Positions 1 through 64,000 of a stretch of DNA of 64,000 nucleotides are shown here, one piece after another; position 1 is the stretch's first letter, and each line of letters begins with the position of its first letter. The notes under the pieces are model-generated. The model had not been told where the DNA came from, did not search any database, and saw only the letters and a list, made by a program, of their open reading frames with translations. A program made the translations under genes and the position numbers. Source of the stretch: Lumbricus rubellus (Eukaryota; Annelida; Clitellata; Crassiclitellata; Lumbricidae); assembly GCA_945859605.1 (NCBI GenBank), contig OX243825.1, forward strand, positions 24,295,227 through 24,359,226, in the 5' to 3' direction.

Positions 1-536
1 GAAATTAGCGATACTGTGATGTTGATCTCAGTCTCTCTCTTCCACAGTATTACAGATGTTAAATCAAACTCAGGAGTTGCGATGACTTGCCGCCGGATAG
101 TATTAGTTGTAGAGTTGATAATTAATTCAAAAGGAATGGGGCGGCCTTCTTCTTCTTTTTCAACCGTCTCGGAGGGTCGGTCTCCTATAACGAGAAGTTT
201 ATACAGTCCAGCCGGTAATGCGACGGAACCACCGGTACCTTGGCTTGTAATGCTCGGCATACGCATCGGCGCTAGCGGCACAACTGTAGAAGTAGAATTT
301 ACAGTTCGGATGGTGCTTCTATAAATGTCGCGTGTGTGCAGTATTCCGCTGTCGAAATCAAGATCTAGCTGAGGTACAGCGGCTAATGACTCCACAGTCG
401 GTGCTGGAACGTCATCATAACCCCACCGACCCATTGTGGTTTGTCCATTAGCCCAGTTGAGGCGGTAATTGTTCGTGTCCGTTTCCCCCTTAGATCTCAG
501 ATAAGCGCGAATCTTGAAGTGCATATCGGTCGCCAT
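1..536 (-). CDS. Partial hypothetical protein, runs off the window edge
   Basis: An uninterrupted minus-strand frame starts at an ATG at 534-536 and stays open for 178 codons to the window edge, so the C-terminus is unseen. It begins MATDMHFKIRAYL and contains an acidic stretch (VEKEEEGRPIPFE) near residue 127. I see no signal peptide, membrane segment or catalytic motif. It follows the fibre gene by 28 bp in the same direction, at the end of the virion gene run, so a structural or fibre-associated role is plausible but only inferred from position. I do not recognise the family. Confidence 0.7.
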   Translation of the reverse strand, partial: MATDMHFKIRAYLRSKGETDTNNYRLNWANGQTTMGRWGYDDVPAPTVESLAAVPQLDLDFDSGILHTRDIYRSTIRTVNSTSTVVPLAPMRMPSITSQGTGGSVALPAGLYKLLVIGDRPSETVEKEEEGRPIPFELIINSTTNTIRRQVIATPEFDLTSVILWKRETEINITVSLI

Positions 537-564
537 CTTACTATACAGACAATATAAGAAAAGT

Positions 565-1818
565 CTAAATGCTGCGCGTGAATATCTGGAAATGTGAGAG
601 TCCAGTGTTGGTTGGCTCAGCGGCGACCACATTCAATCTGTAAATTCTAAACGCGGTGCTAGTGGTTACTGAGAACTCCTGTGCGGTCGACCCAAGTGTA
701 GTAGTTGACGTTAGAAGCGTGGTAAACACCCCGCCAGTAGAGCCAGCGAGGTTCCAACTAGTGATTCGTTCCGTGTTACTAGCACGCCCACGCAGCCTGA
801 TTTTCCAGATACGCACACTAGCGGGGCACTGAATCTGTACCCAGGCTCCGGCGCCCTCTCCTGTAACCCACTCGTTTCCCGGCACTGTGGATACCTGGGG
901 AGCAAAAGTCATATACGGTTGATAGCTGGAACTGAAAACGCTGCTGGCGCTAGCCACAAATCCAGTCTGAGAGGAGTTGGCAGACATCGGTGGTATGTGG
1001 CCATCATAGCCGAGAATAGTCAAGGAATCCACATAGCTTTTCGTTACCGCGTCTTGGGGGTTTGTAGGCTCTGGCAGGTACTTAATGAAGTGGCCGTTCA
1101 TGGCAATATCCTTATGAATGGTAATGATGGGCGGAGAATCGGCATTACCGAACTGGCACACGTTTTGCCCGGCTGCTCGAACCATAAACCCATGTGTGGT
1201 TTCCAGAGTGACTGGCGTCTGAGCCTGACCAGTTGGAACGACAGCGAACTGGAGTTGGTTCTGAATGTTTCCTAACGCAAACGAAAAGCCTTTGCCATCG
1301 GTTAGATCGGTGCAGCCAAGAAGTCTGACTGTGTTAGATCCTACATTCAGGCGTAGATCACCGGTCATGGTGTCACCAGTCTTTAGCACGCGAAGAACGT
1401 CCTGTGCATCCACGTACTGTTTATTCGTCAGATAGCTAGGACCCGATGGAACTGTATTATTATTGGTGGTACTATCGGTTATCATCCCTACAAGCTGCGC
1501 CCAGCTGATGGCTTCATTACCGCTGTATAGAGGAGGGTAGGCCGTCGGCAGACCTTTGACCAGCTTACCACCCATGTTTATGTCACCGGTCATCGTTCCA
1601 CCACTCAATTGCAAATTGTCTTGATCGATGGTGTCGGCATATCCTTTTGTCGCAGCATCTGTATTTGTTGTGGGAATCCCCACTTCCGTAAGTCGAAACC
1701 CACCAGCAGATAGGATTCCCATCATAGTATCACCGGCCCTGCGCACGAGGTCAGCAGTGCTCAACTGACCGCCGCCGCTTGCGCCCTCAGAACTACTTCC
1801 ACCAAACTTATCAGGCAT
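565..1818 (-). CDS. Fibre/tail-fibre-like protein with GDTMTGDI-type repeats
   Basis: 417 residues. After a Gly/Ser-rich N-terminus come repeats of the type seen in phage tail-fibre shafts: GDTMMGIL (about residue 29), GGTMTGDINMGG (about 73), GDTMTGDLRL (about 148) and DIAMNGHFIKYL (about 239). Two are followed by the linked motif DAATKGYAD or DAVTKSYVD. From about residue 300 a different domain begins, with AWVQIQCP, WKIRLRGR and SWNLAGS. It looks like an F5/8-type C (discoidin-like) carbohydrate-binding beta-sandwich, so the predicted layout is a trimeric shaft with a receptor-binding head. It lies between the protease and the partial edge ORF in the virion run. The fibre call is strong from the repeats. 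The head-domain call is an inference. Confidence 0.8.
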   Translation of the reverse strand: MPDKFGGSSSEGASGGGQLSTADLVRRAGDTMMGILSAGGFRLTEVGIPTTNTDAATKGYADTIDQDNLQLSGGTMTGDINMGGKLVKGLPTAYPPLYSGNEAISWAQLVGMITDSTTNNNTVPSGPSYLTNKQYVDAQDVLRVLKTGDTMTGDLRLNVGSNTVRLLGCTDLTDGKGFSFALGNIQNQLQFAVVPTGQAQTPVTLETTHGFMVRAAGQNVCQFGNADSPPIITIHKDIAMNGHFIKYLPEPTNPQDAVTKSYVDSLTILGYDGHIPPMSANSSQTGFVASASSVFSSSYQPYMTFAPQVSTVPGNEWVTGEGAGAWVQIQCPASVRIWKIRLRGRASNTERITSWNLAGSTGGVFTTLLTSTTTLGSTAQEFSVTTSTAFRIYRLNVVAAEPTNTGLSHFQIFTRSI

Positions 1819-1870
1819 TGTGAAGGAAGTATATAGTCACAAAAAAGGAGCAGTCTAATTCATGAGCAAC

Positions 1871-2245
1871 TTAGACGAGCGAGAGGACTATATCTTCGAA
1901 CTGGCGACCAGCAGTAAGCTCTCGAAGCACGTGCAGACATAAATGCCCACAGATCACATCATCGGGGCCCTGAAGTTGAAATGTCTGTGTCCGCAATGGA
2001 TGATTCAAATAACGAGTGATTTCTAGGGGTGGGTCTAATCCATAACTGTCAAAGTATATAGCAGCTGGACCCTTCTTCCAGTACGCCACCCAGTGAGTAC
2101 CACCACCAGATCCCGAGTCAAGGTTTACAATGCCACACTCAACGTTTTGTATCCTAGCTGGTAGACCATCGCGCATAAAGACGCCGCGAAAGTTGGGAAT
2201 TGTCCTGGCAGCGTTCTCGATGTCAAAGTTGCTCAGCGGCTTCAG
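1871..2245 (-). CDS. Adenain-like cysteine protease (maturation protease), -1 frame of upstream gene
   Basis: C5 peptidase of the adenovirus/Polinton type that cleaves virion precursors. Visible landmarks are a catalytic-type His in GTHWVAYW, an acidic residue in YFDSYGL, and the Gln and Cys in LQGPDDVICGHLC, which matches the adenain QGP..CG..C pattern. The first ATG in frame is at 2174-2176. Conserved-looking sequence continues upstream in the same frame (LSNFDIENAA, IPNFRGVF) to codon CTG at 2243-2245, with a stop a few codons further up and no other ATG. The full protease of about 124 residues is therefore best explained by -1 frameshifting from the preceding pX-like gene at the heptamer 2245-2251. 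A non-AUG start is the alternative. Confidence 0.85.
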   Translation of the reverse strand: MKPLSNFDIENAARTIPNFRGVFMRDGLPARIQNVECGIVNLDSGSGGGTHWVAYWKKGPAAIYFDSYGLDPPLEITRYLNHPLRTQTFQLQGPDDVICGHLCLHVLRELTAGRQFEDIVLSLV

Positions 2246-2766
2246 TTTTTTGAAAGATATAATCCGCTACCACTACACATAGGGCAACAACCACCAGTAG
2301 TCTGGCGCCCCAAGTACAAGCCAGAACCCTTCAGCTGTGTCTCAACCTCGCGATTGTGGCGCGCAGCTTCGGCATTCGCAGCGTCGTTAGCTCTTTTATC
2401 TAGTACAGTCTTCGCAATACCTGCTGCACCACCGGCCAGGGCGCCCGTCGCGCCTAACGCACCAAGTATCGTCGGAATCAGCGGAATGAGAGGAGCGAGG
2501 AATGGTAGGATCCCACCCATTTTGGTCATCATCTTCATCTGAGTCTTTGAGAAAATCAAATCAGCCCCGGCGCCCTCGCCCTTTTTCTTCATGATGTGCG
2601 AAATTTGCCGTTTTGTGAGTCCGAGTTTGTCAGAGCCATGAAGCTGCTCACGCGAAAGTCGAAGAGTGACACCATTTCCATCACGAGCGGCCTTAGCTAG
2701 GGTCTCCTTTTGACCTTTTGTCAGCGTCAATCCGAAGGGGGAATAACCAGCAGTCGATTGTGCCAT
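2242..2766 (-). CDS. pX-like hydrophobic minor virion protein
   Basis: 174 residues. The N-terminal half has repeated short basic/amphipathic motifs (LTLTKGQKETLAKAA, LTKRQISHIMKKK, IFSKTQMKMM), a pattern I associate with an uncharacterised Polinton/adintovirus virion protein compared with adenovirus pX. A Gly/Ala/Leu-rich hydrophobic stretch follows (about 84-118, PFLAPLIPLIPTILGALGA), then a charged helix. The C-terminus holds two GSGLYL motifs (about 148 and 167) around a Cys-rich CCPMC. LKGSG and CSGSG resemble adenain cleavage sites. The stop codon sits directly behind the slippery heptamer, so the gene may also make a pX-protease fusion. The family name is tentative and the gene itself is secure. 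Confidence 0.75.
   Translation of the reverse strand: MAQSTAGYSPFGLTLTKGQKETLAKAARDGNGVTLRLSREQLHGSDKLGLTKRQISHIMKKKGEGAGADLIFSKTQMKMMTKMGGILPFLAPLIPLIPTILGALGATGALAGGAAGIAKTVLDKRANDAANAEAARHNREVETQLKGSGLYLGRQTTGGCCPMCSGSGLYLSKN
2245..2251 (-). promoter_or_regulatory. Candidate -1 ribosomal frameshift site AAAAAAC next to UGA
   Basis: On the minus strand the pX-like reading frame ends TCA AAA AAC TGA. A-AAA-AAC is a canonical X-XXY-YYZ slippery heptamer in the correct phase, and the zero-frame stop follows it directly. Slipping one base back continues at CTG AAG CCG, which is the protease frame. A GCCGC word (2236-2240) four bases past the heptamer could pair with GCGGC (2183-2187) about 50 bases downstream as part of a stimulatory structure. 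Frame and heptamer are seen directly. Use of the site is inferred. Confidence 0.65.
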
Positions 2767-2826
2767 TTCGAAGACCCGAGTTGATATCGATATATATTGT
2801 CATGATCCCCCTTTTCTAAATCGAAA

Positions 2827-4149
2827 TCAGACGACTACTTTGAACTTAGTACCATCTGAATCCAGTGACAGCAATCTGTCGGATATGAGAACAGAATACG
2901 CAGTTGTATCCGCTGGGGCATTAGCACCAAATTTCGCCTCTATCCTGATCGAGACCGTAGCAGCCTCCTTCAGTCTCTCAGACTGTCGGCGGACGTCGAA
3001 CACGAAGATGGGGAAGAGGTCGACGAACTCGATCGGGGTCACCTGATTGGAGGATTCCGCACCCTCTATGCCGTAGAACTCTTCCTTGAAGTCCTTCAGT
3101 GCTTTATAGGCACGCGAAATTTGCATTTGCGTGAAGTTCAGCTCTGCGACTAAGTTTGGATAGCGGACGGTGTTTAGGAACACGGAAATGTTCTGCACCT
3201 GTATGTGGTCAAAGAGAGCTGGATTTGATGTTTGGCTCTGGGATCGGGCAGTCTGGAAGCCTACGAGAAGCCATCGAGGTTTCTCAGCACCTGACTTGAC
3301 GCCGAGTGGCCAGGTGAAAGTCGTCAATGGCGCCACCGCGATGCTGTTGCTATACATGGCACGAAACCCCACTGGAATCTGGATCTTGTTTTCGATTTGT
3401 TTGGTGAGAATGTTGTCATAGTGCAGTGAGGGTTTAACGTGCGGCATCATCCAGGTGAGTCTAGTTAAATTAATTCGTCCGTTCGGCACTGGCACCGGAT
3501 TTTGTGCGGCGCCGTTATCAACAGCACGAAAGATGGCATCAGCGTCGTCTTTTCGTGAGAGAATCAATGAGTGCGTAGCACCGTATATCACCTTCCGGTA
3601 GTCATTACAGAAGCCAAACAGGTGCTTTAGTGGCACACAGAACGAAAACGTCCCGGCATCGTTGGGCTTAACGATGATCATAGTACGGCGGGCTTCCCAA
3701 CCAGTGTTTGCCGAAGCTGCAGCAGCCGTGGTATCCTTTTGCCAACACATGTTTAGCCCCTCGGCTTTGCTGAAGTCGTCACCATAAGTCAGCATGCCCT
3801 TCATGGTCGTCGCTTGACCCGGGTCCGAGATGTCTTCTATGACCTCGTTATTCATTTTATATCGGATCTGCGAGAACATGAACGGTATCCCATTGTTGAT
3901 TAGCGACACCCGGGACTCAGCAGTATATGGCACACCGGTGGATATTAATTGTCCCTCAACAAGGAGGTAGCTCATTGAGGGCTGGAGGTACACAGCCTGG
4001 GCCTGAGTATCAATCCGAATATCCTGCGCATTGTTGATTGCGCTTATGTTTGTCGGCTCGTAAGCCTCGTATTCATACGACTCGATGCTTTCATCGTTTG
4101 GCAGCGACTCGCCAATATTCAAAATATCACTTGCGGCGTCAACCTCCAT
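2827..4149 (-). CDS. Major capsid protein (double jelly-roll, hexon-like)
   Basis: 440 residues starting at ATG 4147-4149. The sequence matches the Polinton/adintovirus major capsid family as I recognise it: the block FCVPLKHLFGFCNDYRKVIYG (about residues 170-190, ending the first jelly-roll), SLILSRKDDADAIF, RWLLVGFQTARSQSQ and ALFDHIQVQNISVFLNTVRYP. Late residues include FDVRRQSERLKEA. The protein should form trimeric pseudo-hexameric capsomers of an icosahedral capsid, packaged by the ATPase and processed or accompanied by the protease, pVI-like and penton-like products encoded beside it. The frame is fully intact. The N-terminus (to about residue 30) is acidic. Confidence 0.88.
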   Translation of the reverse strand: MEVDAASDILNIGESLPNDESIESYEYEAYEPTNISAINNAQDIRIDTQAQAVYLQPSMSYLLVEGQLISTGVPYTAESRVSLINNGIPFMFSQIRYKMNNEVIEDISDPGQATTMKGMLTYGDDFSKAEGLNMCWQKDTTAAAASANTGWEARRTMIIVKPNDAGTFSFCVPLKHLFGFCNDYRKVIYGATHSLILSRKDDADAIFRAVDNGAAQNPVPVPNGRINLTRLTWMMPHVKPSLHYDNILTKQIENKIQIPVGFRAMYSNSIAVAPLTTFTWPLGVKSGAEKPRWLLVGFQTARSQSQTSNPALFDHIQVQNISVFLNTVRYPNLVAELNFTQMQISRAYKALKDFKEEFYGIEGAESSNQVTPIEFVDLFPIFVFDVRRQSERLKEAATVSIRIEAKFGANAPADTTAYSVLISDRLLSLDSDGTKFKVVV

Positions 4150-4196
4150 CTCTATTATGTCAAAAAATATGGACCTCTAACATACCGACGCACCCG

Positions 4197-4736
4197 TTAA
4201 AGTATCGAACCTAAAATTGGGATATTGTTAAAAGGGCTATTGGGACCTAAGAGCAGACCCTTTCCAGCACGAGATCGCTTTGCCGCCGGAAGAGTTTTGA
4301 ATCCAGATCCAGCTATTCGGCTGTTTATGTCTGGATACGTGGCAGAAACCTGTTGTTGTGGAACTACAGGCACATTATTGCGTGCGAGTTGTTGTAAGAA
4401 ATCAACAGACTTTTGTGATAGAACTTGCTCGAGTGGTTTAGGGAGCTTCTTCGCTGCACCCGCAGAGGCGGCGGCTGTTGCAGCGCGTCTGGCCTTCACA
4501 ACATCAACGATCTGCTTCACTGCACTAGCGGTTGTCGCACCCGCCTTCGCCACGTTCCCGACAACATCGGCAACATTTTTTATCGTATCTTTATTAGCAG
4601 ATAGAAAGTTCCCAGCAGACCCAATAGCGCGTGTAACGTTTGCCATACTAGGGATCCAATCGAAAAACCCACTTCCGACTACATAGCGCCGGCGCCTTTT
4701 TGCCGATCGACGTGCGCTACCTGTAAATACGAACAT
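4197..4736 (-). CDS. pVI-like minor capsid protein with capsid-tail motif
   Basis: 179 residues. The N-terminus is strongly basic (RRSAKRRRRYVVGSG), followed by an amphipathic Ala/Val-rich region (about 25-90, with NVADVVGNVAKAGATTAS) like the membrane-active region of adenovirus pVI. A Pro/Gln-rich linker and a C-terminal tail with GPNSPF and NIPILG follow. The same tail ends the PLA2 protein encoded at 7346-7957. VVGSG (about 19-23) and IAGSG (about 140-144) fit adenain cleavage patterns. On this reading protease cleavage would trim both ends of a cement/lytic protein bound inside the capsid. The homology is inferred from composition, motifs and position next to the MCP. Confidence 0.72.
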   Translation of the reverse strand: MFVFTGSARRSAKRRRRYVVGSGFFDWIPSMANVTRAIGSAGNFLSANKDTIKNVADVVGNVAKAGATTASAVKQIVDVVKARRAATAAASAGAAKKLPKPLEQVLSQKSVDFLQQLARNNVPVVPQQQVSATYPDINSRIAGSGFKTLPAAKRSRAGKGLLLGPNSPFNNIPILGSIL

Positions 4737-4737
4737 G

Positions 4738-5088
4738 TCAGACGCTGCGTAGATGAAACCTTATAGTAACAGTTTCGCCTCGCAAGTTTAATTGACTGTT
4801 ATTCTGGTCGGTCAGCCATACACGTATTCCCCCAACGTTACCGGCGCGGGTAACGGGCAGATAAACGAGGGTGTTCGGCGCCTCCACAATTTTATACCCA
4901 GGAGACACGTTGGGGAAGAAGCTGTAGACGACGGGCTGAGTGCTACCGCTGAGGTACGAACCGTTGATGATGTCACAATTGACGAGAATGCTATTTACCC
5001 GAAGAATATCCACAGGATTCTCTCCTTCGCGATAGCCACTGGAAAGCATCTGAGCATCAAAACCGAGGGTTGAGCGAATACTGGACAA
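4738..5088 (-). CDS. Penton-like minor capsid protein, C-terminal part (after frameshift)
   Basis: 116 codons with no ATG start. The same frame is open further upstream to about 5150, overlapping the preceding ORF. It contains the block VNSILVNCDIINGSYLSGS, then YSFFPNVSPGYKIVE and LVYLPVTRAG, ending GETVTIRFHLRSV. These are beta-rich, jelly-roll-like, and familiar as the C-terminal half of a conserved Polinton minor capsid protein. The N-terminal half of the same family is encoded just upstream in a different frame, so I read this as the second half of one gene broken by a single frameshift near 5,140. The penton assignment is from family knowledge. Confidence 0.68.
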   Translation of the reverse strand: MSSIRSTLGFDAQMLSSGYREGENPVDILRVNSILVNCDIINGSYLSGSTQPVVYSFFPNVSPGYKIVEAPNTLVYLPVTRAGNVGGIRVWLTDQNNSQLNLRGETVTIRFHLRSV

Positions 5089-5117
5089 GGCAATGTCAAC
5101 CTTGTATGTCGCATTAG

Positions 5118-5540
5118 TTATCTCAATAAAAGCAGTGTGGATATGTTTGCTCCCACGGTGATATAATGTTTGCTGTCGTCCAAGTTCCAGTCGCCATTAG
5201 TCTTGAGCTGTCGCTGGATTTCAGCGTTTATCTGCTTGACCTCGTAGCTACCTTCTGGCAGGGAGATTGTCTTCCACGTCGCACCGTTGTCGGGGCTGTA
5301 CACGAATGTGTTATTGGTTGATGTAACATTCGGGATGCTATTGTAGGTTTCGAGGTTTACAAGCGCCAGCTCAAACTTACGTTTTGGATCTATAAAAAGG
5401 GGTGGTGAGAAGGCTGTCGTCCAATCTGTTGTCTTCGACGATACTACGATCGACATGTTTTCCTTTGGTTGTAAGAGGTCGCGCATCTCTTCTAGGACTC
5501 TCTGCATACCATCCATACTAAGAACGGTGTTTACAGACAT
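5118..5540 (-). CDS. Penton-like minor capsid protein, N-terminal part (frameshifted)
   Basis: 140 residues beginning MSVNTVLSMDG. The block FELALVNLETYNSIPNV, then YSPDNGATWKTISLPEGSY and INAEIQRQLKTNGDW, are hallmarks of the N-terminal half of the conserved Polinton minor capsid (penton-like) protein. The ORF stops at 5118 just after ITVGANIS, where homologues as I know them continue. The missing half follows at once in the overlapping frame. The junction lacks a canonical slippery heptamer, so a one-base indel (real pseudogenisation or a sequencing error) is likelier than programmed frameshifting. The gene lies 5 bp past the 373-codon ORF in the same direction. Confidence 0.7.
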   Translation of the reverse strand: MSVNTVLSMDGMQRVLEEMRDLLQPKENMSIVVSSKTTDWTTAFSPPLFIDPKRKFELALVNLETYNSIPNVTSTNNTFVYSPDNGATWKTISLPEGSYEVKQINAEIQRQLKTNGDWNLDDSKHYITVGANISTLLLLR

Positions 5541-5545
5541 TGTTA

Positions 5546-6595
5546 TTATACGAGGAGACCTCGGTTCAATTGGACCGCGAGTTCTTTTGTAATAGCGCCT
5601 ATACGCATTAACTCATCGAGGATAGCCGAGATTTCGTCGTCTAGGCCCGTGTTGCCAGCTGATTTACTCGCCACAAGCAACTGAAGTCTCTCAACCAGGG
5701 TATCTGGATTGTTGTAGAATTGAATAGCTCCGCCTCGGATCAGCTGGTGCTTCTTACTTTTTCGTCCGTGAACCGGCATACCCGCTAAGTCGACGAGCTT
5801 TTTGAAAGTCTCAATCGCGGTAGATGTGTACTGCTTGGTCTTTACAAAGCGTTTCGTCAGCAGATCATATAGTGAATTGTCTGCCGAAGCTTCGAACACC
5901 AGGTTACCACCATCGAAAGCCCGCAAGTGGCCGGCCTGCAGTGCAACAGGGTCAACGATGAGGTTACCGAACTGGTTACCGCGTAGTTTCAGCATTGATG
6001 TGGCGATGCCACTCCCTGTCTTTGGCCGGGTGAGCTTGTTGCCTTCTGCTAAAAGTTTTAAACGTTTTCGATATTCGCCTAGCGCTTTTAACGCCACGTT
6101 GAGGCGCTTTGTAGTTTCTGGATCCCCCTTTGCCTTCTTTTTTTCTGACCCCAATGTGTGTCGGTTATAATAACTTACGGCTTGCACTACATCTGGTATA
6201 GATGCAAGATCGAGCTCAGATGGTGGATCGAAGCCATTTTTCCGGATAAGGTCGATGGCGAGCCCCTGGTCTGGATTCAATATCAATGTCTGTGGCAACG
6301 GCGGTGCTGGAAGTGCCGGTTGTGGTTCATTGAACAAAGCCGCAACCGGATTAAAGTTTGCTTCCGCCGCGATATGAGCTGGTAGTTCTTTGATGGCTGA
6401 GGCGACCCTGGCCAACTCAGCAGCTTGTTGGTTCGCTTGCTCGGTTACCGGCTGAAAAAGTTTTGCAGCATCATACTGGAGGGTGGCATCTCCGAGCTTT
6501 TCGGCTTCAAATCTTGTTTGCAGACGCTTCCTACGCGATAGATAATCCTGCACGAGCGCGTCGCGCGTCTTCTTATTCTTCACATCAGTCCACAT
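5546..6595 (-). CDS. Conserved Polinton protein of unknown function
   Basis: I chose the ATG at 6593-6595 (MWTDVKNKKTRDALVQDY), which sits 29 bp beyond the ATPase stop. A longer frame reaches 6667 but would overlap the ATPase and lacks family-like sequence. About 349 residues: a charged helical N-terminus (SRRKRLQTRFEAEKLGD), a Pro-rich linker (LPAPPLPQT), a Lys/Arg-rich segment (KRLNVALKALGEYRKRLKLL), then a C-terminal block with GNQFGNLIVDP, SLYDLLTKRFV and IETFKKLVDLAGMP. I recognise this last block as recurring in Polinton-type elements, without a known function. KTGSG mid-protein could be a protease site. The position between ATPase and penton suggests a structural or morphogenesis role. 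Confidence 0.7.
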   Translation of the reverse strand: MWTDVKNKKTRDALVQDYLSRRKRLQTRFEAEKLGDATLQYDAAKLFQPVTEQANQQAAELARVASAIKELPAHIAAEANFNPVAALFNEPQPALPAPPLPQTLILNPDQGLAIDLIRKNGFDPPSELDLASIPDVVQAVSYYNRHTLGSEKKKAKGDPETTKRLNVALKALGEYRKRLKLLAEGNKLTRPKTGSGIATSMLKLRGNQFGNLIVDPVALQAGHLRAFDGGNLVFEASADNSLYDLLTKRFVKTKQYTSTAIETFKKLVDLAGMPVHGRKSKKHQLIRGGAIQFYNNPDTLVERLQLLVASKSAGNTGLDDEISAILDELMRIGAITKELAVQLNRGLLV

Positions 6596-6624
6596 CGTGT
6601 TTATATGATATCTACATCTATACT

Positions 6625-7308
6625 CTAAATCGATGATTTCGGTATGTAGAATCGATCGAATCCACATCGATACTTGCCATCGAACGCCTTTGAACTTTGA
6701 TCAATCACAGCGAACCCGTAAGGCTGATCCCAGCAATGGCGGCAGAACTCACGGAACTCATCATATGGCATGTCACCACCTACAAACGTGTCGTGAATAG
6801 CCCGTGTGTTTTTACCGTCTTGGGTGAAGATAATTATAAAATTGGCATTATCACGGATTGCCTGCTTCGGAATCCGAAAGTAGTTCTGCGTAAGATAGAA
6901 GCAGTCAGCCCCACCATGCCGACCCCGGGTGAAATACTTCTCTATAGGGCCCTGCTTTTCTAGCATCACATCGTCGAAGATGATTATCGCGCGTTCGTTT
7001 GGATCAAGGCTCTCAACAGGTATTATGTCGTCTGAGTTGCCGTGAAACGAGGCCACTTCTTTACGCGCTACGTCCGCGAGCGCCGCTGCCCAATCGCGCA
7101 AGAACTGATACTTCTCTTGCCCAAGCGATTTACTGTACAGATGGAGCCGGTCGAAGTTGAGGTAGCCTTTCTTAAGAAGTAGGTTGAGTAGTAGATTCGT
7201 TTTTCCGCACCCTGAGGGGCCTACCACTATACAGCGGATACTACCCGGGAGCAACCAATGGTGATGTTGCTTCTCTTTTTGCTCGAGGTCAAAGTTTGTA
7301 ATCTCCAT
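6625..7308 (-). CDS. Genome-packaging ATPase (FtsK/HerA type)
   Basis: 227 residues. Walker A is GPSGCGKTN at about 33-41 and Walker B is AIIIFDD at about 107-113. An Asn/Gln-containing sensor-like segment follows (FYLTQNYFRIPKQAIRDNANF, about 137-157). This is the A32/HerA-like ATPase that drives DNA into the preformed capsid in Polintons, adintoviruses and PRD1-like viruses. The length is typical of the short Polinton form. Its start codon lies only 37 bp from the oppositely directed PLA2 start, so the two share an extremely short divergent control region. The frame is intact. Confidence 0.9.
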   Translation of the reverse strand: MEITNFDLEQKEKQHHHWLLPGSIRCIVVGPSGCGKTNLLLNLLLKKGYLNFDRLHLYSKSLGQEKYQFLRDWAAALADVARKEVASFHGNSDDIIPVESLDPNERAIIIFDDVMLEKQGPIEKYFTRGRHGGADCFYLTQNYFRIPKQAIRDNANFIIIFTQDGKNTRAIHDTFVGGDMPYDEFREFCRHCWDQPYGFAVIDQSSKAFDGKYRCGFDRFYIPKSSI

Positions 7309-7345
7309 TAGAACCGTGGATCAATTCGAATATTATTATGCGAGA
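7309..7345. promoter_or_regulatory. 37-bp divergent intergenic region between ATPase and PLA2 genes
   Basis: Start codons of two opposite genes (ATPase at 7306-7308, PLA2 at 7346) are 37 bp apart. This is the only place in the visible element where transcription diverges, so promoters for both must lie here or inside the opposite coding sequence. I see no clear TATA box on either strand apart from short AT runs (ATATTATTATG on the plus strand near 7329). Confidence 0.4.
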
Positions 7346-7957
7346 ATGTATTGCCTTAGATGTAAACGTCATACCGAGACTTCAAATGAGAAGGTGGAGA
7401 CTATGCGCAACGGGCGTCCCGCTAAGAAGGGGACTTGCGCCGTATGTGGTGCTAAAAAGTCCCAGATCCTTAGTTCGAAGACAGGAGGCTCGATTCTAAA
7501 CAGTGCGCTCAATGCCCTTCCATTACCAGAGATGCATATGAGACTTCCTTCCGGAATATCATCCGAGTCAGTGCCAGAAGGGTCGTTCCAAAATACCGGA
7601 AAGTATTCCTACTGCGGCCCATTCACGAAGCTCGATAAGCGGCTGTCTCAAGGGTATAGAGGTGTGAATAAGCTTGATGAGGCTTGCCTAAAACACGACG
7701 TGGCATATGCTGTCCATAGCGACACAGCTGGGAGAAATTTGGCTGATGATGTTTTAGCCGCGGCTGCATCGAAGATCGCTTTGACTGATGCCCCAGAGTG
7801 GGAGAAGAAGAATGCTCGAACGGTTGCCGCAATAATGTCTGCGAAGAGTCGCTTGGGTATGGGCGTTGGAGGTAAGCGTAAAAAGGGTGGAAAGGGTTTG
7901 ATACTAGGACCTAATTCTCCGTTTAAAAATATACCTATTTTGGGTGCTATACTTTAA
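7346..7957 (+). CDS. Zinc-ribbon / phospholipase A2 capsid protein
   Basis: I chose ATG 7346 over an upstream in-frame GTG at 7316. About 203 residues in three parts. First, a CxxC...CxxC zinc ribbon (C3, C6, C31, C34, with RNGRPAKKGTC between), of the DUF5679 type. Second, a parvovirus-VP1-like phospholipase A2: calcium-loop motif YCGPFTKLD (about 89-97) and catalytic DEACLKHDVAY (His117, Asp118). Third, a Lys/Gly-rich linker and a C-terminal tail with GPNSPF and NIPILG, nearly identical to the tail of the pVI-like protein. The PLA2 probably breaches the endosomal membrane during entry, as in parvoviruses. The tail probably anchors it in the capsid. Enzymatic motifs are seen; the role is inferred. 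Confidence 0.82.
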   Translation: MYCLRCKRHTETSNEKVETMRNGRPAKKGTCAVCGAKKSQILSSKTGGSILNSALNALPLPEMHMRLPSGISSESVPEGSFQNTGKYSYCGPFTKLDKRLSQGYRGVNKLDEACLKHDVAYAVHSDTAGRNLADDVLAAAASKIALTDAPEWEKKNARTVAAIMSAKSRLGMGVGGKRKKGGKGLILGPNSPFKNIPILGAIL

Positions 7958-7970
7958 ATATTCTCTTTAT

Positions 7971-8258
7971 ATGATGACGCTGCCTTCGGAAGAGCTAGTG
8001 AAGGAGGTTTGGGCTGGGTTGTGGGCCATACAATTTAACGCCAAACATGAAAAAATTCAGGGTCGCTGGGACTTTGGTGATATGGCTTCTCGATGTTTTG
8101 AATGTTGGTTTACAAAACCGGGTACTTTGAAATCTTTTGCGCGTGGAGTGCTTTCTGCCCCTATTGATATACGCGCTACTGCTGCACTACTTCCAGCTGA
8201 TACGGCTGACGCCTGTTGTAGATTTATAGCGTTATTGGAAAGGGTTCGAGATGAATGA
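7971..8258 (+). CDS. Small hypothetical protein upstream of integrase
   Basis: The open frame extends from 7944, but ATG 7971 (MMTLPSEELVKEVWAGLW) avoids overlap with the preceding gene and gives about 95 residues. The stop overlaps the integrase start by 8 bp, suggesting translational coupling or at least real gene packing. Visible features are a Trp-rich N-terminal half (VWAGLWAIQF, RWDFGDMASRCFECWF) and Ala/Asp-rich LLPADTADACCRF. I see no zinc or catalytic motif that I can name, and the function is unknown. Placement between capsid PLA2 and integrase gives little hint. Confidence 0.55.
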   Translation: MMTLPSEELVKEVWAGLWAIQFNAKHEKIQGRWDFGDMASRCFECWFTKPGTLKSFARGVLSAPIDIRATAALLPADTADACCRFIALLERVRDE

Positions 8259-9261
8259 CTCTAAACTATCAGCCATCTATTATTCACCTCGCGGGTACTG
8301 GCGTGGGTTGGCCGCGGTCAAGAAGCTGGCTGCAGCTGCGAAAGTTTCAGAGGCAGCTGCTCGCACATGGTTAAAGAGGCAAGCTGTGTGGCAGATATAC
8401 CTGCCTGCCCCACGATATATTCCACGCCCGATGTTCGATGAAGATAGACCGAACGCTGTGCACCAGGCCGATCTATTGTTTTTACCACATGATCGGGTTG
8501 GCCGAAAGAAGTACAAATACGCTTTAACGGTGGTAGATGTTGCCTCCCGATACAAGGAAGCCGAGCCTTTGACGGACAAGAGCGCGGCTGAAGTTGCGGC
8601 TGCTCTGGGTCGGATATACAAGCGTGGGCCTTTGACTTGGCCTCATCTCCTGCAGGTTGATGCTGGGCGAGAATTTATGGGCGCTGTGAATCAACTTCTG
8701 GCTAAACATAATGTTCGTGTACGACGAGGCGAGGTCGGTAATCATCGACAGCAAGGAATAGTTGAGCGCTTTAACCGTACTTTGGCTGAGCGACTCTTCG
8801 GCGCGCAGTATGCCCAAGAGTTACTGTTGGCTGCACACGGATCCCCGGAACGGTCGGCTGAGTGGGTGCGCGCTCTGCCTGAAGTTGTGGCTGCAATAAA
8901 TGATGAAGTGACTCGGCTGACTGGTCGAAAGCCTAATGATGCGATAAAGGCTACTTCGGTTGTGTCCGCACCATCACTGCCGGCTCATCGTGCGGTTGGT
9001 CTTCGTGAACCTTTACTAGATTCTTCCACTCTCCTGCGTTATCTGTATGCCCCAGGTGAGCTTGAGGGTGGCCGTCGTCGTGCGACTGACCCGGTGTGGT
9101 CGTTGACAATTCACACTGTTCGAAATGTTGTCCGGCAGCCAGGCCAGCCTACTCTTTACTACCTTGACGACGGGCCGGCTCGCGGGTTTGTGCGCGAAGA
9201 ACTTCTTATCGTTCCTCCGGGGACTGAGCTACCGCCTGATCGAGTTCTCAAGCGGCGTTGA
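8251..9261 (+). CDS. Retrovirus-type integrase (rve, DDE)
   Basis: 336 residues. An N-terminal helix-turn-helix-like region (VKKLAAAAKVSEAAARTWLK) leads into the Polinton-type junction LPAPRYIPRP. The rve catalytic core follows: D74 in HQADLLFL, D137 in LLQVDAGREF and E172 in QQGIVERFNRTLAERLF, which is D,D-34/35-E spacing. The C-terminus (about 270-330, DPVWSLTIHTVRNVVRQ, LYYLDDGPARGFVREELL) resembles the small beta-barrel/chromo-like end of Polinton integrases. It would catalyse insertion of the linear element DNA into host chromosomes. The end overlaps the convergent PolB gene by 14 bp. The frame is intact and all three catalytic residues are present. Confidence 0.92.
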   Translation: MNDSKLSAIYYSPRGYWRGLAAVKKLAAAAKVSEAAARTWLKRQAVWQIYLPAPRYIPRPMFDEDRPNAVHQADLLFLPHDRVGRKKYKYALTVVDVASRYKEAEPLTDKSAAEVAAALGRIYKRGPLTWPHLLQVDAGREFMGAVNQLLAKHNVRVRRGEVGNHRQQGIVERFNRTLAERLFGAQYAQELLLAAHGSPERSAEWVRALPEVVAAINDEVTRLTGRKPNDAIKATSVVSAPSLPAHRAVGLREPLLDSSTLLRYLYAPGELEGGRRRATDPVWSLTIHTVRNVVRQPGQPTLYYLDDGPARGFVREELLIVPPGTELPPDRVLKRR

Positions 9262-12200
9262 GTATGTACTCGATAGGTTCTGTGTGTATGCCATCGGGTA
9301 AGACTCGACGTTTGTCGTAGTATGCACTCAATCCTAGTTTTTCTTGATTATATGTCGTCATCCGCCCATTTCTCAATCTGAAACCTCGGTTCACAGCTCG
9401 GTCTTTTTTTCCTTCGAGGGCGGCTTTGAAACGATGCCAGGTAAGCTGGTTTTGGGCATGGGACATACCTTTGCTTGAGCATTTACTCGTCTTATCACTC
9501 TCGACAAAATGACATTTGCTGCAAATGACAGTGGCTCGGTGCCCGCTTGAGCATTCACTCACCATCTCACGCTCGACGAAATAACATTTACTGCAAAGGG
9601 CAATGGCTCGGTGCCCTTCAAACTCAAGCTTGAACAGTCCCGGTGTTCGGTTGCTGAAGGTGTCCCACGCCAGCCAGTCTTTCTTACAGTTCGCGAACTC
9701 GGCGGCAAGCTCGGGTTTCACAACCTCTTCTAGAGTGTCTGCGCTCAAAGCTAAGTACAGGCTATCGGTGTCCATCTGGATTAGCTCGAAATCTTGTCGA
9801 TCGATGAAGCGGTCCAGGAAGTCGTAGTAGAATTCCAATATTCTAAGTTTAGCCAGCTGGTAGACCGCAATGCCCACCTGGAAGGCGCGGTACATGGTCA
9901 CCTTGGGCTTGCGACTCGTTATCTCATAGGCCTCGCCTATTTCAGTGAGGTCGTCAAACCAGGCCGATCGTAATGCTTGATCCACCGTTTTTTCATCTTT
10001 GGTGTAGCTGACATTGGTGTGTCTTTCTACAGCTTCAATCAGCTTACCGTAAGCACTATTGCCTAGAAGTTTGAAGATTTCTGCAAACAGGGCGCTTTCT
10101 TTATCAATATCGCCAGTGCGTCGCGCTTCTGTTACTTTTTCGACGAACCAGGTGAAGATTTTTTCTGGTCGGTAGGTTATCGTGGTATAGACCGCTTGCA
10201 GCTCCAACCCGTGTTTGAGGAACCACAGTAACACTGGGGTATAGAGTAGGATTTCATCAGCCTCTAGGGTTCCTAGGAGTTTCTTGTCGGCCCCGCGTTT
10301 TCGGCCTGTTTGTTTTAAGTAATCCATCATCTCGATTGGAACGGCTTCTTCGGGCACCTCCTTATTCAGGAATAATGGGCACATCTCTTCGAACATGGCC
10401 CACAGATGTTTTGGTACAGCAGCTTTACACTTTACGAAGCCAAACAGCCTACCGGCTAGGATTGCTTTCCTCACCTCCGCTGCAGCCTTTACAGGATCTT
10501 TAAAGTCATGTACTTTCTCTTTTCCACAGGGCATGTCTTGTCCCATTGTGCTTAGGTAAAGCGCATTAGCGTCAAAACCTAATATACGCTTGCACAGTTT
10601 AGCTTCTGCGTATTTGTGGGAACGGATTCTCGTCACACCTGCTTCGTGATATCGTGTGAAGACGATTGAGGGTCCTCCTGTTACCGCCGCCTTCAGATGT
10701 GTGTAAGCTTCTTTGCTTGGAGCAAACAGTTTCTTTTCGGTCGTCCCCCTCAGAAGGTATTGCAGTGACACTCCGGGTAAGCTTACACAATCTTTAAATA
10801 TGTCTATACTATTCTCTCCGTAATAGGCTTTCATCTTCTCCAACGCCTCCACGAATGGGGATACATCAAGGTTGTTGTAGTGGCGCAGCCAGTCGGCGAA
10901 AGTCTTCATTCCACTTTCACGGAATACTCGCTTGCAGGCTTTCCATTCCTCCAATGTTAGTAAAAACCCGTCTTTAAGTTTCGAATACCAAGCGGGGTAA
11001 TCGGGTAGTCCTGGGTAGTCTAACTTATCTGCACTATCGAACCACTCATAAGGTAACCAAGACTTGGTCTGCTTACAACCGTAGGCCTTCACCCATTTGT
11101 CGTAGGAGGTGCTTGGGGCTATGTAGTTGATGACATCTAGGAACTTGAGTTCGTCCGTTATGAGAAATATGGTCTTCGATCCGTTTTTTGCCACTTTTAC
11201 CTTTTTACAGGTAGCGGCTAGCTGTTCGACGAAGAACTCTTTGATCAGATTAAGATCGTACTTTCCGGAGTTGAAGCCTAGTACAGGCACCTGGGCGCAC
11301 CAGTCGCGAATTTTCTGCTGCTGTCTTTTAGGGAGCATGTCGATGTCCAAAGGTATCCACCGGCGTTCCGCATCCCCCCTCAAGACCGCGGCGCGTCTCT
11401 GGATTTCGTTCACGAAAGCTGCACACAGAGCCTTAGGGTCTCGAATACATAGGTGAGTAGGTTGTGTTTCTACATTATCTCCAATCGACACAGATATCGC
11501 CACATGGGTGTTTTCGTACAAAAGATCCTTTGTCGCCTGGTGGCTTTTTGTCTTGTCCAAATAGGCTTCGAAGTCGAAAACAATGGCATGTGGATAGACC
11601 TCCGTTGTAGGCTTAAGGTTCAGATGTTTATACCCAGGGGCTTTACATTCCCAGGCAACTACCAAGTTATATCCAGCGTTCCGTATTTTAGCCTCTTGCT
11701 GCCGAGTTTTCTTCAGCAGCTCACGAGCGTTGCCGAGCTTGCAGTGGGCCGGACAGCCGTGAAAGTGACAACCGTGATATTGAAATACTGTTTTGGTTGT
11801 CGGCTCATAACCGTCCACTGGCGCTCCAGCAATCCAGCGCTCACCGCCATGTCCACAGAGGGCATGATGGACGTGAAGACCACGACTTTCCGCCTCGTAC
11901 TCCAACCAATCTACTGAGCCCTTGCTGGCGTTCGATTTCGGGTAGAATGCTTTTTCATAGGCCGATTGCGGGCGCTGGATACCTTCTCCCGGGCAACAGA
12001 CTTCCGTGACCCCTTTTGTGCACCGTTCTGCATGGCGATTAAGACTACAGGCCTGGGTGAATTGCTGGTTACAATGTCCGCAAGCGTACACGTTTGCCAC
12101 CCTCTTGAGATCAGTTATTAGGAATGCGTGGTCGTTATAGAAGCCGATGGTCATTGGTGGAGTTCCGATTGCTTCATAGTGGGCCGGTTGTCTTATGAGG

Positions 12201-12754
12201 TGCCAGGTGCCGTCCTCTCTTGGTTCGTATACACGAATACCAAATTTGAACTTTTCTTCAAACTTCTTGAGTTGATCCAACGCAATTTTTGACCAGCCGC
12301 CTTGTGGTTCCTCTGTGAGCGAGTAGTATGCCAGGGCCAACTGCTTCGCTTTTTCCGTGCAGCGATCGGCGCGTGCCCCCTGGTGGACTGCTATGCAGCG
12401 GAACAGACAAAGATTATCGATAAAGGTGTCCAAGGCATACATCCCCTTCTTTTGTCGCAGCCAGTCGGGTAGCTCCCCGGCTCCCAACAAAGGCTGGTCT
12501 GTCAGGATTACTTTTACTTGAACCGCCTTCCAACCGTAAAAGACCCATTTCGTATCGGGCCGCGCAATTGGCTCTACCTCCAGACGCCGGTCGTCCTCGC
12601 TCTGTAGATACGCTCGCGCGGCAGCCAGATTAGTGACAAGTGGACGACTACCCTTAGGCGTTGTATCTTGATCTATTATTTGTTCAGTTTCAATGTGCTG
12701 GATAAAGTATGAGTAAGTATATCTCAGGTAAAACGCTGTTTCCAGCGGTGCCAT
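9248..12754 (-). CDS. Protein-primed family B DNA polymerase (PolB)
   Basis: 1168 residues, intact. Order: a segment with FIDNLCLFRCIAVHQG (about 111-126); a C2H2/C2HC finger YACGHC...HAERC (about 223-245); a VSR-like endonuclease-type block VDGYEPTTKTVFQYHGCHF (about 313-331); exonuclease motifs FDFEAY (393-398), GFNSGKYD (493-500) and YNNLD (626-630); polymerase motif A FDANALYLSTM (727-737), motif B KLLGNSAYGK (895-904) and motif C MDTDSLY (994-1000). The terminal region SSKGM is preceded by a tandem duplicate (1047-1070 and 1071-1094) with extra CxxC pairs. It replicates the element from protein-bound ends. Its start overlaps the SAP-like gene by 65 bp and its end overlaps the integrase. 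Confidence 0.95.
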   Translation of the reverse strand: MAPLETAFYLRYTYSYFIQHIETEQIIDQDTTPKGSRPLVTNLAAARAYLQSEDDRRLEVEPIARPDTKWVFYGWKAVQVKVILTDQPLLGAGELPDWLRQKKGMYALDTFIDNLCLFRCIAVHQGARADRCTEKAKQLALAYYSLTEEPQGGWSKIALDQLKKFEEKFKFGIRVYEPREDGTWHLIRQPAHYEAIGTPPMTIGFYNDHAFLITDLKRVANVYACGHCNQQFTQACSLNRHAERCTKGVTEVCCPGEGIQRPQSAYEKAFYPKSNASKGSVDWLEYEAESRGLHVHHALCGHGGERWIAGAPVDGYEPTTKTVFQYHGCHFHGCPAHCKLGNARELLKKTRQQEAKIRNAGYNLVVAWECKAPGYKHLNLKPTTEVYPHAIVFDFEAYLDKTKSHQATKDLLYENTHVAISVSIGDNVETQPTHLCIRDPKALCAAFVNEIQRRAAVLRGDAERRWIPLDIDMLPKRQQQKIRDWCAQVPVLGFNSGKYDLNLIKEFFVEQLAATCKKVKVAKNGSKTIFLITDELKFLDVINYIAPSTSYDKWVKAYGCKQTKSWLPYEWFDSADKLDYPGLPDYPAWYSKLKDGFLLTLEEWKACKRVFRESGMKTFADWLRHYNNLDVSPFVEALEKMKAYYGENSIDIFKDCVSLPGVSLQYLLRGTTEKKLFAPSKEAYTHLKAAVTGGPSIVFTRYHEAGVTRIRSHKYAEAKLCKRILGFDANALYLSTMGQDMPCGKEKVHDFKDPVKAAAEVRKAILAGRLFGFVKCKAAVPKHLWAMFEEMCPLFLNKEVPEEAVPIEMMDYLKQTGRKRGADKKLLGTLEADEILLYTPVLLWFLKHGLELQAVYTTITYRPEKIFTWFVEKVTEARRTGDIDKESALFAEIFKLLGNSAYGKLIEAVERHTNVSYTKDEKTVDQALRSAWFDDLTEIGEAYEITSRKPKVTMYRAFQVGIAVYQLAKLRILEFYYDFLDRFIDRQDFELIQMDTDSLYLALSADTLEEVVKPELAAEFANCKKDWLAWDTFSNRTPGLFKLEFEGHRAIALCSKCYFVEREMVSECSSGHRATVICSKCHFVESDKTSKCSSKGMSHAQNQLTWHRFKAALEGKKDRAVNRGFRLRNGRMTTYNQEKLGLSAYYDKRRVLPDGIHTEPIEYILNAA
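9475..9618 (-). repeat. Two-copy 72-bp in-frame tandem duplication inside PolB
   Basis: Units 9475-9546 and 9547-9618 are head-to-tail, exactly 72 bp (24 codons) each and roughly 80 percent identical. Each encodes GHRA...CSKC.FVE....CSS. The duplication preserves the reading frame between the motif C region and SSKGM near the polymerase thumb. The divergence between units shows it is not a fresh assembly artefact. Confidence 0.9.
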
Positions 12755-13244
12755 TTTTTTCCATGAATCTATCTACGGTTGAGTAGTTTAGACGGCTGTT
12801 CAGCGTCCATATGATTGTACGGCGGCCTACATCCTCTATTGGTTGGAGTACGTCTTCACCAAGCAATTCGGCACGAAGTTGGGGGCCTTCTCGCAGAATA
12901 TCCTTTACTAACCTCAATCGGCGGCTCCTTTTTACCGCGAGGTTCACCAGTGGCTCTTTTGGCCGCAGTTTCTTTTTCTCGACTCCTTTTGCGTATAGTG
13001 CTGCTGTGACCTCCGCCCTAGATTGAAGATATTCTCGCCTGCGCCGCGCCGCCTTGTGAGGGTTGTTAATGTCCTCACGGAGAGCCCGAAACCGCCCGGT
13101 AATCTTGTTCCGCTGCCTTCGAATATCATTCTCTGTGACGCGGGCGGCCACAAGTGCCTCACATAGCTCAAACTTTCTGAGCCGCGAATATCCCTGCAAC
13201 CCCCATTGCTTAGCTAAAACCTTTAGCTCAGCTACAGTAGGCAT
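12690..13244 (-). CDS. SAP/Rho-N-like basic DNA-binding protein
   Basis: The frame is open from 13283, but ATG 13242-13244 (MPTVAELKVLAKQWG) begins exactly at the domain, giving 184 residues. The first 35 residues, ELKVLAKQWGLQGYSRLRK, fit the SAP/Rho-N helix-extension-helix fold that binds nucleic acids. The middle is very basic (KAARRRREYLQSR, KRSRRLRLVK). The gene ends inside the PolB start, overlapping by 65 bp. A role at replication origins or as terminal/priming protein partner of PolB is conceivable but only from context. Confidence 0.68.
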   Translation of the reverse strand: MPTVAELKVLAKQWGLQGYSRLRKFELCEALVAARVTENDIRRQRNKITGRFRALREDINNPHKAARRRREYLQSRAEVTAALYAKGVEKKKLRPKEPLVNLAVKRSRRLRLVKDILREGPQLRAELLGEDVLQPIEDVGRRTIIWTLNSRLNYSTVDRFMEKNGTAGNSVLPEIYLLILYPAH

Positions 13245-13315
13245 GTTTGCTGTGCGTATATACAAGAGAACATATTTCTTCAATAAGAAAAATTAATTCT
13301 CGATATTCGGATGAA

Positions 13316-13579
13316 TTATTCCTGCAATGATACAGCAGTCTCTTTTGCCGCCTCTTTTGCTGCAGCTCTGGCTTTTCGCATATATGCGGGGTGATATCCG
13401 CACCCTACACATAACTCGAGGCTGTTTTTGACACCCTTGCCGCACCCAGTACACGGCCTAGTACCTGGCCCCTTTTTTAGCCGCATTCGATGGATCTTGC
13501 AATGCTCGAAGATACAATTCTCACCACATTGCTCCGTAGAGCCAATAACCAACCACTGGCATTTGTTTTGCCCCTTCAT
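13316..13579 (-). CDS. Cys-rich zinc-binding small protein
   Basis: 87 residues. About ten Cys with His: CQWLV....CGENCIFEHCKIH, then CTGCGKGV...LCVGCGYH, consistent with two small zinc knuckles/ribbons. The C-terminus is an Ala/Lys-rich helix (KARAAAKEAAKE). I recognise this arrangement as recurring in Polinton-type elements next to PolB, without a known role. It may be a regulatory or DNA-binding early protein. The start ATG overlaps the stop of the possible upstream ORF in an ATGA junction. Confidence 0.65.
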   Translation of the reverse strand: MKGQNKCQWLVIGSTEQCGENCIFEHCKIHRMRLKKGPGTRPCTGCGKGVKNSLELCVGCGYHPAYMRKARAAAKEAAKETAVSLQE

Positions 13580-13776
13580 ATTGTAAACACCTCAGGTATA
13601 TCTATGTTATCTGATGCGTCTAATAGGAGAGCCCTGGACCGGCGAGGGCGTGGGCCGTCCCTTCGGGCGCCTGCTCGGTTGCTTCTCGGTGGATCTTTGT
13701 TGCTGCTCGGCGGCGTCTCGGTTGCCGATCGCTCGCGTTTTTTGGGGGGTGGTATTGTTTGCTCCTGGCTTTCCAT
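13576..13776 (-). CDS. Possible small proline/arginine-rich ORF
   Basis: 66 codons: MESQEQTIPPPKKRERSATE and then Pro/Ser/Arg-rich sequence ending DASDNIDIPEVFTI. It is predicted to be disordered. Support is the ATGA stop-start overlap with the Cys-rich gene and its place at the head of the replication gene group. A competing frame (13844-13620) covers the same DNA, and direct repeats start within it, so this could instead be leader or terminal-repeat sequence. Confidence 0.35.
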   Translation of the reverse strand: MESQEQTIPPPKKRERSATETPPSSNKDPPRSNRAGARRDGPRPRRSRALLLDASDNIDIPEVFTI

Positions 13777-13812
13777 CGCGTGCCGATCGCTCGCGTTTTG
13801 TGGGGTGGTATC
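13723..13812. repeat. Direct repeat pair with CGATCGCTCGCG core
   Basis: TGCCGATCGCTCGCGTTTT followed by a G-run and TGGTAT occurs at 13723-13755 and again at 13781-13812, a period of 58 bp. It lies upstream of the minus-strand replication genes, close to the presumed right terminus, so it could be part of the terminal repeat or a regulatory iteron. Confidence 0.7.
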
Positions 13813-14039
13813 ATTTCAATACCGACATCACTACTTATGTTCATTTCCTAACACTCCTCTGCTATATATAGCCTAATAGTAGCCTACACTCCGTGCTGGC
13901 GTCCTTCCTGTTTCGCAGAAACGGTCAATCCTTGTTCCAGTGCCTAAGCGTGAAGGTTTGGATCTGGCGGATACAATTAACTTTAGGCTCATAGATAACG
14001 TTTCATTCCTACCTAAAATAATAATTGAGAAGATTGTAG

Positions 14040-14335
14040 TAGAGCCAAGGCCGTAGCCAAGTTTTTATTAGGGGGTGGGGGGTTCCCCGACTTTTTCTTT
14101 TGGGTGAAATTTTCTGACGACCTGTTTTTAGTCATTGCCTGCTTTTCTTACTTAGCTCGTAATACATTCACGGCGGTCCAAAAAAAACTCTTTTCCGCAA
14201 TTTTACATTATACACTTTAGTTCCTGCTTCATGTGCTAGTAAATGCTTTAGGCCTAGGCCTATTTCAGTTTTGCATTAGGCCTATTTCATTTCGGGGGTG
14301 TTCAAACACCCCAAACACCTCCTAGCTACGGCCTT
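14040..14335. mobile_element. Short foldback (MITE-like) element
   Basis: CCAAGGCCGTAGCCAAG near 14047 is matched in inverse by CTAGCTACGGCCTTGAG near 14320. Each is followed inward by G-rich or C-rich runs (GGGGGTGGGG; CACCCC). This is a typical non-autonomous foldback element. I could not fix a target-site duplication. Confidence 0.5.
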
Positions 14336-15804
14336 GAGTAGAACACAGTACGCAGCTCACGAAATAATGACCTTGATGAAATATTATCTAATTCGTGAAC
14401 CTCAGTAGGCCTATACAAACGCGTCTATGTCCATCATTCAAGTCGAACTTCCGGCAAGGCCATTCCATGCAGACCCTACTTGTTCGCCTTCTATCTGATA
14501 ATACATGTATGAGGCCATTTACAAATAATACGTACGACTCTCTTTTTGCTCCTCGGGAAATTTTCTTAGTTGGCTTAGGCTACTTTTTTAAGTTACTTCC
14601 AACTTTCAGGACTTTTCATGGAAAGTGGCCCATGGGACTAACAAATGATCTTGGACCTCTGCCCGGTTTTGTTCGCCCAAAGCCTTTGGGCCAAAGGTTA
14701 TGTCATAGGTCCCTTCTTTTACGTAACCTGCTCTTCTTAATTGTTTGCTGCTCAGCATCTGCAGCTGCCACTGCAGTGCGAGAAATATATAGAGCAATGG
14801 GGACCCTAGAGGCACGGATGTCATATAACCGTCTGCGGCTAAACCCTACCAAAATACCAGTGACGACTCTACAGAGAGCCAGTGTCGCGGCCGACTCTAA
14901 CCTTATGCTTAAGATCGCGCCACGATGTTCGAATTCCACGAAAAGAAGAGGTTTTGTACGTTTATTAACTATGCATATAAGACGGTTATTAGAAGATTTC
15001 AATAATCAGTCCTCCGGCCGCTCTCACTCTTAGTCGAGCTGTCCTCCTTCATTCAATCTCCGACGATTTTAAGTGTCTGTCATCCCACCGAGAGCGCCCC
15101 GACTGTAGGTGGCGCTGCGATTATATACCCAGGCGTGGTGGGGTATCGCCAGCCGTCACGATTCGTTATGGGGCACAGTTAAAGGCTGATTGCCCCCTTT
15201 GAAGCCGATCGTGAAGGCCGCTGTGTCCGTTGCGGCCGACTTTTGATGGTCGGCCAAATGTTCCCCTTCCCTGATTATAGACCCCGTCGAATCCACTGGT
15301 ACCCTTATCTTCGGGGTCGTCGGCGTTCTCGCAGCTGCAGGTGTCGTGCTTTGAAGTCGCCAAAGTCGTTTGGTCGATAACGGCATCGACGACGACCAGA
15401 TGTCGCGGCTGGTCCTTGTGAAAGCGACCGCGACAGCCAGTGCCCTCAGCCTCAGGCTGTAAATCCCGGGGAGGGAAAGGAGGGAATTCCCTCCCCACTT
15501 TAAAATCTGCGGAGGGAACGTGAAGAAATTTCATCCCACAATTTTTCTCAGATGTGTCACCAATGTTAGGGTCGGCAGGCTGTGGCAGCTGCACATTGCA
15601 CGAGCCAACCGTGCATAGCCTACTTGAAAACTTAATTGATCTGTGGTACGTATGTCTACTAAAGGCTACCGTACAAAGCTACAAGAGGTGCAAAATTAAT
15701 GAATCCATTGAAAGGTAGAATCTCTACCTCTTTAATACAAAGCGGGAGGAATTTATGATGTGACATAAACATTGCCAGCTGACTACTTAATACTAAAATA
15801 CATA
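14336..15804. other. Non-coding flank, partly GC-rich, no gene recognised
   Basis: Open frames here (for example 14395-15033 plus and 15166-15594 minus) show no family motifs and have low-complexity or random-looking composition. The stretch from about 15,060 to 15,600 is distinctly GC/CpG-richer than its surroundings. It contains ATTGGTGACACATC on the minus strand, a wording seen near LTR-retrotransposon ends, but I cannot show an LTR or gag frame. Confidence 0.4.
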
Positions 15805-16591
15805 TACACTGTGTCCACGATAAAGTAGATCACACAATAAAGTGTCATAACTCGGTCAAAACGTTCAGGATTTGTCTGAAATTTTACACACAACAACAGC
15901 GACCATATTTACACGAGATCCTAAAGCCGCTTATAAATATTCGCGAGTTTGCCAAATTTATGAGCGTTTGAGATGCAGCACCGAAAAATGCAACTTTCCA
16001 ACATGCAAAAGCTGAAAGGAAGCCAAATTCAGCTATAATTAGTGCTCAAAATGTCATTTTTGTTCACGAACACACGACCGTAGACGTAGTAGTGTAGTAG
16101 CTGTTCCGGAAGACACTCGGCTTCATATCCCGCAGCTGTGGCCGTCCAGCAGTCCAGATCTTGATCCGGAGTACATGTGGTGGAGGAGCGCGATTTTCGT
16201 TCACGCGTATTCATGACATCGATAACCGTAGGGCGTAGAGTGCGTCTGTTTGAAGATTGGAATTTGTTTAACCAGGTGATCATCGACAGGACCATCAAAC
16301 AGTAGCGTCTACGTCTACGGTCGTGTGTCCGTGAACACGGTGGACATTTGGAACACCATATTTAGCTGAATTTCACTTCCTTTCAGGTTTTCCATGTTGG
16401 AATGTTCATTTTCGGTGCTGCATTTTAAACGATCATAAATTTGACAAACACGCGAATATTTCTAATCGGTTTTAGGATCTCGTGTAAATATGGTCACTGT
16501 TGCTGTGTTTAAAATTTCAGACAAATCCTACAAGTTTTGACCGAGTTATGGCACTTTATTTTGTGATCTACTTTATCGTGGACACAGTGTA
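15805..16591. mobile_element. DNA-transposon-like element with about 280-bp terminal inverted repeats
   Basis: The left end TACACTGTGTCCACGATAAA (15805) is matched in inverse by the right end finishing GGACACAGTGTA (16591). The similarity continues inward for roughly 280 bp on each side with moderate divergence. About 200 bp of unique centre remains, with no recognisable transposase. The flanking TA suggests a Tc1/mariner-type or similar target preference. Confidence 0.8.
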
Positions 16592-16602
16592 CATATATAA
16601 TA

Positions 16603-17579
16603 TACAGGGTGGGCCATAAAAAGTAACCCCTTAAGGTTTTTTGCCCATATCTTGGCCAGAAGTAAGAATTTCGAAATGAAATTTTACAGGCTTAAAGACA
16701 GTTCATATTTACACATGATGGCCAGATTTCATCAAAATATTTCACACACAACAAAAGTTATACCACTTTCAGTGAGGCCACCCACCGCTATTTGACGATT
16801 CAAAAACTAAACGCAACAAAATGTAACAAAAAAGCGATTTTTTAAAGTCTCATCTCAAATAACTGTTGTCAAATAAACTAGGTAGTGCTTTACAACTTGT
16901 GTTCAATGTGCCCACCACCAGTGCCAACACTTCTGTTGAGTCTCTCTGCAAAGTTCTTGATGGACCTGTTGATTAATCTGACCGATTCCTTATTTACTAA
17001 TTTGATTGTCATCTTGCTAAGTGACTTCTCAGTGACGCGCAGCTACGCTGGTACCCTGTTCCTTTTTTAAATAGTAATAATAATGATTATCTGGCAATAT
17101 CAAGGCTTTTTGATAACAAATATTTGAAATGAGACTTAATAAAATTATGTTTTTGCTACTTTTTGTTGCCTTACCCTTCTGAATCGTCAAAAAACGGTGT
17201 GGGCCTCACTGAATGTGGTATAACTTTTGTTCTGTTGAAGTATTTTGATGAAATCTGGCCATCAAGTGTAGATATGAATTGTCTTTAAGGTTGTAAAATT
17301 TCATTTCGATATTCTTACTTTTGACCAAGATATTGGCCAGAATAGTTAAATTGGTTATTGCAATTGTTGTTGCATCGCGTTTTTGAACCGTCAAAAAACG
17401 GTGGGTGGCCTCACTAAAAGTGATATGTCTTTTTTTCTGTTTGAAATATTTTTTATGAAATCTGGCCATCATGTGTAAATATGAATTGTCTTTAAGCCTG
17501 TAAAATTTCGAAATTCTTACTTTTGGCCAAGATATGGGCAAAAACCCGTAATGGGTTACTTTTTATGGCCCACCCGGTA
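16603..17579. mobile_element. Tc1/mariner-type MITE with duplicated inner TIR
   Basis: TACAGGGTGGGCCATAAAAA at 16603 is matched in inverse by TTTTTATGGCCCACCCGGTA ending at 17579, and the repeats extend about 190 bp inward. The right half contains a second, internal copy of the subterminal sequence (about 17165-17340) in the same orientation as the right TIR. No transposase is left. It begins 11 bp after the preceding TIR element. Confidence 0.8.
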
Positions 17580-18369
17580 CATATAGACCTATAACATGCA
17601 TAATTAGGCTATAAGCTCAAAATGGACAAGCTCCGAAATACTTTTGCGGCTTGATGCACCAACCACTCTCCGCAGTCTCTTCCTGCCCCCTTCAGTCTAC
17701 TGATCTACTTGATCTCCTATAGTCCCTCGGGCAAGGACTAGGCCTACCATGGCCCAATACCGAACCTTTGCCATTGTAAACCTTTCTATCCGTAGGCCTA
17801 GTAAGATCTTATTGGGGTGTCATCTTCAGCGCTTCGCTGCTTGAAGTCTTTCTAATTTCCTCGGGGCTGTCACGTTGAGAGCGCTTCTGAATAGCTAGTC
17901 CTACTGTAAGAGGCGCTTTATAGATTCTCAAATACAATACAATACAACATAATTATAGGCCTACATTAATAATTCATGCATAGGCCTACATAACATGTAG
18001 GCTATATATTCAGTAGGCACATAAGCTAGGTGATCATATTAATAGTGAGTGTGGGCTCTCAGATTTGAATGCAGAAATACTTATATCAGCCTATATAAGT
18101 TCATCTTGAAACAGTGGCGTGGGCCGCGTGGCAAAGTTTTAGGGCCCTTAATTGTGCAGGGGTTTCGTGGTTGGCCCCTTCAATGCTTGAACCCCAAGAT
18201 TTCAAACAATAGGCCTAAGGCTGTGCAAAAGCGCCTGGCTTTTGCGACAGACTATTTGCATAGGCCTAGCTCAAACTCGAAATTAAATGTAAGACTTTTG
18301 AAATGATTGTCAGAGGACCTGGAGGCGTGCAGGGGGTGGGACTGACCCATTAGAGACACCTGGTTTAGC
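17580..18369. other. Intergenic, nothing recognised
   Basis: AT-rich sequence with scattered TAGGCCTA words. I see no gene, repeat structure or conserved frame here. Confidence 0.4.
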
Positions 18370-18720
18370 CAGGGTTAGCAGTTTGAAAGTCAAAGTTCTG
18401 GGTGTAATATTGTCTAACAATCTTAGTTTGAATATTCACATTGATATGTTGTAGGACCAGGTAGTCTCTGTATGCCTTCCGTGTACTCACTGTTCATGGT
18501 TTAACTGGCATCAAACTCCACGATGTGGTACGAGCAACTATAATGCTGTCGCGTCTGCTGATGAATAGGCTTATTCGTCAGCGTTATCTTTCGGGTGATA
18601 TTCCAACATTTGAAGCACTGTGTCGTCATGCTGATACCCGTGTAACCCGTTTGTTTCAGCCGTTCTGACACGACCAGCCATGTCCTCCATGAGTTGCTCC
18701 CCATCCCAGCTAAGCAAACG
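18370..18720 (+). mobile_element. LINE reverse-transcriptase fragment (degenerate)
   Basis: Plus-strand pieces in broken frames read VKVLGVILSNNLSLNIHIDM and then GIKLHDVVRATIMLSRLL. This is the wording found late in CR1/jockey-like RT ORFs (VLGV..., LH.V.RAT..SRLLYA). It is a remnant with stops. The neighbouring minus-strand frame at 18501-18704 is its shadow. Confidence 0.5.
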
Positions 18721-19189
18721 GGTCATTACTTGCGCCCCAGACATCTTGACCGGGTGCTACCAATAGCAGACAAAAAGATGAGAAAACATTTTGAACTAGA
18801 ATGCTGTATGCATATTAATTACTTTGTTTAGGCTGTAGGCCTATAGTTTTTTGTCTTGTGAGAATTTCATTTGATATCCTACTTGTTCACCAGAGTGCGG
18901 TTTTGCAGTTGGTTTTAATACAGAATAGGCCTATAGGCTACTTACTTACTTTATAAATATTCTGAATAGAAGCGGTGAGATTAATAAATGTCAGCATTCG
19001 AACACGGCAAGACAATGAGCTAGCGTCCTATAGCTTACCGAATGGCCATCTCAGTTCAGCGCAGTTTTAGAGGATGGATATGATCCCAGCTGGCTACTGA
19101 GTAGACTGTGGTCCACAGTACCAGTAGAGTTGCTGCAAAGTACAAAAAATGGTGTGGTCAGTCAATGCTCCATCGAATGACCACTTGCA

Positions 19190-19410
19190 CCTCAGTTTGG
19201 CGCCGGGTTTTCTTGGTTGTAGGGCAATCAATCTGGAGTGACCTTCCTTCAAAGCTTCATTTAGACCTACAGCATCTGACCAATCAAACTTTGTTTCATA
19301 AATCTCTCATCTTTTTTCTTTCGCCGTGGGGGGCTGGGAGCGCTTCAGAGTAGTTTCTGTGAGTGGCGCTACATAAATCTATAGAGTGAATAAATGAATG
19401 AATGAATGAA
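19190..19410 (+). mobile_element. LINE 3-prime end with (GAAT)n tail
   Basis: Similar to the copy at 55,700: a frame reading IWSDLPSKLHLD... ending GAGSASE, then GGCGCTACATAAAT and a GAATGAATGAAT tail. This is the C-terminus and microsatellite-like tail of a CR1/L2-type non-LTR retrotransposon. Confidence 0.55.
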
Positions 19411-19839
19411 CATAGGCCTACTATTTATTGGTAAGCTTCAGTAAAATGGTACATTTGCGCGAGATTTTGACCGAAAGACTAAAAAGTCGTCAGTTTTTTC
19501 AGTAGCGAAATTGGTACATTTCTTGGATTTTGCAACAAATGACTAAAAAAGGTTGTCAGAATATTTTTCGATGAAGATGTCGTCCGCCCAAAATGGACAT
19601 TTTCTCAGCCCCCCTCCCCCCCCCCCCAGAAACCCGATTCATCATTCCCTCTCCCCTCAGCAAGGCGCCTAGATTAAACATTGGACAAGAACTGAAAAAC
19701 GAACGGAGTGCAAGACAGGGATAGCCGAAACACCACATTAGGAAAAGGCCTATTGGAGCAAAACCAGGCAGTAGACTACAGACGTTGTCGGTTTGGCCTT
19801 CCTGGTAGGATTCATCCATATAATATTTGGGACACATGC

Positions 19840-20095
19840 GAGCATTGACCCAAGTTATCCTTCATGCCTCTCTCCCAATATTCTCTTCAATCAGACAAGG
19901 TGGTCTAGATGCTTCAAGATGTTAATGATATGGAGCGGACTGCGGACCTGCTGATTGGACCGGTTGAAGCTGGGCAACATGGCACGAGACAGACTCAGAC
20001 AGAGAGTGGCGTCGGACTTCTACGGGCATTGAGCCCAAGGTTATTGATGATGATAATGATGATGATGAAGATGACGATGATGATGATAGGGGAAT
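19840..20095 (+). repeat. Dispersed repeat with (GAT)n tail
   Basis: The sequence from GAGCATTGACCC through TATTCTCTTCAATC, GGTGGTCTAG, GACCGGTTGAAGCTGGG, GAGACAGACTCAGACAG to a GATGATGATG tail is present in inverse orientation at about 32,865-33,090. The simple-repeat tail suggests a retroposed SINE or LINE end. Confidence 0.65.
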
Positions 20096-20367
20096 CTAGT
20101 CAAGTTTTTATTGTCTGTGGCTGGCAGCTCAAATGGGTAGTCTGAACACCCACAATGTAAGTATTATGGTTTGATAAGTACACTGCAAGTTATCTGGCCT
20201 AAATAATCTAATCCAATGTGGGGGTAGGGCCTACTATTGATTAAGAAACTAAAATCAGGTTGTATCGAAATAATTCAACATGTAACAAATCTGGTTGCGG
20301 ATGTCTACACAGGTCATAATCACCCCCCCCCTTTGTCTGCATTTAGATGAACCCTTGCTCCCACATA

Positions 20368-21683
20368 TACAGGGTGGCCCAAAAAAGTGATAACATCTGG
20401 TAACATACGTGTTATTTACAAATATAATTCAGTTAGTTATATTTGTTTCATGTATTTTTGTTTGCCAAGTATTTAGCTAATCAAAAATCATATTCAATGT
20501 GTCCTCCTTGCTTCTCAAATAGTTTTTTTAAGCGTCGACGCCAATTGTTTATGCTTCAGTACTGTCAATAGAGAGGGAGGAGACACTGCAGCAAACAGCA
20601 ACTTGGAGGAAATTGAGCTACTTCGGCCATGTGATGAGATCTAACGGTTTGGAAAAGGAGCTGATGACGGCATGCGGTGAGGGACGGAGAAGATGCGGAA
20701 GACCAAGGAAGAAATGGTTGGATGAAGTACAGGAAAAGTCTGGCATGAGACTGGAGGAACTAAGAGAGGCGACTGGGGAGAGGATCAACTGGAGAAGATG
20801 CACCAGGGCTTTCGCCAGAGCTCCAGTAGCTGACGGCACCAGGTGACCAGGTGACTGTCAATAAAGTTCTGCCCCAGATTTCTCCATTCTTCGATTATTA
20901 CCAACTTGAGCTGCTCACCTGTGGTAAATTTTTGTCGAAGGTAGACTTTTTCTTGCATAATCTACTGGGTTTAAATCAGGACTGTTCGGTGGCCACATGT
21001 CTGGCTCGATTAAGTTAACATTCTCCTGACGAAGAAAGTTGATCGTGTTTCTCGCTGTGTGAGATGGAGCTCCGTCTTGCTCTGATGTCCAATTATGGCG
21101 ACCACAATCATGTCGCTTGAATAATTTTTACAGACAGCAAACATTGCCTTAGATTGCTTAGAACATGTTCACAATAATAGTATTCACTGTTTACTTTGGC
21201 GCCTGGTTCAACGGACACAATATTAGTTTACCCCATTCGAGAAACACCAACTGATAACACGATACTGAAATGGTCACGTTCTCGTATAAGTCAAATTTCC
21301 TGAACCTGCATTTTCTTTTTTTCAACGGAATAAACACGGTAATTTTAAGAATTAATTGGAGTGGCAATGGTGAATGTCTTTTCGTCTGTAAACCAGTTGC
21401 TTCGTACACTTCGTCCATTAGGAAACCGCTCAAGTAGCTGCCGACGGCGTTGCAAGCGTTTCAATTTGAGATTTTCATTGAGGTTCTGCCCGATCACACG
21501 CTTGTACGTTTTGAGTTGTAAATCTGGCTTAGCAATAGGTCTAAATAAAGGCATCATGCAGATAAATAGGTAAGTAAGTGAACGAGTAAACAATTTAAGC
21601 TATTATTGATACAGTTAAACAAATTTTGATGTAATTATATCACTTTTTAAGCGATGTTATCACTTTTTTGGGGCCACCCTGTA
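20368..21683 (-). mobile_element. Decayed Tc1/mariner-like transposon
   Basis: TACAGGGTGGCCCAAAAAAG (20368) is matched in inverse by CTTTTTTGGGGCCACCCTGTA (to 21683). On the minus strand, broken frames contain transposase-like segments: RRQLLERFPNGRSVRSNWF and WFTDEKTFTIATPINS near 21,370-21,450, KVNSEYYCEHVLSN near 21,150-21,200, and QLKLVIIEEWRNLGQNFIDS near 20,870-20,920. The end FEKQGGHIEY is near 20,500. Several stops and frameshifts make it inactive. A LINE fragment has inserted into its 3-prime part. Confidence 0.8.
20561..20863 (+). mobile_element. 5-prime-truncated LINE insertion with 10-bp TSD
   Basis: The direct repeat ACTGTCAATA at 20561-20570 and 20854-20863 flanks a fragment that reads in frame LSYFGHVMRSNG, GRRRCGRPRKKWLDEVQ and INWRRCTRAFARAP. 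This is the C-terminal wording of endonuclease/RT polyproteins of non-LTR retrotransposons. It sits inside the decayed mariner copy, so it arrived later. Confidence 0.85.
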
Positions 21684-23630
21684 TAGTACAATAGATGAAA
21701 CTTAAAACAATATGAATTGAAACTGCGAGATAATTCAACATCTTGATCTGGCAGGTCACATGAAAATATTTACAATTGACAAATGAAAGAGCTGGAAGAG
21801 CAGATGACATTTTCTTGGGCAAACCAGACTAAGATTTACGTGGCAAAAAAAGTATCTTTACCACTAGTAACAACATCTGCGTGTAGGTTAAACTTGCACA
21901 CAGTTCCAAGCAAATCATCAATAGTATTCTGCTGAAACAGTTAAAACAAACGCATTTAACCACTTTCTTCAAAGCACACTTTATTTACATTCTTTTCATG
22001 GAAATAAATGCAAATATCTATATCACTTAGATAATCAAAAGCATAACGCTTTTGACAGGTTCTTACAAATGTGCTCTACAAAAGCCATGGAGGCCCATTA
22101 TACATACATAATTATATGCAATTATTATACATAAGTGCATCTACAGTTCTTTCTAAAAAATCCTTATTACAACAGTCCCTAATACAGTCATAAAATTGAG
22201 CATCACAATGTTCACCTAGTTAATGACAGACTAAGAATATGAGTGATTTTTGCAGAGAAAAGGGACCAATTGGAGGGAATAGATTTCTTATAATTACATT
22301 CATTTACTGTAAACTACAATTCTGATTGACACACTCAAACACGTAGAATGTCAGAGTTTAGACATATAATAAATGTTTTGTTTCAGTTGATCATAATGCC
22401 TGAGTGATTGGTAAACTTTGTCATTGAAAACCAGCATAGGGGAATCTAGTCATGAAGTTTTTAGCGTCTGTGTCTGGCAGCTCAAATTGGTGGTCTACAC
22501 ATACTGTCTGGTCCTGAGAGAGTAGCATCTTCCGGCTATCAACGAGAACAGACCATGTGGAACTCAATCACTTGCTGATACACTGAACCTTTCAAGACAT
22601 TTGATCAAAATTTTGAGCGCTTTTATTGAAAGCATAAAATATAATTTGGTGAAAAGTCACATATGAAAATATTAACATAGATTAGCCATAATATATTATA
22701 TGGCATAATACAATTTGTAGAAGTGAGCCAGAGATGCAAATGCAAAAATCAATATTCGTGGGCTTAGGGTAAAAGTAATTTTCCAGCAGACCTAGCAAGG
22801 AATAATGTGGTCCCTTATCTCAGCAAGATCACACGTACATACAGAAACTGAGAAGTCTCATACAATGATTTACATTCACCAAGTAATTTCATCATTTGTT
22901 TTCCAAATAAACTGATGTCCTTGCATGCATCTAGCACCATTATTTACTTCTTCTCTCAAATACTCATGAAGTAGCTTGCAACTGTACCTGTCATGTGTAT
23001 TGTGCACGTTCTACATGCGAGATGTTTTACCTGTGTGGGTTGCAAGCCCAACACAGAACCCTCCTCTTTCATCCTGGCTTGGGACAGACTCAGAATCTCA
23101 TCATAAAGATTTGAGGCAGAGTTCTACAGCTGAGTGAGTATCAGTATTCTCACTGCCACAGATGATTATAGTTAACAAATAGTTGCACAACACAATTTAT
23201 TATAACTTCAGGATCACAGTGTATGCCATGCATTTTTGCTGTAGCAACAACCCCACAAACCATGCCTCGAATAATTTAGGCTCAGAGTGCAACCAAGTCA
23301 CAAACTAGGTCTTTGTAGCAACAGATAGACAAGACAAGTATAACTTGTCACCAAATTTATATTGGCACATTCAAGTGGTACAATTTCATCTGAGCTTCAC
23401 CCTGCTGTAGAAGTGCTCTGCTCTCAACTTTTGTCTCCAGTAAGCCCACTTGAAAATCAAGTGACGCATTTCCAGACAAAAGAAACATATCAGAATTTTT
23501 CTCATTGTCTATGATACCATATACATTATACATGTTGCAGTTTTGTCCAGTTTACAATAATCACTGCAGATGTGGGACAAGTACATGCAGTACATAAATG
23601 CATACTGTACTTTTTGAACATGGGTTGCAA
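21684..23630. other. Non-coding, possibly 3-prime UTR or intergenic
   Basis: AT-rich, with no supported coding frame. Part of it could be the 3-prime UTR of the minus-strand Ig gene, whose stop is at 24,595, but no polyadenylation site can be assigned with confidence. The words GGGGAATCTAGTCA and GTGTCTGGCAGCTCAAAT near 22,440-22,480 repeat sequence at about 20,090-20,140, indicating a dispersed repeat. Confidence 0.35.
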
Positions 23631-24078
23631 ATCGACACAGTTGTAGTTGAGAACATTTTAAGAAGGGCAGCCATTCGAAATTTCCCTTACAATTCAAAAT
23701 GGTGACTTTTGTAAAATGGCGTCCTGAGGCTAGAAATCTCATACAAATTGTCACGTCCTATATAGACATCTGATGCGCTAGTCCTACACTTTGCAAGCCA
23801 TGCACCAAAGTGGGTATATCGGCTATGGGGTTAGGCAGAGAGCATCATCTAATAAACCATCTCCAGTTGATTGAGGCTGGATGCAGAGAGGCAAGGTGTG
23901 AACTGCGCAGCGGACAACACTATCAGCAGTTTAGTAGGCTTCACAATTTGTAAGAGATTCCTAGCCTCAGGATGCCATTTTTTTAAGTGTCCATTTTGAA
24001 TTTGAAGGGAAATCTTTAATGGCTCCCCCTAAGTCCCCTTCTTAAAATGTTCTCTTAGGTTCCAACTACAACCGTGCA
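23631..24078. mobile_element. Inverted-repeat (foldback) element
   Basis: CAGTTGTAGTTGAGAACATT, followed by TTAAGAAGGG, AAATTTCCCTTACAATTC and GGCGTCCTGAGGCTAG (23,638-23,735), recurs in inverse at 23,955-24,075 (CTAGCCTCAGGATGCC ... CCTTCTTAAAATGTTCTC ... CCAACTACAACCGTG). The arms are about 120 bp around a centre of about 200 bp. Confidence 0.65.
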
Positions 24079-24116
24079 AAGCAGCAATCCGTGTTCTAAA
24101 AGTGTAGTATATACTT

Positions 24117-24300
24117 TTTGGGACATGGTGGTGTAGTGCGTATGTTCGTTGCCTTGCAGCCGGAGGGTTGCAGGTTCGAATCCACCTCAAGTCGCCGTGT
24201 AAGGACCTTGGGCAAGTCCTTCACTCGCAATTGCTCAGCGCTTTGGTGTGAAACTCCAATGCAGTGTACGCACTGCAGTAGAAGAGGTACACTGACTTAT
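24117..24300 (+). mobile_element. tRNA-derived SINE copy
   Basis: Begins GGGACATGGTGGTGTAGTGC with a tRNA-like A box and GCAGGTTCGAATCCACC as B box, then the body GGCAAGTCCTTCACTCGCAA. It is the same family as the other copies in this window. Confidence 0.75.
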
Positions 24301-24594
24301 CTTTTCATCATTGCATGCATTCAAGACCTCCAATGCATTAATTGGGCCATGTCCAACTTGTCCATCTTCTCTCATCTGTTCTTTTAAACAATGTCATGAT
24401 TCAAGCGGTGTAAGGTGCCATAGAAGACTAACACAATCATATCTCTGGCTAAAAGGTTTTGTGTACATGTTTGACTGTAAATACAAATTACGTTACTTAA
24501 CAATACATGTAGACAGAGAAGGGCAATTTAACAAGAGGACAACACAGTGTGATAATTGAAAAAAGGAAAAACATGCAGTTTGTACACTGTACAG

Positions 24595-27500
24595 CTAAAC
24601 CTGATAAACAACAATCTTTGATGGTATGAGGCTACTTTCAGAATTCACAGACAGCCTTTCTTTCACCACTTCTTGCCCTTCAGTATTCAAAGATTCACAA
24701 TCAGAAGTCAGAGTTTCTACAGAATCAGAACCTAAAACCAAATCCAACACTTCAACTTAGTAGGAATTTTTAAAAAGAACCATGACACAAGCAAACTAAC
24801 AGCAACTCACATAAAATATGGCTCTTGCAAGGTAGCACACTTTCATGAAAGCATCTGAGAAAACAAAGTACAGCTCAACATTAACATGCCACTGTCCAGT
24901 GTATTACAATATATGATCCATCCTCAAGTTTCCTATGGTATATCATTGGCCCTGTTGTAATAAACCATCCTGCTTACTAAACTATAACTGCTATCATTGG
25001 CCCTGTTGCAATAAACATGTCTGTGGAAAACATGTGCGCAAAGTGCTTCCAATGATGCATGACAATGATTAGTGACAAACATTCTGTTGGCATCAGCTGA
25101 GCTGTCATCATAAATTAGAACAAAGACAAGCTCAGTTTTGGAGAAACTGAAATCTATTAAACTCTTCATCATCTGAAGCTACATGCTTTCCTCAACACTG
25201 GCTAATTATAGCAGTCTGTTAGAACATTTTTCCGGTTAATCACTTCTTGAATTTTCAAATTTATAATTTGGATTTCTATTTTAAATTATTTCTATACTTT
25301 ATCAACTTTGAAGCAACACATAAATGGATCAACTATCACAACAGAAATGAAAGGTGAAAAATGACCTGGGTCTAAACGATTCAATATCTCTATTTTCAAG
25401 CAATTGCTATCATATGAACCAATAAGGGTCAAAATCTTTACAAATGTAGATGCCAAAACTTTAATTCTTAAAATGCTACTGCAATGGGTTTATAGCCTAC
25501 ATTTTATTGTTAATGTTTGGCACATGTGGGGTGCAGTGGTGTAGTGGATATGTTCGTTGCCTTGCAGCCGGAGGGTGCAGGTTCAAATCCACCTCAAGTC
25601 GCCGAGTTGGAACCTTGGGCAAGTCCGTCACTCGCAATTGCTCAGTGCTTCGGCGTGAAACTCTGATGCAGTGTCCACGCTGTAGTCGGGAGTGCCTCTG
25701 AGCAGATAGCTTGAAGGGGTGCTATAACAAGTGAACATACAAACATACTATCAGTAAGCCAAGGAATTTCCTTAAGGTTTCCTTCTCCTAAATGAAACCC
25801 ACAGGAACTCATGAATGCATCTCAATGTATCAGAATAATATCGTCAACTTCAAAGAACAGAAAGGCAAACCTTTAATTCGTCTCCTTTGGCAGAGAACAA
25901 GAGGAACAAGAACAATGTTCAGAACAACAGAAGCAGCAGACAATGCAATGATGCAAATCAGCGCCTTGACAGATAATTTACTGAAGAGAGCCCACACTGT
26001 AACAGACTGTGTTTCTGCACAAAACAAATAATGATACATCAAGAAACCAATCAGATGGTTAAGATATAATTTCTCAGAATGCTATTTTAGATTATGTTAT
26101 GTTCGCATGTAACAGCAGTCGCTAAACATCAAACTGTTGTAAGTAACTACACAAAGTCAACTGTAATGCTTAATGATTGGTCGCCACACTAATAATTCAT
26201 TAAAGAAGCAATTAAGAACTCCCAAGTCTTAAACTGCGATTTTTTTGTAAATATAGCTTTAAAAACTAATCTTATACTTGAATATTTATTTCTCCTTTCA
26301 ATTTCAAGATGAATAAAACTAGTAAAATTTGCATAAAAATATTGTGTTCCACTTCCCCTTAAATGCAATTCCATTAGAATAAGATAACTAACTAACTATA
26401 CAAGAAACTATACTATCAATGCAAAAAAACTGTACAGAAAGGATAGAGATCATTTCGAGAAAAATTGACATCTATATTTTTTAACTGCAACCTGCCAAAG
26501 ATTTTCACTTTCTAATGCATCTGTAAGTGCACATAAAGTTATAACTGCTGAAAGTTTGTCTCGATTTAGTTGGTGTTTTCTATCCATTTGAAAAAATGGG
26601 TGGTTCTTGATGGACCTTCTACTATATTCATGCTGCTGCTAATTCATAGGCCCACCATTGACGTTATATAAAAGCAAGGTAGTGACATGTACAAGATGCC
26701 TGCTGTCTCTTTCACCAAGGTCATGGTAATGGTAACAACCTGGCACAAAAAAAGCTGAAGATCAGCACGGATGTTTTCTGCTACCCCAAAGGTCAACCCA
26801 GTCTTTCGTTCTCCAGATGACATTGGCAAAATGAGCAATAGGACACAATGGACACCTTGCATGGCTGCCAAACAACTAGATTCGACTACTACAATAATGA
26901 TTGATCATCCTTTGTTCATATTATGACTTGCTATCATATGATATCATATACCAGTTTGAAACAATAAATGCAGATTATGTTCTGTCAGCATACAAATTGG
27001 TCATGCAACTTATTTAGCCATACCTAACTAAAATAAATGGCTGCTGAAAAAACTTCTAAATTCTACCTTGACATCACTACAGTTACCAGGGAGTGACCAG
27101 CAGCTCTAGATAAATTATGCTTTACTATAGAATCACTAGCAGCACAGAATATAATTTACCAAAAGGTTAAATAAAACAGAAACAGAACAGAAGTCTACAT
27201 TTATAAATTATAAATGCACTTCTCCCAATACTGAGTGAGTCAGTTTCAGTCAACTAGGTAACAGAAAATCCAAGTCAACATTGCATATTCATAAGCAAAG
27301 TCAACATTGCATATTCATAAGCAAAGTCAACATTGCATATTCATAAGCAAAGTCAACATTGCATATTCATAAGCAAAGTCAACATTGCATATTCATAAGC
27401 AAAGTCAACATTGCATATTCATAAGCAAAGTCAACATTGCATATTCATAAGCAAAGTCAACATTGCATATTCATAAGCAAAGTCAACATTGCATATTCAT

Positions 27501-30500
27501 AAGCAAAGTCAACATTGCATATTCATAAGCAAAGCTGACTCGACTGTACTGTTACTTCAGTGTTAAAATTTCTGATCTACTTCCTGATCTGCAAGAAAAA
27601 AAAACAGCTATTCTCAAACCCAGCCACAATAAAAAGATACCCCTAATGTAAACACTGATGAACCTGGGAATTAAACCCAGAAAACAAAAAATACTTAAAG
27701 ATTCTTGACAGTTTTAATGCCAAAAGAAAGGCTGTTTTAAAATAAATCAAAAAGGAATAAATTCGACTCCGTACCATCATCACTGACTCCTGAAGATGAC
27801 TGCCAAGTGTACTGAAAATCTGGATCATTTGAAGCATGGTTGCACATTTTGTAATTACGAAGTGGATTGTGCTTGATCTTAATCACACATGTGTAGTCTG
27901 CCTTCATATAAGCTGGCACTTTAGTCAAACAGGTGACCAGTCCATTCTCTCTTGCACTGCAAGGTGTGCCTGTCAACGTATCCCCATTTTTGTGCATGCA
28001 AACCATTTCTGGCTGCCCATTAATGGTGACGTCAATACTACACTTCAAGTCAACCACATCCTTTGTTGTAGTATCTTTGCTTGCATGAATTTTGCAGTTT
28101 GGTTCAGAACCTTAAACAGGCAGAATTATAAAGCTATTGATAAATACAAAGCAGGAGGAGTAGGTAAAATAACAAGTGAAAATAAACGACAACTTTTTAC
28201 GTCAATACTACACTTCAAGTCAACCATATCCTTTGTTGTAGTATCTTTGCTTGCATGAATTTTGCAGTTTGGTTCAGAACCTTAAACAGGCAGAATTATA
28301 AAGCTATTGATAAATACAAAGCAGGAGGAGTAGGTAAAATAACAAGTGAAAATAAACGACAACTTATTAAAAATTCAACATTAAAAAGATTGTCAAACAT
28401 CACCAAAACAATTGACAAACATCACCAATATAAGCCTATACACAACACATCATGCTGCAAACATAGCAGCAGACACTAGGAAGCAGCACCATCATCTCAG
28501 AATGCAAAATTTTCCTGCTGAACTGCAAAAATTATTTCTTTTAACATACAAATTTTTAATGAAGAAGTGGCTCATGCATGATATCATTCAAAACACATGC
28601 ACTGCCATGCAGTCTGCTTTCATCTTAAATTTTTCTTATCTTGCACAATGTACATTGTTGGAAACAATAAATTTGATTTGATTTTACATGGAAAATTGGC
28701 AATTTTAGCGCAAAATATGACAAAATCCTGTTAATTTTTCTAAATTGGACTTTGACTAATAAATTCACTGTGGCACATGGAAGTTCAAAATAGCAACGAC
28801 ACCGTTGGGCGATAATAAAAAAATGGCTACCACAAAATGGGATGATTGTGTTGGAATTATAGATGAATTTTTAGTTTTAAGGACTTTGTTTTTGTAGTAC
28901 TGCACAAAATCAAAGTATAAAAATTCTACAACTTCATGTTCACACAATAAAATGCATTATACGAACTTTTACAAAGTGCTCACAAAGGAGCGTTGCGTAG
29001 TGTCGGCTTGTGATGGAACGAATCAATTTAGCATATAGGCGACAAGGTGTACCTACGAAGGAGGGCTACTATTCAGCACGTTGCATAACTTGGTGATTGA
29101 TTATATTCATACACTATCTTAAAGTTATATTTGTAATGAGTGTAGAGTTTGGTGGGTGTAGATTCATACAAGATTTAATCTTTTGGCAATCGTCTGAATA
29201 TATTATCTTCGTGGTTGTAGGAACTTTATGACAGCATTTTTTGCTTGATTGTATAATTTCTAGGATGCCGAAGCTACACACTAAATTACAAAAACCTTTA
29301 GATACTTTTGTACACCGATCCATGCAAAAAGTGATGTACATTTTATCACTTTTTACTGGCGCAAATTCGTGCAAATTTATCATTTTTGATGTGCAATTTT
29401 TCATTTCTTCTGCTCAAATTTCTGGGGCTTAGTATTAGAGAAAGACAAAGAAGAGGAGACTCGATGCTAAGAACAATCATAGAGGGGAAATTGGAGGGGG
29501 AAAGAACGAGAGGAAGACCAAGACAAAGACTTTTGGACTGGATGATGAAAGACGGTTATCAGAAGCTGAAAAAGAATGCACAGAACAGGGAAGAATGGAG
29601 ACGTCAAACATTTGAACCTGCCTAAGGGCAGAGAACGGAAAGAAGAGTAAGTATGGCAGATTCAATTATACCATCATGGAAATTGGTAAATATGTTGCCT
29701 ACTAACATTGCAGTCGAAACAGTGATTCTCGAAGGTTGCAATATAAGTGGCAGAAGGTGATACATAAAAATACAATCAATAAAAGCACCAGTGGGCAAAT
29801 GAGATGAGATGCTAAGAGGTTGATGCTGAAGTCACCTGTGAGAAATATTTTTTTATTTGTCATATTTTTTACATCAGGGTAGTTGCAAGTGCATCAATTT
29901 CAATATTAAAGATTTCCAATTTTGAACTTGGGGTCTGTATAATTACACCAATCACCATATCAGCACCTTCATTGCATGGAATGTCGATGAACATACTTTC
30001 ATAGGAAGATGAGGTACTTGTATGTAGATGAGGTACTAGTAGGTAGTAAGACAATCATTTGTTTTCCTGGATAAAGAAGCCAACTCCACCTTCTCTAGTA
30101 TCTACTCTACTTTTATGAATAAACTTATATTCCAGGATGAAGATAGACTTGGCAATGATATCAGTGAGCCAGGTTTGTGTGACAGCTAAGACATTAACCG
30201 GTAGTTGGTAAAGCAGGAGTTGAATTTCACTAATCTTAGAGGCAGCTTCTGCAGTTTAAATGAAGAATTGAAAATCAAGAAGGGCTATTGGTGAATCTGT
30301 GAGCTAATTAGATGGTCCATAGTATTTGGAGTCAGTTGCAATTTCCGAGTAATAATTTTACTGTAAGGATCAAGATTTTTATTTATCGCCAGAATATGGG
30401 TTTCTGCTTTCCTTCTTTATGAGTTCAAGTCTGGAGGGCTTGGTTGTATCATTATTGTTCAAAACAGTATGAATGGAATTGGAATAATACATATTCAAAC

Positions 30501-33500
30501 CGTCAGAACTATCCATTCATCTCGTAAACAAACCATCGAAAAGAAAAGCTCCGTTGACATTGACGTCAAGACATAATCCGTAACAGTCATGCGACGGATT
30601 GAGTGGATGATGCCAATAGTTGATTAGAATTCCAATGGCAGATTGGAGGTCGATTTGATTTTGGTGGGCTTTTCGTGCATGTATGTAGTTTTCTTGATGA
30701 ACAGTAGACACTTACCCTCCGAAGGTCCAAGCTCCAGTGATGCACTTCTACCATAGCAGTCCATGTGCTTGAAAAAGATCTCTGCATTTGCTTTGGTCAA
30801 CTATTCATTAATGAAGATAGGCGCACCAGGATAGTGAGTAGATCCTGAAGACAGACACAGATATCGTTGTGCTCTGTAAAGTGTATCATGGGTTTCACGC
30901 GATGTAAAGCAGATCGGACGTGAGGATTACTTCTTACAGCAGTGTAGGATATGACCCTTCTTCCGAGAGCAAACATCAGCCGCTTGATGCATAAATACAC
31001 AATAAGATCAGAACAAGTACGATTTGTTTCACTCCTTGATACATCATTGCCCGTCGTCCATGCAGAAGACATTTCCAAGTCTGTATCCCGTGAATAATGA
31101 GGTCGTCAGCCAGAGAGTATATTTCAAGCTGATCTTCTCTCTTTCAATTGTGAGTTTTCATTCTTAAGTTCCGAGATATCTAGACTCTTTTAGCACCACC
31201 TTCGTTTCCACATCCACCACCCTCATCGCAACTTCTTCCACAGTGTCGATTAGTGAGGCTTGAAATTTCTCCAGATGGGCTCGAACAATATTACCGATCT
31301 CGGATATTGGTGAGACCATAGGTCTTGAATTGAGAGCTGTGACAACATGCTCATCAGTAAGGGCTTTGATCAAATCGTCATGATCCAGTTTGGAGGTATT
31401 GTCTCTGGACAGGAATTTTCACGTGATAAAATTCCCAGTTTAAGTGGCAACACAATGTGTAAATATTCAAGTCAATCACTTTGCATGTTACTCATAAATT
31501 AAACAAAACTCCACAAGCCAAATGCACGTGAACTACGCCATTAGAGTCATCGGAAGTCAATCCAATCAAAAATTGGTAACAAGACCAAATTTTAGTATTC
31601 GGCCAAAAAGACACACTGCAGAGTGCAGCAAATGGGTGACACACCCCAGCAACCAGTTGACAAGAATTTGGAAGTCAATCAGATCTTCGATGTAGAGTTG
31701 CTTTGAACATCATGAAAAATTACGGCAAGGGAGGAGATTCAGTATGTCCATGTAGTCTCTCAAGGCAACAGGAGTTTTGGTTAAATCTGAACCATGGAAT
31801 TGGGAGAGACCTGATCAGTTGCCTTTCAAAGCAACCGATCATGAAACTCAAATATGGAAGCTGTGCTACCAAAAATGAAGAATTTCCATAAATAAGAGGC
31901 TGTTGTGTGCGGAGGCATCGCCAAAGTCAGAAGTCAAGTCAAAAATTACGGCAAGGACAGCACTTTCTGCACTTGATTACTGGCTACTCTGCATTTTGTA
32001 TCTGAACCCCAGCAGAAACAATTGTACTCACTATATATTTTTTGGGACTGAGAAATGCAACCAGAATGATACAGGCAAGCATACAATGTAAACTGACATA
32101 AATCTCAAAAATGTATGATCGCCAAAAAAGCTGCATAAGAGAGTCACGCACCAGTGTTGTATCAAAGCAAATCTATATAAATCAGACTGCTCGGTAAGTT
32201 TCAAAGCCAAGTTGGAAAAATAGGAAATCAAGTACTGGTATCAGCTCCAGTCAGCCAGTTAGATGCCAAATGGGAAAAAATTGTGATGGCAATAAGGCCT
32301 AAAAAAAATGTTGTGTTTCCGGTAACCCGACCGACCCTCTTTTATTGCCGCGACTCAAATAATTTTGTTTTTAAAAAAATTAATAAAAAAAAATTGTTTA
32401 ATAAAAAAAATTTGTTTTTAGAATTTTTTTAAAACATTTGTATTGACATAACAGAAAAGACGTCACCAACAATGAAATTAATAGGACTACTTTCGAGAGC
32501 AGTTTTAGGTGCAGACAGTTGGGAAATAGGCAGTTTATACTTGCTTAGAACACGTACTTTGTTGCACTGTGTACCTTTGTGCAAAAAAGCCGTGGAGTAT
32601 AATTTTTCGGATAATCACTGTATAAAAATATTTTACCAAAAGAAAAAAAATTTCCGACCTACCTACCCAATTTTTTTAAGCTCTGTTACCGGAAACACAA
32701 CATTTTTTTAGGCCTAAAGATTAGTGTAGGAGCATGTGTAGCATAGAAAGTGTGCTAGTGATGATATAAAAAGTGTATCACCATCTGAAAACCAATTGAT
32801 ACAAAATGTTCACATTAAAGTCCCCTAAAAAGCTCTTCAATTACAGATTTCCATATTAAAATTTCATCATCATCATCATCGTTATCCCTGGGTTAACAAC
32901 CCGTAGGTGTTCGACGCCACTCCCTGTCTGAGTCTGTCTCGCATCATGCTTCCCAGCTTCAACCGGTCCGGTCAGCAGGTCCGCTCCATACCATTAACAT
33001 CTTGGAGCCGCTAGACCACCTTGTCCGATTGAAGAGAATATTGGGAGAGAGGTACGAAGGACAACCTGGGTCAATGCCCGTATGTGGCCCACGTATGCTC
33101 TCTCCTTCGACTCTCCACCGGTCTGTCCTGACCGGCCTGTGCATGTATGCTCCACATCATGACACCTTGAAGCATCTGGGTCGCTATGTCACTTGTGTCG
33201 TGGTTTTTGCGGATTTATATGGTCTTGGTCTTTTCCTGCCAGTGTATCTCCACCCATCTGGCAAACCTTCCTCCTTTGTCCAGGCTTAGGACCGGCACAG
33301 AGACGTTGTTGGTTCCCTGTGGCGGAGGATGGATGCAGTTTAACGTCATGCCCAGGACCAACAAATTCATTTGTTTATTCAAATTTACATTGTTTAAATT
33401 GTTTTACACATCATATATGATTTCTTCTTTATGCAATTTAAGCCATTTCCCACCATTGCAATTCACTGCAGAATAATATGTACAGATCTAAGGAGAAAAT

Positions 33501-35477
33501 CAACAATCTGACTTTGAAGGCTGAGGAGCATTGTATACATATGACATAAAGATTCACTGAAGAATGTTCCCGAATCAAATATCTAGAGCAGGGGTGTCAA
33601 ACCTTTTTTAGTGGCGAGCCAGTTTGAACATCTTCTAGCAAGTGGCGGGCCAGTGTGAACATTTTCTAACAAGTGGCGGGCCAGGGTGTCGAAGCTCCTG
33701 TAGCAATGTGTCTTTTGTTTCTATCAATCCAATTATAAAACGGAGTCATACTCTAACAATAGGCCTACTATATAGGTTTACATACAATAAACCATGAAGA
33801 TTTGCAAGATATTTGGCGCTGACTGTAAAATATAAAAATTTGAACTTTTATCCTCTAATTTTTTAATCTTTTGGGAAGGCCTCGCGGGCCAGAAAAAATC
33901 GTCGGCGGGCCAGAAATGGCCCGCGGGCCAGCTCTTTGACACCTCTGATCTAGAGGAATAAAATGAATCAGGTTTTGAAACAATTCATAGAGGACACAAG
34001 ATTTGTCACTTGAAATTCAAGTACTTACCCAGGACTATAAGTTCAGCACAAAATGAACTCTGTGGTTTCTTGCATCTGTACGTTCCAGAATGATTTGCTT
34101 GGATATCAGTTATTAGAAGGTCTAAGTGCTGAAATGGGAAGCTTTCTGGCTTCTTGAGAACTCGGAAACGTTCGTCTATATTGTCAGCCATTCTTGTTCC
34201 CATGAACAAAACTTCATCATCAATTGGATCAAAAGGAAGGAATCTGTACCAGCGAAATGGTTCACCCTCAGCACAGGTCAACAATTTATCTGCTCCAGCC
34301 ATAACAACCACATTCTTTGGAAGGTCTGCATATGAAACAAATACGAAAAAGACAAATATATCATTATACTATCTTGAAGTTGTATAAAATTTGTGGTAAG
34401 CATAGATTTCGGCAGGTGTAAATTTTGCAAAATAAAATTCTTTGCAATCGTCTGAATACATTAATCTCATGGTTATAGGAACCTTAAAACTGCATTTTTG
34501 CTAGATTGTCTATTTTCTAGAATGCCAAAACTATACAATAAATAACAAAGACACTGTTAGATACTTTGGTACACCGATTCATTGAAAAAATAATGTACTT
34601 CATAAATATAATTTTATAACTTGCGCAAAATTCGTGCAAATTTATGGTTTTTGGTTTGGATTTCTTTTCAATTTTTGGGCGCAAATTTATGGGACCTAAA
34701 TAAAGACCATACTTACTTACTTATTTACTTTACATTCTTCATTCAATATCAGTCCTGAAAAGTGTAATTCTAAGGGTATTTAAGGACCTCATTGCTGAAG
34801 TTCAAACGTGACAACAGGAAATCGTTTTCTTGCAGAGTACAACTCATATCTTCAGCATAATCATCCATTTCGCAAAGACATAGTCTGACAATTTACATTT
34901 TATTTCATCAGAACCAAATGGGCAAAACATTTCGACTGCCATTACGCTGTATAATTATTTTGATAAAATGTGGGATAGAAAAGTACATCCGGTTAAGCCA
35001 ATCAGCTATAACCATCATCCCTATAATATAACCATGACTTCATCATAATTTTGTTTGTTTGTATGTGCACTTGTTATAGCGCCCCTTCAAGCTCTCTCTA
35101 CTCAGAGGCGCTCCCGAATGCAGAGCGGACACTGCATCGGAGTTTCACGCCGAAGCGCTGAGCAATTGTGAGTGAAGAACTTGCCCAAGGTCCTTACGCG
35201 GTTGAGGGTGGATTCGAACCTCGAACCTTCCGGCTTCAAGGCAATGACGCCACCACTAGACCACCGCGCCCCACAACTGTAACTGGAAAGAAAATTACTT
35301 CAGTGTTCAAAACTACACTAATATCTGGTGAAAATACTTAAACAGAACTGAAAACTTGCCGTCGCATTTAACACGAAATAACATCACGAGGAATACGAAT
35401 ACAAGGCACTTCTTGTGTCCAACGCAACTGACAGCGCAATACATAACATGACAAACAGTTGGATAATACGAGAACAT
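24595..35477 (-). CDS. Two-Ig-domain single-pass membrane protein (five exons)
   Basis: Assembled by me from frames and splice sites, all introns phase 1. Exon 1, 35477-35360: [14 protein letters not shown]... with signal-like [11 protein letters not shown], donor GCAAGT. Exon 2, 34325-34029: Ig domain with [15 protein letters not shown] and [10 protein letters not shown]. Exon 3, 28110-27775: second Cys-rich Ig-like domain with DLKCSIDV and ADYTCVIK. Exon 4, 26014-25871: membrane helix [20 protein letters not shown] and stop-transfer CQRRRIK. Exon 5, 24731-24595: Ser/Glu-rich tail ending KIVVYQV. This gives 343 residues in total. It is probably a cell-surface receptor or adhesion molecule. 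Ligand unknown. Extra exons in the long introns cannot be excluded. Confidence 0.7.
25529..25735 (+). mobile_element. tRNA-derived SINE copy
   Basis: GGGGTGCAGTGGTGTAGTGG (A box region), GCAGGTTCAAATCCACC (B box), body CTTGGGCAAGTCCGTCACTC, 3-prime GGGGTGCTATAACAAGTG. It lies in the minus-strand Ig gene, just beyond the membrane exon. Confidence 0.75.
27272..27535. repeat. 26-bp minisatellite, about 10 copies
   Basis: The unit AAGTCAACATTGCATATTCA plus TAAGCA repeats head-to-tail about ten times with virtually no divergence. It is intronic in the minus-strand Ig gene. The homogeneity indicates recent expansion or ongoing gene conversion. Confidence 0.95.
28029..28368. repeat. 170-bp tandem duplication covering part of an Ig exon
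   Basis: 28029-28198 is followed directly by a near-identical copy at 28199-28368 (one obvious mismatch, CACATCC versus CATATCC). Each contains the 5-prime 80 bp or so of Ig exon 3 plus its splice acceptor and flanking intron of the minus-strand gene. Confidence 0.9.
29150..29430. repeat. Dispersed repeat shared with 34,415-34,700
   Basis: The order of words GCAATCGTCTGAATA, GGTTGTAGGAAC, TGTACACCGAT, GCAAATTCGTGCAAATTTAT is conserved between here and 34,415-34,700 in the same orientation. Both copies lie in introns of the minus-strand Ig gene, 5-prime of an Ig exon. Confidence 0.65.
29400..29645 (+). mobile_element. LINE 3-prime fragment
   Basis: In-frame [40 protein letters not shown] and WRRQTFEPA, then CTAAGGGCAGAGAACGGAAAG. 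It is the same C-terminal module and 3-prime end as the LINE copy at 45,387-46,275. Confidence 0.75.
29830..31400 (-). mobile_element. Degenerate CR1/L2-like LINE (ORF1 and endonuclease pieces)
   Basis: On the minus strand, 31,373-31,164 encodes a coiled-coil-like segment ([20 protein letters not shown]) followed in broken frame by [19 protein letters not shown], typical of LINE ORF1. Near 30,250-30,060 comes [13 protein letters not shown] and [13 protein letters not shown], an apurinic endonuclease signature. Many stops interrupt the frames. It is intronic in the Ig gene. Confidence 0.6.
32295..32712. mobile_element. MITE, family with ATGTTGTGTTTCCGGTAAC ends (copy 1)
   Basis: AAATGTTGTGTTTCCGGTAA at the left is matched by TTACCGGAAACACAACATTT at the right. 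The internal sequence is AT-rich. Two further copies lie at about 39,403 and 42,424. No coding capacity. Confidence 0.85.
32865..33100 (-). repeat. Dispersed repeat with (ATC)n tail, inverse copy
   Basis: ATCATCATCATC tail, then TGTCTGAGTCTGTCTCGCAT, CCCAGCTTCAACCGGTCCGG, CTAGACCACCTTGTCCGATT and GGGTCAATGCCCG. This is the reverse complement of the copy at 19,840-20,095. Confidence 0.65.
33589..33947. mobile_element. hAT-type MITE with 8-bp target-site duplication
   Basis: Starts CAGGGGTGTCAAACC and ends TTTGACACCTCTG, the terminal wording of non-autonomous hAT elements. It is flanked by perfect 8-bp ATCTAGAG at 33581-33588 and 33948-33955. The interior has GCGGGCCAG repeats. It lies in an intron of the minus-strand Ig gene. 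Confidence 0.93.
34415..34700. repeat. Dispersed repeat, partner of 29,150-29,430
   Basis: Contains GCAATCGTCTGAATACATTA, GGTTATAGGAACCTT, GGTACACCGATTCATTG and AAAATTCGTGCAAATTTATG in the same order and orientation as the partner. It lies just upstream of Ig exon 2 of the minus-strand gene. Confidence 0.65.
35040..35275 (-). mobile_element. tRNA-derived SINE copy
   Basis: Reads inversely: GGGGCGCGGTGGTCTAGTGG, then GAGGTTCGAATCCACCCTCA as B box, with the 3-prime end CGCTATAACAAGTGCACATA and a run of CAAACAAACAA. It is in the first intron of the minus-strand Ig gene. Confidence 0.8.
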
Positions 35478-37472
35478 TTTCTGCTCCTTAAACTTGAAAT
35501 TAACTTTAACAGCGAGAAATATTGGCAAGCTACTTCCGAAATCTATTAATCCCAACAACACTGTTGGTTTAAAAACGACGGAAAGCTACCGAATTCGAAA
35601 GCGCTGGAATTATAAAACTAAATTCGTAACAATCAAGATGGCCGATGATATAATGCGGATATTAACGATACAATGAGGAAATACCATGACTGTGTAAACC
35701 AGGTGTAAACAGATCCAATGATGCCACAACTGGGTTTTTCCACTAGATCTGGGGTTTGACATTCGTCTGAGTATCTAGGTATAATTTTTGGCATTTGGAC
35801 ATTTAAAAATAAGTAAGTAAGTATTGCGGACGTGGTTTGTGTTTGCAGGCTTGTCTGTTCTGTTAGTAGGCCTAATTATAAGATTTATGTCTTCTGTCAC
35901 TTAATTGAATTCTTGTGAATTGTTTCAATTGCATTATAGGCTAGGCACACATGCAGCAAGTCTGCAACCGGTTGTTGTCTGACAACAGGATTGTTCAAAA
36001 GGAAAATATGAGATTAGATATTTTGTTCCACCTATAATCTTGTTCATGTTTTGTAGCCTATCTCGTCAATGACGTCAGTTTAGACAACAATCTCGACTTC
36101 AATCTACATCGAATTAGCCTACTATAGCCTATAGTCTATGTAGCCTATAAGTTCAAACTTAGGCCTAGGCCTACTATCGATTTCAATCATCCATGCAGTA
36201 CAATGCTTGTACATTTAAAAGCGAGCTGATGAACGCCTGTTTAACACTATACCTAGATGGCTATAGGCTACGCAATGATAAACTGCATGTATGTATACAG
36301 GCTACTCCATCGGTTATTTCCTTCGCCTCACCTTTCTTAGCTGAGACAATATGATCGAGCTACGCGTCCTCGGACTTAGGCCTATGTCTAATTATGTCAT
36401 ACAGAAAAGAGAATTGCAACTTAATTTATCTCTAGAGTACGTAGGCCTAGCCCATAGGCGTAGGAGACGGGGGTCCAGAGGGGGGCAAATGCCCCCCCAA
36501 AATTTTGGGCAAGTCTGATTTTTTGGGCAAGCAGAGCCGGATAAATAAAATAAATAAAAAATGTTTTTAACTGTTTTTTTTTATTTTTCCGGGTCTGCTT
36601 GCCCGAAAAATCAGACTTGCCCGAACAAAAAAAGGTCGTCAGGCCTTTCGGGCAAAAAGTAACGAGAAATTTCAGAAGATTCTGCCGGATGACTAAAAAA
36701 AGGTCGTCGAAATTTTCGGGAATTTTTCTTAAGATTTCGACCGGATGACAAAAAAATTTCGGGCAAAAGTCTCATTTTTGCCCCCCCCCCCCACTGCTGA
36801 AATGTCCCCTACGCCTATGGCCTAGCCTATACTAGCCTATTCAAAAACAATCAAGGCTGTTAGGTATATATGCATATCTTAATTGGCTAACTATACTCAG
36901 GATCGAGCGATCACAGTCCAACCTTCGATATTAGTCCCAGCTATAGGTCCAACCTAGGTCGAATAAGACAGTCTTAAGAACAGCGAAAAATGAAGCAGAA
37001 AGACCTGTAGGCCTATAGGTAATTTGGTATTAATTATTCAAACCGAATATTTATTTATGTTGCATATGAACTGAACTTAAATTGCTCATAAAACCTTTGT
37101 TAAATTTGCCATAGGCCTATATTTAGGCATATGTAACAGCTATAGCTGTGTTTTGCCAGCCTGAAGTCTAGATTAAACGAAAATTGAATTGACATCCTCT
37201 TATCTTGCATACATTACTGTATTAACTCAAATGTTGCAGGCTTGCAGCATGGGAGTAAAGTTGGCTATTATCTCGTACCAATTAATTATTGTAGGCCTAT
37301 TGTTAATAGGCCTAGGTCCTATAGCTTTTCCATAGTCTGGGTCACGATGTATTTCTTACATTGTGGTCTGGGTATTTCTGGGTTTGTTTCAGACGGAAGT
37401 CTGGGCCTATTTCTGAAACCTCAGTGGCAACACTGATTATTCGTGACACTGAAATTTCCGCTATACTCAAAA
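35478..37472. promoter_or_regulatory. 2-kb region between divergent Ig genes
   Basis: This separates the first exons of the two oppositely transcribed Ig-domain genes, so it should hold both promoters. It also contains a MITE (36,452-36,819) and many TAGGCCTA words. I cannot point to a specific TATA box or initiator. Confidence 0.4.
36452..36819. mobile_element. Foldback MITE with 6-bp TSD
   Basis: CCATAGGCGTAGGAGAC at the left is inverse to GTCCCCTACGCCTATGG at the right. CCTAGC occurs directly outside both ends (36446-36451 and about 36820-36826). Inside is a second inverted pair (GGGCAAGTCTGATTTTT versus AAAAATCAGACTTGCCC) and TGACTAAAAAAAGGTCGTCG repeats shared with 19.5 kb and 43.5 kb. 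Confidence 0.75.
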
Positions 37473-40400
37473 ATGGTACATGTTAATATATTCGAAATTG
37501 CGGGTATTGGTTTGGTTTTGTCTATCGTGTTTTTAACTTTCAATTGTGATGTTGTTTCTGGTAAGTAAGCCTACGTTCTTGTACAAAACGTCTTGATTTG
37601 TGAGAAATAACAGTGTAATGTGTAATGTACCGGTTAGGTCACGTGTAATGTCCGGGATCAACCCGAAACACGAATCCCCAAATCGTTGAAAATGCACAAA
37701 AACCCGATTTTTTATAATAGCGATCGAATTCTGGGTAAACGTGTGTTTTAGCGTCGTAAATTATTTTCATGCTTATAATGCCTCAAAAAGCGCCGTAAAA
37801 TATTCCTATTGACGTGCAATGGTCTAACAGTTCTAACTCATCTAACAACATACTTATAAATTTGGTAAGGATACGAATATTGACAGAAAATATGTTTTTA
37901 AAATGTCACATATCCCATGCGAAATCGCCGTTCCAATCGCCATTGAACCACAACATCTGTCAGACCAGAAGTTGGGGTACGCACCCAAACCATCGACGTA
38001 TATTGGGCCATGCGATTATAAATACCGGTAACGTGTACGTCAAGACTTCGGTCCTAAGTTCAAAATGAGAAATGGAAGCTGGATGAAGGTATTTCTAGAT
38101 CTCAAATAGAAGCCGGGTTGATGAAAATGCTTAAGTAATGGAAGCTGGATAGGGTATTTTCATATCTGAAATAGAAGCTGGGTTGACGAAAATAACGGGC
38201 GAGAAATCGAAGCTTGTATGTGCACTTGTTACAGTGCCCCTTCAAGCTCTCTACTTGGAGGCGCTCCCGAATGCAGAGTAAACTCTGCATCGGAGTTTCA
38301 TGCCGAAGCGCTGAGCAATTGTGAGTGAAGGACTTGCCCAAGGTCCTTACGGGGCGAGGTGGATTCGAATCTCGAACCTTCCGGCTCCAAGGCAACAACG
38401 CCACCACTACACCACCGCGCCCCACAAGAGGGTTAATAAAACTATTCTAGCTTAAATTGGAGCTGGATTGAAGAAAAATAATTATTATTGAAACAGAAGT
38501 TGGATTCATAAAACAACTGATTCAATTGAAAAAGTTGGACTTTTACTTATTTTGCGTTCTGTCTTATTGCACACTTGCCGCACGCCACTTCCGGAAATGG
38601 TCGCAATTGAACAACAACTTGGTTTGGCAGTTTTTTTAATTACTTACTAGCTGAACCCGGCCACGCGTTGCTGTGGCTGAAAAGAGCCTTCCCTCCCCGT
38701 CCCCCTCCCCTTCCCGTCCCCCTCCCCATCTCCCTCCCCTTCCCCCTCCCCTCCCCATGCCCCTCCCCGTCCCCCTTCCCCTCCCCATCCCCTCCCCCTT
38801 CCCGTCCCTCTCCCCCTCCCCTCGGCCTCCGCCTCTGCCTCCCTGCTTTCCCCATCTCTCTCCTCTCTGTTCGTCCCGCTTCCTCGCCTCCTTTCCTCCC
38901 TCACACCGTCCCTTTGCGATGGCGACGCGGATCGCGCCATAAAACGCTTGAGCAAGAAGGCCGCAATGAAATGCGAAGGCTGCAATGAAATGCGCTAAAG
39001 AAATAAACGGAACAAACGTGCCCGAATTGGTATGCAAGGCTTATTGACGGGCATAGGCTATGTGTTGAAAACGGTCGAATTTGCAAAAAAAAACTTTCAC
39101 TTCGATTCGACCGATAAGAAACAACTTTCACTTCGATTCGACCGATTCTGAGTTAAAATTCAAACCGTCCATATGCCTTCGCCAAAAATAGGTCGCGTTT
39201 AAAAATGGTGGTTCCGCAAGGTTCATATAGCGCATATTCAACTCGGAATCGGTCGAATCGAAGTGAAAGTTGTTTTTTTGTTGTAAAAGATTTGAGCAAA
39301 AAAGCATTATGCAAACCCGCGCCTATATTAACGGAACGTTTTGCTGCAACTTGGCGCCCCATTGAACTTGGCACCCCAGGCAACTGCCTGCTTTGCCTAG
39401 GCGTAAAAAAAATGTTGTGTTTCCGGTAACCCGACCGACCCATTTTTACGGCCGCGACTCAAATATTTTTGTAAAAAAATTTTATTAAAAAAATTTATAA
39501 ATTGTTGAAAATAAATAAATTATTTTTTTTAAACATTTGTACTGACATAACAGAAAAGACGTCAACAAAATGAAATTAATAGGACTGTTTCTAGAGCAGT
39601 TTTAGGTGCAGACAGTCGGGAAATATGCAGTTTATACTTGTTAAACACGTACTTTGTTGCAGCGTGCAGAAAAAGACTATACTTTTTCGGATAGTCACTG
39701 CGTAAAAATATTTTACCAAAATAAAAATATTTTTCGACCTACCTACCCAATTTTTTTGGGCTATGTTACCGGAAACACAACATTTTTTAGGCCCTATGCC
39801 TACAGTTATCCCTAGCTGCAACCTAAACAAAGGAGAGAATTTATATTAAAAAATTTGATATTTTGTATTTTGACAAGGTAAATTAAATTTGCACCTTTAT
39901 TACAATATCACTTCATTGACAAGACTCTTTTAAAATGTGTGATTTTTTGTAGGTGTGGAATTTGTAGAAGAGCCTGAAAATGTGACACTTGACTCGTCTT
40001 GGAAACAGTTCACTTTAAACTGCAGCGTTGCTGTGGCAACAAGTGATGGGATTGACTGGGTTGCTAATTTTGATGGACAAACAGAACCGGATGATATATT
40101 TGTAACATTTACAAATTATAGCAGAGCAGGCTATTCTGTAGAACGGCCCAACAACAGGACTGTGAATCTGATCATTCGTGCAGTAAATTTTCAGAATTCG
40201 TCTGTGGCTGGAAGATATTGCTGCAAGGGTGACAATGGTGCAGGAACTAGCACGTGCGCCTTTGTCAATATTGGTGAGTAAGATGTTTATACAAATTTGT
40301 AATTGACTCACTTTTTGTATTCGGATCAACACCCAAAGTTCTTCATTTTGTTTTATGTGTACATATGTGGGTAATTCTCAAACTTTATTTACCTCCAAGT

Positions 40401-43400
40401 AAAAAATCGAATGATAGCGTACCCCCAGCAAAGTCAGATCAGAAACAAAATGCCACTGTGAAGTCCCCATTGCAGTGACAACTAAAAGTCCTTTTAATCA
40501 TTGCATGGTGTATTAGAGTCGTATATGAGGAGCAGAATTTAAAATATGCATAGTCCTAATGATGCAATCTTGTCAACAAAAGGGAAAATTGGTCTATAAT
40601 CTCTGTTAGAAAGAGCTAACCTGTAGCATTATATTGCTGTGTGGTTGTTTTGACTAACACAGATTTTAAATAAAAAAATTGCCTGGTTTAATATTTGTGA
40701 ATTTCAAATTTTGGCCATGTTTATTTTTGATAGCATGAATAGTTTAAAAACTAGTTTCAAACAGATATATAATTATATATGCTGAAAAGAATCACAAATT
40801 TTAAAGCTCGACCAGAAATTAATCCTTAGGCCAATTCAGCTCTCCTGTTTGAGCTCTATAGTACGGCTGAGAATTTCTAGCTTTGGTTCTTTCAGCCATC
40901 TATACATTATTTTGTTTCAAATTTTTAGTGATCGGCCTAAACATAAATATGTTGCATTCACTATATAAGCTTAGTATTTGAGTATAATCATATGTTGTGA
41001 AAGAAATAAATGACGATGCTGTTATATATTTATATGTAGCTATTCCCTATGATTAGGTCGTAAGTGATTTCGTGGTAATCAATTTGTCGCAATTTATGTC
41101 GTTAATGAAATCGTCGCTATATAAATCATCGCATGCAAGTCGTCATGTTCAGTCCATTGTTTTTTATGTCGTCGTTAAATAATATTGTTGCAATTTATTT
41201 TGTATTATATATCTTTAGTAGTACAACAAAAATTCTCATCATGCAAAGCTAATGTAAAAACTGACATTTTATGAAATTCATGGTTACATAGCTAAATAAA
41301 AAACCAGGTTAAAAGCACAATAAAACGTAAGCACGATATGTAACTCTTATACTGTCTAAGCCGATTGAGTCAATTTCAAAATGCAATGCTGTGAGCGATG
41401 TTTCTCAGGTATTGCAAAATGTTGTCAGGGTTGTATGAATCCAGTACTGTTTTCATCTTATTATCTATCAACACTCAACAGCTTTATATTTCTTCTTCTT
41501 TTGCTGAGTGGGATGACTCACATGAATTCTTTCGATTTTCTTGGCTACTGTCGATTCTTCGAAACGTGGCTTTGCGACGAGAGCTGATATTGACGGATGA
41601 GCTCAATTGATAACACCGTTGAAAGCATTATGCCAGCCCTCCACATAATTTTTCGTTCTGGGTAGATCATCCTTCACGCGCTGATATTGTGACCACAATG
41701 ACATTGCGAAAGTGGTCGACGAGATCCTCTTCCAATGTTTCCGATATAATTCTTCTATACATTCGTGCTTTCCACGATCTCATTTCACATCGCCAGTATG
41801 TCTTCCCGCTCACTACTCTCTTCTTTGTATAAATATAACCCTCATAGACTGCTTTGTGATTTCCTCTGCTACTCGTTACAAACGTTAACTTGAAATTGTG
41901 GCGATTACTAGGCGTACCTTGGCATGTATACGTCGACTTGAAGTATGCTGTGACAGAGGCTCAATATTTGGGGAATAACTAGTTGATTTACGGCCAATAC
42001 GACTAAATGATTGCGATTAGTTGGCTGCGACGATATTGAAGGCGACCATTTGATTTGCGAGCAATTAATTAGTGACTATATGTCTGTGACGAAATGATCT
42101 GCGACGAAATAATCTGCGACGGTATGGATGATTGCCATATGTAGTGCACGTTAAAATCATTGCTAATCAAGGGAAAATGGACACTAAGTCCATAAACTCA
42201 AAGAAAAATTTATTTATCTGGAATTTTTTTTGCATAATTCTTACCGATACTTGGCGTGCCCCCAGGGGTATGCATACCACAGTTTGAGAACCCATGGGCT
42301 AGGCTATCTACACATTTGAGACAATTGCTCCTTCTTATAATCTCGTACATTGCGATTAGTAAGGACTACCGGTAAATTTTATTTATGTTAAGCTATCGAA
42401 GCCAGTACTAAGGCCAAGAAAAAAAATGTTGTGTCTTCGGTAACCCGACCAACTCACTTTTATTGTCGCGACTCGGAAAATTTTATGGATTTTTGTTTAA
42501 TTAAAAAAATTTATTTAATTTTTATTTTATTTTATATATTTTAAAAATTTACAGTTACATTGCCTTCCTGGATGTACAATTGGGACATTATAATTATAGC
42601 ATTCACTAAGCCAGGCGATGATCGTTTCAAGGTATGTTAATTAGAGCAATCAATAGTTTCCCACGGTCAGTTTGACAAGGCAGGCGGCTGTGGGGTGGAT
42701 GGGGGGAGAGAGTACACCTTGAGCCACCTCTAAATCTAGCAAACTCTAGGTGTAACTAGTCACTGGCTTCACAGTCTGGAACAACCCCTAGTGGAGATGT
42801 TCTGTTCTCGCTCATCTTCCCCTTCACTTCCCACTTTATCTTACCAGAAAAGGTGCCAACAAAATGAAATTAACAGGATTGTTTTCTATATAACAATTTT
42901 AGGTGCAGACAGTCAGGAAATAGGCAGATTATACTTGCTTAGAACACGTATTTTGTTATAGCATGTATCTTTGTGCAAAAAAAAGCCGTGGGGTATAATT
43001 TTTCGGATAATCAGTGGCATTTATTAATCACTGTATAAAAATATTTTACCAAAATAAAAATATTTTTCGACCTACCTACCCAATTTTTTTATCTCTGTTA
43101 CGGGAAACACAACATTATTTTTTATGGTCTAATAAAACTTCCTGTAGATTTATGATTATGATGAATGAATGGATGTATGAGTTGATGGGTGGGTGAATAT
43201 CCAGTTTAGTCCTGTTTACATGGGTGCAGTCTTAGGGAGGGACAAGGGAATGGCCCCAATGTTTGTGGTGGGGGAACTGTCAATGCTTATGTCCATATTT
43301 ACGAAATATTCATCATGAACAGCATCGTAAATTCGTACCATGTTAGGACATTCATGATAATTTTGGTTACCGGTAATACTGGTAACACGATAAGAAGCTT

Positions 43401-46400
43401 TCGAGCAAACGACTAAAAAAATTAAGATCATTAATATTTTGTCAGGGCAAAATGAAATGTTTTTCAGGAGATTTCGACCAAATGACTAAAAAAAGGTCGT
43501 CACAAAATTTCGTCAATGAAAATGGAAGATTTATTTTATTTATTTATTTAGAGTATTTATATATCGCCTCTTCAAGAAAACTACTCAGAGAAATAAGAAA
43601 AGATCTCGGCGACTCTGCCGTTTGCCCAAAATGTCACACCTCGGCGATCGTCCTTCGGCCGCTCTTTCGTCCCCCCATCTTCTAGACCAAGGCTCCGCCT
43701 ATGCCTGTTTGCCAAAGCAATTGACAAAATGCCATTTATGATTATTGTGGATGGATGGACGATTGGACGTATGGGTTGATGGGTGGGTGAATATCCAGTT
43801 TACCTCTGTTTACATGGGTGGAGACTTAGGGAGGGACAGGAGGATGCTTCCATCCCCAGTGTTTGTTGTTTGTTTGTATGTGCACTTGTTATAGCGCCCC
43901 ATCAAGCTCTCTACTCAGAGGTGCTCCCGAATGCAGAGCGGACACTGCATCAGAGTTTCACGCCGAAGCGCTGAGCAATTGTGAGTGAATGACTTGCCCA
44001 CTTGAGGTCCTTACGCGGCGAGGTGGATTCGAACCTCGATTCTTCCGGCTCCAAGACAGCAACTACACCACCGTGTCCCACGTTATAGGTCACTCTCACT
44101 GTCGGAATCATAATTAATCGCTACCAGGTATTGCTGAATGAATAGGTATTGTTTGTCTAACACAATGCCTGCAGCTTGTCCTTATCACTATTTTAGCAGT
44201 TTAACAACTTTTCAATTTCGCTTTCCATTATGTAAAATAGCATTTGTTTATACGAATTCTTTCTGGAAATAGCGCAAGCTGTACAAGAAAATGAGCTTCA
44301 AGAACAAGTCTGGCTAGATGCAGGTCAGCTCGCAAGCGAAGTCAGCTAACAAGACTTCTGAAGTCCTTACTGTCCATGTGAAAGCAATTCCTTATTTGAA
44401 ATGGCCTTTTGCTAGTTCCAATGTTGTCAAAAGTTGCTGTAGGTTGGTTTAGCGATGTTCCACCAAATTCATCCTTTGGACACTGACCTTTGAAACCACG
44501 ACTTTGACCTTGACCTAGGCCATGACCACACTGCTTACCTCAGCTGCTTCTCCCTCTTATGCTGTTGGCTGTAGAAGCGTCATCATCAGTTGCAGATGCT
44601 GCATAGAATTGGAAAATTATAATGAATTAGATCGGATCAAGGGGGAAAAGAGAATAATTCATTGTCAATCAGCTGATCAAGGGACATACAAAGTTATTCT
44701 ATGAAACCATTTTCAGGATAAAATTGTATGTTGAAATGATTATCAGTAAACATAAATTTGCTTCCAATCAATCAGCATATTCACAAGTGTATTACATCAC
44801 AAAGTTCTATCAATAATTACAAGAAAGAAACACAAATAAAAATATTTGGCCTTTGCTAACAACTTCTCAGACTTCATCATAATTTAGCAATACGGAGTCC
44901 GAAAGACAAGTTCGGTGTCAGACTGCCCAAAAACGAAACTATTTTACGACCCAAACACTTTTCGCCCAGCGATCTTCAAATCCTGGATCTATTCATCATC
45001 AGAAGGTTAATATTCATTGCCAGAATCATGCATTACACACCTCAAAAACTTTGGAGCTTGGGACAACTTTATCCCTCACTTAAACTTGTTTTTGGACTCC
45101 AATACATTTCTAGTTGTCAACAAACAAGACATCAATTTGTGAGGAATTTTTCAGACATCAACATTTATGCTTTTTTTAAAACACGACGAATGCATATTAT
45201 AAATAGTTTATAGTCTGTTTCAATGCCTGCCATGTACGGACCTGATCCGGCTGGAACAGATTAAATGGATGCCAGTGCAGCACCTTTGGTATATCTATCA
45301 TCTGATAGATGTGGAATTAGGCAGTTGTAATAAAAAAATTAAGAGCTCAGTTGATGACAGATTTTGATGTTCTTAGCCAAAAAATGTGTGAGGCAAGGAT
45401 GCCCACTTTCCCCAATACTGTTTAATATCTACATAGAAGAAATTGTAAGGGAACCGTTGGAAGAAGTGAATGAAGGGATAAAGGTAGGAGGTAGACTGAT
45501 AAAAGCTTTGAGATTCGCAGATGATCAAGCAATGATGGCAGGCACTCAAGAAGGATTACAAAGAATGATGGATCGACTGAACATGATATCGGCAGAATAC
45601 GACATGAAAATAAACATCAAGAAGACAAAGGTTATGAGGATAAGCAAGGGAGGAGAGAAAACAATTAAGGTCACATTAAATGGAGAGGAAATTGAGCACG
45701 TGGAGAAATTCTGCTACCTAGGAAGTATGGTCACAGATGATGCAAGATGCCATGTAGAAATAAAAAGACGAATAGCCATGAGAAAAGACGCATTCAACAA
45801 AAGAGGGGAACTCCTCAGAGGAAAACTACATATATGAACCTAAACAAGAGAATGGTCAAGACGCTGTAGCCCTGTATGGGTCAGAAACATGGACAATGAG
45901 AAAGGATGACATAAAAAGATTGGAGGCTTTTGAAATGTGGATTTGGCAAAGAATGGAGCGTGTCAGCTGGAAGGAACACAAGACGAACGAAGAAATACTG
46001 CAGATGGTGGGCGAGAAAAGGTTAATGCTGGAGACAATACGGAGGAGGCAGAGAAACTGGATTGGCCACATCATGAGGAGTGATACCATAGTAAGAGACA
46101 TCATCGAGGGAAGAATGGAGGGGAAGAAGACAAGAGGAAGACCAAGAACAATGCTACTGGACTGGATGCTGACAAAGGATGGTTACAGAGGGCTAAAGAG
46201 GGACGCACAGAACAGATTTGCGTGGCGCCATTGGACATATGAACCTGCCTGACGGCAGAGAACTAAAGAAGAAGAAGCCAAAAAATGATATTTTTTATTC
46301 AGAAAAAAAATTTATCCACACAGTCTGCTAATTTGATTTGAGATTCAAATTGGAAAGAAATAAATGATTTCTATTTAGCTAATTGACACTCAATGGATGA

Positions 46401-49400
46401 AGTTTGTAGAATTAGTTTACTATTTAAGATTTAAAAGTTTTACTTACTGTTCTTCAAAATTTCAGAAAACAGTTGGAATGTGTGCTTTTTACAACTTAAT
46501 CTTTTAAATACGAGCTGCATTTTTTCCCCATGCATTTTATTACACACTTGTTATAGGGTTAAGGTTACCAGCGATTTTTAGTTATACTGTATATGCTTGT
46601 AGGTGTTTCACAATCACCTAATACTGATATTACAAAAGCAAATGAAGGTACAGGTTTGCTGTGTTTTCATAATTCATTCATCTAGTTTATTTGTTAAATA
46701 TTCCCAATAAATTCTCTAGCAGGTTACTTTTATTTGTGAAAATTTGGCATCACACTGCTGAGATAATGCACCATTTTAAAGAAAGCAATTATGAAATGAA
46801 AGGAACTTCACTTTTTGGCACTGTATACATCTGTTGGTGGCTACTATGTGTGTTAGTCCAATGTGAGGGAATACTTGTGTGGAAGTCACTGTGGAGTCTT
46901 GACAGTACAATATGGCAGCCTATCCATGGTTGGCAGCATGACATGCAACTTGTGATATGAAATTTTCTTTTGTGTCTACCTCTATTTTGCCAGAAAATTC
47001 AAGACCATTATTTTTTTGTTTGGTCATGTGTTCTTCAGTCACGTGCTCGTGAGATTATTGCAAGGTGCTATATAAATGTTTATATACAATACATACATAC
47101 ATACATACATAAATACATACATACATACATAGTTACTTACATACATACATACATACATACATTACATACATACATACATACATTTTACAAATTACTATGT
47201 GCAGGGTCAGCATTGTATGCCATAAGTATGTAAGTTGATGCTTTTATAACTTTTAGGCTTAATTGTTAAATTGTCATGTTCTTTTTAGCTACAACCAGCT
47301 CTACAACATCTACTGACCTTAGTACTACACCCAGTGGTGGATCGTCATCAGGTCAGTGTTTTGTGTGCTTTCAAATTTTGACCATCTTGTTAATGTTGGA
47401 GTTAGTTTCAAGTCAAGTGCAGCATGAGAAAGTCCAACTTGGGTTGCCTTTCAGTGCTGCCTCTAAGCCCTCTATGGAACTTCAGCTTGTAATCCACCTT
47501 GTGATGGTTGGTAAGTTGTGGTTTGTCTATGTGATCATTGAGGAATAGATCACACTGGCACACAACTGTACTCTGCCTGTCTGACTTGCTTGCATATATG
47601 TTACATCTGTGATGGCTGTTGTTGCGTTGCAGAAGTGCAGGCAAAGGTCATAGCAGGCATGTCTTCCAAGCTGCTTCAGTTCAATCCAAGGAAGAAATAA
47701 TGCGTCTGGCTTGGCCCACACCAGGCACATAAAAAATTAATGAAGCATTGATAAAAGTTGCTATTCCCTCGTTGTCGTTCAAGACTCTGGTCATGCTCTC
47801 AAATGGACAGTAATCCATGACTGAGCGTGTTTATACAATGCAGGCGATGTGTCAGATCTTCCAAGCTGTCAGGTCTTATGACTCAATCTGTGGTTCAGCA
47901 CAGCAGTGACTTTTCTTCACTTCTTATTTTAAAATGACTCAAGTGATTACTTTGCCCATGCTTACTTGCTTAGTAGACCTGCAAAAGTTTTGATAACACG
48001 AGCTGGGGCCTGCCCTCAACTTGAGCTCATATATGTAACTATTAACTATTTGAGAGATGGACCATTATTTTTAAAAATTCACATATATAATTATATATAT
48101 ATTTACACACATATTATATTGTAATTTTGTGTAATATATGTATGTATAGGTGTGTAACTGTGTATATATACATAATATAGTAATATCCTATATTGTAGAA
48201 AGATGAGGATAAATTGGTAACTTAAAGTAACACATTCTCAATGTTAAAGCAATAAGATATAAAAACTGGAAATACAGGAAATAATTTCCTAAAAACGCTG
48301 ACAATCATCAATGGTTCTGATAGTTTATAAACCCATATTCAAACAAGCGTAATTCAGAGAAATTTAGAGTTAAAAATTGATTACATATTTTTGTATTGAG
48401 TTATTTGTGATCGGTTAATTTATTGTCTGTGACACACTCCTGTATGAGCAAAAACTTTGTAAATGTCTGATACTTTATTTTTCCTGGGCAGCTGATTTTT
48501 AAATTATTTCTACCGTATGTATACAAGACTATAATTAGAAGAAATACTACCTTACAATTTATTTTCTGTGCTGAACTATGTATAATCTTGTAACATTTGG
48601 TTTATTTGCTTTCTGCTCTTGAAGCATAATATAAATTATAAAGCTAGTACCTGGTACAGTATTTACTTCTCAGTTTTTTCAAGTTGCTAGAAAGAAATGT
48701 AGATATTGTATCGTATCTAAAAAAAAATCGGAGAGCCTATTGCAGTATAGGTAATTCAGAGATGCTTTCATCACGGAATATAAAATGATATTTAGTTGCA
48801 TGCATTTCATTTTGACAGCCAAATGATTTGTGGCACCACACACCAAAACCCATATTAAAGTGATTTTGCAACATTATTGAGTTTGATACGTCATTTCAAC
48901 ATTTGGTCCAAAGGCTTCAAAATGACACAAACATTATTGCTATAGCTTTATTTTAACTCAAGCTATAAGGCAAATAGTGATCCAATTGAATGAATGAATT
49001 AACGTAAGTAAAGTAAAATAATATGCATATCAAGAACATTAACATAGCTTTAAAACTTGTCTTGTTTAACAAAATAAATCAAAGGAATTTTGTAAACATA
49101 CTTGAAGGTAAAATTCTGTCCAAAAATCACAAACATACTAGCCAATTTCCCTAAGTTTATCCGGTGTGTAATGTCTTATTTCTGACATAATACCGATTTT
49201 GATGTGGACTGCCACATTTATGTCAGTTATTTTAATGTGATCTTTTGCAGGAGGAACAGTTGCTGCCATCGTTACTCCCAGTGTCATTGTCTTCATTATT
49301 GTTCTGCTGGTCATACTGTTAGTCTGCTTCCGTGATCCTCGATGTCCAATTAACAAACGGAGACATCCCAGTAATCGTATGTATTCATTAAACTTACACA

Positions 49401-51357
49401 GATCTGTTGACTTGTATTTCTTCAGGGTTGTTCAATTTAAGGTGCAACATTGTAAGACATATAATGGAATGGACACATAAGATAGTTAGTGTATTATTTC
49501 AGATTTGTCAATATTTTATATCTGAAGTCACTGTATAAACTTTTCTCTACATAATATTCTTCTTTTCACCCTCACTAAATCTAAGTTACTTTAGGGATTT
49601 TGTTTGCTGACTAGTTCAGTTTTAGAGATACAGAAGTTTGGTTGCATTTGACAAGGACAGTTATCGTAATTGTAAATTTATATAGTGCCATTTCAAGAGA
49701 AACTCCTCAGAAGTGCATCCGTCCTGACAGCACTAAGCAGTACTAGGTCTTAACATTGATACCTTATTACTTATTATTAGCAGTTTAACTCAGATAACAA
49801 TTAGTATAAAGTTCTCCAATAGCTGTCGTGCGATAGTAGTTGTGCATATGTCATTTATGGGTCTGGGTTTGAAACAGATGTGACTGTGTGCATATACTGG
49901 TATATAACGTAAGAGAACAATTATATAGCACATTTTAAGAGCCTCTCAGAGGTGCTGGTATGTAAATATGTATATGATGTTTATATAGCTATTGCTTTCT
50001 AGGAACTCCTCAGCTATGGTTTAGATGCTTAGTTTGGTACTAATGAAACAGGCTTAGCTCTCTGAGCTGATGAGACTACTTTGAGTCTGAGCTAGGACTA
50101 AGTTCTCCATTGCCAGCTTAATGGAAAAGCATTATTTGCAGAGCATGCAGAACTCGTGTGGCATTGAAAAGTGGTTGCAGTTTTAACCAGAAGAAGTAAT
50201 ATAGGGTCTTCCAGGTTTAAACTCAAATGCTAAAAATGTAATTATGCCGATATTCAACTGATCACACTGATTAGTATTGTTTGAGTCTTGTCCTTGAAAC
50301 ATCCTGGCCCTGACCGTGGTATTGTTAGTTTTTTATTGTGTCAGTACTCAGCACTAGTATTTTCTTATGTGATTAATGTTGAAGAGACATCCATACTGTT
50401 TCTTTAGTTTGTCAAAAAATTACTGCATTTGTATCTTTGCTATAATTCCCCAAGTCTGTACTTCTTTGCATCTTAGGCTTAGAGTCAAGAAATAACGAAA
50501 CCACTCGAGAACAAGTTGATCTGGTGTCAGATAAAAATTCTGGTAGGACACTTTTTTTATTCTTTCATAAACGTATGAGGTTCATTTTTTCATATGCATA
50601 GTGTAAGGTGGAAACTTTCAATGTTTTTATTTGAAGAATGGCCCATGCTTTGTCTAGACAGAATTTTTCCATTTGGCAGTGTTGGTGACCTCGTTCTCAA
50701 AGTGTATGTCACTGTTAGATGATTGCTATTAATTAGTGACTTCTATTATACTGTTGCCTAATGCACAAGACAACAACTGATGGCATATTGTTAATGAGAT
50801 TCAGAGTCATTCACTTTTAGCTTTACTTTAGCCATGGGTGTAACTTTTCTACAGATAGTGGTGGTGACCATTCCTTTGCTGCTCTGCTCATTACTCCTTT
50901 CTTCTCTTCTCTCTTCCCTCAATTTCCTCTATCCTTCCCTAAATAGAATTTAGTATGCTTTGGTCACCACTTTAGGTCACCCATTTAAAGTAGTAAAGTA
51001 GAACAACGCACATATTCACATTTTTTTATTTAAAGCACGCACGAATAGCCTATATGCTAGACAGCCAACTGGTTCCATGTTAATAATATATTTCTCTGCA
51101 GGACCAAAAAGTGGTGGCGACTGTCACCATTACTTTTAAAAGTAGTGGTGACTGGATAACACCGTCACAATAGAAAGTTACCCCTATGCTTGTATAGTGA
51201 TGTGAGCGTGAAATATTTCATTTGAAATATTTCATTTCTGACAGTTTTTTTTGAAATATTTCAACGCCATAAAAAACGTTTTTTTTACATGTATGTTTTT
51301 TTTACATCTCTAGTTGACGATGACAACAAAGATGATGACATGGACGATGATGAATAA
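37473..51357 (+). CDS. Single-Ig-domain membrane protein (six exons)
   Basis: Assembled by me, all introns phase 1. Exon 1, 37473-37560: signal peptide [20 protein letters not shown], donor GTAAGT. Exon 2, 39953-40273: V-type Ig domain with TLNCSV, DWVANF and AGRYCC and several N-glycosylation sites (NVT, NYS, NRT). Exon 3, 47289-47351: Ser/Thr stalk. Exon 4, 49251-49376: membrane helix [16 protein letters not shown], then [11 protein letters not shown]. Exon 5, 50477-50542: [19 protein letters not shown]. Exon 6, 51314-51357: acidic Asp-rich end, TAA at 51355. Total 235 residues. It is probably a surface receptor or adhesion protein. The tail has no clear ITAM/ITIM. Other exons in the 7-kb intron cannot be excluded. 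Confidence 0.75.
38215..38425 (-). mobile_element. tRNA-derived SINE copy
   Basis: Inverse copy: GGGGCGCGGTGGTGTAGTGG and TTCGAGATTCGAATCCACC with the shared body. It lies in intron 1 of the plus-strand Ig gene. Confidence 0.8.
38650..38910. repeat. CCCTCCCC pyrimidine-rich low-complexity tract
   Basis: About 220 bp of CCCCTTCCC/CCTCCCC repeats after CTAGCTGAACCCGGCCACGC, a word known from the ends of a common invertebrate repeat. The long open frames on both strands here reflect composition, not genes. Confidence 0.8.
39090..39285. repeat. Direct plus inverted repeat of CACTTCGATTCGACCGAT
   Basis: CTTTCACTTCGATTCGACCG occurs at about 39,100 and 39,125 in direct orientation and again in inverse (CGGTCGAATCGAAGTGAAAG) at about 39,250. 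It is probably part of a decayed foldback element. Confidence 0.55.
39403..39795. mobile_element. MITE, ATGTTGTGTTTCCGGTAAC family (copy 2)
   Basis: AAATGTTGTGTTTCCGGTAA on the left and TTACCGGAAACACAACATTT on the right. Internal sequence AACAGAAAAGACGTCAACAA is shared with copy 1. It is immediately upstream of the Ig exon of the plus-strand gene. Confidence 0.85.
41040..42136 (-). mobile_element. Deletion derivative of a MULE-type transposon (FLYWCH)
   Basis: On the minus strand, near 41,890-41,770, a frame reads [20 protein letters not shown] and [13 protein letters not shown], a FLYWCH-type zinc finger. It runs on to [18 protein letters not shown] near 41,650, a C-terminal MULE transposase motif, so the catalytic core between them is missing. 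Both ends carry many copies of a GTCGCAGAT/ATTTCGTCG-type subterminal motif in opposite orientation. ATATGTAG lies at 41032-41039 and 42137-42144 as a possible 8-bp TSD. Confidence 0.65.
42424..43115. mobile_element. MITE, ATGTTGTGTTTCCGGTAAC family (copy 3, with extra DNA)
   Basis: The left end AAAAATGTTGTGTCTTCGGT and right end GGGAAACACAACATT are about 690 bp apart, longer than the roughly 400 bp of the other copies. The extra DNA includes the stretch from about 42,550 to 42,840. The right half matches the other copies closely. Confidence 0.7.
43147..43850. repeat. Pair of about 100-bp direct repeats 590 bp apart
   Basis: TTGATGGGTGGGTGAATATC, CAGTTTA, CTGTTTACATGGGTG and CTTAGGGAGGGACA appear at about 43,180-43,248 and again at 43,770-43,843. 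The intervening DNA contains a TGACTAAAAAAAGGTCGTCA repeat and a (TTTA)n run. Confidence 0.7.
43865..44085 (-). mobile_element. tRNA-derived SINE copy
   Basis: Inverse copy with GAGGTTCGAATCCACC and the shared body. The A-box end is partly deleted (near 44,050-44,080). Confidence 0.75.
45387..46275 (+). mobile_element. 5-prime-truncated LINE with 12-bp TSD, frameshifted
   Basis: AGCCAAAAAATG at 45375-45386 and 46276-46287 flanks the insert. The frame runs [20 protein letters not shown], then the RT catalytic [10 protein letters not shown] and [12 protein letters not shown], stopping at 45,837. It resumes in another frame with [22 protein letters not shown] and [14 protein letters not shown]. 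This is the RT C-terminal half of a non-LTR retrotransposon. It lies in the 7-kb intron of the plus-strand Ig gene. Confidence 0.92.
47086..47185. repeat. (CATA)n microsatellite
   Basis: About 100 bp of imperfect CATA tetranucleotide repeats, about 100 bp before exon 3 of the plus-strand Ig gene. Confidence 0.95.
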
Positions 51358-51436
51358 CAATGAGGAAATCTTGTAACTGACAGATTTTAGCAGTATAATT
51401 ACTATTAATGATGGTTTACTCTGTCTGACTGATAGT

Positions 51437-52256
51437 CTTCTTCTTTCTTTCTCCTCCGTCAGGTATTCGCCGACGATGAGGCTCTAACAAAACTTCTCCA
51501 TTTCGGCCGGTCTCTTGCGAGTTCTATTGCCTTTCCCAGCTCCATTCCTCTGTCTTCTATGTCCTCCAGTATGTTGTCTATCCATTTCTTCTTCGGTCGT
51601 CCTCTGCTCCTCGTTCCCTCCACTTCTCCGTGCAGCGCTTTTGCCGGCATTCTTCCGCTCTCCATCCTGATCACATGTCCATACCATGTTAGTCTTCTTT
51701 TCTTTATTCTTTCCACTACTGTTTCCTTCTGGTCTAGTTCTTCTCGTGTCACCTCATTCCGTATCTTTTCTCTCCGTGATCTATTCAGTAGACCTCGTAG
51801 CCATCCCATCTCCGCCACCAGCAGTCTTCTCTCATCCTCCTTTTTACGCACCAAGACTCTGCTCAATACATGAGGACCGGTATCACCAGTGATTCATATA
51901 GCTTGATTTTTGTTCTTGTTAAGATGTTGCCTGATCTCCATAGTCTCCTCAGCTTCCCAAACATTGCTGATGCCAGCCCAATTCTTTTCCTTATGTCCCT
52001 TGTCGACTCTGCATCTTCCGTAATTAGGCCACCCAAGTACGCAAATTCCGCCACCTGTTCCAGCTCCTCTCCCTCCAAGATGATGGTTATCTTCTCTTTT
52101 TTCTTACCAATTGTCATTGTTTTTGTCTTCTCTCCATTGACCCTAAGCCCGAATCTTTTACTACTTTCGTGTACCCTGGTCGTTAACTCCTGCAGTTGGC
52201 TTTCGCTTTCCACCATCAGATCTATATCGTCTGCAAATCTTAGGTTGTTGACTATT
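51437..52256 (-). mobile_element. 5-prime-truncated LINE with 11-bp TSD
   Basis: TGACTGATAGT at 51426-51436 and 52257-52267 flanks the insert. The minus frame reads NNLRFADDIDLMVESESQ (RT catalytic motif), LRVNGEKTKTMTIGKK and FAYLGGLITEDAES. After a stop at 51,863 it continues in another frame with LTWYGHVIRMESGR and RSRGRPKKKWIDNILED. It sits about 80 bp beyond the plus-strand Ig gene stop codon, probably in its 3-prime UTR. Confidence 0.92.
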
Positions 52257-52267
52257 TGACTGATAGT

Positions 52268-53225
52268 ACTATAATACTATTTATGTTTGTGTTCTAAGTT
52301 CTATTCTTAGAACTTTTTGTAAAATTTTGTTTGCCGGATTATTATTGAGTTTAGTTGACATAGTATTTGTGATTTATAATTTGTCTTGTAAAGTCACTAA
52401 AGTGTTTCGAATTCTATACGATTGACTGTGTCCTAGGCTAGCAGAATTTAGCTAAAATCACATTTATTTCATTTATGACAAAACAAGTGATTAATAATAA
52501 ATGTTAAGCATAACAATGAACAATAACATCAACTTTATTAGATCAAACTGTAATTTGTGACATTTGGTGAATAAAACATGTTTTTCAACATATAATATAA
52601 TATAACTCTCATAAAAGTCATTCTTAAAAACAGGTAATTAGAAATAAATTGAGTATCTCGAGGATGGTCATCACTAACACAATAGTGCATATAATGTGTA
52701 ATATGAGAAATAAATAAACTGTTATTATGGTTGTAATTAGTTGTAAAATGTAAAGAAAAAAATAATTTCAAATGTTTCAAAGAAAACTGAAATATTTCAA
52801 ATAAAACTGAAATATTTCATTGAAATATTTCAACGCCAAAAAAAACATGTTTTTTTACATCTCTATGCTTGTAGCAGTTGATTGATCTTAGATGCACATC
52901 TAAGTACTTTGGATTATTTTTCATATAATTGAATGGAGAGTAGTTAATGATAGGTAAGGTAATTATTTATTTGCCATTTTGATTTGTGGAGAATGCCACT
53001 GAGTTGATGCCAAAGTGCAGTGTATAAAGCGTCTATGTGTTGGTGCAGCGTCTATGCCAGTATTGTCACTTAGGTTAGTCAACGATGTTACCATCTCTTT
53101 CTTGACTTCAGTGACTGTGATTTCGATCTCTTCCCATCTTCCCTTCGGCCTCCAGCATTGACTGGTTTGGAGAATGTCCTTTGTCAGTTGATTCAGCATG
53201 AATTGGATATTCGCAGTGTTCTTCA
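52268..53225. other. Non-coding, no gene recognised
   Basis: AT-rich. GAAATATTTCA-type palindromic words near 52,780-52,830 repeat sequence at about 51,225-51,260, where TTTGAAATATTTCAACGCCA also occurs, suggesting the Ig gene terminal region overlaps another dispersed repeat. Confidence 0.35.
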
Positions 53226-53227
53226 TT

Positions 53228-53440
53228 ATCTTGGGTGCAGTGGTATAGTGGTAAGTTTGTTGCCTTGGAGCCGGAATGCACCTCAAGCCACCGCGTAGGG
53301 ACCCTGATCAAGTCCTTCACTCGCAATTGCTCATGCGCTTTGATGTGAAACTCTGATTCAGTGGACCGTGCTGTAATCGGGAGCACCTCTGAGTAGACAT
53401 CTTGCAGGGGTGCTATAACGAGTGCTTATACATACATACA
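53228..53440 (+). mobile_element. tRNA-derived SINE copy
   Basis: GGTGCAGTGGTATAGTGG start, a damaged B box (AATGCACCTCAAGCCACC), body CAAGTCCTTCACTCGCAATT, 3-prime GGGGTGCTATAACGAGTGC. Confidence 0.7.
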
Positions 53441-53874
53441 TTAAACATTCTCTGCAACACATAGACATCTTTGTCAACTTGAATAGCTGCAACACTAGCA
53501 CTATAGATGAAGTATATGGGTCCTTGTACGCAGTTGTTTCAATGTTTAAAATAAATATCAATATCTTTAAAATAAATATCAATATCTGTTACTCTAGAAG
53601 GAATAAAGAAAAGGTTGAAGCCAAAATAGAACAAAGGAATTGTGCAGAAGAGCTGAGAGAAGAAGAGAGAAAAATGGGATATAACAAATAAGAACAATTC
53701 TTATTAGTAGTTTAGCTGCAGAACTCAATGCAAACAGATTCTAACATCACAAAACAGAGAATTTCTGATAGTCTTATTGAAATTACATTATGTATTTATG
53801 TGAATATAAATACTCTTTTAAAAAATTATATAGACTAAGATTATGTAGGCCAAGAGTCGTTCTTTAGTAGGCCT

Positions 53875-54165
53875 ATGTAAAGTAAAGTCCTATCCCGTTT
53901 CGTGAGGAACAGAGGGATGCGCTCATCTCCTTTTCAATGGCCTTGAGCCAGCAATGGACGAATCCCAAGGTCCTGGACACGGGGCCAGCGTATCGCAGGA
54001 CTTGCTGTTTACTTCCCAGCTTACGCCGGTACCAAATTATACTGCTTGGTGACAGAGGCACGTGTGCGTAAACAACTTTCCCAAGGTCGTTACCCGGAGT
54101 CGAACCCGCAACCTCCCGCTCTGTGAGCAAACACGTTACCGGTCCGCCACCAGGTCGCATGCGAC
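53875..54165 (-). mobile_element. Second tRNA-derived SINE family
   Basis: Inverse copy with GACCTGGTGGCGGACCGGTA as A-box region and GCGGGTTCGACTCCGGGT as B box, then GACCTTGGGAAAGTTGTTTA. The body is different from the first SINE family. A relative lacking clear tRNA boxes lies at about 56,640-56,790. Confidence 0.7.
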
Positions 54166-55699
54166 ATAGTAGGCCTATATGTCGTCTGATTTTAGGTACT
54201 GGTAGTTCCTCTTTTCAATAGATAAAAACATGGTTGATGAACAGCCCATTGACTGTTGTAAAGTAAGACATGTAGGTTATAGTGATCATGGTATTGTGGC
54301 CTATGGAAAACTGCCTGCTAAATGCAGTTGTTGTGTTTTTAGTTTAGCTGTTGATCCAGTAGAATGTTTTTAGTAAAGGAACACCGTAAGTTCGCAGTTA
54401 CTTTTCCTGTCTCATCTTGATAGCTGCAACGCTTATAATGTTTAATCTGAGAATTTTACAGTTTTGTTTAGTTTTTTTCTAGTTTTTAACTATCAATTTT
54501 TACTCTGCGTATTTCAGATAAGAAAGCAAGGACATCAAAATAGAAAACGTCTATAGCTCGGGAATCAGTTGTTGTGGCAGGCCTAACTGGAAGTAGAAGA
54601 TGTCTTGAAACTTCAAAACTTCCCCTTGTACGAAATATTTCAGCTGTACTACTGTAGACTATTGCGTGCAAGCATTTTCGTAGGTCAGGCTTTATTGCCT
54701 TCTCCTACCTGTCTCAACTCTTCAGGGAATGGAATTCCATCACATCTCAATCTTCTTTTATTTTTATCTTCACATTTAAATCAAATAAAATCATTACCTT
54801 CATACTATAGCCTAAGCAGTGATTCTCATTTGAAAATGGCAGCTAGAAAATCAATTGTGCTTTATTGAGCAGACAAAATGATGAATGGTCGAACTTAGGA
54901 ACTTTGTGTGGAGCATATTTTGTGCATCGTATTTGTATGGCTGCATATAGTACTTGTCTAGGAGGCCTATCTGTATTTAGACTACTTTGACATTGAATGA
55001 GTTGCCTAACTTCCATGACAGATGCGTGTGCAATTGTGCATTATTATTCAACTTTGGCACATTTACTACCATGGTTGCTTTAAATTATTTCAGAAATTAG
55101 TCAGGTTATGAATGAGTATTGATGTCATATGGTCTGAGGTGCAGAATATGTTATGGCCAATCATATTGCACGAAATTGGAGTCATTAGTCATCAGTCATT
55201 AGTCATCAGCAGTCATTAGACAAGTAAGTAAAATTAGAGTAATGTCAATTAGGTAAATAAAATGGTCTGGCTCTAGGTTTGTCTTGTGGTCTACCTTGCC
55301 GAATGACACCCTACAGTTCGATGCATTTGACTAGGTGAGCCATTCACCGCTCATGCCAACCTTTGTTAGGTAAGCGACCAAGGTGAGCGATCAAATGCTT
55401 GCCTCAAATGAGAAACTCTGAGTCTACTGACCTCATCAGTGGCCATAGATTTACATGAAATCATTTGGCCAAACTTATTCTGGTCAAAATCCACAATGGC
55501 AAGCAACTGCTGGAAAGTATTTGGAAGAATTTTGATCCAAAATATATTAGTTTTTAATCATGATCCAATCTATGAAAATGTCTGATATTAATTTGTTTTG
55601 TTGATGATTTCCCTAGATCTAGAAAATTTAACAGGGCAATCAAGTGGTATTAACTGTTACTGTTGATCATTTCACTTGGATATGCTCTGCTGATAAGTG

Positions 55700-55945
55700 A
55701 GTCCTCTTGGTTCCTTTTGCTCGTACTACTATCATGAAGAATCGAGCCTTTTCTGTGGTTGGTCCGGTGGTCTGGAATAGCCTTCCTTTTGAGCTATGCC
55801 TACACCCTGGGACTCTACCAGGATCGTTCCTTACTAAACTTAAAACTGTTCTTTTTGGGCATGCTGGAGTTGGGAGCGCCTCTGAGTAGTTTTTTACTTG
55901 AAGTCCTGAGCGCTATATAAATGTCCGAATGAATGAATGAATATT
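55700..55945 (+). mobile_element. LINE 3-prime end with (GAAT)n tail
   Basis: Frame reads MKNRAFSVVGPVVWNSLPFE, then SFLTKLKTVLFGHAG and GSASE, followed by CGCTATATAAATGT and a GAATGAATGAAT tail. This is the C-terminal signature of CR1/L2-type RT ORFs. Similar tails occur at 19.3 kb and 62.9 kb. Confidence 0.75.
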
Positions 55946-56639
55946 ATTGGCTGACTGCATGAAGTCAATGCATTTGTTTGGATTTGTGATGTGAGCTATT
56001 CTGCATGTAAACAGAACTTTGGTAATCTGCTTATTTTAAAATGCTTGGTACTAATTAATTATTTGCATGTTTGAAATGAATCCAGATGCTTCCACTTTTC
56101 CACTGGCACATTTTTGCCAAAAGGACGAATTCAGCACTAGGATATTTTGTTATCTCAATTTCATTATATTTGATGTGTTGAATTAATAATTACATTTGTT
56201 ATTTTATGTAAAATCCTTTTCTGCAATGTATAGTGTTAGCAGGCAAAAACAAACAGAAATACAATTTAACACATTATAAAACATCAGGATGACACAACTC
56301 TTATACGAATTTTTGTATAACAAAATATTTGGGTACATGATTCTCAGCAGATAGGTTTGTAAACAAAACATTTGAAAGAGTGCAGTCTCCCAGTTTTTGT
56401 CTCCCATCCTACTCTTTGTTTTGAAAATCTTTTTTAGCTTATGTAGTATGCAATCTAGGCATTTTTGATTAGAGTAAATCAAGTTCAGAGCCATCATCTC
56501 ATAAAAAATAAAGCATGCAGCTACAATTCATGGCAAAGTACAGGTAGTGCAGGTAAGTAGATCCCAAGACTGGTGGAAAGTAGAAGAGTATCATTCCCTG
56601 CTCTTTTGCTCTTTGGTGCTTGAGCGAGCCATTGGCATA

Positions 56640-56790
56640 ATCAGTAGTGGTCAACATTTGCCGTTTACTCCTAAGCTAACACAGGATCCGAATTATACTG
56701 CATGGTGATAGGCAAGTGTATAGAAACAACTTGCTCAGGGTCATTTCCACCTCAGCTGGTATAATCTTTTAGTTACAGAGCCAGCATGCT
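56640..56790 (-). mobile_element. Degenerate SINE fragment
   Basis: AATTATACTGCATGGTGATA and AAACAACTTGCTCAGGGTC parallel the SINE at 53,875-54,165. Truncated and diverged. Confidence 0.45.
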
Positions 56791-59274
56791 AACGAAATAG
56801 AATAAAGCAGGATCCATGTAGATGTTTCAGCAGGAATAAAAATCTAATTACTCAATTTACATTTTTACAACTGATCCAGGTACGTAAGACCTTGTTCGCT
56901 GTGTGAAATGCCTTGGCTAGAGGACTGTTGGAAACAGGCAGTGAAGCATGAATACCACAAAGTTGTGAATACTTTGAGCTGAGCAGTTGACATGTATCAA
57001 ATTGACTGTTATATCTCACATTTCTGGCAAAATATTTTGATTCAAGCTGAAGGATGCATCTGAATAACATGCTCTATGATAGGAAATATTCAATATTTTA
57101 AAGTTAATTTAATAAAGTTTTAATTTTAATAAAGTTAATTAATTTAATGCTTTTGCCAAAGAACAAAGTTGTTATTAACGAGGGACGTACTTCAGCCCAG
57201 AAAAGTACATCTTTATATTGGTAAATTTACAATATGTCCCACTGCATGTAAGGATGTAATATGTAAGCTGTTTGCTTATTTAAAAGTATGAAGGGAAGTA
57301 ACGAGCATGTAAAAATTGTGCAATGTGTGCATTGATGGTGGCATTCCTAATGTTTTTATCTTCTGCCCACAAAGCAATCCATGTCAAATAATCTAATCGT
57401 TTGATTTTGGGTTTCAGATTTATAAAGGGGTCAAATACAACATTTCAAATTATTGATCAATTCCTTGTTCTGGGCTACTATAGCATCATGCCAGGAAGTT
57501 ATACCCAAGACAATTGCTTTTATAAATGTACACAGTTATATTGTATTGTATCTCTAAATTTACAAAGTGCCGCTCACAGTGTGAAAGACCCAGAGAAAAG
57601 AAGGCAGTTTTGAGACAGCGGAAAGACGTGTTTCATATATTACTGTGTTACAAGTGAACTGGTGATGACTATTTTTTTAATCTAAATTTGTTGAGTGCTT
57701 GCCTGTTTTCAAAATGCTTTCTAAAAATTGGTGTTAATGTATCAACGTGTAACACATATGTTTTTAATCAAATGTAATCTTATTTTTGCATTTTTTATTT
57801 TTATTGATTGTAGCTTGATTGATTGTTTTGTGTAGCAACTCCAGTCTCACAAGAATTGTGTATAATTTTACGGTTGTTCCGTTCTGATTAATAGTAGCAG
57901 CATTATATTCTGTAGAGCAGAGACCTCAAACCTAAGTGAAAGCAAAAGTCAATTATTAAAATGGCTTTGAACAAATCTGTGGGCACAGTGCTCAGTCACT
58001 TGGTTAGAGCACCCTGCTTGTGATGTGGAGAGCACCTGTTAGATTCCCTTGAGATGGCAAACGGTGTTCTGTGATCCTCATGGTCTTCACTGACAAAATT
58101 TTGCTCAATTGATGTTTGTAGCCTACCTATTAGAGAGTGGTGCATAATAAATAGAGAAATGGTAATAACTTTAGGAAGCTTAGGGTGTGCTGAAATTCCA
58201 TTGTATAAAACGTGTAAATAAACTATAAACTAAAAATGAGTAGGAAAATATGAATTATTTAACAGTTAAAACCAATCTTGCAAATTTTTCCATTTCAGAC
58301 AACTAGCAATGATTGCAAATATTCAGTTTTGCTTCTGTGGCATTCGTTCAATTATTAGTTGCTACTGACCATGCTGTAATCCTAAGCTTGAACATTTTCC
58401 CTTTAAAGCCGAGATGGTAGTAAATGGTACGGGAAATCCTATACCCTCCGGTATTAAAGGGTTAATAAATTCTATAATTCTGTGAAATATTGTATTGGGT
58501 GACAAGCTTAACCACTCAAAAGCACTTCGTGAGAGGATTTAGCTTGGGTTTACCACACATCTATAATTCTATAATGTTTGCTGCTTTGACAGAGAAGTCA
58601 GTGCTGGTTTGTTTGATTGAAGACTTGATATTGCTTGCCAAACAATTTGTTCAGCTATCATTTCAAGAAATTTCTACTGCTGCAGAACATTTGTTACAAA
58701 TTACTGTTGTCATGGTGCTTCATTTAATAGTTGACTCAAAAGATGGTAATGAATTATGTACATTATATAAAACATTTTAAAAGTTCCCATAATCAAGTTT
58801 TTACTAGTAGCCTTGCAGTAAGGTTGATGATATTGATGTATTTATGTACACTCGTGTAATGGCATGGCTGTTACAGTGCCATATAAATCGTTGGTTACAC
58901 CTGAAATTATTCTCGCTTTGCATTTTAGGTGCAAATGTTGTGAACTATTACAGAAAAATAAATCACAGATGATTCAGGTTTTATGTAGTGCTCAGGACTA
59001 CTGCAAGGTCATGGCCTTCTTAATAAGCAGCATTTTATTTTGTATTGTCAATGTGCTTAAGACAATTTCATTTTAAAATGCATATTTGTACAAATTCTAT
59101 TTAATATAAATAAATTTTTATATATGTACCATATAGTGTTTGCTATTTTGACAACAGATTCTGTTAATAGTGTTCTGGAATTTGTTTCAATAGTTGTAAA
59201 GGACCTTGTTAAAATGAATAAATTTTGTACATAAGAAAATGGTTCATTTTAATTGTAATTGTAATCAAACATTT
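56791..59274. other. Non-coding, no gene recognised
   Basis: AT-rich sequence without supported exons. Short open frames (for example 58,490-58,780) have no recognisable family and no convincing splice context. Possibly UTR or intergenic. Confidence 0.35.
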
Positions 59275-59505
59275 ATTTGTTTGTTTGTATGCGCACTTGT
59301 TATAGCGCCCCTTCAAGCTCACGCTACTCAGAGGCGCTCCCGAATGCAGAGCGGACACTGCATTGGAGTTTCACGCCGAAGCGCTGAGCAATTGTGAGTG
59401 AAGGACTTGCCCAAGGTCCTTACGCGGCGAGGTGGATTCAAACCTCGAACCTTCCGGCTCCAAGGCAACGACGCCACCACTACACCACCACGCCTCACAT
59501 TTATA
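59275..59505 (-). mobile_element. tRNA-derived SINE copy
   Basis: Inverse copy: GTGAGGCGTGGTGGTGTAGT and GAGGTTTGAATCCACCTCG, body shared, 3-prime CGCTATAACAAGTGCGCATA and a CAAACAAACAAA tail. Confidence 0.8.
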
Positions 59506-60640
59506 TAGCGCCACTTCAAGAGAACTCCTCAGAGGCGCTCCCGACCTGACACCAAACCATAATCAAAGAGAATGGTTTTCAAACGCTTGCGGAAAAGGGG
59601 CAAAGAAAGACAAAGAAGTTCATTACGGAGACTAATAGGCAACTTATTCCAGAAAGACGGACCGACCATAGCGAAACTTCTATGCAGCACTGTGGAAGAT
59701 CGAGCTATAGGAACAAGATGATTATTTTATGTGGCACAATTCTGCAAACAGTGGCAAACACAGCATACAAAATTTGGTTCCAATCCTGTTTACTGGATAT
59801 GATTCTTGAGCACTACGGGAAGAATAAGTTACTTCATTTTACGTTTACAAGTTCATGGTGAGTGTGTACTGTGTAACACAGTGCAGTATTTTTTTATATG
59901 ATTGCATCATACAATAAACTAGAACAAATCATTTGTTCCAACACAGCCAAATTAAAATTAGCCCTTGAAAAATCTGAATTTGCACCAATTAAGCCTTGAA
60001 AATATCTGAATTTGCATAAAATAACCCTTGAAAATATCTAAATTTTCACCAAGCTGCTTTCATGGTCAAATGCAGTTTCTTAATTACATAGTCATACAAC
60101 TTCCTTTTAGCTCATTTTAATTTTCATCTTGGCTTGCTTTCATGATAGCCTTTTTAACCTTTACCACTCATGAGTCAGCTCCCACCGGACAAATTTGGGC
60201 CGATTAATTATTAATGTGAGTGGTAAGGGTTAATGCCATCTTGGTGATGCCTTATGCAGAATTACATCTGGTATTATTCTGCTGCAGTATACACTATACA
60301 GCAGTTATGAAAAAGCGTGTTCCACAAGCTGAGCTCACAAGTACCGGTAGCATCTTATAAAGTTACGAGTTTGATATGTGCAGTCATATTATAAATGTAT
60401 AAATGCATATATGAAACAAATTAAATAATTTTTTACTATGAATTTCCAAGTTAGCCAAACAAAAGTCTGATCCATGAATCATTCCTTGTCAAGGCAACAA
60501 TAATAACTAACCAAATAGGCAAGTTAGATTCTTTACACTCTATACACATATATACGGTACATGTACATTGTACACACATTTTTATAACACCAGTGTAATT
60601 TCATAAACATTTTCTGCTAGGACTTCTTAAAATCCTTCAG
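59506..60640. other. Repeat-like then non-coding stretch
   Basis: 59,505-59,720 has TATAGCGCCACTTCAAGAGA and a broken frame, like a LINE tail in inverse. The rest to 60,640 is AT-rich with no supported gene and probably includes the 3-prime UTR of the palmitoyltransferase gene. Confidence 0.35.
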
Positions 60641-63600
60641 TTAATCACATTTCTGGAATGTTGTTTCTCTTTCATATGGAAATACTTCTTCCTTTAAATT
60701 TTCCCAGATACCTTTGTCATAAATATTTTTTAGAAGCTTTGAACCAGATTTCTGGATTGCATGTCGTTTGTATCGTTCGTTCGTGGTCTCGTTGCGAATT
60801 GCAAAGCAGAGATGATAGACCGTAAAATATCCAACGACGAAAGACAAACCGATAAGACTCAATTCAATGAGCATCAGACGAGGAAACTTTGTGCACAGAA
60901 TCTGAAAATATCAGTTTACAACAACTGAAGAAAATAAAAGAGGAAAACTTTTAATCCACACACCTAAATCATCACTCAACTAAAAAATATATATGCTTGA
61001 TATTAATTATTTTTCATTGAGGCAAATAAAATCTGAACACTGACAAATCAGAGCAAGTAACAGGGTATTGTAACAGGGTATTAACCAAAAAGAAAGAATT
61101 CTAAATTGTGCTGAACTAGAAGCTGTTAACTCAATTATGACGGTTTCTTCTTCCTGTGTAGCTTTTAAGGTTTTATTTTTTTATTAGCAAGGACCTGTAC
61201 ATTATCATATATATTTTTCTTTGACATCAGTAATCTAATATCTACGACAAAAGGCATGTGAAAACTATTTCAGTTTTGTTTTGTAAACTGCATTGTGATC
61301 CTAAGAACAATGAAAATCACACATGAACATTCTAAATTATGTCAACTAATTATTCCGTAAAAGATACAGACTTCTTTGGTTGTATTACCTTTGTCAGAGC
61401 AATGAAAGTCATTGGCTGGTTCTGACCATCACTTGAAATGTATGAAGTGTTCCAAAAATTGAAGACCTGTATGATTGCCCTGAAGACTTTCAGTGTGGCC
61501 AGTGACCCATGGACGCACATGATTGTAAGGCTGAGCAGAAGGAGGAGGAAGTAGCGATGGTTAAGTCCTCCAACACAGTTACGAATCCAGATGCAGTAGT
61601 GATCGAACTTAAAGACACAGCGATTGTAAACACCTGCAGTTAAACAGTTGCATACAGCTAATAAACCACTACGTTGACTTAAACTGGTTGCCAACAGCTG
61701 TTATGGTAATGTATAGAGTACATAAATATCCAGTAAAACTACGACAATGACTACTAATACAGCAAACTCAACTTATTGCCAACCATCTTTTGCATCAATC
61801 TGCATCTTGTCAGGACACAGCATTTAGTGGCCCATCTCCATAAAGACAATACTGAACATTACCTTTTGTTTGATAAGCTCAAGGGTTCATTTTAAAAAAA
61901 TTGGTGTATAATGTAAATTGACAAAGGTAGGAATGAGTCAGGACAAAAGACAAGTCTCCAAAAGACTTAAAAGGAACTTTGAAGCATAACCATTACAAAT
62001 TCCTGATGCCAAGAACCTAGAGTTTACAAACTGCCAATTTTCCATCATGAGAGGAACTAAACATATGATTCACTGGCAAATATCCAACACTACCTTTTAG
62101 ACAACACTTAATGCAATAAATTTAAAATAATTTTCTCGCTAAGCAAGATTCTATGTCAGCTGCAGAACTCACTGCAGTGTTTTGACCGAGCTGTCTTCAC
62201 AAGATGACAAGTAGGGCACTTGGCATTTATCTGATACATCTGACCATCATATTGGTAAGCAGCAAGGTAGCCATCAACATTTTCTCTCGTAATTACACCT
62301 GGATCGCTGTAACAGCAAATGACAAAGAGGGTGAAGTTGATGCCGAGGATAAGGAACGGCCAGAAGAGGTGATTGGTCTCTGGGTCGACATGTGTCGCAA
62401 GCGCAAGGCCGTCGTTGATGATGCATACATGTATTGTCACAACCAGGAAGAGGTAGAGAATCTGGAAGAATGAATTCCTGCCAAAATAAAAAAATTAAAC
62501 ATAATTAAGGAAAACAATGTATATGCAGTAAATATAACATTTTTCATATCTGGGTAAAGTGCAGCATTTGTTCCATCTGACAGTCCTTTCAAACGCATGA
62601 CAGTTCTTTTCAAACTTTCTGATACCGTGTATCTGGTAATCATTTCACCAATGTTACCATGGACCAGTACTTTAAACATTTGGTCTCTGTTCACCATAGC
62701 CAGGCTCCAAAGCACCTTCATGATCTCCTCCGTAAACCGACCTCTGCCCTTTTTTCCACGTCTCTTCGCTCTTTTGTACCTGGGCCATGACGGCCGCTGC
62801 TCAACACCGCACCTTTGCAACTGTGCGTCCTTCTTTGTAAAATTACCTTCCCCACAAATTCTGGCAGAGATTTTGACTGGTTGTTTATCCACTTCGGTTT
62901 GCTACTTCAATACTTTTATTTTTCAATCAGAGTGCTTGCACCAGGATGCCTCTGAATAGTCCTTACAACTCAAAACTGTGCTCTTTTTGCCATGCTAGAG
63001 TCAGGAGTGCCTCTGAGTAGTCCTTTTGAAAAGGCACTAGAAATTCTTGAATGAACTAATATGAGAGTATTATAATACAGTAGGAATTTATTGCTGTTTG
63101 CCCATGCCAAAGATCAAATAAACTTTATTTCCAACTTGTTTCAACTTGAATAAAAGATGCAGAAAGTTTAGCAAAAGTGCATGCCAAATGTTAGAAAACT
63201 TGTGCAAAATTCCAGCAACTGACCGTGTGAAAAATAGATATTCGTAGACATATTTCACGAATTGAGGAATAAAGTTAGGCAGGAAATAACTCCCAAAAGT
63301 CACCACCTGGAATGAAAACATCATTTGAAGTGTTTGCAAGTCAGTCACTGTTTTGGAGGCCAATCAGCTTTTTTGTTACTGATTGGTATAGTATAACTCA
63401 TTTCCTTTCTCTTACGAATTTTACATGGCAAGCTGGTCACTATATTGTTAATTTTTCGCATGGACAAGACCTTTTAACTCTCTGGAGATCAGTCGTTAAC
63501 TACTACGGTACTACTATAGTGCACAATCTGGGACTATTATTCAGCAAATTAGTCCACGGTTCATATTGTGTTCATCGCCAACAAAAGCGTCGAACGAACG

Positions 63601-63921
63601 ATGTAATATAATGTCACGCCTAGGATTTTTTAATTATCACACCAAGCTAAATTAATAGCCCTGTGACCCAATAATATGCTTCATGTCATTGATATTATTA
63701 CACATTGTCCATAACATTAAGACTTCGTTGTAAATAGTGTGCAAAGCACGTGTTTAATTTTCATGAGGAGTGGGTGGTGTGGGTGATATGCATCTCACCT
63801 GTTTTATTCCAACAGAGACGAAACTAAACGCAGATATGCTGCGTGAACCCAGTAAATACCAAAATATTATACCGGACCAAAATACGAGATTGACTACAAT
63901 GCCGATCGCGAGGATATTCAT
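60641..63921 (-). CDS. ZDHHC4: DHHC-family palmitoyltransferase, ZDHHC4-like (five exons)
   Basis: Assembled by me: exons 63921-63799, 63306-63224, 62477-62173, 61633-61389 and 60901-60641, frame kept across all junctions, 338 residues (human ZDHHC4 is about 344). Exon 1 gives an N-terminal membrane helix ([15 protein letters not shown]). Exons 2-3 give [19 protein letters not shown] and a second/third helix, then [10 protein letters not shown]. The Cys-rich domain reads [16 protein letters not shown], then [19 protein letters not shown]. Exon 5 has the conserved Asn-Glu-Thr-Thr-Asn (TTxE-like) motif in [11 protein letters not shown]. It should S-palmitoylate proteins at ER/Golgi membranes. 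The catalytic motif is DHYC instead of DHHC, and a usual Cys (S-x-C-N-R-C) is Tyr. Confidence 0.85.
62540..62892 (-). repeat. LINE-like fragment in ZDHHC4 intron 2
   Basis: A minus-strand frame reads [19 protein letters not shown], a phrase typical of the start of LINE ORF2 in aquatic invertebrates. It continues as [20 protein letters not shown] without a recognisable family. The frame runs through the splice acceptor of exon 3, so it is not an extension of the enzyme. Confidence 0.4.
62925..63060 (+). mobile_element. LINE tail fragments
   Basis: Two copies of a phrase ending GGAGTGCCTCTGAGTAGTCC or near it, plus CTCAAAACTGTGCTCTTTTT and CTTGAATGAA, as in the LINE ends at 55.7 and 19.3 kb. 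Located in intron 2 of ZDHHC4. Confidence 0.5.
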
Positions 63922-64000
63922 TGTCTCGATTTAATTTGTAACTTGTTCAAAACTTCCAGTCCGCTGTTTGGATCGCACCAGTTCAAACTGGAAAATCATT

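What the first reader, a model, noticed from the sequence alone, without database searches (positions are those of the whole stretch)
2183..2251. Programmed -1 frameshift probably links the pX-like protein to the viral protease
Seen: the pX-like frame ends TCA AAA AAC TGA on the minus strand. A-AAA-AAC is a textbook X-XXY-YYZ slippery heptamer in phase, and the zero-frame stop is the very next codon. A one-base backward slip enters exactly the protease frame. The only ATG of the protease ORF (2174-2176) lies after conserved-looking N-terminal protease sequence, which would be lost without the shift. A GCCGC/GCGGC complementary pair lies just downstream. Known: A-AAA-AAC drives gag-pro frameshifting in betaretroviruses such as MMTV. 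Inference: this DNA element uses a retrovirus-like strategy to make a low-dose pX-protease fusion. I do not know of this being described for Polintons.
Basis: partly seen in the sequence, partly recalled or inferred. Interest (0 to 1): 0.88.

Follow-up and report, generated by a model that had tools for sequence, protein, structure and literature searches.

The report
Slippery frameshift makes Polinton protease
A virus-like DNA element carries a slippery seven-letter sequence exactly where its core-protein gene stops and its protease gene runs on in another reading frame, and relatives are inferred to keep the same layout, so ribosomes likely slip back one letter there to make a small dose of protease joined to the core protein, as some retroviruses do.

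Summary
Confirmed: on the minus strand the pX-like gene of an otherwise open Polinton ends TCA AAA AAC TGA; A-AAA-AAC is in phase and the protease frame is open in -1. Its first ATG (2174-2176) would remove a predicted helix and most of a strand. It is not decay: 4 of 4 copies found in this genome keep it. Of 23 protease ORFs tested from elsewhere, 12 are compatible with a pX tail in the -1 relation (0 of 60 shuffles each); one fits +1, ten neither. Six full decodes give A-AAA-AAY beside a stop, there TAG or TAA instead of TGA. In 73 of 106 pX relatives KN stands 0-2 residues before the end, while its distance to the preceding GxGL motif varies. Two undegraded in-frame pX-protease fusions exist. 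Against: no stimulatory RNA structure found, other protease groups have their own ATG, and no relative's junction DNA, RNA or peptide was seen. Best reading: programmed -1 ribosomal frameshifting makes a pX-protease fusion, probably self-released at GSGL. Closest prior idea: a hypothetical Hexon-Adenain frameshift in adintoviruses. New variant of a known kind.

The parts
2242..2766 (-). pX-like core/minor virion protein gene, 174 aa, ends ...GSGLYLSKN and stop TGA
   Evidence: open ORF; relatives; relative P0156 (53% identical to the window pX) passes the Pfam Adeno_PX cut-off, 27.3 against 25 bits; the window's own pX has no such hit
2245..2251 (-). slippery heptamer A-AAA-AAC, in phase with pX
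   Evidence: kept in 4 of 4 own-genome copies found; A-AAA-AAY in 6 of 6 full decodes of relatives, three with the same-contig partner and three with the closest other tail
2242..2244 (-). pX-frame stop TGA, next codon after the heptamer
   Evidence: the six decoded relatives have TAG (5) or, one codon later, TAA (1)
1871..2245 (-). maturation protease in the -1 frame, as read after the slip: 124 aa plus stop
   Evidence: open frame; 3,488 homologues with E <= 1e-3; model mean pLDDT 90.1, nearest solved fold adenovirus proteinase 1nln, Foldseek E 2.2e-7
2246..2266 (-). part of the -1 frame that overlaps pX upstream of the slip (RIISFKK); bounded upstream by a stop, no ATG
2174..2176 (-). first ATG of the protease frame (residue 31); a start here would drop predicted helix 13-22 and nearly all of strand 26-31, with near-invariant residues
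   Evidence: weak start context (-3 T, +4 C) and 11 earlier ATGs counted from and including the pX start
2260..2271 (-). GSGL motif, last copy before the slip; proposed cleavage site (inference)
   Evidence: G[SKAR]G[LIV] occurs in pX (2), 4197-4736 (1), 5546-6667 (1) and the PLA2-like ORF (1) of 14 ORFs scanned and not in the other 10; shuffled means 0.10-0.20 for these four
2183..2240 (-). downstream GCCGC...GCGGC pair (2240-2236 / 2187-2183); no evidence that it acts as a stimulator
2827..4149 (-). double jelly-roll major capsid protein, upstream of pX
   Evidence: Pfam PF21738, E 6e-48
6625..7308 (-). packaging ATPase, A32-like (context)
   Evidence: Pfam PF04665, E 1e-4, 22.3 bits, just under the cut-off of 22.8
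8251..9261 (+). rve integrase (context)
   Evidence: Pfam PF00665, E 4e-11
9248..12754 (-). family B DNA polymerase (context)
   Evidence: Pfam PF03175, E 1e-19

Best explanation
This Polinton is predicted to make its maturation protease by programmed -1 ribosomal frameshifting: most ribosomes would finish the pX-like core protein at TGA, and a minority would likely slip back one base on A-AAA-AAC and read on to give a pX-protease fusion of about 298 residues. Shown directly by sequence: the in-phase heptamer, the adjacent stop, the open -1 protease frame whose first ATG is internal, its preservation in 4 of 4 copies found of this element, the KN ending of most pX relatives, and natural in-frame pX-protease fusions. 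Deduced from relatives' proteins: the conserved -1 overlap and the A-AAA-AAY/stop junction. Inferred: that ribosomes, not RNA polymerase, do the slipping; that the yield is low; that pX carries the protease into the particle; and that the protease frees itself by cutting at the GSGL motif a few residues before the slip. It works like the gag-pro frameshift of betaretroviruses.
For: (1) Anatomy. (2) All 4 copies of this family found in the 787-Mb assembly keep TCA AAA AAC TGA and the open -1 frame; the other three differ from the window copy by 3, 22 and 35 substitutions (plus 0, 9 and 5 gap columns) elsewhere in the pX-PRO region. (3) I tested 23 protease homologues picked by eye because they reach upstream of PLSN (22 of the 120 listed, and P0243) against 40 pX tails that end in KN or KK: 12 are compatible with a pX tail in the -1 relation, from 11 of 12 or 12 of 14 up to 14 of 14 positions, 0 of 60 shuffles each; of these 12 only P0002 also has a (weaker) +1 fit. 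The stop is TAG in 5 and TAA in 1, so the slip site is kept while the stop changes. (5) Of 120 listed pX hits, 13 are paralogues and 1 a fusion; of the other 106, 73 have KN 0-2 residues before the end against about 0.03 expected per protein, 57 distinct tails, the residue before KN always one with a codon ending in A; 9 more fell in the KK class, 2 of these clearly degraded. The spacer from GxGL to KN is 1-8 residues in 69 of 73 and longer in 4, so the pair follows the frame switch, not a protein motif. (6) Fusions in one frame: P0168 and P0320; P0242 (degraded) and P0336 (weaker) similar. (7) The protease N-terminus before Met31 is near-invariant in the 32 sequences aligned and confidently folded. 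(8) A_AAA_AAC is listed among the shiftiest heptamers for mammalian ribosomes (PMC5009743, passage) and for MMTV in a table of gag-pro sites (PMC3835772, table passage).
Against: No unusually stable RNA structure downstream: folding z-scores from -0.4 to 1.6, no H-type pseudoknot, hairpin matched by 19 of 200 shuffles. Of the 23 ORFs, P0048 fits a pX tail in +1 instead (13 of 14) and 10 fit neither. 24 of 106 pX hits end in neither KN nor KK: some are truncated or have lost the frame, but others, more distant (such as P0176, P0177, P0182, P0236), look intact and lack it. The 40 tails used were chosen to end in KN or KK, so that test bears on the overlap, not on KN itself. Other protease groups have a standalone ATG, and in one group (MPLSNFD) an ATG stands right before the conserved start. 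P0168 is one sequence on one contig and could be a homopolymer indel. The relatives' bases are inferred from proteins; no relative's junction DNA, RNA or peptide was seen. One search found no Pfam match for P0168, P0320 and P0336.
Confidence: 0.82

Rival explanations
1. Transcriptional slippage: RNA polymerase drops or adds an A in the A run, so part of the mRNA pool reads pX and protease in one frame.
For: The slip site is an A run (6 A in the window, at least 8 in two same-contig decodes); the in-frame fusions P0168 and P0242 have SKK where most pX tails have KN.
Against: A run of 6 A is short for slippage (recalled). KN (or AAY) after the run and the stop within 0-2 codons are kept in most, as ribosomal slip sites require and polymerase slippage does not (inference).
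Confidence: 0.08
2. Termination-reinitiation or a non-AUG start (CTG overlapping the TGA) makes a free protease.
Against: In five of six decoded relatives the overlapping codon is CTA or TTA and in the sixth CAG, poor starts. Reinitiation does not explain a conserved A-AAA-AAY.
Confidence: 0.05
3. A spliced mRNA joins pX to the protease frame.
For: Six GT...AG pairs could join the frames; the Lucilia cuprina gene model P0323 joins a PLA2-pX to a protease, perhaps by a predicted intron (the intron is a guess).
Against: All six have weak donors (4 of 9 consensus positions) and acceptors (5 of 12 pyrimidines). Splicing needs no fixed -1 relation or heptamer. PMC8097293 reports intronless ORFs in intact vertebrate Mavericks (passage).
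Confidence: 0.03
4. The break between pX and protease is an ordinary decay mutation or assembly error in this copy.
For: Homopolymer runs attract indels; in-frame fusions exist in relatives.
Against: 4 of 4 copies found are identical at the junction, the element's other main genes are open, and 12 relatives fit the same -1 relation.
Confidence: 0.02

Closest known systems
Betaretroviral gag-pro -1 frameshift (e.g. mouse mammary tumor virus, AAAAAAC; PMC3835772, passages read)
   Same: Same heptamer, structural protein upstream, protease downstream in -1, presumed low-dose fusion
   Different: Protease is a cysteine (adenain/Ulp1-like) enzyme in a dsDNA element; no pseudoknot found; zero-frame stop directly at the slip site; no pro-pol relay seen
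Hypothetical -1 slippage in adintovirus Penton and potential Hexon-Adenain ('Hexain') fusions (PMC11071296, passages read)
   Same: Same virus group, same protease family, virion protein joined to protease
   Different: There Hexon or Penton, with KnotInFrame as the method, in passages that show no alignment; here pX, with comparative evidence
Insect Mavericks with CAP (PLA2) and PRO as separate ORFs, Sf Maverick 1 and 2 (PMC5803895, passages read)
   Same: Its table lists CAP directly before PRO; most PLA2-pX relatives listed here end in KN
   Different: The paper treats them as two ORFs; the passages I saw do not mention frameshifting at this place
Adenovirus proteinase (adenain) with its 11-residue cofactor, PDB 1nln/1avp
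   Same: Predicted fold of the protease domain
   Different: Adenain is a separate gene product (recalled), 203-204 residues in these entries; this domain is 124 residues and has no full-length start of its own

Membership tests
Programmed -1 ribosomal frameshift site (X-XXY-YYZ type) | slippery heptamer in phase, upstream of a zero-frame stop | tested here: met
Programmed -1 ribosomal frameshift site (X-XXY-YYZ type) | overlapping open -1 frame coding a conserved domain without a start before the domain | tested here: met
Programmed -1 ribosomal frameshift site (X-XXY-YYZ type) | slip site and -1 relation conserved in relatives | tested here: met
   bases inferred from proteins, with exceptions P0048 and P0155/P0012
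Programmed -1 ribosomal frameshift site (X-XXY-YYZ type) | downstream stimulatory hairpin or pseudoknot | tested here: inconclusive
   none found in this one sequence; no relative DNA for covariation
Programmed -1 ribosomal frameshift site (X-XXY-YYZ type) | fusion product detected, depends on the heptamer | not testable with these tools
   needs reporter or peptides
Polinton/Maverick (adintovirus-like) | PolB, rve integrase, DJR capsid, packaging ATPase, adenain-like protease together | tested here: met
   ATPase just under the Pfam cut-off, protease by fold only
Polinton/Maverick (adintovirus-like) | terminal inverted repeats and target-site duplication | not tested
   an ORF of the element runs off the left end of the window; termini were not searched
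Adenovirus endoprotease, Pfam Peptidase_C5 | score above the family's curated cut-off | tested here: not met
   11.9 against 21.3 bits; hence named adenain-like by fold only
Adenovirus endoprotease, Pfam Peptidase_C5 | adenain fold with conserved His and Cys | tested here: met
   1nln, E 2.2e-7; H58 and C106 invariant in the 32 sequences aligned; their catalytic role is recalled
Adenovirus protein X (Pfam Adeno_PX) | score above the family's curated cut-off | tested here: not met
   window pX has no such hit; relative P0156 has 27.3 against 25 bits, P0121 only 13.4; hence 'pX-like'

The most novel reading that the evidence does not exclude
A-AAA-AAY frameshifting from a pX or PLA2-pX virion protein into the maturation protease is an old and widespread expression strategy of animal Polintons: a dsDNA counterpart of retroviral gag-pro in which the core protein carries a low dose of protease into the particle and the protease then frees itself at GSGL. 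The KN ending of PLA2-pX proteins, including those of the beetle Exocentrus adspersus, is its footprint.
Probability: 0.5. Interest if true: 0.86.

Novelty: new variant of a known kind. Interest (0 to 1): 0.74.

Why it matters
It would show that a dsDNA virus lineage uses the retroviral solution for dosing and packaging its protease, give Polinton annotation the missing protease N-terminus (many close homologues are called from the internal Met or as odd overlapping ORFs), and offer a peptide-level test, the pX-protease junction, for whether Polintons make particles. In the listings of the library searches (one search listed 20 of 41 papers, one search listed 10 of 11) and the passages that I opened, I saw no description of a pX-protease frameshift; the closest is PMC11071296.

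Tried and rejected
Viral contigs: protease alone and as alignment, PLA2-pX alignment and MCP gave no usable relative (L003 is a weak PLA2-like match that I did not pursue). Phage records: none. GTDB contigs: 2 loci; L001 has a standalone protease with ATG, L002 was not pursued. Rfam over 1800-2800: one weak match (SgrS, + strand, 16.5 against 37 bits). PHROGs: nothing useful. RNA structure as stimulator: not supported for this sequence. Splicing: weak. A folded model of the natural fusion P0168 showed a helix and a disordered linker before a confident protease domain, pLDDT under 50 over most of 67-136; I saw no sign of pX docking in the listing, but contacts were not computed. Copy divergence around the junction is uninformative, as the copies are identical over hundreds of bases there. 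Passages of PMC8363768, PMC10120064, PMC12567637 and PMC11071308 showed nothing on this junction.

Full report
What is there. The left 13 kb of the window is a Polinton: double jelly-roll capsid protein (2827-4149 -), pX-like protein (2242-2766 -), an A32-like ATPase (6625-7308 -), rve integrase (8251-9261 +) and PolB (9248-12754 -), all open. pX is followed by an open frame in -1 (1871-2266 -) that codes an adenain-like protease: 3,488 homologues, 120 of them listed, AlphaFold mean pLDDT 90.1, nearest solved structures adenovirus proteinases (1nln, E 2.2e-7). Pfam's own C5 model scores it below cut-off, so the family name rests on fold.

The junction. The pX frame reads TCA AAA AAC TGA; the -1 frame reads TTC AAA AAA CTG. 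The first ATG of the protease frame is residue 31. A start there would remove predicted helix 13-22 and nearly all of strand 26-31, with residues that are invariant or nearly so in the 32 sequences that I aligned (L11, P10, S12, N13, D15, F26-F30). Its context is poor and 11 ATGs precede it from and including the pX start.

Not decay. Four copies of this family were found in the assembly (150 of 1,437 first-look candidates were scored); 4 of 4 have the same junction and open -1 frame. Against the window copy, the others differ in the pX-PRO region by 3, 22 and 35 substitutions plus 0, 9 and 5 gap columns.

Relatives, protease side. Because an ORF caller extends the protease frame upstream when a start happens to lie there, the N-termini of some homologues are out-of-frame readings of pX. 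I tested 23 homologues picked by eye for such extensions (22 of the 120 listed, and P0243) against 40 pX tails ending in KN or KK. Twelve (P0001-P0005, P0007, P0009-P0012, P0015, P0016) are compatible, residue by residue under codon ambiguity, with a pX tail in the -1 relation, from 12 of 14 to 14 of 14 positions (11 of 12 in P0002 and P0004), with 0 of 60 shuffles each as good; P0002 also has a weaker +1 fit. One (P0048) fits +1, and 10 fit neither, among them the standalone ILPNK type. For the six of the 12 that fit fully, the two readings together give A-AAA-AAY, then TAG (5) or AGA TAA (1) (where the tail has KKN the script's printed heptamer is one codon early and I read it from the printed codons). 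Of 13 such length-matched pairs run, 3 decode as -1, one (P0155/P0012) as +1 and 9 have no decodable overlap, most because the protease protein starts downstream of the junction. P0012 alone is compatible with a normal pX tail in -1, so I think P0155 carries an upstream indel.

Relatives, pX side. One search found 153 pX hits and listed 120. I set aside 13 paralogues (ending GLLLGxNSPFxxIPILG or alike) and the fusion P0168. Of the other 106, 73 have KN within the last four residues (38 at the very end, 20 with one and 15 with two residues after it), 9 fell in the KK class (P0145 and P0153 clearly degraded) and 24 in neither, some truncated, others more distant and apparently intact. About 0.03 per protein would be expected. 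The residue before KN is always one with a codon that ends in A (57 distinct contexts; background 0.82 per residue, so about 1e-5 if independent, which related sequences are not). The spacer between the last GxGL motif and KN is 1-8 residues in 69 of 73 and 14-21 in 4; KK sits 2-4 residues before the (P)LSN motif in the 15 protease ORFs that I chose for that count. So KN/KK follows the frame switch and not either protein.

In-frame fusions. One search listed 120 of 347 hits; of the 19 that I read and P0168, P0168 and P0320 are continuous pX-protease proteins, P0242 is degraded, P0336 and P0328 less clear, and P0241 joins a PLA2 protein to a protease. P0168 could be a homopolymer indel; P0320 stands for five member sequences. 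The Lucilia cuprina model P0323 joins a PLA2-pX to a protease without the conserved start of the latter, as a gene predictor might do to bridge a frame change (inference).

Contrast. A second Polinton family in the same genome (146 of the 150 scored matches, 48-52% identity) has a protease with its own ATG. In 26 of its 26 fetched loci (L008-L033) the first Met lies before the conserved start, and in the two loci read for neighbours it follows PolB, not pX. So the frameshift is a property of one arrangement, not of all Polintons.

Mechanism. A_AAA_AAC is listed among the most shift-prone sites for mammalian ribosomes (PMC5009743, passage), and for MMTV in a table of gag-pro sites (PMC3835772, table passage). 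I found no downstream structure better than shuffles, so either the heptamer next to a stop suffices or the stimulator was missed. G[SKAR]G[LIV] motifs occur in four of 14 ORFs, pX and three others that include likely virion proteins. The last one ends three residues before the KN pair, and the equivalent stretch lies in or near the disordered linker in the model of the natural fusion. I propose that the protease frees itself there; this is inference.

Prior work. The held library (listings, and the passages that I opened) gave one related statement: PMC11071296 (passages) suggests slippage in adintovirus Penton and 'a similar relationship' for potential Hexon-Adenain fusions. PMC5803895 (passages) treats CAP and PRO of Sf Mavericks as separate ORFs. 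The founding adintovirus paper (PMC8502044) was not held, so I cannot say what it contains. The finding is therefore a new variant of a known kind, with good comparative support and no experiment yet. On re-checking I lowered the main confidence from 0.83 to 0.82 and raised transcriptional slippage from 0.07 to 0.08, because intact pX relatives without KN exist.

Noticed in passing
L008-L033 (own assembly): A second Polinton family in the same genome with well over 100 protease copies of 48-52% identity (146 of 150 scored matches); protease standalone with ATG in 26 of 26 fetched loci, after PolB in the two read for neighbours.
   Followed up: partly
4197-4736 (-) and 7316-7957 (+): Two ORFs on opposite strands share a near-identical C-terminal tail, GKGL(L/I)LGPNSPF(N/K)NIPILG(S/A)IL; the second has a PLA2-like domain and DUF5679.
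   Followed up: no
565-1818 (-): The ORF after the protease has a C-terminal F5/8 type C-like (DUF7402) domain, perhaps a fibre-like attachment protein (guess).
   Followed up: no
L004 against L007, around the junction: The two copies are identical from about -290 to +284 around the slip site, while 35 substitutions lie in the rest of the pX-PRO region; gene conversion or recent exchange is possible.
   Followed up: no
L001 (JAKSCW010000563.1): A Polinton-like contig sits in a MAG labelled Balneolales bacterium, probably eukaryotic contamination of the bin.
   Followed up: no
P0048; P0155/P0012: Two cases with an apparent +1 relation between pX tail and protease; indel or a different slip, not resolved for P0048.
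   Followed up: partly
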